Source: Chelativorans petroleitrophicus (GTDB taxonomy: Bacteria > Pseudomonadota > Alphaproteobacteria > Rhizobiales > Rhizobiaceae). From it: 64,000 nt of DNA. The stretch lies in contig NZ_JAODNV010000006.1 of assembly GCF_025398195.1 (NCBI RefSeq), forward strand, positions 172,001-236,000. The letters run 5' to 3'. Shown here piece after piece: positions 1 to 64,000 of the stretch (positions within the stretch are counted from its first letter, which is position 1; every line of letters starts with the position of its first letter). The notes below the pieces were generated by a model, which searched no databases, was not told the origin of the DNA, and worked only from the letters and a program-made list of their open reading frames with translations. The translations under genes were made by a program, and so were the position numbers.

Positions 1-225
1 TCCTACGACATCGCCGTCAACTGTATCACCCCGGCCACGGCCGAAACGCGCATCCTCGAACAGCTTACGGAAGAGTTCATCGAATATATGCGCTCGAAGA
101 TCCCGCGCGGCCGGTTCCTGGAAGTGGATGAATGCGCGGCCATGGTGGCGTGGCTTGTCTCGAAGGAGAACAGCTTCACCACAGCTGCCGTTTTCGACCT
201 TTCAGGAGGCAGGGCGACCTATTGA
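1..225 (+). CDS. SDR family oxidoreductase, C-terminal fragment
   Basis: The window opens inside a gene. Frame 1 reads 74 residues to a TGA at 223-225. The fragment carries the end of a Rossmann-fold short-chain dehydrogenase: an 'NCITPATAETRI' stretch matching the usual post-catalytic N-x-I-x-P-G loop (with A in place of G), and a terminal 'FDLSGGRATY' matching the common C-terminal 'xxxDGGxxxxY' signature. Substrate and cofactor cannot be judged because the nucleotide-binding and YxxxK regions lie upstream of the window. It converges on the ABC ATPase gene with only 21 bp between them. Confidence 0.8.
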   Translation, partial: SYDIAVNCITPATAETRILEQLTEEFIEYMRSKIPRGRFLEVDECAAMVAWLVSKENSFTTAAVFDLSGGRATY

Positions 226-246
226 CGGATGGGGCAAGCGTCAGGT

Positions 247-1044
247 TCAGCCGATCCTGAGCGCGTCGTCGTCCAGTTCCTCGCCGCCGCGAACCCGCCG
301 GAACATGTCGACCAGCCCGTCCACTGTCATGCTCCGCCTCTTCTCGCCGGAAATGTCGAGCACGATCCGCCCTTCATGCAGCATGATCGTCCGTGTGCCG
401 AGATCCAGGGCCTGACGCATGGAATGGGTAACCATCAGCGTGGTCAGGCGGTGGGCCGTCACCAGACGCTGGGTGAGTTCGGCGACGAATTCCGCCATTC
501 CCGGATCGAGCGCGGCGGTGTGCTCATCGAGCAGAAGCACCTCCGCGCCCGCAAGGGTCGCCATGACCAGGGCAAGCGCCTGACGCTGGCCGCCCGAAAG
601 CAGGCCCATGCGGTCGCCCATCCGGCCCTCGAGGCCAAGTCCAAGCTCGGCTACGCGCTCGCGCAGGAGCTTGCGCCGCTCGGCGCGCAGCGCAAGCCCG
701 AACCCGCGGCGGGAGCCGCGCATCGCGGCAAGCGCCAGATTCTCCTCGATCGACAGGTCGGCGCAGGAGCCGGCCAGCGGGTCCTGGAAGACGCGCGCGA
801 CGCGTGCCGCCCGCTTCGCTGGGGCTTCGCGGGTCACATCGCGCTCTCCGATGCGGATGTGTCCCTTCTGCGGAATGACATCGCCCGCGATCGCGGCAAG
901 CAGGGTCGATTTGCCCGCACCGTTGGAGCCGATCACGGTGGCGAACTCACCTTCACCCAGCGTGAGGCCGACGCCTCTGACGGCCCGCCGCTCGAGCGGC
1001 GAGCCCGGATTGAAGGTAACGTGAAGATCCTCGACGATGATCAT
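247..1044 (-). CDS. ABC transporter ATP-binding protein (TrpZ-like)
   Basis: Cytoplasmic ATPase of an ABC importer, 265 aa. Walker A (GSNGAGKST) is at residues 39-47, followed by the LSGGQ signature (LLSGGQRQAL) and Walker B (VLLLDEHTAAL). An upstream in-frame start exists, but the ATG at 1044 is preferred: it overlaps the permease stop as ATGA and leaves a normal ABC N-terminus (MIIVEDLHVTF). It is the last gene of a binding protein-permease-ATPase set. The family (COG1101) goes with COG4120 permeases and COG2984 binding proteins, for which aromatic amino acid uptake (TrpXYZ) has been proposed. The substrate here is an inference from family membership only. Confidence 0.88.
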   Translation of the reverse strand: MIIVEDLHVTFNPGSPLERRAVRGVGLTLGEGEFATVIGSNGAGKSTLLAAIAGDVIPQKGHIRIGERDVTREAPAKRAARVARVFQDPLAGSCADLSIEENLALAAMRGSRRGFGLALRAERRKLLRERVAELGLGLEGRMGDRMGLLSGGQRQALALVMATLAGAEVLLLDEHTAALDPGMAEFVAELTQRLVTAHRLTTLMVTHSMRQALDLGTRTIMLHEGRIVLDISGEKRRSMTVDGLVDMFRRVRGGEELDDDALRIG

Positions 1045-1994
1045 TGCGCCACCACCTTGCGGGAACGCAGTCTCGGCAGGATAAGCGCCAGCGCGACGAG
1101 GACGGCAGTGACGAGATTGAGGTCGGACGCCCGCAGGAACAGGAAGTCGGCTGACAGCGCAAGTTGCACCGCCACGCGGTAGATCACGGAGCCGATGACG
1201 CACGCCAGAAGCGCGATGAAAAGCGCGCGGGTGCGAAACAGCGTTTCGCCGACGATGACTGCGGCGAGCCCCACCACGATGGTGCCGACGCCGGATGTTA
1301 CATCGGCAAAACCCGCGACCTGTGCGAACAGGGCGCCGCCGATGCCCGTCAGCGCGTTGGAAATCGCCATTCCGGCGTAGATCTGCCGGCCGACATCTAC
1401 ACCGTTGGCGCGCGCCATACGCTGGTTGGCGCCCGCCGCCCGCATGGCAAGCCCGAAGTCGCTGGCCAGAAACCGCGCGAGCACCAGAACCGTGACGAGG
1501 ACGAGCACGCTCAGCACGAGCGGCCGTACGACGTGGTCGGGCAGGCCGAGATCGTAGAATGGCGTGATCACCGTCTCACGATTGAAGACGGCCATGTTGG
1601 GCCGGCCCATGACGCGCAGATTGACGGAGAACAGCGCAATCATCGTGAGAATGGAGGCCAGCAGATTGAGGATGCCGAACCGCACGTTCAGAAAGGCGGT
1701 GACGATCCCGCACGCCGCGCCGCCGAAGGCCGCTAGCAGACAGGCCAGCCACGGGTCCCACCCGGCGGTGATGGTGACGGCGGCAATGGCCGCCCCAAGG
1801 GGGAAGGAGCCGTCGACCGTTAGGTCGGGAAAATCGAGCACGCGGAAGGCAAGATAGACCCCTACCGCCACAAAGCCGTAGATGAGGCCCAATTCCACGG
1901 CGCCCCAGAATGCGATGGCAGACAAACGAACGACCTCACCAAGATACTGTTGGTAGCGTGTCCGGTGGCGTGAATTGGCAGTCCGTGCAAGCAA
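1041..1994 (-). CDS. ABC transporter permease (TrpY-like)
   Basis: Polytopic inner-membrane protein of up to 317 aa with about eight hydrophobic segments, of the branched-chain amino acid/ribose permease superfamily (COG4120). The typical 'LDFPDLTVDGSFPLGAA' segment follows the first two membrane helices. The first about 25 residues are polar and weakly supported; a GTG start near residue 22 (VRLSAIAFWG) is a credible alternative. It is translationally coupled to the downstream ATPase by a 4-bp overlap. It lies 172 bp downstream of the binding-protein gene, and that gap holds a strong hairpin. Confidence 0.85.
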   Translation of the reverse strand: MLARTANSRHRTRYQQYLGEVVRLSAIAFWGAVELGLIYGFVAVGVYLAFRVLDFPDLTVDGSFPLGAAIAAVTITAGWDPWLACLLAAFGGAACGIVTAFLNVRFGILNLLASILTMIALFSVNLRVMGRPNMAVFNRETVITPFYDLGLPDHVVRPLVLSVLVLVTVLVLARFLASDFGLAMRAAGANQRMARANGVDVGRQIYAGMAISNALTGIGGALFAQVAGFADVTSGVGTIVVGLAAVIVGETLFRTRALFIALLACVIGSVIYRVAVQLALSADFLFLRASDLNLVTAVLVALALILPRLRSRKVVAQ

Positions 1995-2109
1995 AAAATG
2001 CGAAAAAGGGCGGCGGCGGGTCCCCCTTCCGGGAGGATTGTGCCTTTACGGCCCTAGCCGGAGGATCAGGGAGCTCGGAGCCGCGCCTCTTTGCCGGATG
2101 AAGGGAAGC

Positions 2110-2137
2110 GGCGCAGGGGGTTAGGCCGCCCTGCGCC
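2110..2137 (-). promoter_or_regulatory. Intra-operon hairpin between binding-protein and permease genes
   Basis: GGCGCAGGG at 2110-2118 pairs perfectly with CCCTGCGCC at 2129-2137: a 9-bp GC-rich stem with a 10-nt loop. It lies between the binding-protein stop (2167) and the permease start (1994). On the coding (minus) strand it is not followed by a T-run, so it fits an mRNA-stabilising or attenuating stem-loop better than a full terminator. Such elements commonly give high binding-protein expression relative to membrane components; that role is inferred here. Confidence 0.55.
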
Positions 2138-2166
2138 CTTTCATTGCCAAATCGGTATCCAGCAGG

Positions 2167-3120
2167 CTACTCGATCACCTTTGAGGCCCGCTCGATCATC
2201 GCCTGAGGCAGGGTGACGCCCATGGCCTCCGCCGCCTTCCTGTTGACCACGAGATCGGTGCCGGTGGCGAAGGTGACGGGAATCTCGCCCGGATTTTCGC
2301 CCTTCAGCACCCGCAGCACCACTTCGGCCGTCTGCTTGCCGACCTCGTAGTAGTTGAAGCCGACGGATGCTAGCGCGCCGCGCTCCACCGAATCCGTATC
2401 GCCGGAGATGAGCGGCAGATCATTCTCCTCTGCCACCGCCACGAGCGATTCCAGCGCCGAAACGATGGTATTGTCAGTCGGCACATAGATGGCCTGCGCC
2501 TTGCCCACCAGGCTGCGCGCCGCCGCCTGCACGTCGGCCGACTTGTTGGCGGCCGCTTCGACCACCGAAAGGCCCTCCTTCTCCGCCGCCTCGCGGAAGT
2601 ATTCGAGCAGCACCACGGAGTTCGCCTCGCCGGGGTTGTAGATAAAGCCGACGGCCTCCGCCTCCGGCGCAACTTCCTTCACCAGCGCCACGTGCTCGGC
2701 GATCGGCGACAGGTCGGACACGCCGGTGACATTGCCGCCGGGCGCTTCGTTGGAGGCGACGAGGCCCGCCGCCACCGGGTCGGTGACGGCTGAGAACACG
2801 ATCGGAATGTCGCGCGTCGCGGCGGCTGCGGCCTGCGCGGAAGGCGTGGAGATCGGCACGATCACGTCCGGACTGTTCCCCACGAACTCGCGCGCGATCT
2901 GCGCGGCGGTGGCGGGATTGCCCTGGGCCGATTCATAGGTGAATTCGAGATTGTCCCCGGCCTTGTAGCCCGCTTCCTCGAGCCCGTCGCGTACGCCGTC
3001 GCGTACCGCGTCGAGCGCGGGATGCTCGACGATGGCCGTAACCGAGACCTTGGCGGTCTGGGCGGTTGCTGCCGTCATCAGGGCAAGGCTCGCCGCCGCC
3101 GTAAGAAGAATCCTGCGCAT
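2167..3120 (-). CDS. ABC transporter substrate-binding protein (TrpX/COG2984-like)
   Basis: Periplasmic binding protein, 317 aa. A Sec signal peptide (MRRILLTAAASLALMTAATAQ) ends in an A-x-A-type site, so the product is soluble rather than lipidated. The mature part has the COG2984 layout: 'VTAIVEHPALDAVRDGV' at the start, then 'PIVFSAVTDPVAAGLV' and 'VGFIYNPGEANS'. The ATG at 3120 is chosen over an upstream in-frame start because it begins the signal peptide and follows an AGGGAG ribosome-binding site. It is the first gene of the importer operon. Aromatic amino acids are the ligand suggested for relatives; this is unproven here. Confidence 0.88.
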   Translation of the reverse strand: MRRILLTAAASLALMTAATAQTAKVSVTAIVEHPALDAVRDGVRDGLEEAGYKAGDNLEFTYESAQGNPATAAQIAREFVGNSPDVIVPISTPSAQAAAAATRDIPIVFSAVTDPVAAGLVASNEAPGGNVTGVSDLSPIAEHVALVKEVAPEAEAVGFIYNPGEANSVVLLEYFREAAEKEGLSVVEAAANKSADVQAAARSLVGKAQAIYVPTDNTIVSALESLVAVAEENDLPLISGDTDSVERGALASVGFNYYEVGKQTAEVVLRVLKGENPGEIPVTFATGTDLVVNRKAAEAMGVTLPQAMIERASKVIE

Positions 3121-3389
3121 ATGCTGCTCCCTAGGTCGAAATGTTGCCTGATCCCATTGGCGCCGGATACCCCATCCGGCATCCTCCCGGAACCGGACCC
3201 GCCGGCCGTGCTGAGGACGTAAGCTCACTCCTTTAAGGGATCAGCCCATGGTTCGTCCAGATGCTGGACCTCGGACGGGGAAGTGGTGAGCAGTAAGATG
3301 CGGAAAAACGATTGGCCCAACGTCAAGATCCAATTCCAAAGCGGCAGGCATGGCGTTAGGTTGCGCTCCGCTCCAACAGGAAGCCATCC

Positions 3390-4031
3390 ATGCACTTCGT
3401 CCCTGACTTTTCCACGATCCTTCAGTTTGCTATTGCGACCTTCATCATTGCAATCACGCCGGGGCCGGACATGACGCTGTTCGTCGGGCGCGCTCTCTCG
3501 CAGGGCAAGGCGGCGGGCTTTGCCTGCATGTCCGGAGCCATGACCGGCATCCTCATCCATACGACGCTTGTTTCGCTAGGGCTCTCCGCACTCCTCATCG
3601 CCTCGCCCATGGCTTTCCTGGCTCTGAAAATTTTCGGGGCGGGCTATCTCGTATGGCTTGCCTTCCAGGCGATCCGGCACGGATCCGCCTTCAATCCGGA
3701 AGCCCGGGCGGGCAGGAAGGCGTCGTTCGCAAAGAACTGGGCGACGGGCCTCGGCATCAATCTGCTCAACCCGAAGATCATTCTTTTCTTCATGACGTTC
3801 CTGCCGCAGTTTATTTCCGCAAGCGACCCTTACGCGCCGCAGAAGCTTTTCTTCCTGGGAGTGTTGTTCATCCCCCTGGCGCTGCCCGTGACCATTCCGA
3901 TGGTGCTGGCGGCGGACAGTTTCTCCAAGCTTCTGAGGAAAAGCCCGAAAGTGACGCGGACGGTGGATTACCTGTTCGCCGGCGTGTTTTCGGCCTTCGC
4001 GATAAAGATACTAACCACACAGGCGCGGTAG
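3390..4031 (+). CDS. LysE/RhtB-family amino acid exporter
   Basis: Inner-membrane protein of 213 aa, the normal length for the family, with about six hydrophobic segments. The N-terminus carries the family signature 'ITPGPDMTLFVGRALSQGKAAG' (about residues 22-43). A later 'GLGINLLNPKIILFF' matches the second conserved block. Members export amino acids such as lysine, homoserine, threonine or cysteine by proton antiport; the substrate cannot be read from sequence. The gene is divergent from the importer operon, 269 bp from its first start codon, and converges on the WD40 gene. Confidence 0.88.
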   Translation: MHFVPDFSTILQFAIATFIIAITPGPDMTLFVGRALSQGKAAGFACMSGAMTGILIHTTLVSLGLSALLIASPMAFLALKIFGAGYLVWLAFQAIRHGSAFNPEARAGRKASFAKNWATGLGINLLNPKIILFFMTFLPQFISASDPYAPQKLFFLGVLFIPLALPVTIPMVLAADSFSKLLRKSPKVTRTVDYLFAGVFSAFAIKILTTQAR

Positions 4032-4045
4032 CAGCGCTCGCGCGC

Positions 4046-5020
4046 CTACGCCGAGATATCGACTATACCGCAGTCGCCAGTCTCCGTTCCGAAGGCGAGG
4101 CGTCGGCCTTCCCGGTCCCAGGTCATGGCGCTGATGGCGCCTTTGCCGGCGCGGCGCAGAAGCACTTCCTTCTGGTCCGCGAAGCGGGCGGCGAGGATCA
4201 TGCCGTCGGAATAGCCGATCGCGACAATGTCCTCGTTCGGATGACAGGCGACCTGCGTGACCATGGCATCACCGCGGGTGCCAAGCTCGAGCGGCGCCTT
4301 TCCCATAGGGCCATCCTTACCCTGGAAGGGCCACACGATGGCGGCCGGCGCGCCTGAGGTCGCCAGCCAGCGGCCTTTCGCGCTCCACGAAAGGCTCTTC
4401 ACCTTGGCCGGATACCCTGCCATGCGCATGTGCCGGCCGTCCGAAAGCTTCCAGCCATGCAGCGCGTTCTCCTGCATGGTGGTGACGAGGAAATTGCCGT
4501 CAGGGGAAAAGGTGATGCCAGTGTGAGCGCCTGCCCATTCGAGCTCGGTGGGCTTGCTGTCGGTCGCGGGGAAGTGCAGCGTCGCGCCATTGTAGCGGGC
4601 AACCCCCAGGCGAACGCCCTTGGGCGCGAAGGCCAGGCCCTCCACGCTGCGCGGATGCTCCAGTTCGCGCATCCTTCCGTCGGAAAAGCGCACATAGGCC
4701 ACTTTCCCGCTCGCAAAGGCCACGATGTCCTGCGGGCCCGTGGCCACGCTGGTTATCCATTTGCGCCCGACTTCCGCCAGAAGCTCGACGCTTCCCTCCG
4801 GCGAGAGCGACATCACCTTGCCGTCCTCGCCGCCGGTGATGAGACACTTGCCGTCCCGCGTCGGAGCGGCTGTCAGGAGGCCGTCATGCGCCTCTGTCCA
4901 TGCGTGGCCGCCCGCAAGCCGGTGAACGACGCCGTCCGCGAGAGCAAAAACGGGAACGTCGCCGAGAAAACAGGCGGAGACGCAATGTCCGGTAAGGTCG
5001 AGTGGTGCGACTGTGGGCAT
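4046..5020 (-). CDS. WD40 repeat protein linked to COG0523 metallochaperone
   Basis: 324 aa built almost entirely of degenerate WD40-type beta-propeller repeats. Typical pieces are 'APTRDGKCLITGGEDGKVMSLSPEG', 'HTGITFSPDGNFLVTTMQENALHGW' and 'SLSWSAKGRWLATSGAPAAIVW', about seven blades. No signal peptide is visible, so it is probably cytoplasmic and acts as a binding scaffold. Only 3 bp separate its start from the stop of the upstream COG0523 GTPase, so the two are surely co-transcribed. The pairing of this WD40 type with a zinc-associated COG0523 GTPase is known in alphaproteobacteria. The partner it binds is unknown. Confidence 0.85.
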   Translation of the reverse strand: MPTVAPLDLTGHCVSACFLGDVPVFALADGVVHRLAGGHAWTEAHDGLLTAAPTRDGKCLITGGEDGKVMSLSPEGSVELLAEVGRKWITSVATGPQDIVAFASGKVAYVRFSDGRMRELEHPRSVEGLAFAPKGVRLGVARYNGATLHFPATDSKPTELEWAGAHTGITFSPDGNFLVTTMQENALHGWKLSDGRHMRMAGYPAKVKSLSWSAKGRWLATSGAPAAIVWPFQGKDGPMGKAPLELGTRGDAMVTQVACHPNEDIVAIGYSDGMILAARFADQKEVLLRRAGKGAISAMTWDREGRRLAFGTETGDCGIVDISA

Positions 5021-5023
5021 GCG

Positions 5024-6091
5024 TCAGGCCTGGCACGCCTCGAATGTCTGCTTCAGCCGCTCCGCATCCAGCTCCCGCCCGATGAAGACCAGGCGGCTCT
5101 CGCGCCTTTCGCCTTCCTTCCACGGCCGCTGATGGTCGCCCTCGATGATCATGTGGACGCCCTGCACGACATAGCGCTCCGGATCATCCTTGAAGGCGAT
5201 GATGCCCTTGAGCCGCAGGATGTTGGGCCCGTCGATCTGCGTCGTTTTCTGTATCCAGGGGAAGAACTTCTTCGGGTCCATTTCCCCTCCTCGCAGCGAA
5301 ACCGAAGTCACGCCCACATCGTGGATCGCGGCGAGTCCTTCATGATGGTCGTGGTGATGGTGATCATGATCATGATCGTGATGGTGATGGTTATGGTCAT
5401 GGTCGCAATCCGGGCCGCAGACATGGTCCGGATGGTCGTGGTCCAGGAAGTGCGGGTCGTTTTCGAGCGCGCGCTTCAGGTCGAAGGCGCCGCGGTCCAG
5501 CACCTCCGAAAGGGCCACGCCGGCGCGTTCGGTCTTGTGGATGCGGGCATAAGGATTGATGGCGCGCACGGCCGTCTCGACCTGTGCAAGCTCCTCAGGC
5601 GTGACGAGATCCGTCTTGTTGAGAACGATCACGTCCGCGAAGGCGATCTGATCCGCAGCCTCCTTCGAATCCTTGAGCCTGAGCGGCAGGTGCTTGGCAT
5701 CCACCAGCGCCACAACCGCGTCGAGCCTGGTCTTGGCGCGTACGTCATCGTCCATGAAGAAGGTTTGCGCCACCGGCGCGGGGTCAGCTAGTCCCGTGGT
5801 TTCCACGATGATTGCGTCGAACCGTCCGGGCCGCCGCGTCAGGCCCTCGACCACGCGCACCAGATCGCCGCGCACCGTGCAGCACACGCAGCCATTGTTC
5901 ATTTCATAGATTTCTTCATCGGACTCCACGATCAGATCGTTGTCGATCCCGATCTCGCCGAACTCGTTTACGATGACGGCATAGCGCTTTCCGTGGTCTT
6001 CCGAGAGGATGCGGTTGAGCAATGTGGTCTTGCCGGAGCCGAGATAGCCGGTCAGCACGGTCACCGGAATTTGCGCAGACTGTTCGGACAT
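5024..6091 (-). CDS. COG0523 (CobW/P47K) GTP-dependent metallochaperone, His-rich
   Basis: 355 aa G3E GTPase. Walker A is GYLGSGKT at residues 15-22, the metal-binding CxCC motif (CVCC) is at 68-71, and the guanine-specificity NKTD is at 158-161. Between the GTPase and the C-terminal CobW domain lies a tract of about 35 residues made mostly of His and Asp (about 215-252), including one C-x4-C. This combination fits the zinc-linked COG0523 subgroup rather than cobalamin CobW; no cobalamin genes are nearby. The expected role is GTP-driven delivery of Zn to client enzymes when Zn is scarce. The upstream gene is a creatininase-like metalloenzyme, a plausible client. Confidence 0.9.
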
Positions 6092-6150
6092 GAATTTCCC
6101 TCGCGGGCGATGAATTGGATTTTGCCGTCCATATAAGACCCCGCGGCGCC

Positions 6151-6174
6151 GTTTGCACGTGCCGCATTTGCAAA
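6151..6174 (-). promoter_or_regulatory. Candidate operator upstream of the COG0523 gene
   Basis: The 85-bp gap before the COG0523 gene contains GTTTGCA at 6151-6157 and TGCAAA at 6169-6174. They form an inverted repeat with 11 bp between arms; the right arm also forms the palindrome TTTGCAAA (6167-6174). The half-sites resemble the TGCAAA/TTTGCA arms found before the Mn/Zn importer at 17.1 kb. It does not look like the usual alphaproteobacterial Zur box, so the regulator is uncertain. Confidence 0.3.
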
Positions 6175-6176
6175 AC

Positions 6177-6917
6177 CTATCTCAATAGCGCCAAGTCGAA
6201 ACGGTGGACATCGTCAAGGAGCTCCATGAGGCCAGCCACCGCGTGATCGAGTATCTTTCGGCCGGCCTCTGCGCTTGCCGCGGCTGCATTGCCCACCGCG
6301 CCTTCCGGCGAAAGATCGCGCATCATCCAGCCGAAGGCGTGCGGGCCGTAGGCCTTTAGATGCTTGAAGTCGCGCCTGAAATCTGCCTGCCTCGAAGGAA
6401 AATGGCGGGCCGTCTCCATTTTCACCAGCTCCGGCCGCAGCGCCAGCATGACGGAAGTCTCGACAAAGCCGCCGTGAATTCCGAGCGCCAGCTCCTCGTC
6501 GGGAACGAGACCCTGCGGCACGCCGAAGCGGGTCCAGCTCGTTGCGACGGCAAGCATGTTACAGCGTGCTCTCAGTTCGGTGGCCACGATCGTCATCAGC
6601 GGGGAGTTGCCGCCGTGTGCGTTCAGCATGACGAGCTTACGGATGCCTTCGCTGCTCAGGCGTTCCCCAATTCCGATCCAGCGTCTGGCCGCCTCCTCGA
6701 AGTCGAGCGAGGCGGTGCGTGGGTCGTCGGAATGCTCGATCGAGTAGCCCGTTTTTTCCACCGGCAGCACCTCGAGAGGCATCCGGCCCGAAAGGCCGGC
6801 CGCTGCCCCGGCCGCAACCGCCTCGGCAATGATCCAGTCCGTTTCCGCCGGCAGATGCGGTCCGTGCTGCTCGGTTGCTCCGAGCGGCAAAAGGGCAATC
6901 CTTTCCCCGGAGATCAC
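6177..6917 (-). CDS. Creatininase-family amidohydrolase
   Basis: 246 aa. The family metal-binding signature '[15 protein letters not shown]' is near the N-terminus (about residues 13-27). '[10 protein letters not shown]' and '[11 protein letters not shown]' supply further His/Glu ligands and active-site residues. The start is a GTG at 6915-6917 with an AAGGAG ribosome-binding site 7 nt away; the first about 10 residues usually seen in the family are absent. Members are Zn/Mn enzymes that act on cyclic amides or formamides (creatinine, formylated pterins and flavin precursors). The exact substrate is not recognisable. It is probably co-transcribed with the downstream metallochaperone. Confidence 0.85.
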
Positions 6918-7123
6918 CGCGCCTCTCCTTCCGTCACACGACCGATAAGCTTCCCTGGCATGAGCGGCGAGGAAATCGCCGGTGCCGGAAAAGGCTAGCG
7001 CGCGGTATGCGGCGCGGCAAGCTGTCTGGCTCCGTTGTCAAGACTGTTTGCCGGACTATCTTTTTATGTACCGACATCGCTCGCCGGCTCCATGCCGGCC
7101 GCAGAGCGCAGAACGGAATGACA

Positions 7124-7597
7124 ATGGCCAGGACCTCGAAAGGCACGATTATCGGCCGACTGCAGACGGCGGCGCGCCTTTCGCGTACCGCGCTTGCCGA
7201 GCGGCTTCTGGACCAGGGGCTTTATGCCGGGCAGGACAAGATCATGCTGGCCCTCGACAAGGAGAACGGCCTGACGCCGGGGCAGCTTGCCGAGCGGCTT
7301 GGCGTGCGCCCGCCGACGATCACCAAGACCATCAACCGGCTGGCCGCCCAGGGCTTTCTGGAAAAACGCGCTTCCCGAACCGATGCACGCCGCGCTCATG
7401 TCTATCTGACCGAGAGCGGTGCGGAAGTCATACGCGCCATAGAGCGCTCCGTTCGCAAGACCGAGAAGCAGGCGCTGAAAAGCCTGGACAAGGAGCAGCA
7501 GAAGACGCTGGCGAACCTGCTCGCCCATATCGAGGCGAACCTCTCGCGCAAGAACCCGCCTCCCTTGGGGGAGGAAGAGCAGGAGGAGGACGCTTAG
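7124..7597 (+). CDS. MarR-family transcriptional regulator
   Basis: 157 aa winged helix-turn-helix protein. The DNA-binding core is 'LTPGQLAERLGVRPPTITKTINRLAAQGFLEKR', followed by the wing 'DARRAHVYLTESG', a standard MarR arrangement. The C-terminus is an unusually acidic tail (EEEQEEDA). I use the ATG at 7124 because GGA at 7115-7117 is correctly spaced for it; an in-frame ATG at 7118 is the alternative. It is divergent from the creatininase gene, whose promoter region it could control. The ligand is unknown. Confidence 0.85.
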   Translation: MARTSKGTIIGRLQTAARLSRTALAERLLDQGLYAGQDKIMLALDKENGLTPGQLAERLGVRPPTITKTINRLAAQGFLEKRASRTDARRAHVYLTESGAEVIRAIERSVRKTEKQALKSLDKEQQKTLANLLAHIEANLSRKNPPPLGEEEQEEDA

Positions 7598-7673
7598 GCT
7601 CCTCTAACAGGCGGGCTTGCGATACCTGAGCTAAAATGCTTTGACCTTGACCGTTCCGATGGCTTAAGCCTTC

Positions 7674-7689
7674 TTTAAACAGTTTAAAC
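7674..7689. promoter_or_regulatory. Candidate operator upstream of the lacI-type gene
   Basis: Two TTTAAAC copies (7674-7680 and 7683-7689) form a near-symmetric element, TTTAAACAGTTTAAAC, 28 bp before the proposed start of the LacI-type regulator. LacI regulators usually bind short palindromes and often autoregulate, so an operator is plausible. The AT-only core differs from the usual CG-centred LacI site, which lowers confidence. Confidence 0.35.
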
Positions 7690-7716
7690 GGCAGGTTCCT
7701 GAGCGGGAGGAGCAAG

Positions 7717-8736
7717 CTGGCTCAGAAAATTAAGCTTTCGACGATCGCCGAAGCTTTGGGGGTCTCGACGGCGACTGTGTCGCTGGCCTTGCGCGACAGT
7801 CCGCTTGTGGCTGACGCGACACGCCAGCGCATCAAGGAGCACGCGCGCGCCATCGGCTATATCTACAACCGCCGCGCGGCGAGTCTCAGGACATCCCGTT
7901 CGGGTATCATCGGCGTCGTCGTGCATGACATCATGAATCCGTTCTTCGCGGAGATCCTGCGCGCCATCGAAAGCGAGCTGGACCGCTGGCGCCAGACATT
8001 TCTGCTGTCGAACCACTACGACCAGCTTGAGAAGCAGCGCACCTTCATTGACACGCTGCTGCAGCTGGGGGCCGACGGCGTCATCATGTCGCCGGCCATA
8101 GGCACGCCTCCCGAGGACATCCTCATGGCGGAGGAAAACGGCCTGCCCACCGTTCTCATTGCCCGTACGGTGGAGGGGCCGCCGGTGCCGGTCTTCCGCG
8201 GTGACGACGCCTACGGGATCGGACTTGCCACCAACCATCTGATCGCGCTCGGCCACACGCGCATCGCCATGATCGGCGGAACCGACCAGACGTCCACGGG
8301 TCGCGACCGCTATCAGGGCTATGTGGCCGCCATGCAGAAGGCCGGACTGGAAGTGAAGCCTGAATGGCGTTTCCCCGGGCCCCGCACCAAGCAGGCGGGC
8401 TTCGAGGTGGCGGGCGCTTTCCTGGCGCTCAAGGACAAGCCCACCGCCGCGGTGTGCTGGAACGATCTTGTGGCCATCGGGCTGATGAACGGCATAGCCC
8501 GGGCTGGGCTTACGCCAGGAGTGGACATTTCCGTGACGGGCTACGACGATCTGGAAGAGGCCGCCATCGCTACGCCCGCGCTCACCACGGTGTGGAACGG
8601 CCAGCGTGAAGTCGGCCGCCGGGCCGCCCGCGTTCTGCTTGACCGTCTCAATGGCGCGGAGGTTCATCCGACGCAGGAGCTGATCAGGCCCGAACTACAT
8701 GTGAGGCAATCGACCGGCAAGCCAAGGGAGCGGTGA
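7717..8736 (+). CDS. LacI-family transcriptional regulator
   Basis: About 339 aa. The helix-turn-helix is 'LSTIAEALGVSTATVSLALRDSPLVADATRQRI', followed by a periplasmic-binding-like sensor domain ('SGIIGVVVHDIMNPFFAEILRAIE', 'VSVTGYDDLEEAAIATPALTTV'-type blocks). The first ATG/GTG/TTG in frame is a TTG at 7756, which would delete the first DNA-contact helix, so translation must start upstream. The best candidate is CTG at 7717, 4 nt after an AGGAG (7708-7712). The ligand is probably a sugar or related carbon source. The target genes are not obvious, since its neighbours are other regulators. Confidence 0.85.
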   Translation: MAQKIKLSTIAEALGVSTATVSLALRDSPLVADATRQRIKEHARAIGYIYNRRAASLRTSRSGIIGVVVHDIMNPFFAEILRAIESELDRWRQTFLLSNHYDQLEKQRTFIDTLLQLGADGVIMSPAIGTPPEDILMAEENGLPTVLIARTVEGPPVPVFRGDDAYGIGLATNHLIALGHTRIAMIGGTDQTSTGRDRYQGYVAAMQKAGLEVKPEWRFPGPRTKQAGFEVAGAFLALKDKPTAAVCWNDLVAIGLMNGIARAGLTPGVDISVTGYDDLEEAAIATPALTTVWNGQREVGRRAARVLLDRLNGAEVHPTQELIRPELHVRQSTGKPRER

Positions 8737-8767
8737 GGCCTGCCGGCCGGGAAGGACGGATCGGCGC

Positions 8768-9676
8768 CTATTGCTGTACCGCCATGCTTGGCCGGGCGGT
8801 CTCCCGCGAGAGAGGCGCGCGCGTCAGCTCGCTCTTCAGGAGCTCGAAAATATCGAGCGCAGCGCGCAGATTGAACCGCCGTTCGTCGAAGAACATGCCG
8901 TAACGCGCATCGATATGGCCGGGCAGGATTTGCGCGCAGCTCTCAAACTCTTCCGCCAGGCTGCGCTGGAGATAGATCGGCAGCGGCGTAAGCGCGAGGC
9001 CGCTGGACACGAGGCGGATGGCCGTCATGATGTCGTCCACCTCTCCGACCACATCGTATACCACCTCCTGCCGGCGCAGCCATTCGCGCGACACGGCGCC
9101 AAGGGGTGAGTGGGGCGAGGCGAGCACCACCGGAAGACCCGGACCTTCATTTTTCATGAAATCCAGAAGGTGCTTTTCTCCCACCCATTTCAGCGTGAAT
9201 TCGGTGGTAAGGTCCGGCGCGATTTCGGAAGGATAGAGCGCTCTGAAGACCGCATCGAGCTCGCCCTGCTCGTACATCTCCTCAAGTCGGCGCCAATCGG
9301 CGATCCGCCAGGTGAAATTCTCCTTGTGCCTGCCGAGCGCGGCTGCGCGGTCCACGAGCAGCGGTGCGCAATAGGTGCACACGCCCACCTTCAGCTTGGT
9401 GAGGTTCTTTTCGTAGCGTACGGTCTTCAACTGCCGCTCAAGGTCCAGCATCTGGCGGATTAGCCGCGAAATCTCTTCCTTGACGATGATCTTGTTGCCG
9501 ACCTTCTTGATGAGCGATGTACCGATCGCCCGTTCGAGCCGGCCCAGATGCATGCTGATGGCAGGCTGGCTGATGCCCAGTTTCAGGGCGGCGCCCGTCA
9601 GGCTCTTGGTCTCGATCACCGCCTCGGCGGCCCTCAGCGTCGCGAACGACAATCCTTCCTGCTTATGCACGTTCAT
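8768..9676 (-). CDS. LysR-family transcriptional regulator
   Basis: 302 aa. The N-terminal winged HTH is 'SFATLRAAEAVIETKSLTGAALKLGISQPAISMHLGRLERAIG'; an effector-binding domain follows ('LKVGVCTYCAPLLVDRAAALG' and 'GLALTPLPIYLQRSL'). The ATG at 9676 is chosen over a GTG at 9685 because AGAGG lies 8 nt before it. The gene converges on the LacI-type gene and has about 640 bp of empty DNA upstream. No adjacent target operon is evident. Confidence 0.85.
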   Translation of the reverse strand: MNVHKQEGLSFATLRAAEAVIETKSLTGAALKLGISQPAISMHLGRLERAIGTSLIKKVGNKIIVKEEISRLIRQMLDLERQLKTVRYEKNLTKLKVGVCTYCAPLLVDRAAALGRHKENFTWRIADWRRLEEMYEQGELDAVFRALYPSEIAPDLTTEFTLKWVGEKHLLDFMKNEGPGLPVVLASPHSPLGAVSREWLRRQEVVYDVVGEVDDIMTAIRLVSSGLALTPLPIYLQRSLAEEFESCAQILPGHIDARYGMFFDERRFNLRAALDIFELLKSELTRAPLSRETARPSMAVQQ

Positions 9677-9685
9677 TCCCCGCAC

Positions 9686-10316
9686 CTCTCGCCCATTCTT
9701 CCGCTTTGCCCATCTGCTTGTTCACGCATTTCACGCTCATTCCTCCGAGCAGTTGCTGTTCGAAATGCAGCTTTCCGGGACGCGCGATCCTCGAAAGCCG
9801 CCGCCTGTCTCAACGTCTGACAATCCGCCCCGCCACGCGGGGCAGCTGCCCGCTTGGTCGTGCAACCCGTGCGCAAGGTTCCGGCGTCAGCCGGCCTGCC
9901 GCTGGCGATTGCAGGACCTGCGGGAAACACACTCGACTGGGCAGTGCCCCAACTCAGGATTGAAGATGTAAACGCACCTGCCCCTCCTTACTCCAACCAT
10001 CTGGGGAAGGTATCTAACGCAATAGTTGTGTATCTACAATCACTGCGCGCAGGTGCTCTGAATCTTGCGGCCGGCAAAACCGCATAATTTGTATAACCGG
10101 CTGAAAAAATTCCGTTATTATCTGTGGAAATCTACAACCACAGCGCAAGCGCGGTCTTCGCTGGTTGTGGCCGGGTGGCGGATTCGATAAGCGGTCTGGT
10201 ACAACTTCTGCGTTTATATCGACTCAGAAAGGCAGAGATGATTCGCCTGCGCCTTTTGGATCTCCTGGAGATTTCGGCGTTGCCGCACAAACAGGACTCA
10301 AGGAATGTACGCCCGC
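9686..10316. other. Intergenic region without a recognisable gene
   Basis: About 630 bp between the lysR-type start and the merR-type stop. Short open frames exist on both strands, but none has a credible ribosome-binding site, domain or coding-like composition. The right half (about 10000-10230) is AT-richer than its surroundings. I see no tRNA, terminator or mobile-element end. It could be the remains of a decayed gene or a long regulatory region. Confidence 0.5.
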
Positions 10317-10745
10317 TCAATGCACGTCGCTTCTGCACTTGCTATGGTCAGCGAGTATCTGGATGACGCGGCATTCGCAGACTTTACCATGGCCGCACTC
10401 GTCCACCATGCGCTGAAGCTCCTCGCTCAAAGCCTGGAGCCGCGCGATCCGTTCCTTGATCTCGGCCACATGTCGCTGCGCGATGCTGTCGGCTTCATGG
10501 CAGGAGCTCTGTGGTTCTTCGCTCAGTTGCAGAAGCTCGCGTATATCCCCGATCTCAAAGCCCAGTTCGCGGGCATGCCGGATGAAGGCGAGACGGCTCA
10601 GATCCTTCTCATCGAATTGGCGGCGATTCCCCTCGCTGCGCGGCGGCGCTGGCAGCAGGCCAATTTGCTCGTAAAAGCGGATGGTCGGCACTTTCACGCC
10701 TGTTTGCCGGGCGGCTTCGCCGATGGATATGCCGCGGTGCGTCAT
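10317..10745 (-). CDS. MerR-family metal-responsive regulator (ZntR/CadR/PbrR-like)
   Basis: 142 aa. The N-terminal HTH is 'ISIGEAARQTGVKVPTIRFYEQIGLL', followed by the dimerisation helix. Candidate metal-binding cysteines are C82, C117, C123, C125 and C137. C82 and the C117-x5-C pair match the positions used by ZntR/CadR/PbrR for Zn, Cd or Pb. The gene is divergent from a ZntA-type export ATPase, with an elongated-spacer promoter between them, the classic arrangement in which MerR proteins activate export under metal excess. Confidence 0.9.
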   Translation of the reverse strand: MTHRGISIGEAARQTGVKVPTIRFYEQIGLLPAPPRSEGNRRQFDEKDLSRLAFIRHARELGFEIGDIRELLQLSEEPQSSCHEADSIAQRHVAEIKERIARLQALSEELQRMVDECGHGKVCECRVIQILADHSKCRSDVH

Positions 10746-10753
10746 TTTCGCGC

Positions 10754-10784
10754 TTGCTCCTCTAGTCGCTAGAGAAAGTAGGAG
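10754..10784 (+). promoter_or_regulatory. MerR-type promoter/operator for the export ATPase gene
   Basis: A perfect palindrome, CTCTAG-TCG-CTAGAG (10760-10774), lies between a TTGCTC (-35-like, 10754-10759) and a TAGGAG (-10-like, 10779-10784). The spacer is 19 bp, longer than the sigma70 optimum, as expected for MerR activation by DNA distortion. It lies between the divergent regulator and ATPase starts, and its layout resembles known zntA/cadA promoters. Confidence 0.65.
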
Positions 10785-10815
10785 TGCCGGAAGAAGCGAT
10801 CAAGGGACGACATTC

Positions 10816-13062
10816 ATGAGACCCGTCAGCGAGAGCCGCTATCTGGTGGAGGGAATGGACTGCGCGAGCTGTGCGGAAAAGATCCGCACCGCCGTCGGCG
10901 GGATATCCGGGGTGGAAAATGTTTCCATCTCGCTCATCAGCGGCACTATGACCGTCGCGCATGGCGACGGGGAGGACATTCAGCCGGCTATCCAGCGGCA
11001 GGTTCAGCGGCTGGGCTATCGCGTGAGGCTGCTTGCGGGCCGCGAGGGCGAGAGCGAAACTGATCTCGGAAACGGCCTGGAAAAGCAAGGCCGATCTCCA
11101 GCGGATGGTAATGGGCACCATCATGACGATGCGCATCACCATGGCGGCGCGAAGGGCGAAACAGGATGGTGGCGCAGGCCGGGTGTAACCTTCACGCTCC
11201 TTTACGGGGCGGCGTTGCTGACGGCTTTCGCGGCGGGTCTTTTCCGCCCCGAGTTCGAGCGCTGGTCCTATCTCATAGCCATGTTCGTAGGCCTTGTGCC
11301 CATCGCGCGGCGCGCGTTTGCTGCCGCATTCGCAGGCACGCCCTTTTCCATTGAGATGCTTATGACCATCGCCGCCATCGGCGCGGCCATCATCGGTGCG
11401 GTGGAGGAGGCGGCGGTCGTCATCCTGCTCTTTCTGGTGGGTGAGCTGTTGGAGGGGCTTGCGGCCGAGCGCTCGCGCGCGAGCATCCGCGGGCTCTCGC
11501 GGCTTGTACCTTCAACCGCGCTCATTGAGCGCGAGGGTGGTGAGGCAGAGGAAATCCCCGCCGCGCGGCTTGCGCAAGGGGACGTCATCGTGGTGCGGCC
11601 CGGCGACCGCATTGCGGCCGACGGCGAGGTTGTGTCCGGCGCAAGCTCGGTCGACGAGGCGCCGGTTACGGGCGAAAGCGTGCCGAAGCTGAAGGAAGCT
11701 GGCGATTATGTCTTTGCGGGAACGGTGAACGGCGAGGGACTGCTCAAGGTGTCGGTGACTGCCTCCGCCGAGGACAATACGATTGCCCGTGTCATCCGGC
11801 TGGTGGAGGAGGCGCAGGAGAGGAAGGCGCCTACCGAGCGCTTCATCAACCGGTTCTCGCGCTACTACACCCCGCTCGTCATCCTCATTGCCGCGCTCGT
11901 GGCGGTGGTGCCACCATTTCTTTTGGGAGCGCCATGGATGGAGTGGATCTACAAGGGGCTTGCCATCCTTCTCATCGGCTGCCCCTGTGCGCTGGTGATT
12001 TCCACACCTGCGGCCATCGCGGCGGCGCTCTCCGCGGGGGCGCGGCGGGGGCTGCTCATGAAAGGCGGCGCCGTTCTTGAGGAGGCGGGCAGGCTTCAGA
12101 CCATCGCCTTCGACAAGACCGGCACGCTGACGGAGGGCAAGCCGCGAGTCACCGCGGTGCTCGCCTTCGAGGGAAGCGAGCGGGAGGTGCTGCGCCTCGC
12201 CGCCGCCCTGGAGCAAAGCTCCAGCCACCCGATCGCGCTAGCCATCCTGGCCCGGGCAGGCGAGGAGGGACTCGCCCTCCCGCCGGTCACGGAGGCTTCC
12301 GCCATCGGCGGGCAGGGCGTCACGGCGGTCATTGAGGGCAGGCTTCTCTTCCTCGGTTCCATCCGCGCCGCCGCCAGGAGAGGGAAGGTCTCGCCGGAGC
12401 AGGCAAAGACCCTGGCCGCGCTGGAGGCCGAGGGAAACACGGTCTCGGTGCTGCTTGCGAACGGCATTGCTATCGGCGCCATTACGCTGAGGGACGAGCC
12501 GCGGGCGGACGCACGGTCCGGCCTTGCTCAACTCAAGGAAAAGGGCATCCGCACCCTCATGCTTACGGGCGACAACGCCCGTACGGCCGAGCTTGTGGGA
12601 CGTGATCTCGGCATCGAGGTGCGCGCGGAGCTTCTGCCGCAGGACAAGAGCAGCATCGTCAGCGCGCTGAGGAAGGATGGCCTGAAGGTCGGCAAGGTCG
12701 GTGACGGCATTAATGATGCTCCGGCGCTGGCCGCGGCTGATGTGGGCATCGCCATGGGCGGGGGAACGGACGTGGCTCTGGAGACGGCCGATGCCGCCAT
12801 CCTGCACGGGCGGGTGAGCGACGTGGCGGCGATGATCGAGCTTTCCCGCAAGACCATGGCGAACATCCGGCAGAACATTGCCATAGCCATCGGGCTGAAG
12901 CTCGCTTTCCTTGTCACCACGATCCTGGGCATCACGGGCCTTTGGCCGGCGATCCTGGCGGATACGGGAGCCACCGTCCTGGTGACGGCGAACGCTCTGC
13001 GCCTGCTGGCATGGAAGCCCCGCAGGCCGTCCTCAGCTGCCGGTGGGGGCGCCAATCCGTGA
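10816..13062 (+). CDS. zntA: P1B-type Zn2+/Cd2+/Pb2+ export ATPase
   Basis: 748 aa inner-membrane pump. An N-terminal heavy-metal-associated domain has GMDCASC (C16, C19), and a His-rich linker (GHHHDDAHHHGG) follows. The ion-binding CPC is at about 389-391, the phosphorylated DKTG starts at D433, the SHP motif is present, and the hinge GDGINDAPAL is near 629. 'MGGGTDVALETADAAIL' is typical of the Zn/Cd/Pb (P1B-2) class rather than the Cu class. The ATG at 10816 is chosen because it begins the metal-binding domain and follows AAGGGA. The regulator is the divergent MerR gene. Its last 30 bp overlap the end of the convergent metal-importer permease gene. Confidence 0.93.
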   Translation: MRPVSESRYLVEGMDCASCAEKIRTAVGGISGVENVSISLISGTMTVAHGDGEDIQPAIQRQVQRLGYRVRLLAGREGESETDLGNGLEKQGRSPADGNGHHHDDAHHHGGAKGETGWWRRPGVTFTLLYGAALLTAFAAGLFRPEFERWSYLIAMFVGLVPIARRAFAAAFAGTPFSIEMLMTIAAIGAAIIGAVEEAAVVILLFLVGELLEGLAAERSRASIRGLSRLVPSTALIEREGGEAEEIPAARLAQGDVIVVRPGDRIAADGEVVSGASSVDEAPVTGESVPKLKEAGDYVFAGTVNGEGLLKVSVTASAEDNTIARVIRLVEEAQERKAPTERFINRFSRYYTPLVILIAALVAVVPPFLLGAPWMEWIYKGLAILLIGCPCALVISTPAAIAAALSAGARRGLLMKGGAVLEEAGRLQTIAFDKTGTLTEGKPRVTAVLAFEGSEREVLRLAAALEQSSSHPIALAILARAGEEGLALPPVTEASAIGGQGVTAVIEGRLLFLGSIRAAARRGKVSPEQAKTLAALEAEGNTVSVLLANGIAIGAITLRDEPRADARSGLAQLKEKGIRTLMLTGDNARTAELVGRDLGIEVRAELLPQDKSSIVSALRKDGLKVGKVGDGINDAPALAAADVGIAMGGGTDVALETADAAILHGRVSDVAAMIELSRKTMANIRQNIAIAIGLKLAFLVTTILGITGLWPAILADTGATVLVTANALRLLAWKPRRPSSAAGGGANP

Positions 13063-13959
13063 ACGGTGCGGACCGAAGAGGGCGGCAAGCGCCAGGATGA
13101 GACCGGAAACGGTGGCGATCATGCCCGCGGCGCTGACGGCATGTTCGCCTCCCAGCCAGAGCGGTCCGTAGCCAGCAAGAACGTAGCCTAGAACCGCGGA
13201 AAGAGTGGCGAAGACGATGCTCCAGAAAACCTGCCGCTCGAGCCGGTTGGTCATGAGCCGCGCGGCAGCCGGCGGACAGATGAACATGGCAATGACGATG
13301 ATGGAGCCGACCGCGTCGAAGGCCGCCACGGCTGCCACCGCTGAGACAATGACAAGGCCAAGGCTGACGGCCACCGTGGGGATGCCAACGGCACGCGCGA
13401 AGGCTTCATCAAAGGTAGAGAGTTTCAGCGGCCGCCAGAAGATGAGAGTGAGCAGCGCGATGACAAACGCCGCGCCCGCCATGCGGAAGAGCTCGGGCGG
13501 AAGCTCCCTAAGGGCGGCGGAGTCCACGAGAGAGCTCCAGTCCTCCGCCGCGAACCAGATGAGGCTCTCCAGATTGCCGTAAAGGGCGTGTTCCACGTCG
13601 AGGTGGACGCTGCTCGTGTCACTCTGTTCCAGCAGGAGGACGCCTGCCGCAAAGAGCGAGGTAAAGACCACACCCATAGCCGCTCCCGGCTCGATCCGCC
13701 CGAGGCGCTTGATCGCCTCGATGAGCACGACGGCGACAACGGCCGCGCCAGCCGCGCCGAGCAGCATCGGCCAGGTGGAAACCGAGCCGGTGATCAGGAA
13801 AGCGGCGACGATGCCCGGCAGCACCACATGGCTGATGGCATCCCCGATCAGGGCCTGGCGCCGCAGGACAAGGAAGTTGCCCGGCAGCGCGCAGGCGATC
13901 GCGGCCAGGATTCCGATGAGCATGGGTGTCAGGCTGAGCTGGACGAATTCCGAACCCAT
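13033..13959 (-). CDS. Mn/Zn ABC transporter permease (second permease)
   Basis: 308 aa ABC-3 family inner-membrane protein with about eight hydrophobic segments. 'LRRQALIGDAISHVVLPGIV' is the family signature. Near the C-terminal third, 'DAVGSIIVIAMFICPPAAARL' corresponds to the coupling region. It is the last of four genes (binding protein, ATPase, permease, permease) on the minus strand, 9 bp after the preceding permease. The dual-permease arrangement is that of SitABCD/TroABCD Mn/Zn importers. Its 3' end overlaps the end of the export ATPase gene by 30 bp. Confidence 0.88.
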   Translation of the reverse strand: MGSEFVQLSLTPMLIGILAAIACALPGNFLVLRRQALIGDAISHVVLPGIVAAFLITGSVSTWPMLLGAAGAAVVAVVLIEAIKRLGRIEPGAAMGVVFTSLFAAGVLLLEQSDTSSVHLDVEHALYGNLESLIWFAAEDWSSLVDSAALRELPPELFRMAGAAFVIALLTLIFWRPLKLSTFDEAFARAVGIPTVAVSLGLVIVSAVAAVAAFDAVGSIIVIAMFICPPAAARLMTNRLERQVFWSIVFATLSAVLGYVLAGYGPLWLGGEHAVSAAGMIATVSGLILALAALFGPHRSRIGAPTGS

Positions 13960-13968
13960 GAACTCCCC

Positions 13969-15180
13969 CTATGAATCCCGTGAAGCTTCGCCAAGACGCT
14001 CGTCGATTTGCGCAATAGCGTCGCGCGTCAGCAGTTCCTCGATGGGCCTGGAGCCGTCATATCCGCCGGCCTGCACGTCATCCGTGTAAAGCTGCCGGGC
14101 GAGCGCCCAGCGCTTCTCGTTTCGCGCGGCGGTGGCGGCGAGGTCTCGTCCTTTCTCGGTTGCTGTTCCGTCTCGGCCAATGAGGCCTTCGCGCCGAAGG
14201 AGTTTCAGCGTTGCGGGGTTGCGGACGGCGTCATTGCGCGCGATGGCGAGCAGCCCCTGATGGCGGTGCAGGCTTTTTCGATACCGCTGGCGCAGGCGTG
14301 CGCCGGCCAATAGCCCCCGTCGCGGCGCGGCCAGAAGCGACAGGACGAACAGGCTGAAGGCAATCAGCACGATGATCGGGCCGGTGGGCAAGTTCGGTGC
14401 GGATGCGGACAGCGCCGCACCGAGATAGCCAGAAAGCCCGCCGAAAAGCCCGGCGATGAGCACGACATGCTCGGTCCTTTCGCTCCACAGACGCGCGGTG
14501 ACAGGCGGAATGATCAGCATGGCGACGATGAGGATCAGGCCCACGAGCTTCAGGCCTATCACTGTCACGCCCATGACCAGCCCCATCATGGCGAGGTCCA
14601 TGCGGCGGATGTCGATGCCTGCCGTGGCCGCGAATTCGGGGTCGAAGGCGGTGATGGTCATGGGCCGCCGGAACAGAAAGGTGAAGGCGACCGCGAGCGC
14701 GCCGCCCGCGGCGATCAACAGGGCGTCCTGAAAGAGCATTCCCGCCGTCGAGCCCAGGAGAAAGCCCTCGAGCCCGGCCTGATAGCCGCGCGACATGTTC
14801 TGGATCACCGTGAGCAGCACGATGCCGAAGCCGAAGAAAACGGAAAGCACCGCCCCGATGGCTGCATCCTCGGCCAGGCGCGTGCGCGCCACCAGCCATT
14901 GCACGGCAAGAAGGCCCGCTCCCGCCGACAGCGCGGAGCCGAGAAGAAGCCCGGGAAGGCTGCGTCCCTCGCCACCGAGCATGACCATGACGATATAGGC
15001 AAGCCCCACGCCCGGCAGCGTGGCATGCGCGATGGCATCGCTCACCAGCGCCCGCTTGCGCAGGAAAAGAAACGCCCCGCTGCTGCCCGCGGCGACGCCG
15101 AGCAGCCCCGCGCCCAGCGCCACGAGCGCGGCGTTGTAGCCTGCCTGAAGGAGGAGGGCGTCAAGAAAGGCTTCAAGCAT
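13969..15180 (-). CDS. Mn/Zn ABC transporter permease with C-terminal HTH-like domain
   Basis: 403 aa, about 110-120 residues longer than a standard ABC-3 permease. Residues 1-290 are the membrane part, with 'LRKRALVSDAIAHATLPGVGLAY' and 'LVGLILIVAMLIIPPVTARLW'. The cytoplasmic extension (about 295-403) includes 'NPATLKLLRREGLIGRDGTATEKGRDLA' and 'EELLTRDAIAQIDERLGE', which read like a winged-helix/DtxR-MntR-type fold. Related fused permeases occur in some Mn/Zn importers, but the function of the extension is not established. A 116-bp gap separates it from the upstream ATPase gene. Confidence 0.85.
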   Translation of the reverse strand: MLEAFLDALLLQAGYNAALVALGAGLLGVAAGSSGAFLFLRKRALVSDAIAHATLPGVGLAYIVMVMLGGEGRSLPGLLLGSALSAGAGLLAVQWLVARTRLAEDAAIGAVLSVFFGFGIVLLTVIQNMSRGYQAGLEGFLLGSTAGMLFQDALLIAAGGALAVAFTFLFRRPMTITAFDPEFAATAGIDIRRMDLAMMGLVMGVTVIGLKLVGLILIVAMLIIPPVTARLWSERTEHVVLIAGLFGGLSGYLGAALSASAPNLPTGPIIVLIAFSLFVLSLLAAPRRGLLAGARLRQRYRKSLHRHQGLLAIARNDAVRNPATLKLLRREGLIGRDGTATEKGRDLAATAARNEKRWALARQLYTDDVQAGGYDGSRPIEELLTRDAIAQIDERLGEASRDS

Positions 15181-15220
15181 GGATCACTCTGCCGGCATGC
15201 GGACGGTGAGCGTCGCGAAT

Positions 15221-15231
15221 TTGCAATGCAA
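15221..15231. promoter_or_regulatory. Operator-like palindrome inside the Mn/Zn importer operon
   Basis: TTGCA-A-TGCAA is an 11-bp palindrome in the 116-bp gap between the ATPase gene and the first permease gene. Its half-sites match those in the operon leader at 17.1-17.2 kb. It may be a secondary regulator-binding site; the short length makes chance occurrence possible. Confidence 0.25.
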
Positions 15232-15296
15232 TCCTGAAGCATCATCGTCCGCCGGACGGGAAGTGGGCAAAGGGCTGCCCCATTGTGTACCGCCCA

Positions 15297-16106
15297 TCAT
15301 GCCGCTGGGAGCTTCAGCTGGTCGATGTGCGCCGTCGCCAGCCGGCCGCCATAGGTCTTCTGCAGGTTTTCTGGCGTAAACGCCGTGGCGACAGGTCCTT
15401 CGGCGACCTTGCGGACGTTGATGAGCAGCACATGGTCGAAATAGTCGGCCACGGTCGCCAGGTCATGGTGGACACAGATCACCGTACGGCCTTCCGCATT
15501 CAGGTCCTTGAGCACCGTGATGATGGCTCTTTCCGTCGCCGCATCGACACCGGCGAAGGGCTCGTCGAGCAGGTAGAGCTCCGCGTCCTGCGCCAGTGCG
15601 CGCGCCAGGAACACGCGCTGCTGCTGCCCGCCGGAAAGCTGGCCGATCTGCCGCGCGGCAAAATCCGCCATGCCCACGCGCTCCAGGCAGGCCAGGGCGC
15701 GCTCCCGGTGCCTGGCGCGCACGGGCCGCAGGAGGCCCAGCTCGCGATAGAGCCCCATCAGCACCACGTCGATCACTCGCGTCGGGAAATCCCAGTCGAC
15801 GGAGGCGCGCTGCGGCACATAGGCAATACGGTGAAGGCTTTTCTCGACGGGTTCTCCGTAGACGGTCACCGCGCCGGAAAGGCGAGGGACCATGCCAAGC
15901 GCGGCCTTGAGCAGCGTCGACTTGCCCGCGCCATTGGGGCCGATGATGGCCGTCATCGAGCCCGCCGGCACGGTGGCGTCAATGGAAAGCACGGCGGGCT
16001 TTTCCCCGTAGGAAACGGTGAGTTCACTTATCGCAAAGGGGCTCCTTGCGGGATCGGTCAGGGACGGTCTCTCACGGCTGGCGAGGCAGAGTGTTGTGCC
16101 CATCAT
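15297..16106 (-). CDS. Mn/Zn ABC transporter ATP-binding protein
   Basis: 269 aa cytoplasmic ATPase. Walker [10 protein letters not shown] is at residues 56-64, the Q-loop is in '[13 protein letters not shown]', the signature is '[15 protein letters not shown]', and Walker B is '[12 protein letters not shown]' with the switch His in 'VHHDL'. 'VPQRxxVDWDFP' is typical of the Mn/Zn/Fe (TroB/SitB/MntB) subfamily. A variable N-terminal stretch of about 20 residues precedes the domain, so the true start may be internal. It begins 9 bp after the binding-protein stop. Confidence 0.9.
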
Positions 16107-16115
16107 CGTGTCCTG

Positions 16116-17093
16116 TCAGCTTGCAGCCGAGAGGCGGCCAAGCATTCCGCGCTCCGGCGCCTCGCCCCCAAGTGCCCGGGTGATGGTGGTGACGTTGTGG
16201 TCGATCATGCCGATATAAGTGCCTTCATAGGACCCATGCGGTCCCATGGCGTCGGAAAAGAGCTGGCCGCCGACCTTCACCGTGTGGCCGCGCGCCGCCG
16301 CGCCCTCGATCAGGGCGCGCACGTTCCGGTCCGAAACGGAGGATTCGACGAAGACGGCGCCGATCCTGCGCTCGACCAGCGTGTCAACCAGCCCGGCAAC
16401 GTGCGCCAGGCCTGCCTCGCTTTCCGTCGAGATGCCCTGGATCCCGAGCACCTCGAAATCATAGGCGCGCCCGAAATAGTTGAAGGCATCGTGCGCCGTC
16501 ACCAGAACCCGGCGCTCCTCGGGAATCGTCGCCAGTACCTTCCGGGAATAGGCGGACAGCGCCTCTATATCAGCGAGGTGCTTTTCCGCATTGGCGCGAA
16601 ACTCCGCCTCGCCCTCGGGCCTGGCCTCGATCAGCGCGTCGCGAACCGCCACAACCACCTTGGCCCACAGGTCCGGGTCCATCCAGACATGCGGGTCATA
16701 CCGGTTCTTGTACGCATCATGGGCCAGCAGGAGTTCGGCAGGGAGCGCCTCGGCAACGGCAACCACGCGGCGGCGCGCCGAAAGCGAATGAAGAAAATCC
16801 TCCATCTGCGCTTCCAGATAGAGCCCGTGCCAGAGAACCAGATCGGCCCTGGTCATGGCCAGGATGTCGGTGCGGGTCTGCCTGTAGGCGTGCGGGTCCA
16901 CTCCGGGTCCCATGAGGCCGCGAACGGTGACCAGATTGCCGCCCACCTGCCGGGCGGCATCGGCAATCATGCCCGTTGTGGAGACGACCGAAAGCGGCTC
17001 CTCTGCCCTCGCTAGGGAAGCGAGCGGCAATCCTGCCGCAAGGCCAGCGAGGCCTGCCGCGGCGAGCAGTGAGCGGCGCGTAAACTCTGCCAT
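16116..17093 (-). CDS. Mn/Zn ABC transporter substrate-binding protein (TroA/SitA-like)
   Basis: 325 aa periplasmic cluster A-I binding protein. The N-terminus has RR plus a hydrophobic stretch ending in ASLARA, a signal peptide that might be Tat- or Sec-dependent. Expected metal ligands are H68 (DPHAY), H135 (DPHVWMD), H201 (TAHDAF) and D281 (LFSDAMG): the His3-Asp set of TroA, which binds Zn or Mn. There is no His-rich loop of the ZnuA kind, which slightly favours Mn. It is the first gene of the operon. The leader upstream contains several TGCAAA/TTTGCA palindromes, suggesting Fur-family (Mur/Fur) repression. Confidence 0.9.
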   Translation of the reverse strand: MAEFTRRSLLAAAGLAGLAAGLPLASLARAEEPLSVVSTTGMIADAARQVGGNLVTVRGLMGPGVDPHAYRQTRTDILAMTRADLVLWHGLYLEAQMEDFLHSLSARRRVVAVAEALPAELLLAHDAYKNRYDPHVWMDPDLWAKVVVAVRDALIEARPEGEAEFRANAEKHLADIEALSAYSRKVLATIPEERRVLVTAHDAFNYFGRAYDFEVLGIQGISTESEAGLAHVAGLVDTLVERRIGAVFVESSVSDRNVRALIEGAAARGHTVKVGGQLFSDAMGPHGSYEGTYIGMIDHNVTTITRALGGEAPERGMLGRLSAAS

Positions 17094-17121
17094 GTCCTAC
17101 CTTTCAGGCCGGCAAGTCGAA

Positions 17122-17154
17122 TTGCAAGTGCAAACCATTTGCAAGTCTGCAAAC
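17122..17154 (-). promoter_or_regulatory. Proximal Fur-family-like operator cluster of the Mn/Zn importer
   Basis: TTGCAAGT occurs twice, 17 bp apart (17122 and 17139). Within the cluster, TGCAAA (17129-17134) and TTTGCA (17138-17143) form a 15-bp palindrome with a 3-bp centre, and another TGCAAA follows at 17149-17154. It lies 29-61 bp before the binding-protein start codon, a place where repressor binding would block expression. Confidence 0.5.
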
Positions 17155-17182
17155 AAATTCAGCAATCCATTGTTCCAATTAA

Positions 17183-17203
17183 TGCAAATGAGAATGATTT
17201 GCA
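17183..17203 (-). promoter_or_regulatory. Distal Fur-family (Mur/Fur-like) box of the Mn/Zn importer
   Basis: TGCAAAT (17183-17189) and ATTTGCA (17197-17203) form a perfect 21-bp inverted repeat with 7-bp arms; the centre GAGAATG resembles the core of Fur boxes. It is 90-110 bp before the start codon. Rhizobial Mur (Mn-responsive Fur) operators have arms of this kind, so Mn-dependent repression is the likely role. The assignment rests on pattern similarity only. Confidence 0.6.
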
Positions 17204-17274
17204 AGTAGCCGTACGGATGCTGCGGCCTGGAATGGTAAGGGTGCTGCGGCAGCCCACGCGTCATCCCGCACCTC

Positions 17275-17380
17275 CCCACCGTCATCCCGGCCGAGCGAAG
17301 CGAGACCGGGGTCCCAGGAAGGCGGTCGAAATGGCGCTACTGGGTCTCGGATAGCCGCTCCGCGGTTTCTGGGATGGAGG
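17275..17380. repeat. Dispersed palindromic repeat between metal importer and rlmN
   Basis: The segment begins 'CGTCATCCCGGCCGAGCGAA', continues with CGAGACCGGGGTCCC, and ends with CTGGGTCTCGG and a TTTCTGGGATGG-type arm. It is the standard layout of the GTCATCCCGG...CCGGGATGAC palindromic elements scattered between genes in Hyphomicrobiales. The right arm is degenerate. A partial extra GTCATCCCG copy precedes it near 17260. It could fold as RNA at the end of rlmN transcripts. Confidence 0.6.
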
Positions 17381-17450
17381 AGAGGAGTGCGTCTTCCGGA
17401 AGGAGGAAGCGAGAAGAAGGGGCGAGAACGAATGGGCCGGGGAGAAAGCC

Positions 17451-18677
17451 TTACTCCCCGTGCCCCGCGATCATCATGGCTTCGAGCTTCAGCCGCTCGG
17501 ACTTTCTCATGCGCTCCGAGGCGGACTTCAGCTGCCCGCAGGCGGCGAGAATGTCGCGCCCGCGTGGCGTGCGGATGGGCGAGGCGTAGCCGGCGCGATT
17601 GATCACCTCGGCGAAGCGCTCGATCTGCTCCCAGTCGGAGCATTCGTATGCGCTGCCCGGCCACGGGTTGAAGGGGATCAGGTTGATCTTCGCCGGAATG
17701 CCGCGCAGAAGCCGCACCAGCTCCCGCGCGTCGTCCAGCGAGTCGTTGACACCCTTCAGCATCACATATTCGAAAGTGATGCGCCGCGCGTTCGACAGGC
17801 CGGGATAGGAGCGGCAGGCCTTGAGCAGCTCGCTGAGCTTGTACTTCTTGTTGATTGGCACCAGCTCGTCGCGCAGCTCGTCGCGCACCGCATGCAGCGA
17901 GATGGCAAGCATGACGCCGATTTCCTCGCCCGTGCGGTAGATTTCAGGCACTACGCCAGACGTTGAAAGCGTGATGCGACGCTTGGACAGCGACAGGCCC
18001 TCGCCATCGGAGGCGATGAGCAGGGCCTTCTTCACATTCTCGAAATTGTAGAGCGGCTCGCCCATGCCCATCATGACGATGTTCGTCACCTTGCGGCCTT
18101 CCGCGGGCACGATGGCGCCGTCCGGGGTTGCCGCGTCCGGGAAATCGCCCAGCCGATCGCGTGCGATGAGAAGCTGGTCGAGAATCTCGCCCGCCGTCAG
18201 GTTGCGTACCATGCGCTGCGTGCCGGTGTGGCAGAAGGAGCAGGTGAGGGTGCAGCCGACCTGTGAGGAAAGGCAGAGCGTGCCCCGGCCTTCCTCCGGA
18301 ATGTAGACCGTTTCCACTTCTACCGGGCGCCCTGCGCCGCGCGGCGGGAAGCGCAGCAGCCACTTGCGCGTGCCGTCCTCGGAAACCAGCTCCTCCACGA
18401 TCTCCGGCCGCGCAATGGTGAAGTGCTCGTCGAGCGCGGCCCGCAGACCCTTGGAGATGTTGAACATCTGCGAAAAGTCGGTGGCTCCGCGCACATAGAG
18501 CCAGTGCCAGAGTTGGCGCAGCCGCATCCGCACCTGACGTTCGGGTACGCCGATGCCGGCGAGCGCTTCGGCAAGCTCCTCGCGGGTGAGGCCAATGAGC
18601 GGTTTCTTTTCGGGCTCGCTGGCAGGTTTCAGCTGCGCGCGGGCCTCGGGAGTGGAGATGTTGATCGTAAGCGCCAT
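17451..18677 (-). CDS. rlmN: Dual-specificity 23S rRNA/tRNA adenine-C2 methyltransferase RlmN
   Basis: 408 aa radical-SAM enzyme that methylates C2 of A2503 in 23S rRNA and A37 in some tRNAs. The C-x3-C-x2-C cluster motif is at C142, C146 and C149 ([12 protein letters not shown]). Later blocks '[14 protein letters not shown]' and '[21 protein letters not shown]' are diagnostic, and the catalytic cysteine near the C-terminus is in '[12 protein letters not shown]'. The ATG at 18677 is chosen over one at 18689 because GGA precedes it at short range. Length is normal. It has no operon partner. Confidence 0.95.
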
Positions 18678-18998
18678 GGTTCCGAGCATATAGGTGGCCT
18701 TCGGGTGGCGGCCAATCCGGGGCGCTCATAACACAGGGCGGCTGTCAGGTCATCCGCAAGCTGAGCTTGGGGGTGAGGGCGGGCGCGTTTGCCGCGGAGG
18801 AAACGGCTCCGCGCAATTCCAGGAAAAGTGGATCTCGGTTTTCCGTCCGGAATTGCACAAGAAACGGATTCTTTCAGCGGCTCCGTGAAACACAGAAGGG
18901 ATCCCGCAAGCCGCAGGGTCTTTCCTGAACGGGCCTGCTGCTTCATTCTGCAGGTCTGGCGGCCAATGAGCCCGCCCTGCAAAAGGATCCTGAAGGCA

Positions 18999-20732
18999 AT
19001 GTCTCGCAAGAAACCGGATGAACTGAGAAGCGCCCGCTGGTTCGCACCTGACGATCTGCGATCCTTCGGCCACCGCAGCCGCATGCTCCAGATGGGATAT
19101 GACTACGCGGACTGGGAGGGAAAGCCGGTCATCGCGATCATCAACACATGGTCGGACCTCAATCAGTGTCATGTGCACTTCAAGCAGAGGGTGGAGGACG
19201 TGAAGCGCGGCGTGTTGCAGGCGGGCGGTTTGCCGGTCGAACTTCCCGCGCTGTCGCTCAGCGAAAGCGCGGTGAAGCCCACGACCATGCTTTACCGCAA
19301 CATGCTGGCGATGGAGACCGAGGAGCAGATACGCTGCCATCCCGTTGACGGCGTGGTGTTGATGGGCGGCTGCGACAAGACCACGCCGGGCCTCATCATG
19401 GGGGCGGTCTCCGCCGGCCTGCCGGCGATCTTCATGCCGGCCGGGCCCATGCTGCGCGGCAACTGGCGCGGCAAGACGCTGGGGTCCGGGTCGGATGGCT
19501 GGAAGCACTGGGACGAGCGGCGCGCCGGAATCGTCACCGAAGCGCAATGGCGGGAGATGGAGAAGGGCATCGCTCGCTCCTATGGCCATTGCATGACCAT
19601 GGGTACGGCTTCGACCATGACGGCGATCGCCGAGGCGTTGGGACTTACGCTGCCGGGAGCCTCGTCCATTCCCGCCGCCGATGCGAACCATCACCGGATG
19701 GCGGCCGAATGCGGCCGCCGCATTGTGGAAATGGTCTGGGAGGATCTGGTGCCGAGCCGCATCCTCACCGCAGAGGCCTTCGACAACGCGAACACGGTGG
19801 CAATGGCGCTCGGATGCTCCACCAACGCCATCATCCATATGATCGCGATGGCGCGCCGGGCGGGCATCTCCCTCGGCCTTGACGATCTTGATCGCAAGAG
19901 CCGGGTCATCCCCGTCATCGCGAATGTGCGCCCGGTCGGCGACACCTATCTGATGGAGGACTTTTTCTATGCCGGCGGTTTGCCCGCACTTATGAAGGAG
20001 CTTGGCGATAGGTTGAACCTGGATTGCCTAACGGTAAACGGTCGCCCGCTGGGAGAGAACATCGCTGGAGCGGAGAATTTCAACAGGGATGTCATCCGCC
20101 CGCTGACCGATCCGGTCTACCACGAGGGTTCGCTGGCGGTGCTGAGGGGTAATCTCGCGCCCGACGGCGCGGTGATCAAGCCGGCTGCCTGCGACCCGCG
20201 CTTCCACGAGCACGAAGGCCCGGCTTATGTGTTCGACAGCTATCCTGCCCTGAAGGAGAAACTTGACGACGAATCATGGGACATTCCGCCCGACGCCGTG
20301 CTCGTGCTGCGCAATGCCGGCCCGCAGGGCGGACCGGGCATGCCGGAATGGGGCATGATCCCGATGCCGAAGGCCCTTTTGAAGAAGGGACACCGGGACA
20401 TGGTCCGCCTTTCGGATGCGCGCATGTCGGGCACCTCCTACGGCGCCTGCATATTGCACGTCGCGCCCGAAGCCTTCGTCGGCGGGCCGCTCGCTCTCCT
20501 GAGGAACGGCGACCGGGTGCGGCTCAGCGTTTCCAAAAGACGCCTCGATATGCTGATCGATGACGACGAGCTGGCAAGGCGCCGGGCCGCATGGACACCG
20601 CCAGCGCCGCGCTACGAGCGCGGCTATGGCTGGATGTACTCCCGCCACATCCTGCAGGCCGACAAGGGCTGCGACTTCGACTTTCTCGAAACGGGCTTCG
20701 GCGCGCCGGTGGACGAGCCCGTTATCTATTAA
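18999..20732 (+). CDS. IlvD/Edd-family sugar-acid dehydratase
   Basis: 577 aa Fe-S dehydratase. The three cluster cysteines typical of the pentonate subgroup are present: C57 (LNQCHVHF), C125 (MGGCDKTTPG) and C198 (SYGHCMTMGTAST). The C-terminal 'SDARMSGTSYGACILHVAPE' is the family block that includes the catalytic Ser. The sequence resembles L-arabinonate/D-xylonate dehydratases (2-keto-3-deoxy acid forming) more than biosynthetic IlvD. An upstream in-frame ATG at 18967 is a possible alternative start. It converges on an alpha-glucoside-type ABC importer, which hints at a sugar catabolic role; the exact substrate is not determinable. Confidence 0.85.
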   Translation: MSRKKPDELRSARWFAPDDLRSFGHRSRMLQMGYDYADWEGKPVIAIINTWSDLNQCHVHFKQRVEDVKRGVLQAGGLPVELPALSLSESAVKPTTMLYRNMLAMETEEQIRCHPVDGVVLMGGCDKTTPGLIMGAVSAGLPAIFMPAGPMLRGNWRGKTLGSGSDGWKHWDERRAGIVTEAQWREMEKGIARSYGHCMTMGTASTMTAIAEALGLTLPGASSIPAADANHHRMAAECGRRIVEMVWEDLVPSRILTAEAFDNANTVAMALGCSTNAIIHMIAMARRAGISLGLDDLDRKSRVIPVIANVRPVGDTYLMEDFFYAGGLPALMKELGDRLNLDCLTVNGRPLGENIAGAENFNRDVIRPLTDPVYHEGSLAVLRGNLAPDGAVIKPAACDPRFHEHEGPAYVFDSYPALKEKLDDESWDIPPDAVLVLRNAGPQGGPGMPEWGMIPMPKALLKKGHRDMVRLSDARMSGTSYGACILHVAPEAFVGGPLALLRNGDRVRLSVSKRRLDMLIDDDELARRRAAWTPPAPRYERGYGWMYSRHILQADKGCDFDFLETGFGAPVDEPVIY

Positions 20733-20809
20733 CTCGCGGGACGGCTGGGCGCGCTCGTCCAGCCGCTATGCTTTGTCCGCGGTGTCTGTAGACGCCTTTC
20801 CACCGGCTC

Positions 20810-20841
20810 GGCGCGAAGCCGATCCATCCGGGCTTCGCGCC
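20810..20841. other. Hairpin between convergent dehydratase and aglK genes
   Basis: GGCGCGAAGCC (20810-20820) pairs perfectly with GGCTTCGCGCC (20831-20841): an 11-bp stem with a 10-nt loop, centrally placed between two convergent stop codons. No T-run follows on either strand, so it is a weak or Rho-assisted terminator, or an mRNA 3'-end stabiliser. Confidence 0.45.
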
Positions 20842-20875
20842 ATAGACCTGATAAGCGCCGGGACCTAGACCGCGC

Positions 20876-21964
20876 TTACAGGTAAAGCAGCGAACGGCCT
20901 TGCTCGTTGAACAGGTGCATCTTGCCGGGTTCGGCCGAAAGCGAGATGATCTCCCCGCGGTTGAAGCGCTGCACGCCGGGCAGCTTCACGATGATGGGTT
21001 CCGGCGCGTTCTCCACGTCGAGATAGACATTGGTAACCTCGCCGAGCGACTCCACGATGTTGACGCGCCCATCGATCAGGCCGTTGCCGTTGGTGGCGAT
21101 GGTGAGATCCTCCGGCCGCACGCCGAAATGCACCTCCGCCCCGGCTAGGTCGGCCGGGGAGGGGATCGGTAGGTCGGCCTTGCGGCTGCCTAGCACGATC
21201 GTGGTCTTCTCCCCCGTCTTGTCGATCCTGGCGCGCTGCACGTTCATGGCCGGCGAGCCGATGAACTGCGCCACGAACAGGTTGGCGGGCCGTTCGTAAA
21301 GCTCGATCGGCGTGCCGACCTGCTCGATGCGGCCGGCCGATAGTACCACAATGCGGTTGGCCAGTGTCATCGCCTCCACCTGGTCATGGGTGACATAGAC
21401 CATGGTGGATTGCGGCATGGACTCCTTCAGCTTGGCGATCTCGATGCGGGTGGCCACGCGCAGTGCCGCGTCGAGGTTCGACAGCGGCTCGTCGAACAGG
21501 AACACCTTGGGATCGCGCACGATGGCCCGGCCGATCGCCACGCGCTGGCGCTGGCCGCCAGACAGAGCCTTGGGCAGCCGGTCGAGATAGGGCGTAAGCC
21601 GCAGAATTTCCGCCGCCTCGCGCACGCGCTTGTCGATCTCCGCTTTGGGCCGCTTGGCGATGCGCATGCCGAAGGCCATGTTGTCGTACACGCTCATATG
21701 CGGATAAAGCGCGTAGGACTGGAATACCATGGCGATGCCGCGCTGCGAGGGCGGAATATCGTTTACAAGCTGATCTCCGATATACATCTCGCCGCTGGTG
21801 ATCGTCTCAAGCCCCGCGATCATGCGCAACAGGGTGGACTTGCCGCAGCCCGAGGGGCCGACGAAGACCACGAACTCTCCCGAATGGATCTCCAGGTCGA
21901 TGCCGTGGATGACCTCGGTCGCCCCGTAGCTTTTCCTGATATCCTTCATCAGAACGCCAGCCAT
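20876..21964 (-). CDS. aglK: Sugar ABC transporter ATPase (AglK/MalK/UgpC type)
   Basis: 362 aa. Walker A GPSGCGKST is at 36-44, the signature is 'LSGGQRQRVAIGRAIVRDP', and Walker B is 'VFLFDEPLSNLD'. A C-terminal TOBE-type regulatory domain follows ('VHFGVRPEDLTI'). This is the CUT1 ATPase family that energises di- and oligosaccharide importers. The ATG at 21964 follows a GGGAGAG ribosome-binding site; a long in-frame extension upstream is non-coding. It is the last gene of an aglE-F-G-K set, separated from aglG by 101 bp. Confidence 0.87.
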   Translation of the reverse strand: MAGVLMKDIRKSYGATEVIHGIDLEIHSGEFVVFVGPSGCGKSTLLRMIAGLETITSGEMYIGDQLVNDIPPSQRGIAMVFQSYALYPHMSVYDNMAFGMRIAKRPKAEIDKRVREAAEILRLTPYLDRLPKALSGGQRQRVAIGRAIVRDPKVFLFDEPLSNLDAALRVATRIEIAKLKESMPQSTMVYVTHDQVEAMTLANRIVVLSAGRIEQVGTPIELYERPANLFVAQFIGSPAMNVQRARIDKTGEKTTIVLGSRKADLPIPSPADLAGAEVHFGVRPEDLTIATNGNGLIDGRVNIVESLGEVTNVYLDVENAPEPIIVKLPGVQRFNRGEIISLSAEPGKMHLFNEQGRSLLYL

Positions 21965-22065
21965 CAGTTCTCTCCCTGATCGCGTAGAGTTTCGCCGGTG
22001 CAGGGCCGCATATGGCATTCGCCGTCGCCCGTCCGGATAATCCCTTTTCTCGCAAGCATGCGGGA

Positions 22066-23202
22066 TCAGCCTCCCTTGACAGAGCCGGCGAGCAGCCCCC
22101 GCACGAGATAGCGCTGCAGGGCGAAGAAGACGATGATCGGCACCACGATCGCAACGAAGGCTGAGGTGGACAGGATTTCCCAGTTTCCGCCGCGGGAGCC
22201 GAGCAGCTCGCGCAGCCGGCCGGTCAGCACCAGCTGTTCCTCGTTGTTGCCGAGGAAGACAGTGGCCACCAGCAGATCGTTCCACACCCACAGGAACTGG
22301 AAGATGGCGAAGGAGGCGAGTGCCGGGAACGACAGCGGCAGGATGATCTTGCGGAAGATGTCGAAATCCGTCGCTCCGTCCACCCTCGCGCTTTCGATGA
22401 TCTCGCGCGGCAGGCCGGCAATGTAGTTGCGCAGGAGATAGATGGCGAGCGGCAGGCCGAAGCCCGTATGCGCAAGCCAGATGCCGATGAAGGACTTGCC
22501 GATGCCCACGCCGTTATAAAGCCGCAGAAGCGGGATGAGCGCCATTTGCAGCGGTACCACTAGAAGACCCACCACGGTCGCCAGCAGAAGCGCACGCCCC
22601 GGAAAGCGCATCCAGGAAAGCGCATAGGCGGCATAGGCCGCGATCAGGATGGGGATGACGGTGGCCGGAATCGTGACCGTCAGCGTATTGATGAAGCTCT
22701 GGCCTATGCCTTCGGAAAACAGCACCGTGTTGTAGTTGGCCAGGGTGAATTTCGGCGGCTCGAGCGTGGTGACGAACAGGCGCTCGCCGCGCCGGCCCTC
22801 GGGCTGTTCCGGATAGGTGATGACATAATCGCCATTTTTCTGGACGGTGATGGTCTGTCCGTCGCGCGTCTCTGCCGTCGTGCCCGGCTCGAATTCCTTG
22901 GGCCGCTGGATTGACGTGCCGAAGGCGCTGACCGTGCCGCTGCCTCCTTCGAACACGTTGCCGGTGATGACCCATTGTCCGTCCTGCTCCACCGCCTCTT
23001 CCGGAGGGGCGGCGCGGGCGACGATGTTCTGCTCCGTCGGGAAAAAGGACGTCCACCAGCCGCTGACGACGATCTGGTCCTTGTCGCGGAAGGAGGAAAC
23101 CAGGATGCCGAGCGTCGGAGTGGTCCAGACGGCGACGAGAAACAGCACCGACAGATGAACCGCCCATGTTAGCGCCGGGCGCGCGCCGACCCCCGTGCTC
23201 AT
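22066..23202 (-). CDS. aglG: Alpha-glucoside ABC transporter permease AglG
   Basis: 378 aa CUT1 inner permease. The first membrane segment is followed by a periplasmic insertion of about 110 residues (about 45-155), a hallmark of AglG compared with MalG. Five more helices follow, with the EAA loop 'EIIESARVDGATDFDIFRKIILPLSFPALASF'. The start overlaps the aglF stop as ATGA. It should pair with AglF to import alpha-glucosides such as sucrose, maltose or trehalose. Confidence 0.87.
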   Translation of the reverse strand: MSTGVGARPALTWAVHLSVLFLVAVWTTPTLGILVSSFRDKDQIVVSGWWTSFFPTEQNIVARAAPPEEAVEQDGQWVITGNVFEGGSGTVSAFGTSIQRPKEFEPGTTAETRDGQTITVQKNGDYVITYPEQPEGRRGERLFVTTLEPPKFTLANYNTVLFSEGIGQSFINTLTVTIPATVIPILIAAYAAYALSWMRFPGRALLLATVVGLLVVPLQMALIPLLRLYNGVGIGKSFIGIWLAHTGFGLPLAIYLLRNYIAGLPREIIESARVDGATDFDIFRKIILPLSFPALASFAIFQFLWVWNDLLVATVFLGNNEEQLVLTGRLRELLGSRGGNWEILSTSAFVAIVVPIIVFFALQRYLVRGLLAGSVKGG

Positions 23203-24353
23203 CGCACATCCTTCCGCACTTCACGGATGTTCCAGATCATGATCGGCACCACCATGATCATGATGACCAGCGCGATGGTCGAGGCGCGGCCGAAATCGAG
23301 GCCGCGGAACATCCAGTCGAACATGTAGTTGGCGAGCACCTGCGTGCCCCACTGGCCGTTGGTCATGGCCAGAACGATGTCGAAGACCTTGAGCACAAGG
23401 ATGGTGATCGTGGTCCAGACCACCGCGATCGTACCCCAGATCTGCGGCACCTTGATCTTGTAGAAGATCTGAAAGGGCGATGCCCCGTCGATCACCGCCG
23501 CCTCTATGGTCTCTTCCGGGATGCCCCGGAGCGCGGCCGACAGGATCACCATGGCAAAGCCCGTCTGGATCCAGATCAGCACGACCATGAGGAAGAAATT
23601 GTTCCAGAAGGGCACCGTCAGCCACGCCTGCGGCGCACCGCCGAAAGCGGTGACGATGGCGTTGAGAAGCCCGATCTGCTCTGCCCCTTCCGGGCGATAG
23701 TCATAGATGAACTTCCAGATGACGCTTGCGCCCACGAAGGAGATGGCCATGGGCATGAAGATCAGGCTCTTGGCGATATTGCCCCAGGCGATGCGGTCGG
23801 TAAGCGCCGCCGCGATGAGGCCGAAGAAGGTGGCCGCCGCCGGCACGACGATCAGCCACAGGATGTTGTTGCGCATGCTTTCGCGAAACGCCGGGTCCTG
23901 CGCCAGCCACCGATAGTTGTAGGTGCCCACCCATTCCTGGCCGGTCGGCCCGTGGAAGCTCAGCACCACCGAGTTGAAGACCGGGTAGACCAGATAGAGC
24001 CCGAGCACGATGATGGCGGGGCCGAGGAAAAGCCACGGCCGGATGGCGTTTGCCTTGGTGAGGTTCGCCGCGATGTTTGCGCCCCTGGCGGGATAGAATG
24101 TGTCGAGGAGCTTGTTCGCACTCCAGAAATAGCCGAAGCAGGCCGCCACGCCCAGAAACATGACGATGACGGCGCCAAGAAGCTTCGAATCGGGCAGGAT
24201 CGCCATGATGAGGGCATAGGCCAGAACAGCCAGTACGATGCTGGCCGCCAGTCCCGCAGCCATGACCACAAGTGTTACCGCGATGGTGGACAGGGCCGAA
24301 ACCAGCCCGGAACCAATGGCGGAGGGCGCCGCCGTCGCTTGTGTTACTGCCAC
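23199..24353 (-). CDS. aglF: Alpha-glucoside ABC transporter permease AglF
   Basis: 384 aa with about eight hydrophobic segments. The first two or three helices are extra relative to MalF-type partners, as in AglF. The EAA loop is 'GIPEETIEAAVIDGASPFQIFYKIKVPQIWGTI'. The start is taken as the GTG at 24353, which has a strong GGGAGGAG ribosome-binding site; an upstream ATG at 24410 lacks one. It overlaps aglG by 4 bp and lies 123 bp after the binding-protein gene. Confidence 0.87.
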   Translation of the reverse strand: MAVTQATAAPSAIGSGLVSALSTIAVTLVVMAAGLAASIVLAVLAYALIMAILPDSKLLGAVIVMFLGVAACFGYFWSANKLLDTFYPARGANIAANLTKANAIRPWLFLGPAIIVLGLYLVYPVFNSVVLSFHGPTGQEWVGTYNYRWLAQDPAFRESMRNNILWLIVVPAAATFFGLIAAALTDRIAWGNIAKSLIFMPMAISFVGASVIWKFIYDYRPEGAEQIGLLNAIVTAFGGAPQAWLTVPFWNNFFLMVVLIWIQTGFAMVILSAALRGIPEETIEAAVIDGASPFQIFYKIKVPQIWGTIAVVWTTITILVLKVFDIVLAMTNGQWGTQVLANYMFDWMFRGLDFGRASTIALVIMIMVVPIMIWNIREVRKDVR

Positions 24354-24476
24354 GTTCTCCTCCCACCGGCTGAATCCCCGCCGGGTCCGCTGTCCCGGCC
24401 GGGCAAGCATTCGCTGGAAGGTCCGCCCCCGCCAGAGGCCGCCCGGCAGCGGCGGCCCCTGGCCGGAACAGGCCTG

Positions 24477-25856
24477 CTATTGTTGTTCCCCGTTATTGCT
24501 AGACTTGATGGCGTCCCACTCCCGCTGGATGGCATCGGCCGCCTCCTGCGCGGATGCGCCGCCGACATAATTGACCATGCCCGTCCAGAACGCGCCCGCG
24601 CCGATGCGGCCGGGCATCAGGTCGGAACCGTCGAAACGGAAGGTGGTGGCGTTCGTGAGGATTTCGCCCTGCTTCTTGGCCGCGTCATTCGCGTAGGCTT
24701 CCGGATTTGCCTCCTTGAAGGCGGTGAGGAATCCCGACTGCGCCATCCAGATTTCATGGGCGATGGGCGTCTTCAGGAATTCGATGAAGGCGCGTGCGGC
24801 CTCCGAATCGGAGGTGATGGCGACCACGTTTCCGGAGCCGAGAACCGGGCTGCCGAGATCGCGGTCCGCATAGGCGGGCAGATAGAAGAAGTCCACATCC
24901 ACCCCCACTTCGGTTCCCTCGGGGAAGAAGCTCGGGATGAAGGAGGCCTGGCGGTGCAGATAGCAGCGCGGCGGTACCGAGAAAAGCCCGGCCGGGCTGT
25001 CGCGGAAGTCCGTCGAGACCACCCCTTCCGTGCCGCCGGCCACGAAGTCGTTGTTCTTGGCGAACCAGCCGAACTCCTCGATTGCTGCGATAACGCGCTC
25101 GTCGTTAAACGGAATCTCGTTCGTAACCCACTGGTCGTAAACCTCCGGGGGCTGGCTGCGCAGCATCATGTCTTCCACCCAGTCCGTGGCGGGCCAGCCG
25201 GTGGCGCCGCCGGAGCCGAGGCCAATGCACCAGGGCGTGCCGCCATCGGCGACGATCTGCTCAGTCAGCGCCTTCAGGTCCTCCATGGTTTCAGGCACTT
25301 CGTACCCGGCATCCTCGAAGTTCTCGGGCACATACCAGACCAGGGATTTCACGTCCGCCTTATACGGGAAGGCATAATAAGCTTCCGTGCCGTCCTTGCC
25401 CGCATAGGTGCCGAGCTCGACCCAGGATTCACCCGCGGCATAGTTCTCGCGCACCCAGTCCGCCGTCTCCTGACCAAGCGGCGTGAGATATCCCTGGGCG
25501 GCCAGATTTGCGGCAAGGCCGGGCTGCGGGAAAATGGCGATGTTCGGCGGGCTGCCGGCCTGCGAGTCGATGACGATCTGCTGCTCGAAGGAATCGGAGC
25601 CGGAGAAGGAAACGGTCGCACCCGTGGCCTCGGCGAAATAAGCGATCACCGACTTGAATATTTCCTGCTCCTGGCCAAGCCAGTCGCCGAAGATGGAAAG
25701 GTTCTGGCCCGAGAGGTCATATTGGGCGGCAAAGTCCTCGTAGCTCTGCCAGCTGAAGCGGCTGTCCTCGCCCGGCGCGAATTTCAGGTCCTGCGCAAGG
25801 GCGGTGCCGCCGGAAAGCACCAGCGCGGACACGCCGGCCAGCATCCACTTTTTCAT
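24477..25856 (-). CDS. aglE: Alpha-glucoside-type ABC substrate-binding protein AglE
   Basis: 459 aa periplasmic protein. The signal peptide MKKWMLAGVSALVLSGGTALA-Q ends with a clear A-x-A site. The mature sequence has the AglE layout: 'LSIFGDWLGQEQEIFKSVIAYFAEATGATVSF', 'NIAIFPQPGLAANLAAQGYLTPL' and 'CYLHRQASFIPSFFPEG'. The ATG at 25856 follows GGAGGAAACG; an in-frame GTG at 25868 is rejected. It heads the transport operon, with a sigma70-like promoter candidate about 110 bp upstream. Confidence 0.88.
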   Translation of the reverse strand: MKKWMLAGVSALVLSGGTALAQDLKFAPGEDSRFSWQSYEDFAAQYDLSGQNLSIFGDWLGQEQEIFKSVIAYFAEATGATVSFSGSDSFEQQIVIDSQAGSPPNIAIFPQPGLAANLAAQGYLTPLGQETADWVRENYAAGESWVELGTYAGKDGTEAYYAFPYKADVKSLVWYVPENFEDAGYEVPETMEDLKALTEQIVADGGTPWCIGLGSGGATGWPATDWVEDMMLRSQPPEVYDQWVTNEIPFNDERVIAAIEEFGWFAKNNDFVAGGTEGVVSTDFRDSPAGLFSVPPRCYLHRQASFIPSFFPEGTEVGVDVDFFYLPAYADRDLGSPVLGSGNVVAITSDSEAARAFIEFLKTPIAHEIWMAQSGFLTAFKEANPEAYANDAAKKQGEILTNATTFRFDGSDLMPGRIGAGAFWTGMVNYVGGASAQEAADAIQREWDAIKSSNNGEQQ

Positions 25857-25964
25857 CGTTTCCTCCACAATGGACTTTTACAACGGACTTTGATCCCAGT
25901 GGTCCCCGGCCTGTTCCGCAACCTCCTGCAATTCAGAAGGTAACCCAGGCGCTTGGGGATTTCC

Positions 25965-25993
25965 AGCATTGAACCTTGGGCAGGTCGAGTCAA
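25965..25993 (-). promoter_or_regulatory. Candidate sigma70-type promoter for aglEFGK
   Basis: On the minus strand TTGACT (25993-25988) is followed after 17 bp by AATGCT (25970-25965). The -35 matches the consensus at five of six bases; the -10 is weak. It lies 109 bp before the aglE start codon and is the best promoter-like pair in the leader. A weak -10 is what an activator- or repressor-controlled sugar operon would show. Confidence 0.4.
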
Positions 25994-26183
25994 CACGGAC
26001 GGTTGCGCGGAGCCCGTTCTGTGAATCCAGGTTGAAAGCGCAAAGCACGCCCGAGAGCCTGGCCGCACTGCGGCAAGAGGCATTCCGCAGCGTTACGGCT
26101 GGTGGTGGAAAAATGGTGGAAAAGGAGTGGTATGGCGTATTGACACCGTAATTTTCATAAGCGGCTGGTCGCTAGATGGGAGA

Positions 26184-26223
26184 CGAATCACACGGGAGCT
26201 GACCTGTGTTTACAGGTGATTCG
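26184..26223. other. Nested inverted repeats in the aglE-udgX gap
   Basis: CGAATCAC (26184-26191) pairs with GTGATTCG (26216-26223). Inside, ACCTGT (26202-26207) pairs with ACAGGT (26212-26217), sharing two bases with the outer arm, so the two hairpins are mutually exclusive. No T-run or gene start adjoins it. It could be an operator or an alternating RNA structure in the long leader. Confidence 0.35.
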
Positions 26224-26297
26224 GTTTGCGCCGTACACGAGAATGTGGGCATGGAAAAATAACAATTTAATATTGCATTAATCCGCAATCGGTGACA

Positions 26298-26393
26298 TAA
26301 AAGAGGGGGTTACGGTTGTTTGCTGCTGGAACCGTAACCCCCCATCTGGGATGTGGTTGCTCAAAATTTTTGGTGCTGAAACAGTTCCCAGAT
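26298..26393 (-). ncRNA. Predicted small RNA of about 90 nt (new candidate)
   Basis: On the minus strand a near-consensus promoter (TTGGCA, 17 bp, TATAAT) ends at 26396, and a strong Rho-independent terminator ends near 26298. This defines a transcript of about 90 nt with no open frame. Predicted folding: a 5' stem in which ATCTGGGA (26393-26386) pairs with TCCCAGAT (26351-26344) around a 34-nt loop containing an A/T-rich single-stranded stretch, then the 13-bp terminator stem with a 12-nt loop (CCAGCAGCAAAC). The start should be near 26389-26391, so the 5' stem may lose a pair or two. I do not recognise it as a named alphaproteobacterial sRNA family. Confidence 0.6.
26299..26342 (-). terminator. 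Rho-independent terminator of the predicted sRNA
   Basis: On the minus strand GGGGGTTACGGTT (26342-26330) and AACCGTAACCCCC (26317-26305) form a perfect 13-bp stem with a 12-nt loop. TCTTTTAT follows directly (26304-26297). The T-run is present only on the minus strand, which sets the direction of transcription. Confidence 0.75.
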
Positions 26394-26395
26394 CA

Positions 26396-26439
26396 ATTAT
26401 ATGCCTGGTGCAAGCCGGTGCCAAGCGACACCGGCTTGC
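26396..26439 (-). promoter_or_regulatory. Promoter of the predicted sRNA with a 30-bp palindrome over the -35
   Basis: TTGGCA (26424-26419) and TATAAT (26401-26396) on the minus strand are 17 bp apart, with five of six and six of six consensus matches. A perfect inverted repeat, GCAAGCCGGTG (26410-26420) and CACCGGCTTGC (26429-26439), covers the -35 and part of the spacer. A dimeric repressor binding there would block RNA polymerase, so the sRNA looks regulated. Confidence 0.6.
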
Positions 26440-26630
26440 TAAAACCACCTGTCAGCCGCCTCAACAGCCCGATCTGCTGAACGGGAAAAATGCTTCCCTT
26501 GCCAGAGGGCTTCTTCGGCTGACCTCACTGAAAACATTAGGTTATCAATTCGATATACACTGTCATTTAGCATAAACGAAACTGCTCTCCTAGTGCATTT
26601 TTTCGCGCCGAACCGCAAGCCGTCTGCCTG

Positions 26631-26656
26631 CAAACATATACTCACATGTTTGTGAG
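26631..26656. promoter_or_regulatory. Overlapping palindromes upstream of udgX
   Basis: CAAACAT (26631-26637) and ATGTTTG (26646-26652) form a 7-bp inverted repeat with an 8-bp centre. It overlaps a second one, CTCACA-TGTT-TGTGAG (26641-26656). This is a candidate binding site for a dimeric regulator of udgX or of a divergent transcript. It does not match the alphaproteobacterial SOS box (GTTC-N7-GTTC). Confidence 0.35.
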
Positions 26657-26881
26657 AGAGGACGCTTGTCCGGCAAGGCCGGCTTGGCGCAGCCCAAGGG
26701 AGAGCCAACGGGATTTTACGCGCGCCTGGATCTTGTGGCATTCACGATTCCGCCAGGAGTAATCTGCAGCGGACTTCATCCGAATCGTAGCGCGCAGATC
26801 CGGCATATGGCCGCCTCAGCCGATTTGCCGGAACTTTCCAGACCGATACCGGCTTCATCGCTGGCAGCCCCGGGACTGACG

Positions 26882-27496
26882 ATGAGCGCATGGAAGCAGA
26901 ACAGGCAGAGGACCCTCGAAGCTCTGCGCCAGGAAGCGGAGGGCTGCACGCGCTGCGACCTCTATAAAAACGCCACTCAGACCGTGTTCGGCGAGGGCAG
27001 GAGCGGGGCGCGGGTGGTCTTCGTCGGCGAGCAGCCGGGAGACCGGGAGGACATCGAGGGGCGGCCTTTCGTCGGGCCAGCCGGGCGATTGTTCGACGCC
27101 GTCCTGGAAGATGTTGGCATCGACCGGAAGAAGACCTACGTCACCAATGCGGTCAAGCACTTCAAGTTCGAGCCCCGCGGCAAGCGGCGCATCCATTCCA
27201 AGCCCAATGCCGGCGAGATCCGCGCCTGCCGCTGGTGGCTCGATCAGGAGCTGGCGCTGATCAGGCCGGACGTGGCCGTGGCGCTCGGCGCTACCGCGGC
27301 GAGGGCACTCACGGGAAAACCGGTGTCCGTGATGAAGCTGCGCGGTACGGTAGTTTCAAGCACGGAGGGTTTGCCCGTGTTCATCACGGTGCATCCTTCC
27401 TCCCTCCTGCGCGTTCCCGACGAGGCGGACCGGCGCCGCGCACGCGAGCTCTTCGCCGAAGACATGCGCAAGGTGAAGGCGATGATGAAGGGATGA
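26882..27496 (+). CDS. UdgX-type uracil-DNA glycosylase
   Basis: 204 aa. 'GEQPGDREDIEGRPFVGPAGRL' (49-70) is the glycosylase motif A region of family-4-like enzymes, and 'TVHPSSLLR' is motif B. The insert 'GKRRIHSKP' (100-108) contains KRRIH, the defining loop of UdgX, whose histidine (here H105) forms a covalent bond with the abasic site after uracil removal. Likely Fe-S ligands are C22, C25, C116 and H93, which replaces the usual cysteine. The start is set at 26882 because the length then matches known UdgX; an in-frame ATG at 26807 is an alternative. It has no operon partner. Confidence 0.9.
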   Translation: MSAWKQNRQRTLEALRQEAEGCTRCDLYKNATQTVFGEGRSGARVVFVGEQPGDREDIEGRPFVGPAGRLFDAVLEDVGIDRKKTYVTNAVKHFKFEPRGKRRIHSKPNAGEIRACRWWLDQELALIRPDVAVALGATAARALTGKPVSVMKLRGTVVSSTEGLPVFITVHPSSLLRVPDEADRRRARELFAEDMRKVKAMMKG

Positions 27497-27712
27497 GGGG
27501 CCTCCACCCTCCGCCTTTGGGGAAGGGTCGGGGCGGTGCGCGCCGGGGTGGGATCATGAATATCGGCCCGGATCTTCACCGCCATCCCGCTCACTCCGTT
27601 CGCGACCTCCCCACGAGGCAGGGCATCGCCTGCGCCACAGTTCGTATATCCCTCCCATTTATCCCCGCTTCCTTCCCCCATGCGACAATGCTTGCCTGAC
27701 AGGAGGGCAGTC
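27497..27712. other. Intergenic region, degenerate repeat-like
   Basis: 216 bp between udgX and the next gene. The first half reads like a worn copy of the ACCCTCC...GGAAGGGT and GGTGGGAT...CCATCCCGCTCACTCCG intergenic repeats common in this order, with short imperfect inverted arms. No gene or clear terminator is seen. Confidence 0.35.
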
Positions 27713-28519
27713 ATGGACGGCAGTGCGGCGATCGAGCAGAACCGGATGGCGCTGAAGCGCATCGTCGCCGCGCTCATCGCCATGGCGGGGCTCGACGCCG
27801 ATCGCGAAGCTTGGGGCGAAAGAAAAACCCGTTTCACGCTCCCGCGCCATCTGTGGCTCGCCGTTCTCCGACTGCTGCGCCCCGCGGAAGCCGCCGCGCG
27901 GCGGCTGATCATCGCCGCCGCGCGCGGGCTCACCATCACCCTGCCGCCTCCGCGCAAGCCTGCGCCGAGGCCGGTGCCGCCGGACCAGTTCTTGCGCCGT
28001 TTCGGCATCGCCGTCACCATGCCGGCGGTCGGGGTCGCCGCCGCGGCACGGCATTCAGCCGCGCCCGCCCGTCCGCGATCCTATTGCCTGCCGCTCCTCG
28101 ACGCGCTGCGAACCCCAGAGCCTTACGGAGGACGGCGCCGCACCGTGCCTGCGCATGCCGCGCCGCGCATCATGCTCCCGGGCATCATTGCGCCGCACCG
28201 CCTGCCGGCGCCAGCTTCGCCCGACGATCCCGTCAGCGCGGTACGCCTCGCCCAGCGCCTCACGGCACTGGCCGCCGCCCTCGACGACCTGCCCGGACAG
28301 GCCCGGCGCTTCGCCCGCTGGAAGGCGCGCCGCGATGCGCGGCTCACCCGCCGCATCTCGCCGCTCAAGCCCGGCCGCCCGCCGGGCGGCAGGCTTGCCC
28401 GCATCGACGCCTCCGCCACAAGAGCAAAACGCTCCCACAAAATCCGCGAGGTGGACGAGATTCTCGCCCACGCGCATGCGCTGGCGCTCTACGCGCTCGA
28501 CAACCCCGACACGTCATGA
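27713..28519 (+). CDS. Conserved hypothetical protein, Arg/Pro/Ala-rich
   Basis: 268 aa with a strong AGGAGGG ribosome-binding site 5 nt before the ATG at 27713. The N-terminus (about 1-80) looks ordered and helical ('MALKRIVAALIAMAGLDADREAW', 'TLPRHLWLAVLRLLRPAEAAARRLIIAAARG'). A Pro/Arg-rich middle follows, then a basic helical C-terminus ('RARRFARWKARRDARL'-like). I recognise it only as a type of uncharacterised protein seen in Hyphomicrobiales. It has no signal peptide or convincing membrane helix. The high Arg content suggests nucleic-acid or membrane-surface association, which is speculation. Confidence 0.75.
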   Translation: MDGSAAIEQNRMALKRIVAALIAMAGLDADREAWGERKTRFTLPRHLWLAVLRLLRPAEAAARRLIIAAARGLTITLPPPRKPAPRPVPPDQFLRRFGIAVTMPAVGVAAAARHSAAPARPRSYCLPLLDALRTPEPYGGRRRTVPAHAAPRIMLPGIIAPHRLPAPASPDDPVSAVRLAQRLTALAAALDDLPGQARRFARWKARRDARLTRRISPLKPGRPPGGRLARIDASATRAKRSHKIREVDEILAHAHALALYALDNPDTS

Positions 28520-28657
28520 CGTGGGCGCGGAACAGTCCGAACGTATCTTTTCCGAAGCGCCGAGTGCGTGTGCCTCCGCCCTTGCACGCGTCTACGGAGC
28601 AAAAAGCGCAGCAACAGCCATACGCGATTGCCCTGCTTACAAGGGGACGGTGGGCGC

Positions 28658-29926
28658 CTACCGCACCAGCATCGCACGCAGGTCGTTGACATTCGTCCCG
28701 GTCGGGCCGGGGGAAAAGAGGTCGCCGAGCGCATGGAACGCGCCCCAGGCGTCGTGCCGGGCAAGAAGCGCCTTGGGGTCGAGCCCCGTCCGGCGCAGGC
28801 GCAGCGCGGTGGTGTGGTCGGCAAACGCGCCGGCATTGTCCTCGGAGCCGTCGATGCCGTCCGTGTCGGCGGCGAAGGCGAAGATGCCTTCGACATCCTC
28901 GATGGCCAGCGCCAGCGACAGCAGAAACTCCGTGTTGCGGCCGCCGCGCCCGCCCTTCTCGCGGATGGTGACGGTGGTTTCGCCGCCCGAAAGCATCAGT
29001 ACGGGCTTGCGGAACGGCCGGTCGCGCAGCGCCACCTCGCGGGCGATCGCCGCATGCACCCGGCCCACTTCGCGCGCCTCGCCCTCTATGGCGTCGGAGA
29101 GGATGACGGTTTTGATGCCCTGCCTTTCCGCCTCCGCTGCCGCGGCTTCGAGCGAGCGGGCGGCCGAGGCGATGACGTGCACCTCGTTGCGGGCGAAGCG
29201 CGGGTCGTCGGGACGCGGCGCATCGGCCAAGGGCGAGTCGAGATGGCTGAGCGCCGCCTCCGGCAGGGCGAGGGAATAGGCCTCCACCACGGCGCGGGCG
29301 TCCTCCCGTGTGGAGGCGTCGGGGACCGTCGGGCCGGAGGAGACAAGCGCCGGGTTGTCTCCGGGGATGTCGGAGACGATGAGCGAGACGACGCGGGCCG
29401 GATGTGCCGCGGCGGCGAGCCTGCCGCCCTTGATCGCCGAAAGGTGCTTGCGCACCGTGTTCATGGCCGAGATCGGCGCGCCGGAGGCGAGCAGCGCCTC
29501 GTTGACGGCGATCTCGTCCTCAAGGCTCATGCCGGCGGGCGGGGCGGGCAGCAGCGCCGAGCCGCCGCCGCAGACGAGCGCCACCACCAGATCGTCCTCG
29601 GTGAGCCCTTCGACCAGCTTCAGGAGGCGGCGGGCCGCTTCGAGCCCCGCCGCATCCGGCACCGGGTGGGCGGCCTCGACCACCTCGATGCGGCGCGTTT
29701 CGGCGCCATAGCCGTAGCGGGTGACGACGAGCCCTTCGAGCGGACCGTCCCATGCCTCCTCGAAGGCCCGTGCCATCTGTGCGGCACCCTTGCCGGCGCC
29801 GACGACGATGGTGCGGCCCTTCGGCCGGGCGGGGAGGAAGTTGCGGATCACCTGTCTCGGATCGGCAGCAGCCACGGCGGCGCGGAAGAGGCTTTCGAAG
29901 AAGGGTTTGGGGTCAAGTGTGGTCAT
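28658..29926 (-). CDS. ttuD: Glycerate 2-kinase (TtuD/GK-II, MOFRL family)
   Basis: 422 aa. The N-terminal DUF4147 domain has 'RTIVVGAGKGAAQMARAFEEAW', and the C-terminal MOFRL domain has 'PVLMLSGGETTVTIREKGGRGGRNTEFLLSLA' and 'FAADTDGIDGSEDNAGAF'. Once called hydroxypyruvate reductase, the family is now known as glycerate 2-kinase. Here it is the last gene of puuD-guaD-ttuD, 36 bp after guaD. That fits the final step for purine-derived glyoxylate: glycerate to 2-phosphoglycerate. Glyoxylate carboligase and tartronate semialdehyde reductase are not in the window. Confidence 0.88.
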   Translation of the reverse strand: MTTLDPKPFFESLFRAAVAAADPRQVIRNFLPARPKGRTIVVGAGKGAAQMARAFEEAWDGPLEGLVVTRYGYGAETRRIEVVEAAHPVPDAAGLEAARRLLKLVEGLTEDDLVVALVCGGGSALLPAPPAGMSLEDEIAVNEALLASGAPISAMNTVRKHLSAIKGGRLAAAAHPARVVSLIVSDIPGDNPALVSSGPTVPDASTREDARAVVEAYSLALPEAALSHLDSPLADAPRPDDPRFARNEVHVIASAARSLEAAAAEAERQGIKTVILSDAIEGEAREVGRVHAAIAREVALRDRPFRKPVLMLSGGETTVTIREKGGRGGRNTEFLLSLALAIEDVEGIFAFAADTDGIDGSEDNAGAFADHTTALRLRRTGLDPKALLARHDAWGAFHALGDLFSPGPTGTNVNDLRAMLVR

Positions 29927-29962
29927 CCAATCGTTTCCTCGTGCCGCCGCAGTGTGTGCGGG

Positions 29963-31279
29963 CTAATCCGCTGCCTGCAATCCGCTTTTCACCGGCTTCC
30001 CCGCCACATATGTCTCCACCACCGCGCGGTCGTCGCCGAGTGTCTGCAGGACGAAGAGCTCTTCGGCAAGTGTTTCCGCCCGCTCCATGCGCAGCCGCAT
30101 GGCGGGCGTGGCGCGCGCGTCGAGCACGACGAGGTCGGCGTCGGTGCCAGGTTCCAGCGTGCCGATGCGGCCATCGAGCGACAGCGCCTCGGCATTGCCG
30201 CGCGTGATCTGCCAGAAGGAGGCAAGCGGGTTCAGCTTCTCGCCATGGGAGGCGATGACCTTGTAGCCCTCGTCCATGGTCCTGAGCATGGAATAGTTCG
30301 TGCCGCCGCCGACATCGGTCGCGGTGGCGACGCGCAAGGGCCGAGCGCGCCGGCGGTAGCGGAAATAGTCGAACATGCCGGAGCCCAGGAACAGGTTCGA
30401 CGTGGGGCAGAAGACCGCCACGGAGCCCGAGTCGGAGAGAGCGTCCGCCTCGCGCTCCGAGAGATGGATGCAGTGGCCCAAGAGGCTTTTCGGCCCCAAC
30501 AGGCCGTATTTCTCGTAGATCGCCGTGTAATCCTCGCAGTCAGGATAGAGTTCGCAGGAGAGCGCGATTTCGGCGCGGTTCTCGGACAGATGCGTCTGGA
30601 TATGGAGATCGGGATGTTCGGCGGCGAGCGCCCGCGCCATCTCCATCTGCTCAGGGCTCGAGGTGATGGCGAAGCGCGGCGTGATCGCGTAATGCAGCCG
30701 GTCCTTGCCATGCCATTTGGCGATCAGAGCTTTGCTGTCGTCATAGCCCGACTGCGGTGTATCGGTGAGGGCGGGCGGCGCGTTGCGGTCCATCATCACC
30801 TTGCCGGCAATGATGCACATGCCGCGGCGGTGGGCCTCGGCGAACAGGGCCTCGGCCGACTGCGGATGCACCGTGCAGTAGACGGCCGACGTGGTGTTGC
30901 CGTGGCGCACCATCTCATCCAGGAAGCAGGAGGCGATGCGCGCGGCGTGGGCGGCGTCGGCAAATTCCGACTCGGCTGGGAAGGTGTAGTTGTTGAGCCA
31001 GTCGAGCAACTCCGCCCCGTAGCTCGCGATCACCTGCATCTGCGGGAAATGCGCGTGGGCGTCGACGAAGCCCGGCAGGAGGAGGTGCGGGCGGTGATCG
31101 ACGACCTCCGCATCCGGGGCGAGCGGCACGACGTCTCCATGAGAGCCCGCGGCGCGGATGACGCCGTCTTCCACGAGAACCGCCCCGTCTTCCTCATAGG
31201 CGTAGGAGCCGTGGTCGTCGGCGGAAAGCGGCTCTCTCAGGAAGGTGAGAAGCCGCGCGCGGATCAGGGTCTTGGTCAT
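29963..31279 (-). CDS. guaD: Guanine deaminase
   Basis: 438 aa amidohydrolase-superfamily enzyme converting guanine to xanthine and ammonia. The metal-binding HxH lies in 'LPGFVDAHAHFPQMQVIASYG', and further ligands are in 'IQTHLSENRAEI', 'LGHCIHLSE' and 'ATATDVGGGTNYSML'. Both the PQ after HxH and the long 'AVFCPTSNLFLGSGMFDY' block are diagnostic of GuaD. It starts 21 bp after the puuD stop, so the two are one transcript. It feeds xanthine to the XdhAB encoded 3-7 kb away. Confidence 0.93.
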   Translation of the reverse strand: MTKTLIRARLLTFLREPLSADDHGSYAYEEDGAVLVEDGVIRAAGSHGDVVPLAPDAEVVDHRPHLLLPGFVDAHAHFPQMQVIASYGAELLDWLNNYTFPAESEFADAAHAARIASCFLDEMVRHGNTTSAVYCTVHPQSAEALFAEAHRRGMCIIAGKVMMDRNAPPALTDTPQSGYDDSKALIAKWHGKDRLHYAITPRFAITSSPEQMEMARALAAEHPDLHIQTHLSENRAEIALSCELYPDCEDYTAIYEKYGLLGPKSLLGHCIHLSEREADALSDSGSVAVFCPTSNLFLGSGMFDYFRYRRRARPLRVATATDVGGGTNYSMLRTMDEGYKVIASHGEKLNPLASFWQITRGNAEALSLDGRIGTLEPGTDADLVVLDARATPAMRLRMERAETLAEELFVLQTLGDDRAVVETYVAGKPVKSGLQAAD

Positions 31280-31300
31280 CGCACTCCTTTCGGGCGGGCT

Positions 31301-32515
31301 TCAGCGCGCCTCCTCGAACCACGCGGTGATAAGGCGCCGCTCCTCCTCCGTCATGCCCGAGACATTGCCTGGCGGCATGGCGTGGCTGCGGCCCGCCTGA
31401 AGATAGATCTCGCGGGCATGCGCGGCGATGTCCGCATCCGTATCGAGCCTGACGTTCTTCGGCGCGGCGTGGATGCCCTCGAAGCCGGGCTCGGCCGCAT
31501 GGCACATGGAGCAGCGACCCATCACCGCATCGCGCACGGCAGGAAAATGCGCGGAGGCGACGAAGCGCTCCTCGGCGGCGGAAAGCCGGCGCTCGCCGGT
31601 GAGCACCGCCGGCGCCGTCGAAAGCCACATGATGATGACGAAGAGGATGGCAGACGCCGCCCACGTCCAGTGCGGGTTGCCCTTTCGCGCGTGGCGCGTG
31701 TTGAAATAGTGCCGGATGAGCACGCCGATGATGAAGATGAGCGCGGCGATGATCCAGTTGAACCGGGTGCCGAAGGCAAGCGGATAGTGGTTCGAGAGCA
31801 TCAGGAAGATGACGGGCAGGGTGAGGTAGTTGTTGTGCAGCGAGCGCTGCTTGGCCTGCGCGCCGAGCTTCGGGTCCGGCTTCCGCCCGGCCTTGAGGTC
31901 GGCCACGACGATCTTCTGGTTGGGGATGATGATCAGGAAGACGTTGGCCGTCATGATGGTGGCGGTGAAGGCGCCGAGATGCAGGAAGGCGGCGCGGCCG
32001 GTAAACAGCTGGGTGTAGCCCCAGCCCATTGCCACCAGGATGACGTAGAGCACCAGCATCAGGCCGGTGTCGCTTTTGCCCAGCGGCGACTTGCAGAGCG
32101 CATCGTAGAGGAGCCAGCCGAGGCCGATCGAGGCGAGCGAGATGAGGATGCCGACGGGGGCGGAGACGTCGAGCACGTTGCGGTCGATAAGGTAGAGGTC
32201 GGCCCCGGCATAGTAGACGATGGCAAGCAGCGCGAAGCCCGAGAGCCAGGTGGAGTAGGACTCCCACTTGAACCAGGTGAGGTGCTCGGGCAGGGAGGCC
32301 GGGGCGACCAGATATTTCTGGATGTGGTAGAAACCGCCGCCATGCACCTGCCATTCCTCGCCGTGGACGCCTTCGGGCAGGCCGGGGCGCTTCACGAGGC
32401 CCAGGTCCAGCGCGATGAAATAGAAGGACGAGCCGATCCAGGCGATCGCCGTCACCACATGCAGCCAGCGCACGGCGAAGGAAAGCCAGTCCCACATTAC
32501 GGCGAAATCGTTCAT
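31301..32515 (-). CDS. puuD: Urate hydroxylase PuuD (membrane, cytochrome c domain)
   Basis: 404 aa. About the first 300 residues contain roughly eight membrane helices with conserved histidines ('VRWLHVVTAIAWIGSSFYFIALDLGL'). The C-terminal c-type cytochrome domain has CSMCH at 335-339 and a likely axial Met in 'HAMPPGN' near 380. PuuD oxidises urate to 5-hydroxyisourate while passing electrons to the respiratory chain, replacing cofactor-free uricase or FAD-HpxO. The product is the substrate of UraH encoded at 38.6 kb. It is divergent from the LysR gene, with a shared regulatory element between them. Confidence 0.93.
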   Translation of the reverse strand: MNDFAVMWDWLSFAVRWLHVVTAIAWIGSSFYFIALDLGLVKRPGLPEGVHGEEWQVHGGGFYHIQKYLVAPASLPEHLTWFKWESYSTWLSGFALLAIVYYAGADLYLIDRNVLDVSAPVGILISLASIGLGWLLYDALCKSPLGKSDTGLMLVLYVILVAMGWGYTQLFTGRAAFLHLGAFTATIMTANVFLIIIPNQKIVVADLKAGRKPDPKLGAQAKQRSLHNNYLTLPVIFLMLSNHYPLAFGTRFNWIIAALIFIIGVLIRHYFNTRHARKGNPHWTWAASAILFVIIMWLSTAPAVLTGERRLSAAEERFVASAHFPAVRDAVMGRCSMCHAAEPGFEGIHAAPKNVRLDTDADIAAHAREIYLQAGRSHAMPPGNVSGMTEEERRLITAWFEEAR

Positions 32516-32648
32516 GCCAGTTCCCCGCTTCGGCTTGACGCCTGTCGTATCTCGGGTCGTATCCGGATCGACCCTTTGCCGACGTCATTCTCTCAGGTCA
32601 TGGTAATACGGCTTCCGTTCTGAAGGAAAAGGGAAGGCGGGCGCGATG

Positions 32649-32691
32649 ACTTTCAAATTTTTCTGGAAAATGGCGCGTCGCCTGCTTTGAT
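32649..32691 (+). promoter_or_regulatory. Purine-island shared element, copy 1 (puuD/lysR divergent region)
   Basis: ACTTTCAAATTTTTC at 32649-32663 is followed by GAAAATG-like and CG-rich segments and TGCTTTGAT at 32683-32691. The same 15-mer, an AATG and TGCTTCGAT recur at 39044-39085, upstream of puuE/uraH. Within copy 1, TTTTC-TG-GAAAA is a perfect 12-bp palindrome. It ends 6 bp before the LysR start codon. It probably binds that LysR regulator or forms a co-regulated promoter. Confidence 0.6.
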
Positions 32692-32697
32692 AGGCGC

Positions 32698-33624
32698 ATG
32701 GCCTATTTAGACAACATCGCTGTTTTCGTGCGCGTGGTGGAACTGGGCAGCCTTTCGGCTGCGGGGCGGGACATGCGCATCTCGCCGGCGGTCGCCTCCA
32801 ACCGCATCAAGGAGCTGGAGAAGCATCTGGGTGTCAGGCTGCTCAACCGCACGACGCGGCAACTGACGCCAACCGAGCATGGCCGCGTCTTCTATGACGG
32901 GGCGAAGAAGGTTCTGGAGGCGGTGGAGGAGGCGGAAGGCGCGGTGGCGGCCCTTTCCGGCAGGCCGCGCGGTACCATCCGCGTGACTGCGCCGCTCGGG
33001 CTCGGCAAGAGGCTGATCGCCAGCGGCATCCCCGAGTTCCACGAGCGCTATCCGGAGATTTCGGTACGGCTCCGGCTTTCCGACCACGACGTGGACATCA
33101 TGCGCGAGGGCATCGACGTTGCCTTCAAGCTGGGGCTCTTGGAAAGCTCCAGCCTGCGCATGCGCGGCATCATGGACTGCGAGCGCGTGCTTGCCGCCGC
33201 CCCCGCCTATCTCGCCCGGCGCGGCGAACCGGAGCGGCCGGAACAGCTCGTGGAAGACAGGCACGACTGCCTGATGCTGCGCTTTCCCGGAACGCGCGAA
33301 TATTTCTGGACGCTGCAGACCGCCGAGGGGCCGAAGAAATTTGAGGTGCGCGGACCTTTCGATACGGATGATGGGGACGTGATCACCGGCTGGGCGCTCG
33401 AAGGGCACGGTATCATCAACAAGCCGCGCTTCGAGATCGAGCCTTTCCTGCGCGACGGGAGGTTGAAAATCATCCTGCCCGATACGCCGCCGGTGCCGGT
33501 GAAGCTCGCGGCCATCTACCCACACAGAAAGCTGCAGGACCCCAAGGTGCGCCTGCTCGTCGATTTCATGGCCGAGCGCTGCCAGCGCATGATCGGGGAA
33601 ATCCTTAAGGGGAGGGTGATATGA
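32698..33624 (+). CDS. LysR-family regulator of the purine-degradation island
   Basis: 308 aa. The N-terminal HTH is 'IAVFVRVVELGSLSAAGRDMRISPAVASNRIKELEKHLGVRLLNRTTRQLTPTEHG', the standard layout of the AaeR/PgrR-like LysR branch. The effector domain begins 'GTIRVTAPLGLGKRLIASGIPEF'. It is divergent from puuD-guaD-ttuD and is surrounded by purine genes, so control of purine catabolism is inferred. Its stop overlaps the next ATG by 4 bp. Confidence 0.88.
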   Translation: MAYLDNIAVFVRVVELGSLSAAGRDMRISPAVASNRIKELEKHLGVRLLNRTTRQLTPTEHGRVFYDGAKKVLEAVEEAEGAVAALSGRPRGTIRVTAPLGLGKRLIASGIPEFHERYPEISVRLRLSDHDVDIMREGIDVAFKLGLLESSSLRMRGIMDCERVLAAAPAYLARRGEPERPEQLVEDRHDCLMLRFPGTREYFWTLQTAEGPKKFEVRGPFDTDDGDVITGWALEGHGIINKPRFEIEPFLRDGRLKIILPDTPPVPVKLAAIYPHRKLQDPKVRLLVDFMAERCQRMIGEILKGRVI

Positions 33625-33803
33625 AGAAAAAGAAGATTCCTCGTTTCAAAACGGATGAGGAAGTGGAAGCGTTCATCGAGAACGCTGATCTGAGCGAGTA
33701 TGACCTTAGCGAGTTCAAGCCTTTCCGGTTCGATTTCGCTAAGGAGAAAGATGAAGACGAGAAGCCCGAGTCCCGCCCTCGTCCTTCGACAAGTTCAGGA
33801 TAA
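33621..33803 (+). pseudogene. CopG-type antitoxin, probably truncated by a repeat
   Basis: 60 codons, overlapping the lysR stop as ATGA. 'KIPRFKTDEEVEAFIENADLSEYDLSEFKPFRFDF' matches the N-terminal half of CopG-family antitoxins (PF12441-like). As I recall the family, a ribbon-helix-helix segment normally follows. Here it is missing, and the last about 10 codons (RPRPSTSSG) and the stop are read from a palindromic repeat. No toxin gene adjoins. It is therefore either a truncated orphan antitoxin or a small protein of its own; the intact 5' end and coupling to lysR mean it could still be translated. Confidence 0.6.
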
Positions 33804-33912
33804 GGGCTCTCGTCGGCGCTTCACGATGAGGCTTCCGTCAACGCCTCATGATGAATACTGATGCTTGGACAGGTTCGCTCGCCTTCACCCTCATCCTGAG
33901 CTTATCGAAGGG
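33783..33912. repeat. Palindromic dispersed repeat at the lysR/xdhC end
   Basis: CCTTCGACAAGTTCAGGATA (33783-33802) and its extension AGGG are mirrored by CCCTCATCCTGAGCTTATCG (33888-33907) plus AAGGG. The arms are about 24 bp with a few mismatches, about 80 bp apart. The core 'CCTGAGCTTGTCGAAGG' is a common intergenic repeat in alphaproteobacteria. It lies between convergent genes and supplies the 3' end of the small antitoxin-like frame. Confidence 0.75.
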
Positions 33913-33935
33913 CGGGTGAAGGACAGATTTGCCTA

Positions 33936-34763
33936 TTACTGCTGTAGCACCGCCCGCATCACCTCAGCCGCTGTCAGTGCGGCAATGACGGCGGGGCGCT
34001 TGTCGCGGAGATCGGCGCCGCCGATGGGGGTGACGAGCCGGGCGAGGCGGGCTTCCTCGCCGCCATTCTTCAGATACCAGTTCTTGAAGGTGGCCTTCTT
34101 GGTCTTGGAGCCGATCATGCCGACATAGGCGGCGTCGTTGCGCGCCAGGGCTTCGCCGGTGATCAGGAAATCGAGCGCGTGGTCGTGGGTGAGCACCACG
34201 AAGGCCGAGCCCGGCGGTGCGGAGCGTACCGCCTCCTCCGGGACCGCCGTAAGCCGGGTCTCGACCGCGTCCGGCATGCCCTCAAGCGCTTCGGCACGCG
34301 TCTCCACCACGACCGTGCGCACCGGAAGGAGCGCAAGTGCGGCGGCGAGCGCATGACCGACATGCCCGCCGCCGAAAAGATAGACATGCGGGCGCGCCGC
34401 ATCCTCGGCCTCGGCGCGCCGCAACAGATCGGCACGCTCCCTCTCCCCCGCTATGCGGATATCGAGCGCCACACGCCCGCCGCAGCACTGGCCGATCTCC
34501 GGGCCCAGAGGGATATCGAGAGCGCCGGTTGCGATGTTCTCCGCAATCAACTCCCGCGCCTTGGCGATCGCCAGGAATTCGAGCTGTCCGCCGCCGATCG
34601 TGCCGAAGGTTTTTTCGGGCGAAACGACCATCCACGCACCGGCCTCGCGCGGCGTGGAACCCTTGGCTTCGGCGACGGTGACGAGAGCGGCAGCCGGGGC
34701 GGCGTCGAAGAAGGCAGCAAGGCGTTTGGCGAGCATCCCCGAAAGATAGTCGCGTGAGGCCAT
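33936..34763 (-). CDS. xdhC: Xanthine dehydrogenase accessory protein XdhC
   Basis: 275 aa. The N-terminal XdhC_CoxI domain has 'VTVAEAKGSTPREAGAWMVV' and 'FGTIGGGQLEFLAIAKA' with 'EIGQCCGGRVAL'. The C-terminal Rossmann-like domain has 'HVYLFGGGHVGHALAAALALLPVRTVVVETRA'. XdhC binds the molybdenum cofactor, promotes its sulfuration and inserts it into XdhB. The start at 34763 lies 5 bp after the xdhB stop; a longer in-frame extension overlaps xdhB coding and is rejected. It is the last gene of uraH-xdhA-xdhB-xdhC. Confidence 0.92.
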   Translation of the reverse strand: MASRDYLSGMLAKRLAAFFDAAPAAALVTVAEAKGSTPREAGAWMVVSPEKTFGTIGGGQLEFLAIAKARELIAENIATGALDIPLGPEIGQCCGGRVALDIRIAGERERADLLRRAEAEDAARPHVYLFGGGHVGHALAAALALLPVRTVVVETRAEALEGMPDAVETRLTAVPEEAVRSAPPGSAFVVLTHDHALDFLITGEALARNDAAYVGMIGSKTKKATFKNWYLKNGGEEARLARLVTPIGGADLRDKRPAVIAALTAAEVMRAVLQQ

Positions 34764-34768
34764 CCGAT

Positions 34769-37117
34769 CTACTTCGCCGCTTCCGCCTTCAGCCGTTCCA
34801 CGGCAAAAAGCACACGCTCGGGCGTGGCGGGGGCGTCGAGGCGCGGGCAGATCTTGTGATTGGCTACGCTCGCCACGGCGTCCGACAGCGCGTGCAGCAC
34901 GGAGATCGCCAGCATGAAGGGCGGCTCGCCTACCGCCTTGGAGCGGTGGACGGTGGGCTCGGCATTTTCCGCCCAGTCGGCGAGCTTCACATTGAAGATC
35001 TTCGGCCGGTCGGAGGCGAGGGGGATCTTGTAGGTCGAGGGGGCATGGGTTCTGAGCATGCCCTTCTCGTCCCATACAAGCTCCTCGGTAGTAAGCCACC
35101 CCATGCCCTGGACGAAGCCGCCTTCGATCTGCCCAAGGTCGATGGCCGGGTTCAGCGAGCGGCCGGTCTCGTGCAGGATATCGACGCGCTCGACCATGTA
35201 TTCGCCGGTCAGCGTATCGATCGAGACTTCCGTGCAGGCCGCCCCGTAGGCGAAGTAATAGAAGGGGTGGCCGCGCCCCTTCTCGCGGTCCCAGTGGATC
35301 TTCGGCGTCTTGTAGAAACCGGCCGCTGAAAGCTGGACGCGATCCATATAGGCTTGCTTCACGAGCTCGGCGAAGGGGATCTCCTGGTTGCCCACGCGCA
35401 CCCGGTTCGGCAGGAAGACCACCTGCTCCTTCGGCACTTCGTAATGGCGGGCGGCAAAGTCGATCAGCCGGTTCTTGATCTGCCGGACGGCGTTTTGCGC
35501 CGCCATGCCGTTGAGGTCCGAGCCGGAGGAGGCGGCAGTGGCCGACGTGTTGGGCACCTTGCCGGTCGTGGTGGCGGTGATCTTCACGCGGTCGATGTCG
35601 ATCTGGAACTCCTCGGCCACCACCTGGGCGACCTTTACATAGAGCCCCTGGCCCATTTCGGTGCCGCCGTGGTTCAGGTGCACCGAGCCGTCGGTATAGA
35701 CATGCACCAGCGCACCCGCCTGGTTGAAATGGGTGGCGGTGAAGGAGATGCCGAACTTGACCGGCGTCAGCGCGATGCCGCGCTTGACGATATCGCTCGT
35801 GGCGTTGAATTCCGCGATGGCGCGGCGGCGGCCGGCATAGTCCGCGGTCTCCTCCAGCTCCGCGACGATGCGGTGGACGATATTGTCCTCCACCTTCTGG
35901 TGGTAGGGCGTGACATTGCGGTCAGTCTCCCCGTAAAAATTCCGCTTGCGGATTTCGAGCGGGTCCTTGCCAAGGGCGAAGGCCACTTCTTCGATGATGC
36001 GCTCGGCCCCCACCATGCCTTGCGGTCCGCCGAAGCCGCGGAAAGCGGTGTTCGACACGGTGTTGGTGTAGAGCGGCGCGGAGACGGCGCGCACGGCGGG
36101 GTAGAAATAGGCGTTGTCGCAGTGGAACAGCGCGCGGTCCGTCACCGCGCCCGACAGATCGGCCGAAAAGCCGCAGCGCGCGGCATATCTCAGGTCCACG
36201 CCGAGAATGGTTCCATCGTCGTCGAAGCCCACCTCGTAATCGATCAGAAAATCGTGCCGCTTGCCGGTGGCGATCATGTCGTCGTCGCGGTCAGGGCGGA
36301 GCTTTACGGGCCGGCCGGTGCGCTTTGCCGCGAGGGCCGCGACGGCAGCGAACAGGTTCGCCTGCGTTTCCTTGCCGCCGAAGCCGCCACCCATGCGGCG
36401 CACCTCGATGGTGACGGCATGGGAGGGGATGCCGAGCACATGCGCCACCATGTGCTGCACCTCGCTCGGGTGCTGTGTGGAGGAATGGACGGTGACATCC
36501 ATGTCCTCGCCCGGTACGGCGAGCGCAATCTGGCCTTCGAGGTAGAAATGGTCCTGCCCGCCGACCCGCATCCTCCCCTTGATGCGGCGCGGCGCGGCGC
36601 TCAGTGCCTTTTCCACCTCGCCGCGCTCGAGCTTCAGCGGCTTGGTGACGAGCCGGGGGCTTGCCGGGTCCGCGTCGGCTGCATCGATCAGCGCCGGCTG
36701 CTCCTCATATTCGATCTTCGCCAGGCGGCAGGCGCGCCGCGCGGCCTCGCGTGTTTCCGCGATAACAGCAAAGAGCGGCTGGCCGAAGAACTGCACCTCG
36801 TTTTCGGGAAAGACGGGTTCGTCGTTAAGGCCGGTCGGGCTGATATCGTTGTGGCCGGGTATGTCCTTCGCCGTCAGCACGGCGACGACGCCGGGTGCCG
36901 CCTCGACCTCCGAAAGGTCCATTTTGCGGATGGTGCCGTGGGCGATGGTCGAAAGCCCCAGATAGGCATGCAGCGTGCCCGCCGGCTCGGGCATGTCGTC
37001 GATATAGATTGCCTCGCCGGTGACATGCTTATGGGCCGAGTCGTGGCGAAGGGAGTGCGCAACGCCACCCGCAATCGCCGGCTTCTTGAGATCGAGAGCC
37101 TCGTGCCTGGTCATCAT
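34769..37117 (-). CDS. xdhB: Xanthine dehydrogenase, molybdopterin-binding subunit XdhB
   Basis: 782 aa. Conserved blocks include 'SAHKHVTGEAIYIDDMP' at the N-terminus, 'RRMGGGFGGKETQANLFA' (Mo-cofactor binding), 'AFRGFGGPQGMVGAERIIEEVA' and 'VHLNHGGTEMGQGLYVKVAQV'. 'GEPPFMLAISVLHALSDAV', near the C-terminus, contains the catalytic Glu of xanthine oxidoreductases. It oxidises hypoxanthine and xanthine to urate together with XdhA. The start overlaps the xdhA stop as ATGA. Confidence 0.95.
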   Translation of the reverse strand: MMTRHEALDLKKPAIAGGVAHSLRHDSAHKHVTGEAIYIDDMPEPAGTLHAYLGLSTIAHGTIRKMDLSEVEAAPGVVAVLTAKDIPGHNDISPTGLNDEPVFPENEVQFFGQPLFAVIAETREAARRACRLAKIEYEEQPALIDAADADPASPRLVTKPLKLERGEVEKALSAAPRRIKGRMRVGGQDHFYLEGQIALAVPGEDMDVTVHSSTQHPSEVQHMVAHVLGIPSHAVTIEVRRMGGGFGGKETQANLFAAVAALAAKRTGRPVKLRPDRDDDMIATGKRHDFLIDYEVGFDDDGTILGVDLRYAARCGFSADLSGAVTDRALFHCDNAYFYPAVRAVSAPLYTNTVSNTAFRGFGGPQGMVGAERIIEEVAFALGKDPLEIRKRNFYGETDRNVTPYHQKVEDNIVHRIVAELEETADYAGRRRAIAEFNATSDIVKRGIALTPVKFGISFTATHFNQAGALVHVYTDGSVHLNHGGTEMGQGLYVKVAQVVAEEFQIDIDRVKITATTTGKVPNTSATAASSGSDLNGMAAQNAVRQIKNRLIDFAARHYEVPKEQVVFLPNRVRVGNQEIPFAELVKQAYMDRVQLSAAGFYKTPKIHWDREKGRGHPFYYFAYGAACTEVSIDTLTGEYMVERVDILHETGRSLNPAIDLGQIEGGFVQGMGWLTTEELVWDEKGMLRTHAPSTYKIPLASDRPKIFNVKLADWAENAEPTVHRSKAVGEPPFMLAISVLHALSDAVASVANHKICPRLDAPATPERVLFAVERLKAEAAK

Positions 37118-38589
37118 GCGGCCTCATAACGCGTTAAATGCAGCGGACCGCCAGCCTCGGTCGTCTCCAGGAAGAAGCGCTTCAGAAGGTTCTTCGCCGC
37201 AAGCATGCGGTACTCGGCAGAGGCGCGCATGTCGGTGATCGGCGCGAAGTCCCGCTCATATGCGGGAAGGGCCTGTTCGACCGTTTCCATGGTCCACGGC
37301 TTGCCGGTGAGTGCGGTCTCCACGGCGAGCGCGCGTTTCGGCGTTGCGGCCATGCCGCCATAGGCGATGCGCGCCGAGGCAACCGTGCCATCCGCCGCAG
37401 TCTTCAGCGCGAAGGCGCCAAGCACCGTGGTGATGTCCTCATCGCGCCGCTTGGAAACCTTCCAGACGGCAAAGCGCGTGTCCGCGCCGGGCAGCGGCAC
37501 GTGAACGGCTTCCACGAACTCGCCCGGCTGCCGGTCCTGCTTGCCATAGGCGATGAAGAAATCTTCGAGCGGGATGGTGCGCCGGCTGTTGCCCTTGCGC
37601 AGGGTAAGCGTCGCGCCCAGTGCGATCAGCGGCGGGGGTGTGTCGCCGATGGGCGAACCATTGGCGATATTGCCGCCGATCGTGCCCATGTTGCGGACTT
37701 GCTCGCCGCCGATGCGGTCGATCAGCCCCCCGAACGCCGGAATGCGTGAGGCAAGCAGCGCGTAGGCGTCCGAATAGCTGACGCCTGCGCCGATGGTGAG
37801 TGTACCGTCCTTCTCGGAGATGGAGCGCAGTTCCTCCAGCCCGCCGATGAAGACGACGGGGGCGATCTCGCGCATGAATTTCGTCACCCAGAGCCCGACA
37901 TCCGTACTGCCGGCAACGATGGTGGCCTTGGGCTCGGCTTCGAGCACCGCTGCCAGATCGTCGACGGATGCCGGGATGACGAGGCGCTGACGGCCTTCGC
38001 CGATCTCCACGCGGCCGCCGTCCTTCATCGCCTTTAAAGCGGATATCACCGCTTCGCGTTCGACGGCGAGCGGATCGGCGGCGGCATCGCCATAGGAGGA
38101 GATGGCGCGGGCGGCGCGCACGATCGGCTCATAGCCGGTGCAGCGGCACAGATTTCCCTGCAGCGCCTTCTCGATCGCCCGGTCGGAAGGGGCGGGATCG
38201 CGCATCCACAGCGCATAGAGCGCCATGACGAAGCCGGGCGTGCAGAAGCCGCATTGCGAGCCATGGAAATCCACCAGCGCCTGCTGCACCGGATGCAAGC
38301 TGCCGTCCGGCCGTTTCAGGTGTTCGACGGTGACAACATGGCAGCCGTCGAGCGAGGCGAGGAAGCGGATGCAGGCATTGACGCTCTCATAGACGAGGTT
38401 GCCGCCGGAAAGCCGGCCGACGAGCACGGTGCAGGCGCCGCAGTCGCCTTCTGCGCACCCTTCCTTCGTGCCGGTCAGACGGCGCTCGAGACGCAGATAG
38501 TCGAGCAGCGTGCGGTCCGGCCGCACGTCGGAGAGGGCGACCCTGGTGCCGTTCAGGAGGAAGCGGATTTCGCTGCGGACGGCGGGCAT
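37114..38589 (-). CDS. xdhA: Xanthine dehydrogenase, Fe-S/FAD subunit XdhA
   Basis: 491 aa. The N-terminal plant-type 2Fe-2S site has C45, C50, C53 and C73; the second 2Fe-2S site has C113, C116, C148 and C150. The FAD domain follows ('ATIVAGSTDVGLWVTKFMRE', 'SYSDAYALLASRIPAFGGLIDRIGGEQVRNMGTIGGNIANGSPIGD') with the CO-dehydrogenase flavoprotein C-terminal domain. It passes electrons from XdhB to NAD+. It overlaps uraH by 1 nt and xdhB by 4 nt, showing tight coupling. Confidence 0.95.
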   Translation of the reverse strand: MPAVRSEIRFLLNGTRVALSDVRPDRTLLDYLRLERRLTGTKEGCAEGDCGACTVLVGRLSGGNLVYESVNACIRFLASLDGCHVVTVEHLKRPDGSLHPVQQALVDFHGSQCGFCTPGFVMALYALWMRDPAPSDRAIEKALQGNLCRCTGYEPIVRAARAISSYGDAAADPLAVEREAVISALKAMKDGGRVEIGEGRQRLVIPASVDDLAAVLEAEPKATIVAGSTDVGLWVTKFMREIAPVVFIGGLEELRSISEKDGTLTIGAGVSYSDAYALLASRIPAFGGLIDRIGGEQVRNMGTIGGNIANGSPIGDTPPPLIALGATLTLRKGNSRRTIPLEDFFIAYGKQDRQPGEFVEAVHVPLPGADTRFAVWKVSKRRDEDITTVLGAFALKTAADGTVASARIAYGGMAATPKRALAVETALTGKPWTMETVEQALPAYERDFAPITDMRASAEYRMLAAKNLLKRFFLETTEAGGPLHLTRYEAA

Positions 38590-38954
38590 CAGCTTCCCCG
38601 GTAGGTCGAATAGCCGTAAGGCGAGACGAGCAGCGGTACGTGGTAGTGCGCGCGCTCGGCCATGCCGAAGCGGATGGGCACCACATCGAGGAAGGCGGGG
38701 GAGGGCAGAGCCGTGCCTTTCGCGCGCAGATAGGCACCCACCTCAAAGACGAGTTCGTATTCGCCTGGCGCGAAGGCATCGCCTTCCAGCAGCGGCGCGT
38801 CGCAGCGGCCGTCCGCATTGGTGCGCACGGTTTTGATGTGCGTCCGGTTTTCGCCCTCCAGCCGGTAGAGCGCAATTTCCATCCCGTCGGCGGGCTTGCC
38901 TGCCGCCGTGTCCAGAACATGGGTGGTCAGCCGGCCCTCGCCCTGGTTGCCCAT
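38589..38954 (-). CDS. uraH: 5-hydroxyisourate hydrolase
   Basis: 121 aa transthyretin-like protein. The N-terminal '[25 protein letters not shown]' and the C-terminal tetrapeptide YRGS are diagnostic of HIU hydrolase as opposed to transthyretin. '[19 protein letters not shown]' carries the active-site His and Arg region. It has no signal peptide, so it is cytoplasmic. It hydrolyses the product of PuuD to OHCU, the substrate of the UraD domain encoded just across the divergent promoter. Confidence 0.94.
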
Positions 38955-39043
38955 GCGATCTCCCCTTTCTGTTCTTCTTGAAACGATTGTGCGGCAAATC
39001 CGATGCGCACATAAGGGGGGTGCACTGGAAAGGCTGCATAAAG

Positions 39044-39085
39044 ACTTTCAAATTTTTCGTGAGAATGCTCGCTCATTGCTTCGAT
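39044..39085 (+). promoter_or_regulatory. Purine-island shared element, copy 2 (uraH/puuE divergent region)
   Basis: ACTTTCAAATTTTTC at 39044-39058, then GAGAATG and TGCTTCGAT at 39077-39085. These repeat the element found in the puuD/lysR region, in the same order and orientation relative to the rightward gene, with an 18-bp instead of 19-bp spacer. It lies 20 bp before the proposed puuE start and about 90 bp before the divergent uraH-xdh operon. Confidence 0.6.
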
Positions 39086-39105
39086 TATCCTCGAAAAAAG
39101 GCGAA

Positions 39106-40569
39106 ATGTGGCTGCAGGAGAGACGTGAAACAGTGACGCGCTATGTCCGCAACATGCGTGGCTATGGCTCCAACCCGCCAGACCCGAAATGGCCGGGCGG
39201 CGCCTATGTCGCGGTGCAGTTCGTCGTGAACTACGAAGAAGGCGGCGAGAACTGCATTCTTCATGGAGACGAGGCTTCTGAGGCGTTCCTGTCCGAGGTC
39301 GTCGGGGCTGCGCCTTGGCCCGGCATGCGGCACTGGAACATGGAGTCGATCTACGAGTACGGCGCGCGCGCCGGCTTCTGGCGGCTCCACCGCATGTTTA
39401 CCGAAGCCGGTGTGCCCGTCACCGTCTATGGTGTCGCCAGCGCGCTTGCCCGCTCGCCCGAGCAGGTGGCGGCCATGAAGGAAGCGGGCTGGGAGATCGC
39501 AAGCCACGGCCTGCGCTGGATCGACTACCGCGCCCATTCGGCAGAGGACGAGCGGCGCGATCTGCAGGAGGCGGTGAGGCTCCATACGGAAGTGGTGGGC
39601 GAGGCGCCGAAAGGCCTTTATCTCGGGCGCACGTCGGCCAACAGCGTGAAGCTTGCCATCGAGCATGGCGGGTTCGAGTGGATTTCCGATACCTATGACG
39701 ACGACCTGCCCTACTGGATCGACCATGACGGGCACGGGAATGCGACGCGGCCGCAGCTCGTCATCCCCTATACGCTCGACGCCAACGACATGCGTTTTGC
39801 GACGGCTCAGGGTTTCAATTCGGGCGACCAGTTCTTTGCTTATCTGAGGGATGCGTTCGACACGCTTTATGAAGAGGGCAGGGCCGGCCGGCCAGCGATG
39901 ATGAGCGTCGGGCTGCACTGCCGTCTCATCGGCAGGCCGGGGCGGGCAGCTTCGCTCAAGCGCTTCATTGACTATGTGAAGGGGCATGACAGGGTATGGC
40001 TGCCGCGCCGCATCGACATTGCCCGGCACTGGATGGAGCATCATCCTTATGAGGCGCCGACGCTGCGGCCGAGCCGGATGGAAAAGGCCGAGTTTGTGGA
40101 GCGCTTTGGCTCGATCTTCGAGCATTCGCCATGGATCGCCGAACGGGCTTACGCGCTGGAGCTCGGGCCCGCGCACGATAGTGCAGCGGGCTTGCACAAC
40201 GCCCTGGCGCGCGTCTTCCGCTCGGCAAGCGAGGAGGAGCGGCTGGGTGTGCTCAAGGCACACCCGGACCTTGCCGGCAAGCTCGCCGCGGCCCGGCGTC
40301 TGACGCCGGAGTCGGCGAAGGAACAGGCGTCCGCAGGACTCGATGCGCTGACGGATGAGGAGCGCGCGCGCTTTACCGATCTCAATCAGCGCTACACGGC
40401 GAAATTCGGCTTTCCCTTCATCATCGCCGTCAAGGACAATACGAAGGAAAGCATTCTGCAGGCGTTCGAAAAGCGCATCGAGAACAGCCGTGAGGAGGAG
40501 TTCGCCACCGCCTGCGCGCAGGTGGAGCGCATCGCCTACCTGAGGCTCAAGGACATTCTGCCGTCATGA
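39106..40569 (+). CDS. puuE: Fused allantoinase PuuE / OHCU decarboxylase UraD
   Basis: 487 aa bifunctional protein. Residues about 1-315 are a polysaccharide-deacetylase-like allantoinase ('MRGYGSNPPDPKWPGGAYVAVQFVVNYEEGGENCILHGD', 'WEIASHGLRWIDY'). Residues about 325-487 are OHCU decarboxylase, with 'VLKAHPDLAGKLAAA' and 'LNQRYTAKFGFPFIIAVKDNTKESIL'. It covers decarboxylation of OHCU to allantoin and ring opening to allantoate. The ATG at 39106 follows AAAGG; a GTG at 39133 is an alternative. Its 3' end overlaps the next gene by 4 bp. Confidence 0.93.
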   Translation: MWLQERRETVTRYVRNMRGYGSNPPDPKWPGGAYVAVQFVVNYEEGGENCILHGDEASEAFLSEVVGAAPWPGMRHWNMESIYEYGARAGFWRLHRMFTEAGVPVTVYGVASALARSPEQVAAMKEAGWEIASHGLRWIDYRAHSAEDERRDLQEAVRLHTEVVGEAPKGLYLGRTSANSVKLAIEHGGFEWISDTYDDDLPYWIDHDGHGNATRPQLVIPYTLDANDMRFATAQGFNSGDQFFAYLRDAFDTLYEEGRAGRPAMMSVGLHCRLIGRPGRAASLKRFIDYVKGHDRVWLPRRIDIARHWMEHHPYEAPTLRPSRMEKAEFVERFGSIFEHSPWIAERAYALELGPAHDSAAGLHNALARVFRSASEEERLGVLKAHPDLAGKLAAARRLTPESAKEQASAGLDALTDEERARFTDLNQRYTAKFGFPFIIAVKDNTKESILQAFEKRIENSREEEFATACAQVERIAYLRLKDILPS

Positions 40570-41408
40570 CCGGAACCTATTACGCTCCCACGGGTGGGCA
40601 CCCGCCGCAGACGGACCTTTTGACGGGTCGTGCGGTCTTCACCGAGGCTTACGCGGTGATCCCCAAGGGCGTGATGCGCGACATCGTGACGAGTGTGCTG
40701 CCCTTCTGGGAAAAGACCCGCGCCTGGGTCATCGCGCGCCCGCTTTCGGGCTTTGCCGAGACTTTCTCGCAATACATCATGGAGGTGCAGCCCGGCGGCG
40801 GCAGCGAGAAGCCGGAGCCCAACAACCAAGCCGAAGCGGTGCTCTTCGTGGTCGAGGGGGAGCTGACGGTGGAGCTGGACGGCCAAAGCCATCGGATGGA
40901 GCCGGGCGGCTACGCTTTCCTGCCACCGGCAAGCCGCTGGACGGCGCGCAATGAGGGTTCCGCGCCCGTGCGCTTCCACTGGATCCGCAAGGCCTATGAG
41001 GAGGTGGAGGGCATTCCGCTGCCGGAAGCCTTCTTCATCAATGAGAAGGACGTCGCGCCCACGCCCATGCCGGGCACGGAGGGACGGTGGGCGACCACGC
41101 GCTTCGTCGACCCGGATGATGTCCGCCATGACATGCATGTGACGATCGTCACCTTCGAGCCCGGCGCGGTCATTCCTTTCGCGGAAACGCATGTGATGGA
41201 GCACGGGCTCTATGTGCTGGAAGGCAAGGCGGTCTATCGCCTCAACCGGGACTGGGTGGAGGTCGAGGCGGGCGATTTCATGTGGTTGCGCGCCTTCTGC
41301 CCACAGGCCTGCTATGCGGGCGGCCCGGGAAAGTTCCGCTACCTGCTCTATAAGGATGTCAACCGGCATGCGGCGTTGAAGCCGCTGTGGCGGGCAACCG
41401 GCCGATGA
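40566..41408 (+). CDS. (S)-ureidoglycine aminohydrolase (double cupin)
   Basis: 280 aa with two cupin barrels: the first around 'VEGELTVELDGQSHRMEPGGYAFLPP', the second around 'VMEHGLYVLEGKAVYRLNRDWVEVEAGDFMWLRAFCPQACYAGG'. This is the AllE/YlbA/UGHY family, which releases ammonia from (S)-ureidoglycine with Mn2+. Databases often label it allantoicase, which is not its known activity. It is coupled to puuE-uraD upstream (ATGA) and allA downstream (ATGA). Confidence 0.9.
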   Translation: MTGTYYAPTGGHPPQTDLLTGRAVFTEAYAVIPKGVMRDIVTSVLPFWEKTRAWVIARPLSGFAETFSQYIMEVQPGGGSEKPEPNNQAEAVLFVVEGELTVELDGQSHRMEPGGYAFLPPASRWTARNEGSAPVRFHWIRKAYEEVEGIPLPEAFFINEKDVAPTPMPGTEGRWATTRFVDPDDVRHDMHVTIVTFEPGAVIPFAETHVMEHGLYVLEGKAVYRLNRDWVEVEAGDFMWLRAFCPQACYAGGPGKFRYLLYKDVNRHAALKPLWRATGR

Positions 41409-41896
41409 AAATCAATGCGGCCCCACTGACACGCGAAGCCTTCGCGCCTTTCGGCGACGTGATCGACACGGAAGGCGCGCAAAGCTTCCTGATCAACAAC
41501 GGCATGACGCGCCGCTTTCACGATCTGGCGAAGGTGGAGGCGAAGGGGGAGGGCGCGCGGGTGCTCATCAGCATCTTCCGCGGCCAGCCCTATGAATTTC
41601 CGCTTGCCCTGAGAATGGTGGAGCGGCATCCGCTCGGCAGCCAGGCTTTCGTGCCGCTTTCGCCGCAACCGTTTCTGGTCATCGTCTGTCCGGACGAGGC
41701 GGGCCGGCCGGGCACGCCGCTTGCCTTCCTCACCAGGCCGGGGCAGGGGGTGAACTACGCGCCTGGAACATGGCACGGCGTGCTGACGCCGATCAGGCGG
41801 GAGCAGGAGTTTCTTGTGGTCGACCGGGGCGGCGAGGGCAACAATCTGGAAGAGTTCTTCTTTTCCGATCCCTACCAGATCCATCTGCCGGAGTAG
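41405..41896 (+). CDS. allA: Ureidoglycolate lyase
   Basis: 163 aa cupin-fold enzyme splitting (S)-ureidoglycolate into glyoxylate and urea. 'LTREAFAPFGDVIDTEG' at the N-terminus, 'MVERHPLGSQAFVPL' and 'RPGQGVNYAPGTWHGVLTPI' are the family blocks. The ATG at 41405 overlaps the previous stop; a slightly upstream in-frame start is rejected. It ends the pathway to glyoxylate. The following deaminase gene starts 2 bp after its stop. Confidence 0.93.
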   Translation: MKINAAPLTREAFAPFGDVIDTEGAQSFLINNGMTRRFHDLAKVEAKGEGARVLISIFRGQPYEFPLALRMVERHPLGSQAFVPLSPQPFLVIVCPDEAGRPGTPLAFLTRPGQGVNYAPGTWHGVLTPIRREQEFLVVDRGGEGNNLEEFFFSDPYQIHLPE

Positions 41897-41898
41897 CC

Positions 41899-42495
41899 AT
41901 GAAACCTGACGAAAGCCTCGTGAGCCGGCTGCTGGACGTGATCGAGCATGACATCGTGCCGAAGACGCGGGCAGGCGTGGCGGCCGGAAACAAGATTTTC
42001 GGGGCAGCGATCCTAAAGAAAAGCGACCTCTCCCTGGTGCTGGCGGAGACCAACAACGAGCTGGAAAACCCGCTCTGGCATGGGGAGATGCATGCCTTGA
42101 AGCGGTTTTACGAAATGCCGAAGGAGGAACGGCCAGACACGAAGGACTGTCTCTTCCTTTCCACGCATGAGCCTTGCTCGCTGTGCCTTTCGGCCATCAC
42201 ATGGACCGGCTTCGACAATTTCTTCTATCTCTTCAGTCATGAGGATTCGCGCGACGCCTTCGCCATTCCGCATGACCTCAAAATCCTGAAAGAGGTCTTC
42301 CGGCTGGAGCCGGGCGGCTATGCGGCGGAAAACGCCTTCTGGAAAAGCTATTCGATCCCCGCTCTGGTGCGGGATTTTCCCGAGCCGGCAAGAGAAAGGG
42401 ACACGGAAAGGATAGCGCAGCTTTCCGCGATTTATGCTGGGCTTTCGCAAACCTACCAGAAGAGCAAGGCGGAGAACGACATCCCGCTGAATTGA
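41899..42495 (+). CDS. Cytidine/guanine deaminase-like protein
   Basis: 198 aa. The zinc deaminase motifs are present: H61-x-E63 (WHGEMHALK) and P-C93-x2-C96 (STHEPCSLCLSAI). It is longer at the C-terminus than simple nucleoside deaminases (residues 110-198 unassigned). It is the last gene of the puuE-allA operon, so a purine-related amine is the likely substrate. An amidohydrolase guanine deaminase is already encoded in the island, so the role could be a different purine or a ureide-pathway intermediate. Substrate not assigned. Confidence 0.8.
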   Translation: MKPDESLVSRLLDVIEHDIVPKTRAGVAAGNKIFGAAILKKSDLSLVLAETNNELENPLWHGEMHALKRFYEMPKEERPDTKDCLFLSTHEPCSLCLSAITWTGFDNFFYLFSHEDSRDAFAIPHDLKILKEVFRLEPGGYAAENAFWKSYSIPALVRDFPEPARERDTERIAQLSAIYAGLSQTYQKSKAENDIPLN

Positions 42496-42498
42496 GAG

Positions 42499-42775
42499 CT
42501 ATTCGTTGAACAGGTCCGAATGTGTGCCCGTGCGCGCCAGATGGAGTTCATCTCGCGAAATTCTGTAGATCAGCAGCCAGTCCGGCTCGATATGTGCATC
42601 GCGATAGCCGCCCCAGTTTCCCTTCAGGGGGTGGTCCCGGTAAGCTGGGGGGCAGAGGCCTCTGTTCAATCAGGATTTTCGGCAACGCTTGCAGCTTGGT
42701 AAGGTCCTTACCGCGTTTCTGAGCTGTTTTGACGTCGCGTTTGAACTGGCTCGACCGGACGAACCAGCACGTCAG
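42499..42775 (-). pseudogene. YafQ/RelE-type toxin, frameshifted at a C6 tract
   Basis: Read from 42775, the frame gives 'TCWFVRSSQFKRDVKTAQKR', then 'GKDLTKLQALPKIL' and 'RPLPPSLPG', and fails to continue as a toxin. Removing one C from the minus-strand C6 run (plus-strand G6 at 42647-42652) restores 'LPPAYRDHPLKGNWGGYRDA' followed by 'HIEPDWLLIYRI' and 'ARTGTHSDLFNE', ending at the TAG 42501-42499. This is a complete YafQ/RelE RNase-toxin ending. The only start in frame at the antitoxin junction is CTG. It is therefore a toxin gene inactivated by a one-base insertion, a phase-variable tract, or a sequencing error. Confidence 0.85.
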
Positions 42776-43029
42776 ATGCCCAGATCCTTGAACAGTTCCT
42801 CGGCAGAGTCGAACTTCTTGCCCTTGCCGGCGTCCAGTTCCTTCATCGCTTTGATCGTCGTCGCATTCGGCACCTTCACAGGGAAAGGCACCGCCTTGTC
42901 GCGCGCGACGCGGACAAGGGCCATGCGGATATAGTCGGAAATGGTTAGCCCCATTTCCGCAAGCGCAGAGGCCGCTTCTTCCTTGGTCTCTGCGTCTATG
43001 CGCGCACGAACGACAGTATCCGTAGCCAT
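42772..43029 (-). CDS. RelB/DinJ-family antitoxin
   Basis: 85 aa. The N-terminal ribbon-helix-helix is 'TVVRARIDAETKEEAASALAEMGLTISDYIRMALVRVARDKAVPF', a canonical RelB/DinJ DNA-binding domain. The short C-terminal toxin-binding tail is 'KKFDSAEELFKDLGI'. The ATG at 43029 is preceded by GGAG at good spacing. It overlaps the toxin reading frame, as in intact dinJ-yafQ loci. It would repress its own operon; with a broken toxin it may persist as a lone repressor. Confidence 0.88.
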   Translation of the reverse strand: MATDTVVRARIDAETKEEAASALAEMGLTISDYIRMALVRVARDKAVPFPVKVPNATTIKAMKELDAGKGKKFDSAEELFKDLGI

Positions 43030-43091
43030 GGCTTTGCTCCTTCGTGGCCGAATGTGGTTACAATCGGCCACGCGTACAAGAGCCAGCCGCC

Positions 43092-44297
43092 CTAGACCCG
43101 CTCCATCGCCAGTGCGATGCCCTGGCCGACACCGATGCACATGGTGGAGAGGGCCAGCTTCGCGCCGCGTTCCCTGAGCTCCAGAGCAGCGGTACCCGAG
43201 ATGCGCGCCCCCGACATGCCGAGCGGATGGCCAAGCGCGATGGCGCCGCCGTTCGGATTCACGTGCTCCGCGTCCTCGGGGATACCGAGGTCGCGGAGCA
43301 CGGCGATGCCTTGGGAGGCAAAGGCTTCATTGAGCTCGATGATATCGAAGTCCGATGGTTTCAGGCCAAGGCGAGCGCAGAGCTTCTTCGTCGCGGGCGC
43401 CGGCCCCATGCCCATGATGCGCGGCGGCACGCCGGCGGTCGCTCCGCCCAGAATGCGGGCTATGGGGGTCAAGCCGTATTTCGTTGCCGCTGCTTCGGAA
43501 GCGACGATCAGGGCAGCCGCGCCGTCATTGACGCCCGAGGCGTTGCCGGCCGTCACCGTGCCGCCCTCGCGGAAGGGGGTAGGCAGCTTGGCAAGCTTCT
43601 CCACCGTGGTGCCGGGGCGAGGATGTTCGTCCTTGTCGACGATGACCGGATCGCCCTTGCGCTGCGGGATGGTGACGGGCACGATCTCCTTCGCCAGCCG
43701 CCCGTTCTCCTGCGCGGCCACAGCCTTTTCCTGGCTGCGAACCGCAAAAGCGTCCTGATCGGCGCGGCTGATGGAAAAATCCTCCGCCACGTTCTCTCCC
43801 GTCTCGGGCATGGAATCGACGCCGTATTGCGCCTTCATCAGCGGGTTGATGAAGCGCCAGCCGATGGTGGTGTCGTAGATCTCCGCATTGCGGGAGAAGG
43901 CCGTCTCCGCCTTGGGCAAAACGAAGGGGGCGCGGCTCATGGACTCCACGCCGCCCGCGATCATGAGCTCGGCCTCGCCGGCCCTGATGGCGCGGGCGGC
44001 GGTGGCGACCGCATCCATGCCCGATCCGCAGAGGCGGTTGATCGTCGTGCCCGTCACTTCGACGGGAAGGCCAGCAAGCAGCAGCGCCATGCGGGCGACG
44101 TTGCGGTTGTCCTCGCCCGCCTGGTTGGCGCAGCCATAGATCACGTCGTCCACCGCGGCCCAGTCGACGCCGCGGTGACGCTCGATCAGCGCCTTGAGCG
44201 GAATGGCTGCCAGGTCGTCGGCGCGCACGGGGGAAAGCGCGCCGCCGAAGCGGCCGATCGGCGTGCGCACATAGTCGCAGATGAAGGCTTCGGCCAT
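43092..44297 (-). CDS. pcaF: 3-oxoadipyl-CoA thiolase
   Basis: 401 aa thiolase. The nucleophile is C90 (INRLCGSGMDAV), with 'NPNGGAIALGHPLGMSGAR' and the second catalytic cysteine in 'CIGVGQG' near the C-terminus. The N-terminal 'AFICDYVRTPIGRFGGALS' is typical of PcaF/PaaJ. Together with the adjacent pcaJ and pcaI it converts 3-oxoadipate to succinyl-CoA and acetyl-CoA, the end of the beta-ketoadipate pathway. It starts 19 bp after the pcaJ stop. Confidence 0.92.
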   Translation of the reverse strand: MAEAFICDYVRTPIGRFGGALSPVRADDLAAIPLKALIERHRGVDWAAVDDVIYGCANQAGEDNRNVARMALLLAGLPVEVTGTTINRLCGSGMDAVATAARAIRAGEAELMIAGGVESMSRAPFVLPKAETAFSRNAEIYDTTIGWRFINPLMKAQYGVDSMPETGENVAEDFSISRADQDAFAVRSQEKAVAAQENGRLAKEIVPVTIPQRKGDPVIVDKDEHPRPGTTVEKLAKLPTPFREGGTVTAGNASGVNDGAAALIVASEAAATKYGLTPIARILGGATAGVPPRIMGMGPAPATKKLCARLGLKPSDFDIIELNEAFASQGIAVLRDLGIPEDAEHVNPNGGAIALGHPLGMSGARISGTAALELRERGAKLALSTMCIGVGQGIALAMERV

Positions 44298-44316
44298 CGC
44301 GTCGTTTCCTTCCAGG

Positions 44317-45087
44317 TCACTTGCCCTTGTGGGCAGCCTCGGTACGCGCCTTCAGATCGCGCAGCGTCTTCAGCTCGAGCTCGGTCGGAGGCGGAGTCTC
44401 TTCCACCTTCTCGGCGAACTTCACTTCCCAGCCGCAGGTTTCCTGCACCATCTCGCGGGTGACACCCGGATGCATGGAAACCACCGTGAACTCCTTCGTC
44501 ACCGGGTCCGGCTTCCAGACGGCGAGATCGGTGATGAGAAGCGTCGGCCCTTTGGTGGTAATGCCCAAGCGCTGGCGGTGGTCGCCGCCCTCGCCATGGC
44601 CGAAGGAGGTATAGAAATCGATCTTCTCCACCAGCCCGCGCTTTGACTGGGCCATGGTGATATACACCTCACCGCAGGAGGAGGCGATCTCCGGCGCGCC
44701 GCCGCCGCCCGGCAGGCGCACCTTCGGCTTGTGATAGTCGCCGATGACGGTGGTGTTGATATTGCCGAATTTGTCGAGCTGCGCGGCGCCGAGGAAGCCG
44801 ATGGTGATGCGTCCGCCTTGCAGCCAATAGCGAAACATCTCCGGCACCGAAACGGTGGTGAGCGCGGTGTCGCACAGCTCGCCATCGCCGATCGAAAGCG
44901 GCAGCACGTCGGGCGCGGTGCCGATCGTGCCGGATTCATAGATCAGCGTGATGTCCGGCGCATGGGTGAGGCGGGCGACATTGCAGGCCGCCGAGGGCGC
45001 GCCGATGCCGACGAAGCAAACATCCTCATTCGTCAGCGCGCGCGAGGCGGCAATGGTCATCATCTCGTTGGCGGTAAAATCGCTCAT
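44317..45087 (-). CDS. pcaJ: 3-oxoadipate CoA-transferase subunit B
   Basis: 256 aa. The catalytic glutamate lies in 'ITLIYESGTIGTAPDVLPLSIGDGE', followed by 'GGRITIGFLGAAQLDKFGNINTTVIGDY' and 'LPGGGGAPEIASS', the family-I CoA-transferase beta-subunit blocks. It transfers CoA from succinyl-CoA to 3-oxoadipate. It overlaps pcaI by 4 bp. It could accept other 3-oxoacids, but the pcaF and IclR neighbours support the Pca assignment. Confidence 0.91.
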   Translation of the reverse strand: MSDFTANEMMTIAASRALTNEDVCFVGIGAPSAACNVARLTHAPDITLIYESGTIGTAPDVLPLSIGDGELCDTALTTVSVPEMFRYWLQGGRITIGFLGAAQLDKFGNINTTVIGDYHKPKVRLPGGGGAPEIASSCGEVYITMAQSKRGLVEKIDFYTSFGHGEGGDHRQRLGITTKGPTLLITDLAVWKPDPVTKEFTVVSMHPGVTREMVQETCGWEVKFAEKVEETPPPTELELKTLRDLKARTEAAHKGK

Positions 45088-45941
45088 TTCGCCACCCTCA
45101 GCTTCTCGACCCGTGCGGCGAAATCCTCAGGTTTCGCCTTGATGACGTTTTCCTCCATCCATGCGGTGAACCGCTCGCGGTCAGCGGAGACCTCGTCCCA
45201 TTCCAGATAGGAGGCATTGTCGCGTGCGTAGTAGCCGTGCGTGTAGGACGGATGGGAACCGCCGGGGACGACGGCGATCGCCGTGATCGTCCAATGCGGC
45301 AGGATGCAGAGATTGGGATGGAGGCCGGTGAAGTTGTCCACCACCTCCTCCACGGTCACCACCGCGCGTCTTGCGGCCAGCACCGCCTCCTTCTGGATAC
45401 CGATGATGCCTTCGACGAGCACGTTGCCCTTCTTGTCGGCCTTCTGGGCATGGATGAAGGTGACGTCGGGACGCACGGAGGGGACGGCCGCCAGCTTCTC
45501 GCCGGTGAAGGGGCAGGTGATGCTCTTGATGTTGGGATTGACCTCGGCCAGCCCGGCGCCGCGATAGCCGCGGAAGACGGCAAAAGGCAGGCCTGCGGCG
45601 CCCGCCTCATAGGCGTTCGCCATGGCGGCGTGGGAATGCTCCTCGATCTCGACGCTGCGCGGCCAGCCGTTCTCCACTGCGTCGCGCACGCGCCGCAGGA
45701 GGCCCACGCCCGGATTGCCGACATAAGAGAAGACGAGCTTCTTCGCCATGCCCATGCCGACCATCTGGTCGTAGATGAGGTCGGGCGTCATGCGAATGAG
45801 TGTCAAATCCTTGAAGCCCTGCCGGATCGCCTCATGGGCGGCCGCTGTGGGGATAAGGTGAGTGAACCCTTCAAACGCGGCGGTATCGCCATCCTTCAGG
45901 TTTTCGCGAACCGCCTGATCGAGCGGCATGAAGCGAGCCAT
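45084..45941 (-). CDS. pcaI: 3-oxoadipate CoA-transferase subunit A
   Basis: 285 aa alpha subunit. 'DGDTAAFEGFTHLIPTAAAHEAIRQGFKDLTLIRMTPDLIYDQMVGMG' opens the protein, and 'GGSHPSYTHGYYARDNASYLEWDEVSADRERF' marks the PcaI subgroup. It forms a heterotetramer with PcaJ. It is the first gene of the operon, divergent from the IclR regulator by 57 bp that contain a perfect palindrome. Confidence 0.91.
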   Translation of the reverse strand: MARFMPLDQAVRENLKDGDTAAFEGFTHLIPTAAAHEAIRQGFKDLTLIRMTPDLIYDQMVGMGMAKKLVFSYVGNPGVGLLRRVRDAVENGWPRSVEIEEHSHAAMANAYEAGAAGLPFAVFRGYRGAGLAEVNPNIKSITCPFTGEKLAAVPSVRPDVTFIHAQKADKKGNVLVEGIIGIQKEAVLAARRAVVTVEEVVDNFTGLHPNLCILPHWTITAIAVVPGGSHPSYTHGYYARDNASYLEWDEVSADRERFTAWMEENVIKAKPEDFAARVEKLRVAK

Positions 45942-45955
45942 GCAGCGCCTCCAAA

Positions 45956-45972
45956 TGTTCGTATTGCGAACA
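45956..45972. promoter_or_regulatory. Palindromic operator between pcaI and the IclR regulator gene
   Basis: TGTTCG-TATTG-CGAACA is a 17-bp perfect inverted repeat in the middle of the 57-bp divergent gap. Known IclR-type Pca/Pob operators also contain GTTCG/CGAAC-like arms, so this is very probably the regulator's binding site, controlling both pcaIJF and its own gene. Confidence 0.7.
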
Positions 45973-45998
45973 GAAGTTTTACATGCGATACAAGTTAA

Positions 45999-46796
45999 AT
46001 GACGGAAAACGGCGAGTCAATGGAAGGAACGACGCAGGAAGGCCGCGATCTCGTGGGATCGCTGGCCAAGGGATTGCGTGTCATCGAGGCTCTGGCTGCC
46101 GCGCCCCGGGGCCTGCGGCTGACGGAAGTGGCCGAAGCGTCGGGGCTCACGCGCGCCGGGGCGCGCAGGCTGCTCCTAACGCTTGTTGCCGAAGGCTATG
46201 CACGACAGGAAGGGCGGCAGTTTCTGCTGACGGCGAGGCTGCTTTCGCTTGCCCGCTCCTGGCTCGGCGGTTCTACATTGTGGACTTTCGCGGAGCCCAT
46301 CATGCACGAGGTTTCGCAGCGGCTCGGGGAATCCTGTTCGGCGGCCGTGCTTGAAGGGGATGATATCGTCTATGTGGCGCGCGTGGCCGGCAGGCGCATC
46401 ATGTCCGTTTCGCTTACGGTCGGCGCGCGTCTGCCAGCCTACTGCACATCCATGGGCAGGGTGCTTCTGTCAGATCTGGACGATGCCGAACTCGCCCGTT
46501 TTCTGGAGAAGGCGGCGATCCGCGCCAACACACCCAAGACGGTGACGGACCGGCATGCTCTTGCGCGTCTGGTGGCTGAGGTCCGGCGGGCAGGCTACGC
46601 CATCGTCGACGAGGAACTGGAGCTGGGTCTCCGGTCGATCGCCGTACCGGTGCGCGGGCGCACCGGGCGCATCGTGGCGGCAATCAACGTTTCCACCCAG
46701 TCGGCGCGATTTTCTTGCGCAGAAATGCGCGAGGTTATCCTGCCGCTTCTTCGTGCGGCAGCGGGGAAGATCGAGGACTTTCTGGCCGTACACTAG
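45999..46796 (+). CDS. pcaR: IclR-family regulator (PcaR-like)
   Basis: 265 aa. The N-terminal winged HTH is 'SLAKGLRVIEALAAAPRGLRLTEVAEASGLTRAGARRLLLTLVAEGYA'. The C-terminal effector domain has 'LPAYCTSMGRVLLSDL' and 'GYAIVDEELELGLRSIAVPVRGRTGRIVAAINVS', the PcaR/PobR-type IclR layout. Family members activate pca genes with beta-ketoadipate. The start could also be the ATG at 46020; neither has a strong ribosome-binding site. It is divergent from pcaI with a shared operator. Confidence 0.88.
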   Translation: MTENGESMEGTTQEGRDLVGSLAKGLRVIEALAAAPRGLRLTEVAEASGLTRAGARRLLLTLVAEGYARQEGRQFLLTARLLSLARSWLGGSTLWTFAEPIMHEVSQRLGESCSAAVLEGDDIVYVARVAGRRIMSVSLTVGARLPAYCTSMGRVLLSDLDDAELARFLEKAAIRANTPKTVTDRHALARLVAEVRRAGYAIVDEELELGLRSIAVPVRGRTGRIVAAINVSTQSARFSCAEMREVILPLLRAAAGKIEDFLAVH

Positions 46797-46810
46797 AATG
46801 CGGAACGCCA

Positions 46811-47047
46811 TCACGCGGCACTCCTGGAGTCCTTTTTGTCCGCCTCTGTCTCCTGACCGCCTTCGAGTATGTCGCGCATCTTGCGGGCGAGGCGCTCCTG
46901 AAGGCGGGCATGCAGAACCTTCTCCCAAACTTCGTCGTTGGCCGCGGCCTGAGGGGGCATCGACAAAAGGCTGTCGATGACGGATTCGGGATCGTCACGT
47001 GAAAGAAGCGCTTCGATTTCCTCTTCCACCTTCTTGTCAGCAGTCAT
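46811..47047 (-). CDS. Small conserved hypothetical protein
   Basis: 78 aa, acidic and predicted helical throughout: 'KKVEEEIEALLSRDDPESVIDSLLSMPPQAAANDEVWEKVLHARLQERLARKMRDIL'. The ATG at 47047 is 7 nt after GGAGG. It has no cysteines, signal peptide or membrane segment. I do not recognise a family. It converges on the IclR gene and lies downstream of the xylA terminator, so it is probably transcribed on its own. Confidence 0.7.
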   Translation of the reverse strand: MTADKKVEEEIEALLSRDDPESVIDSLLSMPPQAAANDEVWEKVLHARLQERLARKMRDILEGGQETEADKKDSRSAA

Positions 47048-47135
47048 CCTGAGCCTCCGAGTCACAGGCATGATTCCTGCCCCGGAATCCTGACTGGATG
47101 AAGGCATCAGGATGAAGATTTGACGACGGTGTTAT

Positions 47136-47175
47136 AGAAAAATATGCCGTCCCTGCGCCTTGCGGCGGGACGGCA
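47136..47175 (-). terminator. Rho-independent terminator of xylAB
   Basis: On the minus strand TGCCGTCCC (47175-47167) and GGGACGGCA (47153-47145) form a 9-bp stem around a GC-rich loop of 13 nt that can pair further. TATTTTTC follows directly. It starts about 50 bp after the xylA stop. Confidence 0.75.
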
Positions 47176-47227
47176 GTCCGCCCGCGCCTTGAAGGGCACG
47201 GGCAAGCTGAAGATGCCGCTTAAGTCT

Positions 47228-48538
47228 CTAGACGTAGCGATTGACGATGTTTTCCAGCTTTTCCTGCCGGCCGGAGACGGGCTGCGGGTTCAGATTTTCG
47301 CGCATCACGCGCTCGGCGATCTCTTCCAGCGTACGCTCGCCCTTGAGCATCGCTTGCGCTTCGGGCTCGTTCCAGCGGGCGTAACGTTCCTCCAGCGGCG
47401 CGGAAAGCGCTTTGTCCTCGATCATCGCGGCCGCCGCCTTGAGCCCGCGCGCGCAGACGTCCATCGCACCCACATGGGCGGCTATCAGGTCTTCCGGGTC
47501 GAGCGACTGGCGGCGCAGCTTGGCGTCGAAATTGGTGCCGCCCGTGGTAAATCCGCCGGCCTGCAGGATGTAATAGTAGGCAAGCGCCACTTCGGGAACG
47601 TTGTTCGGGAACTGGTCGGTGTCCCAGCCTGACTGATAGTCGTTGCGGTTCATGTCGATGGAGCCGAGAATCCCGAGACTCGCCGCCATCGCCAGCTCAT
47701 GCTCGAAAGAGTGGCCGGCAAGCAGGGCGTGGCCCTGCTCGATATTCACCTTCACCTCGTTCTCGAGCCCGTACCGCTTCAGGAAGCCGTAGACCGTGGC
47801 GACGTCATAGTCATACTGGTGCTTGGTGGGCTCCTGCGGCTTCGGCTCGACCAGGATCGTGCCCTTGAAGCCGATCTTGTGCTTGTAGTCGACCACCATG
47901 GAAAGGAAGCGGCCAAGCTGGTCGAGTTCGCGGCTCAGGTCGGTGTTGAGCAGCGTCTCGTAGCCCTCGCGCCCGCCCCACAGCACATAGTTCTCGCCGC
48001 CCAGCCGCTTGGTCACGTCCATGCAGGATTTCACCGTGGCCGCAGCATAGGCGAAGATGTCCGGGTCGGGATTGGTGGCGGCGCCCGCCATATAGCGGCG
48101 GTGGGAGAAGAGATTCGCCGTGCCCCAGAGAAGCTTTACGCCGGTTTTCTCCATCTTCCCGGCGAAATAGTCGGCGATCTCGTCGAGCCGCGCCACGCTT
48201 TCGGCGAAGGTCGCACCCTCCGGCCGCACATCGGCGTCGTGGAAGGTGAAGAAGGGAACGCCCAGAATCTCGAACATCTCGAAGGCGACATCGGCCTTGA
48301 GCTTCGCATGCTCCATCGTGTCGCCGAACCAGGGGCGCTCGAAGGTCTGGCCGCCGAAGGGGTCGCCTCCCGGCCAGACGAAATTATGCCAGTAGCAGAC
48401 GGCGAAACGCAGATGGTCCTCCAGGCGCTTGCCGAGAACCTTCTCGTCCGGATTGTAATGGCGGAAGGCCAGCGGATTGCCGCTCTCCGGCCCCTCGTAG
48501 CGAACAGGCGACAGGTCGCCGAAAAATCCAGTGCTCAT
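47228..48538 (-). CDS. xylA: Xylose isomerase
   Basis: 436 aa class II enzyme converting D-xylose to D-xylulose. '[12 protein letters not shown]' holds the catalytic His and Asp, and '[21 protein letters not shown]'-type and '[19 protein letters not shown]' blocks supply metal ligands. '[17 protein letters not shown]' and '[33 protein letters not shown]' are also diagnostic. Its start overlaps the xylB stop by 4 bp. A strong terminator follows. Confidence 0.96.
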
Positions 48539-49989
48539 GCGGTAGCTCCTCGTATAGCCGGGTAGAGAGCGCGGTAGCGCCGGTATTCTTCCTCGAAGGC
48601 AGGGCGAAGCGCGGCATCGGGCTCGATGACGGCCGCAATGGCTGGCGGCGTGCAGACGGCGAGGGGGTCCGCGCCTTCCGCCGCGATCAAACCGAGACGC
48701 GCCGCGCCAAAGGCCGCGCCGAAATCGCCCTCCGCCGGCACTTCGACCGTCACGCCGAGCGCCGTCGCGATGGCCTTCAGCCAGTAGGTGGAGCGCGACC
48801 CGCCGCCGATGGCCGTGACGCTGGAAAGCTCCGTACCTGCCTGCCTCAGAGCTTCCAGGCTGTCGCGGAAGGCGAAGGCGACACCTTCGACCACCGCCTG
48901 TGTGAGCGCGGCGCGGTCCGTACGGTGCGCAAGGCCGGTGAAGCTGCCGCGGATGATCGCGTCGTTGTGGGGTGTGCGTTCGCCCGAAAGATAGGGCAGG
49001 AAGGTGACGCCGGAGGGCGTCTTGAGCTCCTCGCCCAGTTCGCGCGTCAGATCGCTCGGCGTGGCGCCGGTGATACCCGCAAGCCAGTTGAGGGAGTCTG
49101 TCGCCGAAAGGATCACCCCCATCTGATGCCAGGTGTTCGGCAAGGCGTGGCAGAAGGTGTGGACGGCGCTTTCAGGATTGGGAAGATAGGTTGCGTTCGA
49201 GGCGAAGAGCACCCCGGACGTGCCGAGCGACACGAAAGCGGCACCCGGCTTTACGGTGCCCGCGCCGCAGGCCGAGGCTGCGTTGTCTCCCGCGCCGCCC
49301 GCCACGACGACGTTCGAGCCCATGCCCCAGCGGCCGGCAAGTTCGGCCCGCAAGGTGCCCGCTCTTTCGGTGCCTTCGACAAGGCGCGGCATATGCCCTT
49401 CGGTCAGCGCCGTCGCTTCCAGCAGGTCCGCCGACCAGCGCCGTTCTTTCACGTCTAGCCATGCGGTGCCGGCTGCGTCCGACATTTCGGAAATATGCTC
49501 GCCGGTAAGCCACAGGCGCAGATAGTCCTTGGGCAGCAGCACCTTCGCGGTTCTGGAGAAGGTCTCGGGCTCGTTCCGCTGCACCCAAACGAGTTTCGGC
49601 GCGGTGAAGCCGGGAAAGACGATGTTGCCCGTAATCTCACGGAAGCGCGGATCGGCGTCGAGCTCCGCCGCTTCCCGGTGGCTGCGCGTATCGTTCCACA
49701 GGATGCAGGGCCTGAGTGGTTTGTCGTCTTCGCCTAGCAGCGTCGCCCCGTGCATCTGGCCGGAAAGTCCAATGCCGCGCACGGCGGCGAGCGCATCTCC
49801 ATGGGAGCTTTTGAGCGCCGAAATGGCCTCTTCCGTGGCCGCGATCCACTGCGCCGGGTCTTGCTCCGACCACCCGGCATGGGGGCGCGAAACCTCCAGG
49901 GCCCCGGTTGCTGAAGCGACGATCCTCTGCGACTCGTCGATCAGCAACGCCTTGACCCCGGACGTGCCGAGATCGAGACCAAGATACAT
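48535..49989 (-). CDS. xylB: Xylulokinase
   Basis: 484 aa FGGY-family kinase phosphorylating D-xylulose at O5. The N-terminal ATPase block is '[20 protein letters not shown]', then '[14 protein letters not shown]' and '[18 protein letters not shown]'. The C-terminal block is '[38 protein letters not shown]'. It is the first gene of xylBA. A transporter or XylR gene is not adjacent, so regulation must come from elsewhere, probably through the inverted repeat in the divergent gap. Confidence 0.95.
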
Positions 49990-50040
49990 GTCTTTCCTCC
50001 CAGGCTGCCGCGGATCTGAGGCCTTCGCGCCGGATCAGCC

Positions 50041-50064
50041 ATTTATTTCGCGTTTCGAATAAAT
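50041..50064. promoter_or_regulatory. Candidate operator in the xylB/hydroxyacid dehydrogenase gap
   Basis: ATTTATT (50041-50047) and AATAAAT (50058-50064) form an inverted repeat with 10 bp between arms; the centre contains two TTTCG copies. It lies 52 bp before the xylB start codon in the divergent gap of 208 bp. ROK- or LacI-type XylR repressors are the usual regulators of xylAB in this group, so this may be their site. The assignment is by position only. Confidence 0.45.
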
Positions 50065-50197
50065 ATGCACAACCTGCCGCCCGAGGCAATTATCGGTCGG
50101 CAAAAAACTGATTGGCTGATGGTGTTTCCGGCTTTGCTTTCTTCACAAGGGCGCAGGCCGGCTTTACTGTGCAGCCAGCAGCCAGAGGAAGAATTTC

Positions 50198-51181
50198 ATG
50201 CCTGAAAGAAGCCTGCTTGCCACCCTCCTTGTGCCGGGCAAGGTCCCGTCCCTTGCGGCGAGCCGCCTGGAAGAGAATTTCCGTCTCATCCGAATTGAGC
50301 GCGCCGACCCCGCGCTGGTGACGGAAGAGATGAAACAGTCCGTGCAGGGGATGCTCGGCATAACGGTCATCGACGCCGCCTTCATCGATGTCTTTCCGAA
50401 CCTCGAGATCATCGCCAATCTGGGTGTAGGCTATGATTCGATTGATGCGGCTCATGCTGGCAAGAAGGGCGTCATGGTGACGAACACGCCCGACGTGCTC
50501 ACCGAAGAGGTTGCCGATACCACAATCGGCCTGCTCATCAACACGGTGCGCGAACTGCCGAAGGCGGAGAAATGGCTGCGCGAGGGCCGCTGGGTGCGTG
50601 AGGGTTCCTATCCTCTCACGAAAGCGACGCTACGCGGGCGCAGCGTGGGCATATTCGGGCTGGGACGGATCGGACGCGCCATAGCCCGCCGCATAGAAGC
50701 CTTCGGCCTGCCGGTGAGCTATCACAATCGCCGCAAGATCGAGGACGTCTCTTACAGCTACTATCCCACGCTGGTATCGCTGGCGGAGGCGGTTGACACG
50801 CTGATCTCCGTGGCACCCGGCGGCGCGGCCACCCAAAAGGCGGTGGATGCCACCGTGCTGCGGGCGCTCGGCCCCAACGGCGTTTTCATCAACATCGGAC
50901 GGGGAACCAGCGTGGATGAGGAGGCGCTGATTGCCGCCCTTCGCGACGGCACCATCCTAGCCGCAGGCCTCGATGTCTTCGCGGACGAGCCCAACGTGCC
51001 GCAGGCGCTGCTCGACTGCGAAAATGCCTGTCTGCTGCCACATGTGGGCTCGGCTACCGTGCATACGCGTCAGGCGATGGCGGACCTGATGGTCGACAAT
51101 CTCATTTCCTGGTTCACCAAGCGGCAGGCGCTGACTCCGGTGCCCGAGACGGCCAACGTTAAGGCGAGGACATACTCCTAG
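50198..51181 (+). CDS. D-isomer-specific 2-hydroxyacid dehydrogenase (glyoxylate/hydroxypyruvate reductase-like)
   Basis: 327 aa. The NAD(P)-binding motif is 'LRGRSVGIFGLGRIGRAIARRIEAFGL' and the adenine-ribose pocket begins 'YHNRRK', whose Arg pair favours NADPH. Catalytic Arg, Glu and His are in 'NIGRGTSVDEEAL', 'GLDVFADEPNVP' and 'LLPHVGSAT'. This is the GhrB/GyaR type reducing glyoxylate or hydroxypyruvate, which could serve the glyoxylate made by the purine island. It is divergent from xylB; a co-function with xylose is not evident. Confidence 0.87.
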   Translation: MPERSLLATLLVPGKVPSLAASRLEENFRLIRIERADPALVTEEMKQSVQGMLGITVIDAAFIDVFPNLEIIANLGVGYDSIDAAHAGKKGVMVTNTPDVLTEEVADTTIGLLINTVRELPKAEKWLREGRWVREGSYPLTKATLRGRSVGIFGLGRIGRAIARRIEAFGLPVSYHNRRKIEDVSYSYYPTLVSLAEAVDTLISVAPGGAATQKAVDATVLRALGPNGVFINIGRGTSVDEEALIAALRDGTILAAGLDVFADEPNVPQALLDCENACLLPHVGSATVHTRQAMADLMVDNLISWFTKRQALTPVPETANVKARTYS

Positions 51182-51275
51182 CTTAGGTTAGGTGCGCCTT
51201 ATTCTCGCCAATCAAGCTCGCATTAACGATTTGGAGCGAACATGCGATTCGTCGCAGAGTCCTTGGTGCGTGCCA

Positions 51276-51677
51276 ATGAAACTTATGTTTCCCGCCTTGG
51301 CCTCCGTTGGCTTAGTTGGAGCTCTGGCGTTTGTCGTGCCCCAAAATCCCGACGTGGCACCGTCAGCGCCCTCTCTTCAGCAAAGCAAGGAGGCACTGGT
51401 AAGCTACAAGCTTAGCGTTTCAGGCCAGGAAGGAAGCTGCACCGTCGTAAAGCGCGGCGCGACTGAGGCGGGGCGCGCGGAACTGGAGCTTGACGAGAAC
51501 TGCGTTCTCATGCTGCCGCGGCTCGCGCACGCGCGCTACTGGAAGCAGGAGCCCACCGGTGATGTCATTTTCGCCGCGGCGGATGGCCGTCCTGTCGTGG
51601 AGTTCTTCGCTGCTGACGGTGTGGCCTATGAATCCCTGCGTCCGGTCTCGCCGCTGGTAGCGCTCACGGTGCAGTAA
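51276..51677 (+). CDS. AprI/Inh-like metalloprotease inhibitor domain protein
   Basis: 133 aa secreted protein. A hydrophobic signal-like N-terminus ends around residue 20-25 (VGLVGALAFVVPQ). The rest matches the small beta-barrel of AprI/Inh inhibitors: 'SYKLSVSGQEGSCTVVKR', 'LELDENCVLMLPRLAHARYWKQEPTGDVIFAAADGRPVVEF', with C55 and C76 as the conserved disulfide. In pseudomonads such proteins inhibit the cognate alkaline protease in the periplasm. No such protease is nearby. The start could also be at residue 4 (ATG at 51285); the ribosome-binding site is weak. Confidence 0.7.
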   Translation: MKLMFPALASVGLVGALAFVVPQNPDVAPSAPSLQQSKEALVSYKLSVSGQEGSCTVVKRGATEAGRAELELDENCVLMLPRLAHARYWKQEPTGDVIFAAADGRPVVEFFAADGVAYESLRPVSPLVALTVQ

Positions 51678-51694
51678 GCCGCTTCAGTCGCCCT

Positions 51695-52462
51695 CTACGC
51701 GGCTGCGGCCTTCATGCGCGCGGCGGCGTGGGCACGCACCGCTTCCCCGAACGCCTCGAAAATCCGCTGCGACGGCTCGTCGCTTTTGGCCCAATATTCC
51801 GGATGCCACTGCACGCCCACGGCGAAGGCGCGGGCGTTGGCAACGGACACGGCCTCGATCACCCCGTCCGGGGCCACGGCCTCGACTCTGAGATTCGGCG
51901 CGAGCCGGTCAATGCCCTGCCGGTGGACCGAATTGACCTGGATTTCATCGGCCTTGAACAGACCGGCGAGGCAGCCGCCGGTCCGGATGGTGACCTTCTG
52001 GCGGATGGCGAAACGCTCATCCTGATCCGCGCTTTCCGGCGCTCTGTGGTCCAGCGTCCCGGGGCGCTCCTGGATTTCGGCTGCCAGCGTGCCGCCGAGC
52101 GCCACGTTTAGCTCCTGGATGCCGCGGCAGATGGCGAGCAGTGGGACGCCGCGCTCGATGGCCCGGCGGATGAGCGGCAGGGTGGTGGAGTCGCGCTGCC
52201 TGTCATAGGGGCCGTTCTTCTCATCGTCCGCCCCGCCATAGAGCGTCGGGTCGACATTGGATTTCGCGCCCGTCAGCATCACTCCGTCGACGGCGGCAAG
52301 CAGCGAATCGAGATCGATGCGCTCTCCGAAGGAGGGCACCAGCACGGGCAGGACGCCGGCCGCCGAGACGGCCGCTTCCAGATACTGATCGGGAGCGGCA
52401 TGCCAGCGGTAGTTCTCGAATTCCTTCACGTCCGTCGAGACGGCGACAAGCGGCTGCGCCAT
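51695..52462 (-). CDS. Class I glutamine amidotransferase-like hydrolase (peptidase C26)
   Basis: 255 aa. The nucleophile C112 is in 'VPLLAICRGIQELNVALGGTL'; the catalytic His and Glu are in 'AVGVQWHPEYW'. 'VDGVMLTGAKSNVDPTLYG' is the typical first block. It belongs to the gamma-glutamyl-GABA hydrolase (PuuD-of-putrescine) family and should not be confused with urate hydroxylase PuuD. The ATG at 52462 is chosen for its AGAGGG ribosome-binding site; in-frame starts at 52477, 52489 and 52525 exist. No other putrescine genes are nearby, so the substrate is open. Confidence 0.85.
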   Translation of the reverse strand: MAQPLVAVSTDVKEFENYRWHAAPDQYLEAAVSAAGVLPVLVPSFGERIDLDSLLAAVDGVMLTGAKSNVDPTLYGGADDEKNGPYDRQRDSTTLPLIRRAIERGVPLLAICRGIQELNVALGGTLAAEIQERPGTLDHRAPESADQDERFAIRQKVTIRTGGCLAGLFKADEIQVNSVHRQGIDRLAPNLRVEAVAPDGVIEAVSVANARAFAVGVQWHPEYWAKSDEPSQRIFEAFGEAVRAHAAARMKAAAA

Positions 52463-52687
52463 GGATGCCCTCTTCATGTTGCCTGCCATCATATCTACTG
52501 TTTCCGGTAGCCCTTTTCCAACCACCCTTACACCTTTCGGAAAGTCTACCTGTCCGCGTTCAAAAACTGGACTTGGCGATGCGTGCGTGTATTGATACCC
52601 GCCGGCATCGGGGGAGGATGGCGCGCCAGCCAGCCACGCTCCGATTTCCGTACTCCTAATGTTGAAACCATATCCGGGAGGTAATGT

Positions 52688-53782
52688 ATGGATCGCCGTT
52701 CATTTATTAAAAAAGCGGGCGCAGCGGGGCTGGGGGCCGGCGCGGCCGCTCTTGCCACACCGGCCATTTCGCAGGGGAACCAGACCTGGCGCATGGTCAC
52801 CACCTGGCCGAAGAACTTCCCCGGCCTGGGCGTCGGTGCGCAGCGACTGGCTGACCGCATCACTGCGGCTTCGGGCGGGCGCCTGACGATTCAGGTCTAT
52901 GCCGCCGGCGAACTCGTGCCGCCTTTGCAGGCGCTTGATGCGGTGATCGACGGCTCTGCGGAAATGAGCCATGGCGCCGCCTACTACTGGCAGAACAAGA
53001 GTGCCGGCCTTTCCTTCTTCACCGGCGTGCCCTACGGCATGACGTCGCGCGAGCTTACGGCGTGGGTCCGTTATCTCGGCGGGCAGGAGATCTGGGACGA
53101 GATCTACGATCAGTTTGGCGTTCAGGGCTTCCTTTCCGGCGACACCGGCACGCAGGCCGGCGGCTGGTTCCGCAACGAGCTGACGGGCCTGGATTCGATC
53201 CAGGGAGTACGCTTCCGTACGCCGGGCATGGGCGGTCAGGTCTGGGAGAAGCTCGGTGCGTCGGTGACCAATCTCGCCGCGGGCGAAATCTTCCAGGCGC
53301 TGCAGTCGGGCACGCTTGACGCGGCGGAGTTCGTTGGCCCCTATAACGACCTTGCCCTGGGCTTCTACCAGGTCTGCAAGAACTACTATTTCCCGAGCTT
53401 CGTCGAGCCCGGCCTTGCGACCGAGCTGGTGGTCGACAAGGCGAAGTATCAGGCGTTGCCGTCCGACCTGCAGGCGATCATCCGCGATTGCTGCCAGGCC
53501 GAATATGATGCGGTGGCCGCCGACTTCGCGGCGAACGATCCGCGCGCTTTGAAAACTCTCGTGGAAGAGCATGGCGTTCAGGTGCGGCGTTTCCCCGAGG
53601 AAATTCTCGAGGCGGGCGCCAAAGCTTCTAAGGAACTTCTGCAGACGCTGCTCGAATCGAGCGATCCGCTGACGAAGAAGACCGCAGAAAGCTTCGTGTC
53701 GGCTCTCAACATCGTGCGGCAGAAGACGGAAGGCACCGACGTTCCGTTCCTTCAGGCACGGGAGAAGTACTTCCACCTCTGA
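52688..53782 (+). CDS. TRAP transporter substrate-binding protein DctP family
   Basis: 364 aa. The N-terminus is a Tat signal peptide (MDRRSFIKKAGAAGLGAGAA, cleavage after ATPAIS-Q or close). The mature part has the DctP layout: 'TWRMVTTWPKNFPGLGVGAQRLADRITAASGGRLTIQVYAAGELVP', 'GVRFRTPGMGGQVWEKLGAS' with the substrate-binding Arg, and 'LQSGTLDAAEFVGPYND'. This subgroup often binds 2-oxo or hydroxy acids; the ligand is not assigned. It is convergent with the dctM and dctQ genes rather than in an operon with them, with a shared terminator between. Confidence 0.9.
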   Translation: MDRRSFIKKAGAAGLGAGAAALATPAISQGNQTWRMVTTWPKNFPGLGVGAQRLADRITAASGGRLTIQVYAAGELVPPLQALDAVIDGSAEMSHGAAYYWQNKSAGLSFFTGVPYGMTSRELTAWVRYLGGQEIWDEIYDQFGVQGFLSGDTGTQAGGWFRNELTGLDSIQGVRFRTPGMGGQVWEKLGASVTNLAAGEIFQALQSGTLDAAEFVGPYNDLALGFYQVCKNYYFPSFVEPGLATELVVDKAKYQALPSDLQAIIRDCCQAEYDAVAADFAANDPRALKTLVEEHGVQVRRFPEEILEAGAKASKELLQTLLESSDPLTKKTAESFVSALNIVRQKTEGTDVPFLQAREKYFHL

Positions 53783-53803
53783 TCAGAGCGGTATCGGCAA
53801 AAA

Positions 53804-53843
53804 GAAAGGCCCGGGCGGCGGTCGTCGCCCGGGCCTTTCGTTT
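53804..53843. terminator. Bidirectional terminator between convergent TRAP genes
   Basis: GAAAGGCCCGGGCG (53804-53817) and CGCCCGGGCCTTTC (53826-53839) form a perfect 14-bp stem with an 8-nt loop. On the plus strand GTTTG follows; on the minus strand the stem is followed by TTTTTGCC. It can thus end both the binding-protein and the dctQM transcripts. Confidence 0.85.
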
Positions 53844-53860
53844 GATGGCTTTCTCTACCG

Positions 53861-55255
53861 TCAGCCGTAGATTGCTCTCGGCAGCCAGGTTGCGAGCCCC
53901 GGCATCATGAACATGAGCGCGAGCGCCACCACCTGCAGTGCGACGAACGGGATAACGCCGCGATAGATCATGCCCGTGGTAACATTGTTGGGCGCTACGC
54001 CGCGCAGATAGAACAGCGAGAAGCCGAAGGGCGGCGTAAGAAAGCTCGTCTGCAGGTTCACACCCACCAGGACGCCGAGCCACACCGGATCCACGTCAAG
54101 CGCAAGCAGGATCGGCGCGGTGATCGGGATCACGATGAAGATGATCTCGAAGGTATCCAGGATGAAGCCCAGCACGAACATGATGAGCATGACCACGGCG
54201 ACCGCCATGAGCGGGCCGCCCGGCAGAGCGGCAAGAAACTCGTGCACCAGTGCGTCGCCGCCCATCAGACGGAACACGATGGAGAACACCGAAGCGCCGA
54301 AGAGAATGATGAACACCATGCAGGTGATGCTGGCGGTGGAAATGACGCTCTCACGCAACACCTGGAAGGAGAGGCGCATGCGCACGGCCGCCAGGATCAT
54401 GGCGCCTACCGCGCCCACCGAAGCCGCTTCCGTCGGCGTCGCGATGCCGCCCAGGATCGAACCCAGCACGGCGACGATGAGCAGCAGCGGCGGGATCAGT
54501 GCCACCGTGACCTCTTTGGCAAGATCTTTCCTGTCTTCTTCGGCGACGGGCGTGGCCGGGCAGGAGTCAGGCTGGAAAACCGCCTTTGTGATCACCCAGA
54601 CGAGATAAAGCCCCACGAGAAGAAGACCCGGCAGCAGCGCGCCGGCAAAAAGGTCGCCGACGGAGACGGGCACCGGTGCGAAATTGCCTTTGGCCATCTG
54701 CACCTGGGCGTTGATGCCCGAGAGCATGTCGCCCATGAAGATCAACACAGTCGAGGGCGGGATGATCTGCCCCAGCGTGCCGGAAGCGCAGATGACGCCC
54801 GATGCCAGCCGGGGATCGTAATTCGCGCGCAGCATCGCGGGCAGGGAGATCAGCCCCATCGTGACCACTGTCGCGCCCACCACGCCGGTCGAAGCCGCCA
54901 GAAGAGCACCCACCACGATAACGGACATGCCAAGGCCGCCGCGCAGGTTGCCGAACAGCTTACCCATCGTCAGAAGAAGCTGCTCAGCGATCTTCGAGCG
55001 CTCCAGTATCACGCCCATGAAAATGAACAGGGGCACGGCAACGAGCACCTCGTTCGTCATGTAGCCGATATAGCGGTTGATGACGCTACCGAGATTGGAG
55101 GGATCGAAGACGCCGAACCACATGCCGACGAGGCCGAACATGAGCGAAACGCCTGCCAGCGTGAAAGCCACCGGGAACCCCAGCATGAGGAAGGCGATGA
55201 TGCCGAAGAACATGAGCCCCGAAAGGAGCTCGCCGATCAGAACGGGGTCCATCAC
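53861..55255 (-). CDS. TRAP transporter large permease DctM
   Basis: 464 aa integral membrane protein of the ion-transporter superfamily with about 12-13 hydrophobic segments. Family blocks are 'VAVPLFIFMGVILERSKIAEQLL', 'GLGMSVIVVGALLAASTGVVGATVVTMGLISLPAML', 'CASGTLGQIIPPSTVLIFMGDM' and 'FGFSLFYLRGVAPNNVTTGMIYRGVIPFV'. It uses the Na+ gradient with DctQ to take up solute delivered by the DctP protein. It overlaps dctQ by 4 bp. Confidence 0.92.
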   Translation of the reverse strand: MMDPVLIGELLSGLMFFGIIAFLMLGFPVAFTLAGVSLMFGLVGMWFGVFDPSNLGSVINRYIGYMTNEVLVAVPLFIFMGVILERSKIAEQLLLTMGKLFGNLRGGLGMSVIVVGALLAASTGVVGATVVTMGLISLPAMLRANYDPRLASGVICASGTLGQIIPPSTVLIFMGDMLSGINAQVQMAKGNFAPVPVSVGDLFAGALLPGLLLVGLYLVWVITKAVFQPDSCPATPVAEEDRKDLAKEVTVALIPPLLLIVAVLGSILGGIATPTEAASVGAVGAMILAAVRMRLSFQVLRESVISTASITCMVFIILFGASVFSIVFRLMGGDALVHEFLAALPGGPLMAVAVVMLIMFVLGFILDTFEIIFIVIPITAPILLALDVDPVWLGVLVGVNLQTSFLTPPFGFSLFYLRGVAPNNVTTGMIYRGVIPFVALQVVALALMFMMPGLATWLPRAIYG

Positions 55256-55824
55256 ACTGCGGTCTCCTGGGCCTGTTCTTCGTCACGCCGATAGCGCAGG
55301 TGCTCCGGCAGCAGCTCTTCCTGCCCGGCAAGCACGAGCACTGAGCGAAGCGCCATGGCTATTCCCTGAAGCGCAACCAGGAGAGCAAAGGCGGGGATGA
55401 AGGTCTTCAGGATGAAGAGCCCCGGCATGCCGCCGATATTGGCCGAGGCCTCGTAGATGCGCCAGGAGCGCGCCACGAAGGGCCAGCCATAGGCCAGCAC
55501 GACCCAGCAGAAAGGCAAGAGAAAGATGACGACGCCGATAAGGTCCACCAGCGCCTTTCGCTTCAGACCCGCCGGCCGGTAGAAGATGTCCACCCGCACA
55601 TGGTCGTTGCGCAGCAGCGCAAATCCGGCCACCGCCGTGAACATGGCCCCATTCAGCCACACATAGAGGTCCCGCATCCAGATGATGCTGGTGTCAAAGG
55701 CATAACGCTGGACCACGATAGTGAAGCAAACCAGAACGATACCCAGCGACAGCCAGGAAAAGATGTTCCCCACCCAAGTGTTGAGTCCGCTGATTGCGCG
55801 GACGACTAAAGCGATTGCACGCAC
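55252..55824 (-). CDS. TRAP transporter small permease DctQ
   Basis: 190 aa with four hydrophobic segments. 'LGIVLVCFTIVVQRYAFDTSIIWMRDLYVWLNGAMFTAVAGFALLRNDHVRVDIFY' is the family signature region. The start is a GTG at 55824 with GGAG about 10 nt upstream. It is translationally coupled to dctM. A 490-bp gap separates it from the divergent oxidoreductase gene. Confidence 0.88.
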   Translation of the reverse strand: MRAIALVVRAISGLNTWVGNIFSWLSLGIVLVCFTIVVQRYAFDTSIIWMRDLYVWLNGAMFTAVAGFALLRNDHVRVDIFYRPAGLKRKALVDLIGVVIFLLPFCWVVLAYGWPFVARSWRIYEASANIGGMPGLFILKTFIPAFALLVALQGIAMALRSVLVLAGQEELLPEHLRYRRDEEQAQETAV

Positions 55825-56317
55825 TGATCCGAGTCTCCCCTGAGGGCCGACGAGCCTCCCTCTAAACGACGTGAAGGGCTCCGTCCCGTCTCGTCGTTCC
55901 CCTTTCGTTCGCGAATGGTTGTTCTAATCTGTCCTGCCCGGCGCAGGCCGTTCATTGGAACGCCCCGCCCCTTCAGGCGCGCGGGTTCTAGCAGCTTTGA
56001 ACGGCAGGCAAAAGCAGCAAGATGTCTAAATGCGACACTTTTTGCGGGCGCAAAACGCAGATGCGTGCACCACAATCATTCGTTCGAAGCCTTGTCCGGC
56101 AAAGAAAATGTCCGAAGAAAGGGCGCGAGGGTTGCACTATTGCTCTTTGCATGACGTGCCGCGATTTCGTTTGACGTCGCCCTGTGGCAAGAGAAAACTA
56201 TCTCCTAATGGATGAGGCGGGCAGGCCTTGAGGCTCCGCTTTCAGGCGCCGCCGGCGCCCGCCATGCACATTGGCCGTGCGGGCCTAGCGCCATGCGCGG
56301 TGGAGGAGGAGAATGCC
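55825..56317. other. Divergent intergenic region, dctQ to indolepyruvate oxidoreductase
   Basis: About 490 bp. It must hold the promoters of dctQM and of the oxidoreductase gene. I see no convincing gene, tRNA or strong hairpin. The right half (56228-56317) is open in the oxidoreductase frame but lacks a ribosome-binding site until GGAGGAGGAG at 56302-56311. Confidence 0.5.
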
Positions 56318-59300
56318 ATGACCCTCCATGAGGTGTCACTTGGCGACAAATACGACCTCTCGAAGCGGCGCATCTTCGTTTCGGGTGCCCAGGCCATCGT
56401 GCGCATGCTGCTCATGCAGCGCGAGCGCGACCGGCGCGCCGGCCTGAACACGGGCGGCTTTGTTTCCGGCTATCGCGGCTCCCCCCTTGGCGGGCTCGAT
56501 CTCCAGATGTGGAAGGCGAGCGAGGAACTTGCAGCCGCTGGTATTCTCTTCCAGCCGGGACTCAACGAGGAACTGGCGGCCACGGCATGCTGGGGTTCGC
56601 AGCAGGCGGAACTCACCGGCGAGGGCAGGCACGATGGCGTGTTCGCGCTGTGGTACGGCAAAGGGCCGGGCGTGGACCGCAGCGGGGACGCCATCCGCCA
56701 CGCTAATCTTGCGGGGTCCTCGAAATATGGCGGCGTGCTTGCCCTGATGGGCGACGATCATGCCGCGGAGTCTTCCACCATCGCCCATCAGAGCGAGTTC
56801 GCCTTTGTCGACGCCATGGTGCCGATTCTCAATCCGGCGGGCGTGCAGGAACTGATCGACTACGGGCTCTACGGCTATGCGCTCTCACGGTTTGCCGGTA
56901 CCTGGGCGGCGATCAAATGCGTGAAGGACAATATCGAATCCAGCGCGGCCGTGGATGCCGCGCTCGATAGGATCGAAATCGTCCTGCCCGAGTTCGACAT
57001 GCCGCCCGGCGGGCTCAACATCCGCAACGAGCTGGATCAGCTTGGCCAGGAAGAGCGGCTGCATGAGTACAAGCGCGCTGCAGCGGCCGCATTCGTGAGC
57101 GCCAACCGCCTGAACCGCATCGTCTTTTCCGGCGGTCACAATCCAAAGTTCGGCATCGTGACGATCGGCGCGAGCTATCTCGATGTACGCCAGGCGCTCG
57201 ACGACCTCGGCATCGATGAACGACGCGCCGCCGATCTGGGCATCAGGCTCTTCAAGGTCGCCTGCCCGTGGCCGTTCGACTTCGAGCATATGGCCGATTT
57301 CGTCCACGGCCTCGAACTGGTCATGGTGGTGGAGGAGAAGCGCTCGCTGCTTGAAGTGCAGCTTCGCGAACACCTTTACGGCAGGCCCGATCACCCGGTC
57401 ATCATCGGCAAGAAGGATGAAAAGGGCGAGCGGCTGTTTCCGATAAAGGGCGTCCTCGATCCCAACGAGATTGCCATCGCAATCGGCGAGCGCATCCTCA
57501 GGGTGATCGGGCCGTCGGACGAGATTGCCGCCCGCGTGGCGCAGCTGCGCCAGTTTCAGGCCATGCGCGCGCGGACGACGAATGTCGCAGTGCGCATGCC
57601 CTATTTCTGCTCCGGCTGCCCGCACAACACTTCCACCCGCGTGCCGGAAGGCTCGATCGCCGGTGCAGGCATCGGATGCCATTTCATGGCCCTCTGGATG
57701 GACCGGGACACGATGGGCTTTACGGCCATGGGCGGAGAGGGCGCCCAATGGATCGGCCAGGCGCCGTTCTCGAAACGGCGACACTTCTTCCAGAATTTGG
57801 GCGACGGCACCTATCAGCATTCCGGCGTGCTGGCGCTTCGCTTCGCTGTCGCTGCGGGCGTCAACATCACCTACAAGATTCTTTTCAACGACGCCGTGGC
57901 CATGACGGGTGGCCAGCCTGTGGAAGGCAGCCTCACCGTCGATCGCATCGCCCAGCAGGTGCGGGCGGAGGGCGTGCAGCGCATCGCTATCGTTACGGAT
58001 GAACCCGAAAAATATCGGGGCAGAATGCGCTTTCCCGAGGGCACCACGGTGCACCACCGGCGCGAGCTGGACGCGGTGCAAAGAGAGCTGCGCGAGATCA
58101 AGGGCGTTTCCGTTCTCATCTACGACCAGACCTGCGCGGCCGAGAAGCGGCGGCGGCGCAAGCGCGGCACCTATCCCGATCCGGACCGGCGCGTGATCAT
58201 CAACGAACTGGTATGCGAGGGCTGCGGAGACTGCGGGGTCAAGTCCAACTGCGTGTCGGTGCAGCCCGTGGTGACCGAGTTCGGACGCAAGCGCCGCATC
58301 GACCAAACAACCTGCAACAAGGATTTTTCCTGCGTGGAGGGCTTCTGCCCCTCCTTCGTCACGGTGCACGGCGCCAGGCCGAAGAAGTCCGGCTGGGTCG
58401 CCGCGGGTGTCGATCCGCTCGCCGGTCTCCCGGCCCCGCAGCTCTTCCCGCTGGAGCACGGCTGGTCAGCCGTGGTGAACGGTATCGGCGGCACGGGCGT
58501 GGTCACCATCGGCGCGATCATCGGCATGGCTGCGCATCTGGAAGGGAAGGGCGCCGGCATCATCGACATGGCCGGGCTGGCGCAAAAGGGCGGAGCCGTC
58601 TTTTCGCATCTCAGAATCGCCCGCGCGCCGGGCGACATCAGCTCCATTCGGGTTGCCGCGGGCAAGGCCGATCTGGTGTTGGGCGGCGACCTCCTGGTCT
58701 CGGGTTCGGCCAAGGTGCTGGCCACCGTACGCGAAGGGCACACCTTGTTTGTCGCCAATACCGCCGAGATCATGCCCGGCGATTTCGCCCGTTCCGCGGA
58801 CTTCTCGCTGCCCGTCGAGCGACTGAAGCAGGCTGTACGCAAGGCGGCCGGCAGGGATCGGGCCCACTTTTTCAATGCCATGCGCACCACGCAGGCCCTT
58901 TTCGGCAATTCCATCGGCGCCAACATGTTCATGCTCGGTATGGCCTGTCAGCTTGGCGGCCTACCCGTCTCGGCCGAGGCGATCGAAAAGGCCATCGAAT
59001 TGAACGGACGGGCGGTCTCCATGAACATTGCCGCCTTCCGCTGGGGGCGGCGCGCGGCGCATGCGCCCGATGAGGTTCGGGAACTGGCCTCCCGCGCCAC
59101 GCCCGAAAGGCGGCCTGAGCCTGCACGCAGCCTTGACGAGATTATCGCGCGCCGGGTTGCGTTCCTCACCGCCTATCAGGATGCGGCCTATGCGGAGCGC
59201 TACCGCAGCCGCATCGCTAGGCTGCGCGCCGCTGAGGAAAGGGCCGTGCCGGGCTCCACCGCCGTCACGGAAGCTGCCGCGCGCGGGCTGTTCAAGCTCA

Positions 59301-59791
59301 TGGCGGTCAAGGACGAATATGAGGTGGCGCGCCTCTATACGGACGGCTCGTTCAAGGAACAGCTCGCAGCCGAATTCGACAGCTATGAGCGACTCGAGTT
59401 CCATCTGGCACCGCCCGTCTTAGCGCGGCGCGATGCCGACGGCCACCTGCGGAAAATGCGGTTCGGGCCGTGGATGATGCCGGTCTTTTCCGTGCTTGCC
59501 CGTCTCAAGGGCCTGCGCGGCACGGTCCTCGATCCCTTCGGCTACTCGGCCGAGAGGCGCATGGAACGCGGGCTTCTCAAGCAGTATGAGCAGGATCTAG
59601 ACCTGATCGAATCCTTGCTTGCGCCGGGAAAGATCGAGGCTGGTGCCGCTCTTGCAGCTCTGCCCATGATGGTCCGCGGCTTCGGCCACATCAAGCAGGC
59701 GAACGCGGCCAAGGCAGCCGAGGAACGTGCCCGCCTTGTCGCCCGGCTGAAGGAGGAAGCGCCGAAACCCTTCCTCCAGGCGGCGCAGTAG
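56318..59791 (+). CDS. Indolepyruvate ferredoxin oxidoreductase, fused alpha-beta
   Basis: 1157 aa. Order: TPP/pyrimidine-binding alpha part ('GLNTGGFVSGYRGSPLGGLDLQM', 'VFALWYGKGPGVDRSGDAIRHANLAG'), TPP pyrophosphate part ('PYFCSGCPHNTSTRVPEGSIAGAGIGCHFMALWMDRD'), a ferredoxin-like Cys cluster starting at C633 (CEGCGDCGVKSNC, then CNKDFSCVEGFCPSF), and the gamma/beta part ('VVNGIGGTGVVTIGAIIGMAAHLEGKGAGIIDMAGLAQKGGAV'). It decarboxylates indolepyruvate or related aryl/branched 2-oxoacids to acyl-CoA, reducing ferredoxin. The fused form is the proteobacterial type. The ATG at 56318 has an AGGAGG site. Confidence 0.92.
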   Translation: MTLHEVSLGDKYDLSKRRIFVSGAQAIVRMLLMQRERDRRAGLNTGGFVSGYRGSPLGGLDLQMWKASEELAAAGILFQPGLNEELAATACWGSQQAELTGEGRHDGVFALWYGKGPGVDRSGDAIRHANLAGSSKYGGVLALMGDDHAAESSTIAHQSEFAFVDAMVPILNPAGVQELIDYGLYGYALSRFAGTWAAIKCVKDNIESSAAVDAALDRIEIVLPEFDMPPGGLNIRNELDQLGQEERLHEYKRAAAAAFVSANRLNRIVFSGGHNPKFGIVTIGASYLDVRQALDDLGIDERRAADLGIRLFKVACPWPFDFEHMADFVHGLELVMVVEEKRSLLEVQLREHLYGRPDHPVIIGKKDEKGERLFPIKGVLDPNEIAIAIGERILRVIGPSDEIAARVAQLRQFQAMRARTTNVAVRMPYFCSGCPHNTSTRVPEGSIAGAGIGCHFMALWMDRDTMGFTAMGGEGAQWIGQAPFSKRRHFFQNLGDGTYQHSGVLALRFAVAAGVNITYKILFNDAVAMTGGQPVEGSLTVDRIAQQVRAEGVQRIAIVTDEPEKYRGRMRFPEGTTVHHRRELDAVQRELREIKGVSVLIYDQTCAAEKRRRRKRGTYPDPDRRVIINELVCEGCGDCGVKSNCVSVQPVVTEFGRKRRIDQTTCNKDFSCVEGFCPSFVTVHGARPKKSGWVAAGVDPLAGLPAPQLFPLEHGWSAVVNGIGGTGVVTIGAIIGMAAHLEGKGAGIIDMAGLAQKGGAVFSHLRIARAPGDISSIRVAAGKADLVLGGDLLVSGSAKVLATVREGHTLFVANTAEIMPGDFARSADFSLPVERLKQAVRKAAGRDRAHFFNAMRTTQALFGNSIGANMFMLGMACQLGGLPVSAEAIEKAIELNGRAVSMNIAAFRWGRRAAHAPDEVRELASRATPERRPEPARSLDEIIARRVAFLTAYQDAAYAERYRSRIARLRAAEERAVPGSTAVTEAAARGLFKLMAVKDEYEVARLYTDGSFKEQLAAEFDSYERLEFHLAPPVLARRDADGHLRKMRFGPWMMPVFSVLARLKGLRGTVLDPFGYSAERRMERGLLKQYEQDLDLIESLLAPGKIEAGAALAALPMMVRGFGHIKQANAAKAAEERARLVARLKEEAPKPFLQAAQ

Positions 59792-59880
59792 CCGGCTGCC
59801 GTGACTAGCGCGCTCTTTTTGCTCATAATCCTTCGTTAAGCCGGCTGTGCGATGGTCTTGCCGCCGAGCGGGAAATTTAT

Positions 59881-62193
59881 ATGGGCATTCGCAAGATCAC
59901 GGACATTCCCGAGGACGTCTATGTCCAGTTCGTCAGGTCGCTGTTTGCGAACAGCGGCACGCTGATTGTCGGTGCTCTCTGCCACGTAGCTGTTGCGCTT
60001 GTGGCGTATATACGAACGGAACGGCCTCTCTTCGCGCTCTTTTCCGTCCTGTTTCTCGCCGTCGGCGTCTGGCGCTATTTCGACATGCAGCGGTGCCGGG
60101 AAAGGCTAGAAAAGCTTGATCTCGAAACCGCTCGCGAACTGGAGACCAGCTACGTCGTCAAGGGCGGCATCCAGGGTCTGCTGCTCGGCACTTTCGGTTT
60201 CGTCGCGATCTATCTCTACCCTGATCTGTTCGTCGAACTGGGCGCGCTCTCGGTCAATCTGGCATCTCTGGTCACGGTCGTAGGGCGCAACTACGGCTCG
60301 CCGCGCATGGTCGTGGTTTTCGTAACCACCATGCTGGTGCCCGTCGGCACGGGTCTCCTGCTGCACGCCGAACTGGCGCACGTCGTGCTGGGTCTGCTGA
60401 TCTTTCCGTTCGGCCTTATCATCATCAGCAATGCCGCGGGTTTGCGTGGAATTCTGGCGAGCGTCGTCCTGGAGCGCCGGAAGGTGAGCCAGCTTGCCCA
60501 GCGGTTCGACCGGGCGCTCAACACCATGTCTCACGGGCTGATCATGTTCAGTCCCGAAGGGCGCGCGGTCGTCGCCAATGCCCAGGCGGCGGAGTTTCTG
60601 GGTTTCCGCTCTTCCGAGCAGCTTCTCGGCCGCTCTCTGAAAGCGCTTCTCTTGCGCGGCGTTGCGGGCAAGCTTCTGCGCGGGAAGGATTACGTCCACG
60701 CCGAAACGCAGTTGACGAAAGCGTTGAAACAGGGGCGTGGCCGCAAGGTGCTCCTGCCGCTCACCGATGGGCGCTACTTTGAGTTTTCCGCTCGCGAGGG
60801 GCGGGAGGAGCTCGGCGTCATCACGTTCGAAGAGGTGACCCAGCGCGTCGAGGCGGAGGCGCGCATCCGCCACATGGCGCGCTATGACAGCCTTACCGAC
60901 CTGCCCAACCGCGCCTATTTCCATGAGATGGTCACGAATCTCATGGCCTCCGGCGATCCCGATCGGTTGTGTGGCCTCGCGGTGCTGGACCTCGACGATT
61001 TCAAGAGCGTCAATGACACGCTCGGCCACCCGGTGGGAGACGGGCTGATCTATGCGGTGGCGGAGCGGCTGTCGGGCTGTGCCACGGACAATGTGAAGAT
61101 CAGCCGCTTCGGCGGCGACGAGTTCATGATCTTCATCAACCGCGTGGAGGACGAGAACGATTTTGCCCTCCAGTTCCAGACGATCTTCGATCGGCTGCAG
61201 GGGGAAGTCGAAGTCGCCGGACACAGCCTCAGAATTCAGGCCAGTGCAGGCGCGGTTGTGGTGCCAGTGCGCTCCTACGATATGGACGCGATCACGGTTA
61301 AGGCCGACCTTGCGCTGTATAACGCCAAGGAGCAGGGCAAGAACCGCTGGCGGCTGTTCAAGGAGGAGATGGACGAGGCCTTCCGCAGCAAGCAGGTCAT
61401 GAAGGCCGACCTGCGCAGCGCCATCCAGGCGCGTGCGCTGCGCGTCGTCTATCAGCCGATCATCGATATGCGCACCATGCGCATCTCGGATTGCGAGGCG
61501 CTTTGCCGGTGGGACCACCCGGAACTGGGGCCGATCTCACCCGCCGTATTCATTCCGCTTGCAGAGGAGATCGGCCTCGTCTCGGAGATCAGCGCGCTTG
61601 TGCTTGAGGCGGCGTGCCAGGAGTGCGCCCGCTGGCCCGAGGATCTCGGCGTATCGGTCAACCTTTCGGCCAAGGACTTCCACAGCGGGGCCGTGGTGGA
61701 CAAGGTGCGCAACGCGCTGACCAAGGCCGGTCTGGCTGCGCACCGGTTGGAAGTCGAGGTTACCGAGACGACCCTTCTGGATGACCGGGCGTTAAACCGC
61801 CACTATATCAACGAGCTGAAGGCGCTTGGCGTCCGCATCGCGCTCGACGACTTCGGCACGGGCTATTCCAGCCTGAGCTATCTGCACACCTTGCCGCTCG
61901 ATCGCGTCAAGATCGACGGAAGCTTCCTGCAGGATATCATCGGCAACAGCCGGTCGCACCAGCTTCTGAAGAGTGTGGTAGAGCTTTCGCGAAATCTCGG
62001 CCTCGCCGTTACCGTAGAGGGCGTGGAGACGTTCGAACAGCTCAAGATTCTTGCCGAATCGGTCAAACCGGATCGCGTGCAGGGTTTCCTCTTCGGCTCG
62101 GCGCTGTCGTCCTCCGGCATCGAGACCATGTCGAACATGGTCTGGTCGCCCGACGGCAAGTTCCGGAAGCACGACCTCACCGTCCAGCACTGA
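59881..62193 (+). CDS. Membrane GGDEF-EAL protein (c-di-GMP turnover)
   Basis: 770 aa. Residues about 20-195 hold roughly five or six hydrophobic segments, a PAS-like domain follows (about 200-320, 'FDRALNTMSHGLIMFSPEGRAVVANAQAAEFLGF'), then GGDEF and EAL domains. GGDEF is intact at 411-415 with 'DLDDFKSVNDTLGHPVGDGL'. The RxxD inhibitory site is absent: the R and D positions hold T and V. The EAL motif is E539-A540-L541, with 'SVNLSAKDF' and 'ALDDFGTGYSSLSYLHTLPLDRVKID'. Both cyclase and phosphodiesterase activity look possible; the net direction cannot be told from sequence. Confidence 0.92.
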   Translation: MGIRKITDIPEDVYVQFVRSLFANSGTLIVGALCHVAVALVAYIRTERPLFALFSVLFLAVGVWRYFDMQRCRERLEKLDLETARELETSYVVKGGIQGLLLGTFGFVAIYLYPDLFVELGALSVNLASLVTVVGRNYGSPRMVVVFVTTMLVPVGTGLLLHAELAHVVLGLLIFPFGLIIISNAAGLRGILASVVLERRKVSQLAQRFDRALNTMSHGLIMFSPEGRAVVANAQAAEFLGFRSSEQLLGRSLKALLLRGVAGKLLRGKDYVHAETQLTKALKQGRGRKVLLPLTDGRYFEFSAREGREELGVITFEEVTQRVEAEARIRHMARYDSLTDLPNRAYFHEMVTNLMASGDPDRLCGLAVLDLDDFKSVNDTLGHPVGDGLIYAVAERLSGCATDNVKISRFGGDEFMIFINRVEDENDFALQFQTIFDRLQGEVEVAGHSLRIQASAGAVVVPVRSYDMDAITVKADLALYNAKEQGKNRWRLFKEEMDEAFRSKQVMKADLRSAIQARALRVVYQPIIDMRTMRISDCEALCRWDHPELGPISPAVFIPLAEEIGLVSEISALVLEAACQECARWPEDLGVSVNLSAKDFHSGAVVDKVRNALTKAGLAAHRLEVEVTETTLLDDRALNRHYINELKALGVRIALDDFGTGYSSLSYLHTLPLDRVKIDGSFLQDIIGNSRSHQLLKSVVELSRNLGLAVTVEGVETFEQLKILAESVKPDRVQGFLFGSALSSSGIETMSNMVWSPDGKFRKHDLTVQH

Positions 62194-62344
62194 AACCCGC
62201 CTGTTGACTAGTGGCGGGCTCTACTCTGAGTATGCGGAACATTAACCTTAACACAACGTAAACGGCTAGCGTTGGATTTTCATCTTTTTGAAATCAAACA
62301 TGTCGTTTACTGTAAGTGGACAAGTGCTGTGGGGACGGCCTTTC

Positions 62345-63118
62345 ATGTCTATTGGGGAATTTGCATCAGACGATGTCCGGTGGCCTGCGCGCGACCGCGA
62401 CATGGAATCACCATTCAACAGGTCGGTGTTTTCTGTTCTTGAACGGATCGAATACCGCGTCTGCGAGCGCGGGGAGGACCTGGAGGCAATCTACCGCCTT
62501 CGCTACGATTCCTACCTCGCCGCAGGCATGGTGCGTGAAGACGCGGCGCGAATGGTGGAGGATCGCTACGACGAGCTTCCGAACTCCTACCGGTTCGGCG
62601 TCTACTACGACGGCGTTCTGGTGAGCACGCTGCGCCTGCACTATGTGGATAGCGCATTTCCGGTATCTCCGAGCAGCGAAGTATTCGGGGATATTCTGGA
62701 GCCGCGCATCGCTCGGGGCGAAACTTTCGTCGATCCAAGCCGGTTTGCCGCCGCGGCGGAATGGTCGAAGACGCTGCGCGTGCTTCCTTACGTCACGCTG
62801 AGGCTCGCGATGCTTGCCTGCAAGCATTTCTATCCCACCTATTGCCTCACGGCGATCAAGGAAGAGCATTCGGCGTTCTACCGGCGGGTCTTCAGGTCCG
62901 TACCCGCCGCTGGTGTTCGCAGCTATCCCGGATTGACGGTGCCGGTGCATCTGCTCCAGTCGAGCATCGAGGCCAATCTGGAAGGAATCATTCAGCGTTT
63001 TCCCTTCTTCCGCTCGACGGCGTTTGAACGCCGCATGCTCTTCGAGCGGCCGAAGAAAGGCGAGCTCGCGCCGCTGACAATTCTGCCGACGGCGCGCTAT
63101 TTCAAGCAGGCGGCCTGA
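62345..63118 (+). CDS. FeeM-like N-acyl amino acid synthase (GNAT/AHL-synthase fold)
   Basis: 257 aa. 'YRVCERGEDLEAIYRLRYDSYLAAGMVRED' and 'YRFGVYYDGVLVSTLRLHYVD', then 'ETFVDPSRFAAAAEWSKTLRVLPYVTLRLAMLACKHFYPTYCLTAIKEEHSAFYRRVF', match the FeeM family. These enzymes transfer acyl groups from acyl-ACP to amino acids, and the fold is related to LuxI/GNAT. I choose the ATG at 62345 because GGGGACGG precedes it; an ATG at 62300 in frame is possible. It lies 150 bp after the GGDEF-EAL gene on the same strand. The product has not been defined for this homologue. Confidence 0.8.
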   Translation: MSIGEFASDDVRWPARDRDMESPFNRSVFSVLERIEYRVCERGEDLEAIYRLRYDSYLAAGMVREDAARMVEDRYDELPNSYRFGVYYDGVLVSTLRLHYVDSAFPVSPSSEVFGDILEPRIARGETFVDPSRFAAAAEWSKTLRVLPYVTLRLAMLACKHFYPTYCLTAIKEEHSAFYRRVFRSVPAAGVRSYPGLTVPVHLLQSSIEANLEGIIQRFPFFRSTAFERRMLFERPKKGELAPLTILPTARYFKQAA

Positions 63119-63123
63119 TTGAT

Positions 63124-63155
63124 CGCCTCACCCAGCACCGCGGCAGGGTGAGGCG
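63124..63155. other. Hairpin after the FeeM-like gene
   Basis: CGCCTCACCC (63124-63133) pairs perfectly with GGGTGAGGCG (63146-63155), a 10-bp stem with a 12-nt loop, starting 6 bp after the stop codon. There is no T-run. It is a likely mRNA 3'-end structure or Rho-aided terminator. Confidence 0.45.
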
Positions 63156-63192
63156 CGGAAATGCTCGCGGCAGGCCGGGAAAGGGAATCGAC

Positions 63193-63336
63193 ATGGTTGA
63201 CATTGCCCTCGCTCCGCTGGTGGCGCTGATTGCCGGCATTCTGATCCTCGTCATGCCGCGCCTGCTCAACTACATCGTCGCCTTCTATCTCATCATCGTC
63301 GGCTTGATCGGCCTGTTTCCGGGGCTTCTCGGCTGA
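63193..63336 (+). CDS. Small membrane protein, DUF3096 type
   Basis: 47 aa, almost wholly two hydrophobic helices joined by a short 'MPRLLNY' turn: 'VDIALAPLVALIAGILILVMPRLLNYIVAFYLIIVGLIGLF'. The ATG at 63193 follows AAGGGA at 6 nt. Short proteins of this pattern are common in Hyphomicrobiales and of unknown function. Confidence 0.8.
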   Translation: MVDIALAPLVALIAGILILVMPRLLNYIVAFYLIIVGLIGLFPGLLG

Positions 63337-63556
63337 ACCCGAATCTTTGAAGGCCGCAGGGCGGCGGAGGAGCTGTTGCGCTTCATCGCCTGGCGAAGAC
63401 CTCATTTTCGGCGGCGATCGGCCGTTCGCCGGCTGATATTAGCGCTAGGCCCCGCAACCGCCTGGGCATAGCGCCGCCATGCGGCCATGCGCCCATTGCC
63501 CTTCACCGGTGTTTTCGCTATTCCCCTTTGCCAGTTTTCTTCCAAGGGGTCATGCG

Positions 63557-63784
63557 ATGGCAGAGAAACAGCCGGATGCTCCGGCCGAGACGGGTGCGAT
63601 AATGGACTACGAAGAGCACGAGCGCACCTATAAACTCTTCCTGACGATTGCCAAATACGCCTGTCTGGTGGCGGCGGCTTTGCTGATCGCGATGGCGTTC
63701 GGCTTCTTTACATCAGCCGGGTTGATTTCCAGCACCATCCTTTTCCTCCTCATCTGCGCCTTGGGTTACTGGATCCTGGGTTAG
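63557..63784 (+). CDS. aa3-type cytochrome c oxidase subunit IV
   Basis: 75 aa. 'MDYEEHERTYKLFLTIAKYACLVAAALLIAMAFGFF' is the bacterial COX subunit IV signature, followed by a second hydrophobic segment. The ATG at 63557 follows AAGGGG; an upstream in-frame ATG at 63479 would add an unlikely leader. The gene stands next to pntA, as in many alphaproteobacteria, rather than with the other oxidase genes. Confidence 0.85.
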   Translation: MAEKQPDAPAETGAIMDYEEHERTYKLFLTIAKYACLVAAALLIAMAFGFFTSAGLISSTILFLLICALGYWILG

Positions 63785-63846
63785 GCGCCGGGCCCGCGTC
63801 CCGCGGGCCTTGAGCGAGGGGGAGGGCCAAAGACGAGGGTTTGAAC

Positions 63847-64000
63847 GTGGGACAGAGCGTATTTGTGCCGAAGGAAGGTGCTGGCGAACCGCGGGTGGCG
63901 GCCTCGCCTGACACCGTGAAGCGCCTGACGGCGCTCGGCTTCGATGTGGTGATCGAACAAGGCGCAGGGCTCGGCTCGCGTATCCCGGACGAGGATTTCG
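63847..64000 (+). CDS. pntA: NAD(P) transhydrogenase subunit alpha, N-terminal fragment
   Basis: 51 codons before the window ends. 'GQSVFVPKEGAGEPRVAASPDTVKRLTALGFDVVIEQGAG' is the start of the alanine dehydrogenase/PNT N-terminal domain of the proton-translocating transhydrogenase. The start is a GTG at 63847 with GAGGG about 8 nt upstream; an in-frame TTG at 63841 is possible. The enzyme couples proton entry to NADPH formation. The rest lies beyond the window. Confidence 0.88.
   Translation, partial: MGQSVFVPKEGAGEPRVAASPDTVKRLTALGFDVVIEQGAGLGSRIPDEDF

Follow-up and report, generated by a model that had tools for sequence, protein, structure and literature searches.

The question raised by positions 26298-26439 of the window (the whole 64-kb stretch of Chelativorans petroleitrophicus DNA that was analysed, from a genus known for degrading chelators such as EDTA) is whether the promoter-like hexamers, palindrome and stems found there make up a small RNA gene under repressor control, as the original prediction held, or whether they belong to something else. 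The literal elements of that prediction are all present in the sequence. On the minus strand, TTGGCA (26424-26419) is followed by a 17-nt spacer and TATAAT (26401-26396); palindrome arms of 11 bp, GCAAGCCGGTG/CACCGGCTTGC, lie inside 26410-26439 and cover the -35-like TTGGCA; an 8-bp stem, ATCTGGGA/TCCCAGAT, pairs 26386-26393 with 26344-26351; and a 13-bp, G+C-rich terminator stem (26330-26343 with 26305-26317) is followed by the tail TCTTTT, in which the uninterrupted T-run is only 4 long. With a loop of about 12, this terminator is omitted by a terminator scan that allowed loops of 3-8. Folding of the 96-nt segment is predicted at -37.6 kcal/mol (z = -4.56), which was equalled by 0 of 200 shuffles, and a search of the 3.96-Mb genome of the window finds the element once. 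As a promoter, the hexamer pair matches at 11 of 12 positions in the window's genome, and the surrounding 901-bp region contains two promoter-like sites of at least 9/12, compared with 0.7 +/- 0.8 in shuffles.

Comparison with related genomes suggests that the examined stretch is the 3' 40% of a larger unit: a separate gene of approximately 230 nt for a structured noncoding RNA, comprised of four domains and ended by a terminator, a reading that is held here with moderate confidence. The proposed parts of this gene are as follows.

26298..26527, minus strand: the entire RNA gene as proposed, ~230 nt, with its 3' end at the terminator and its 5' end estimated to +/- 15 nt
26528..26580, minus strand: A/T-rich upstream block, family TNACGTATACATTTT, degenerate in this genome; probable promoter region
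26451..26523, minus strand: domain I, an extended hairpin with branches, whose closing stem is GUCAGCCG/CGGCUGAC (arms 26516-26523 and 26451-26458)
26410..26439, minus strand: domain II, hairpin GCAAGCCGGUGUC/GGCACCGGCUUGC, earlier taken for an operator palindrome, with TTGGCA (26419-26424) within it
26394..26409, minus strand: A/U-rich linker that holds TATAAT (26396-26401)
26344..26393, minus strand: domain III (P1), stem AUCUGGGA/UCCCAGAU closing a 34-nt loop, kept in 11 of 13 species
26372..26381, minus strand: conserved unpaired loop motif UUUCAGCACC, in the family roughly UUUNAGNACC
26299..26343, minus strand: domain IV, intrinsic terminator GGGGGGUUACGGUU..AACCGUAACCCCC plus UCUUUU, supported by covariation

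The distribution of the element was determined at several levels of sensitivity. BLAST among 61 genomes detected it only in its own genome and in two congeners, with both matches lying within the proposed RNA, and a search of a plasmid collection returned zero matches. Covariance models were built stepwise, R1 from 2 sequences, R2 from 4 and R3 from 13. The R2 model spans the last ~100 nt at the 3' end and detects the element in 13 of the 16 Chelativorans genomes, with E-values from 5e-24 to 0.0075, and the weakest of these matches (G001 and G003) are positioned in the expected synteny. In the three other congeners (G013, G014 and G008), R3 gives no credible match (one at 21.6 bits, E 0.48). 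Outside the genus, no credible match was obtained with R2 over 346 or R3 over 394 family genomes (109 genera), noting that searches over more than 40 genomes were run with stricter filters, which distant members could escape. The R3 scores are 59-80 bits within the genus, for sequences that are themselves part of the model, vs. at most 32.9 bits outside of it; the best R2 score outside the genus is 35.7 bits (G334). At this search sensitivity, the RNA family looks genus-specific.

The weaker candidates were set aside. The R2 matches in seven genomes outside the genus (G334 and six at 22-25 bits) were rejected after alignment, which covered mostly the terminator. R3 matches in eight other genomes at 26.7-32.9 bits were also rejected. 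Alignments of the R3 candidates were inspected for six loci (L071, L052, L073 on the other strand, L072, L075 and L074), as distinct from L076, L077 and L078; in most of those inspected, the terminator was matched and the P1 loop was largely skipped, and the loop motif was seen in none of them, nor in the loop of L052. The R1 match L010 (26.3 bits) was dropped once its sequence had been inspected. A pattern search of genome contigs yielded 12 matches. Ten of them, with at most 28.4 bits or no score, were dropped, and the remaining two reach 78.7 and 88.6 bits.

No existing RNA family accounts for these loci in Rfam 15, with 0 matches at the gathering score in the 64-kb window, three weak and implausible matches at the locus under relaxed thresholds (13-18 bits, below the cut-offs), and only four matches at E <= 2 across the 13 homologous loci, all below the gathering scores. 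The covariance search that had been suggested along with the original prediction returned no Rfam family at the locus, with matches to the purpose-built model in 13 of the 16 genus genomes. The suggested comparison among related genomes gave a divided answer, in that the stems are conserved with compensatory changes and the promoter pair is not. With its occurrence in 13 of 16 congeneric genomes, its compensatory changes and no Rfam family, the claim of an undescribed noncoding RNA with an 8-bp stem and a terminator is supported, and the sequences probably define an undescribed RNA family at the level of the genus Chelativorans.

The 3' part of this family can be followed pair by pair. In the terminator, 97.4% of cells are paired across the 13 species and 6 of 12 pairs are changed on both sides, again 6 of 12 when G001 and G003 are left out; the middle of the stem is G-C in seven species and A-U in six. 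With P1 and the terminator combined (alignment A10, 13 sequences), 95.7% of cells are paired, vs. 88.3% in shuffled and 42-56% in slid alignments, and both-side changes occur at 8 of 18 pairs, vs. 3.5 in shuffles, most of them from the terminator; these pair counts lean toward the P1/P2 structure, to which both A10 and the covariance models were fitted. P1 itself is nearly invariant across species. Two close species, G001 and G003, lack its 3' arm, and the two P1 changes of G003 in the 13-row count are spurious, the arm being missing there. Without these two species, both-side changes occur at 2 of 7 P1 pairs, namely the outer pair (five U-A, three C-G, two U-G and one U-U) and one inner pair that is C-G in a single species (G010). 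With the outer P1 pair included, which was added to the count after the rows had been viewed, 97.1% of 207 cells are paired and 8 of 19 pairs are changed on both sides. The stem has no advantage for its own over cross-species partners (-10.9 vs. -10.7, with the split tuned per sequence), because it is nearly invariant. In the loop, the looser pattern TT-N(1-2)-A[AG]-N-AC has its first match at a P1 offset of 12-14 in 13 of 13 species.

Two further observations concern this end of the element. In the loci L048 and L047 of G001 and G003, the 3' arm of P1 has been lost through a deletion of ~12 nt, as measured against G007, and the loop motif and terminator stay. Additionally, a conserved A/T-rich block, GGATTAATGCAATATTAAATTGTTATTTTTCC, follows the terminator at 26253..26284 on the minus strand, outside of the RNA; it is similar in G015 and G006 and is possibly an operator or the promoter of aglE, the sugar-transport gene described below.

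The palindrome was the basis for the proposal of control by a dimeric repressor. A repressor site is expected to keep its sequence. The arms of domain II instead read GCAAGC/GCUUGC in the window and GUAAGC/GCUUAC, GGCAGAU/AUCUGCC and others elsewhere, and the hairpin is found at about the same position in all 13 species, although in G015 only in a longer fold. Between 6 and 58 nt before the P1 start, the fold is matched in stability by 0-7 of 200 shuffles in 11 of the 13 species, and by 22 and 29 of 200 in G015 and G010. Conservation of pairing was further resolved with a scan in which the 5' half of each species was paired with the 3' half of every other species, using fixed halves at 57 centres. 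Own pairing exceeded cross pairing in three peaks, domain I at -100, domain II at -30 and the terminator at +70, where the own advantage was 3.6, 5.9 and 4.6 kcal/mol for 24-nt halves and 5.2, 5.1 and 7.3 kcal/mol for 48-nt halves. With 24-nt halves, 5, 7 and 2 of the 13 species, respectively, paired best with their own half, as did 4, 3 and 7 with 48-nt halves. Away from these three peaks and their neighbours, the difference was at most 3.2 kcal/mol.

A pair count for domain II was restricted to 7 of the 13 species (alignment A11), since a MAFFT alignment of all 13 with their flanks misplaced some domain II arms. In A11, whose species were picked for similar 5' stem starts and whose 10 counted pairs were hand-chosen from folds, 90% of the cells are paired, a share that falls to 31-46% in slid alignments. 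Of the five shuffle measures, two are unremarkable (133/500 and 261/500) and the other three do not exceed 3/500. Domain II keeps its pairing and not its sequence, and is therefore unlike an operator; as judged from these comparisons, the supposed repressor site looks like a hairpin of the RNA itself. An apparent operator over the -35 can thus be an RNA hairpin within a longer gene, a situation that is invisible from one genome.

A second hairpin lies further 5'. Comparable domain I hairpins, with differing closing-stem sequences, are found in many of the 13 species, though the single-sequence fold is weak (z from -0.2 to -3.3), with at least 13 of 200 shuffles folding equally well in 9 of 13 species. 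A three-species alignment of the whole region contains 9 of 73 pairs that are changed on both sides and kept. Folded at full length (26298..26527), the proposed gene reaches z = -6.45 with 0 of 200 shuffles as good, and its opposite strand folds almost equally (z = -5.48). No U-tract was seen by eye after domain II, so a transcript that includes domain I would be expected to reach the terminator. The comparison thus supports a terminator-ended element with the P1 stem, a conserved loop and two hairpins directly 5' of it; with these two further conserved hairpins, the predicted RNA length of ~90 nt would be too short.

A single transcript probably spans all four domains; its start would lie just 3' of the A/T-rich block near 26528-26580, and the intrinsic terminator would end it. 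Between -330 and -100, the best-conserved 14-mers are grouped around TACGTATACATTTT at approximately -150. The best shared 14-mer accumulates 32 mismatches over 13 species vs. 56-57 in five shuffles, a difference inflated by relatedness; 8 of 13 species have TACGTATACATTTT itself between -145 and -154 with no more than 3 mismatches, and the best match of the window lies elsewhere with 5 mismatches. No species shows a good sigma-70 pair upstream of the long RNA (7-9/12). As a separate observation made by eye, many of the 13 species share the words TCGACA, GTTTACG and TTTACNGTAAA on the 5' side of the TACGTATACATTTT block, in the stretch ~150-300 nt before P1; these are perhaps regulator sites.

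The strongest competitor to the long transcript is a separate sRNA of ~90-95 nt that would start just after TATAAT, with domains I and II then representing operator DNA or the 3' part of another transcript. This reading is possible but unlikely. The 11/12 promoter of the window's genome sits inside the proposed long RNA, at a locus where the upstream block is degenerate; P1 and the terminator alone form a compact conserved unit, and by eye an ATA-containing, -10-like hexamer occurs shortly before P1 in most species. However, the TTGGCA/TATAAT pair, originally read as the promoter of the RNA, is strong in only 1 of 13 genomes: the best -35/-10 pairs next to P1 in the other 12 reach 6-8/12, and the -35 is not conserved. 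A start 6-8 nt after the -10 would fall in the 5' arm of P1 and would lose the outer covarying pair, and the covariation of this outermost pair would be odd if transcription began well downstream of the window's TATAAT. The complementarity of domain II, kept despite sequence change, is also unlike that of an operator. In the window's own species, a short transcript from the internal TATAAT start is possible. On this evidence, the original prediction was correct about the existence of an RNA and wrong about its operator, its promoter at the family level and its length.

Within the preferred reading of one long RNA, the covarying terminator, the lack of a common ORF and the variable downstream genes mark the locus, as judged by sequence, as stand-alone, noncoding and provided with its own terminator, which is required of a trans-acting base-pairing sRNA. 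No ORF is shared across the 13 species, the longest frames inside the region being 0-42 aa and dissimilar between all species but the closely related G001 and G003; a peptide or 5'-region protein reading was dropped in the absence of a frame common to the species. We infer, with less certainty than for the gene itself, that the RNA acts in trans, the conserved loop being the one feature that points to it. Hairpins I and II and the terminator would then hold and protect the RNA, and the P1 stem would present the unpaired UUUNAGNACC-like motif, which may pair with target mRNAs, perhaps with the help of Hfq at the terminator tail. Should the loop motif guide mRNA pairing, the family would offer a small, tractable system for testing a conserved seed carried on drifting stems. 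The same four hairpins could instead belong to a scaffold or protein-binding RNA, a new class of ~230 nt for which antisense pairing is not the mode of action; a protein or ligand would in that case bind at the CUGGGA/UCCCAG stem, which hardly varies, with its UUUNAGNACC-like loop. Such a role is unlikely.

A processed or internally started short form might also coexist with the long RNA, which would be cleaved in the linker to release an active P1-terminator piece. The unstructured and often A/U-rich linker between domain II and P1 is consistent with such a cut, as is sequence conservation that is strongest in P1, its loop and the terminator; but processing would be an extra step which nothing here requires, and it is rated as unlikely, less probable than the separate short sRNA.

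The genomic context of the RNA brings in two transport systems, the first of which is represented by its downstream neighbour.

24477..25868, minus strand: ORF of an aglE-type sugar-binding protein gene, the downstream neighbour

The name of this gene is that given in the original prediction, and NCBIfam has no match for the protein at E <= 1e-10. The position of the RNA upstream of agl on the same strand was borne out for aglE: all 12 genomes that have both on one contig carry its ortholog downstream of the RNA in the same orientation, at distances of 0.3-7.3 kb. A convergent gene intervenes in at least six of them. The intervening opposite-strand gene is of ManC type in G004, G007, G010 and G001, an MFS gene in G005 and a LacI regulator in G012, with Pfam runs made for the intervening genes of G004, G005 and G012 only. 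In G003, a ManC-type gene occupies the equivalent place and agl is on another contig. The aglE gene is found in 13 of 13 RNA-bearing genomes and is absent from two of the three RNA-less ones (E <= 1e-60), a co-occurrence that is suggestive and is not corrected for descent.

Action in cis on the agl operon, as a leader or attenuator, would agree with this shared strand and co-occurrence, and with the three genomes (G000, G015 and G006) in which only 0.3-0.45 kb separates the RNA from aglE. An opposite-strand gene in between, however, precludes a place for the RNA in the 5' UTR of agl in at least six of the 12 genomes, and no antiterminator pairing was seen by eye. The leader was thus rejected as a family-wide role, and the reading as a whole is very improbable. 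Less credible still is an untranscribed DNA element of operator and palindromes. Such an element would fit the good folding of the inverted repeats on the opposite strand; against it stand the conserved loop motif, the T-tail on the minus strand, stems that keep their complementarity at three places as the arm sequences drift, and a single genome copy, which is not that of a REP-type repeat.

On the 5' side of the RNA and on the other strand, the adjacent gene encodes the binding protein of a metal ABC transporter in 11 of 13 loci (tblastn). Pfam ZnuA was confirmed for four of these genes, and NCBIfam is undecided between zinc and manganese, with all scores below the cut-offs. The metal-binding gene is 2.6 kb from the RNA in G006, and in the window it is 9.4 kb away on the other side of the RNA. 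Its ortholog is absent at E <= 1e-80 from G011, which has the RNA, and is present in G008, G014 and G013, which lack a credible RNA match; given these mismatches, control of the metal operon was left as synteny only. In the RNA-less G013 (L026 6267-7515), the divergent metal-binding gene and aglE were observed ~280 bp apart. Dyads resembling Mur sites, judged by the Mur box consensus, occur in 8 of 13 loci at a distance of 326-804 nt on the 5' side of P1, with none at the A/T-rich block, and none is present within 1.1 kb upstream of the RNA in the window's genome. Elsewhere in the window, two Mur-like dyads on the minus strand, TTGCAAATGGTTTGCA and TTGCAAATCATTCTCATTTGCA (17085-17220), precede a ZnuA/MntC-type binding protein gene (~16119-17100, minus strand), the gene that adjoins the RNA in other species. 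The sugar link, earlier offered as the idea of a sugar-responsive sRNA from its genomic position alone, and the metal link are both purely positional.

In the literature on Chelativorans, agl and Mur- or manganese-related small RNAs, a description of this RNA was absent from the titles and abstract openings of the matches listed, a set outside of which subscription papers lie. Chelativorans appears in the small-RNA literature in single mentions only, among the matches listed. One mention concerns the Paracoccus sRNA candidate 'Intergenic 28', for which a homolog in Chelativorans sp. BNC1 is given, in a row that also names Rhodobacter and Mesorhizobium species (PMC5107571). Mur and sitABCD are treated in PMC5575495. 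For S. meliloti sRNAs, 39 RNA family models have been constructed (PMC3927594), and the consulted part of that paper makes no mention of Chelativorans, BNC1, sitA or agl. For Chelativorans, this study contributes an undescribed RNA family with comparatively good support.

AbcR/alpha-r15 and the other alpha-r families are alphaproteobacterial sRNAs with exposed loop motifs. The RNA considered here shares an exposed loop motif with them, and none of these families is among the four sub-threshold Rfam matches at the 13 loci. With the trans-encoded sRNA families of the Rhizobiales, for example those modelled in PMC3927594, it shares a stand-alone intergenic location, several hairpins and synteny within a narrow clade; it differs in that R2 and R3 have no credible match in the family genomes covered outside the genus, the published models having been compared only through Rfam. 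Finally, it resembles an sRNA under repressor control, with the operator covering the -35, in the palindrome that overlaps a -35-like hexamer in the window's genome, and it differs from such a system in that the arms of this palindrome diverge between species while their complementarity persists.
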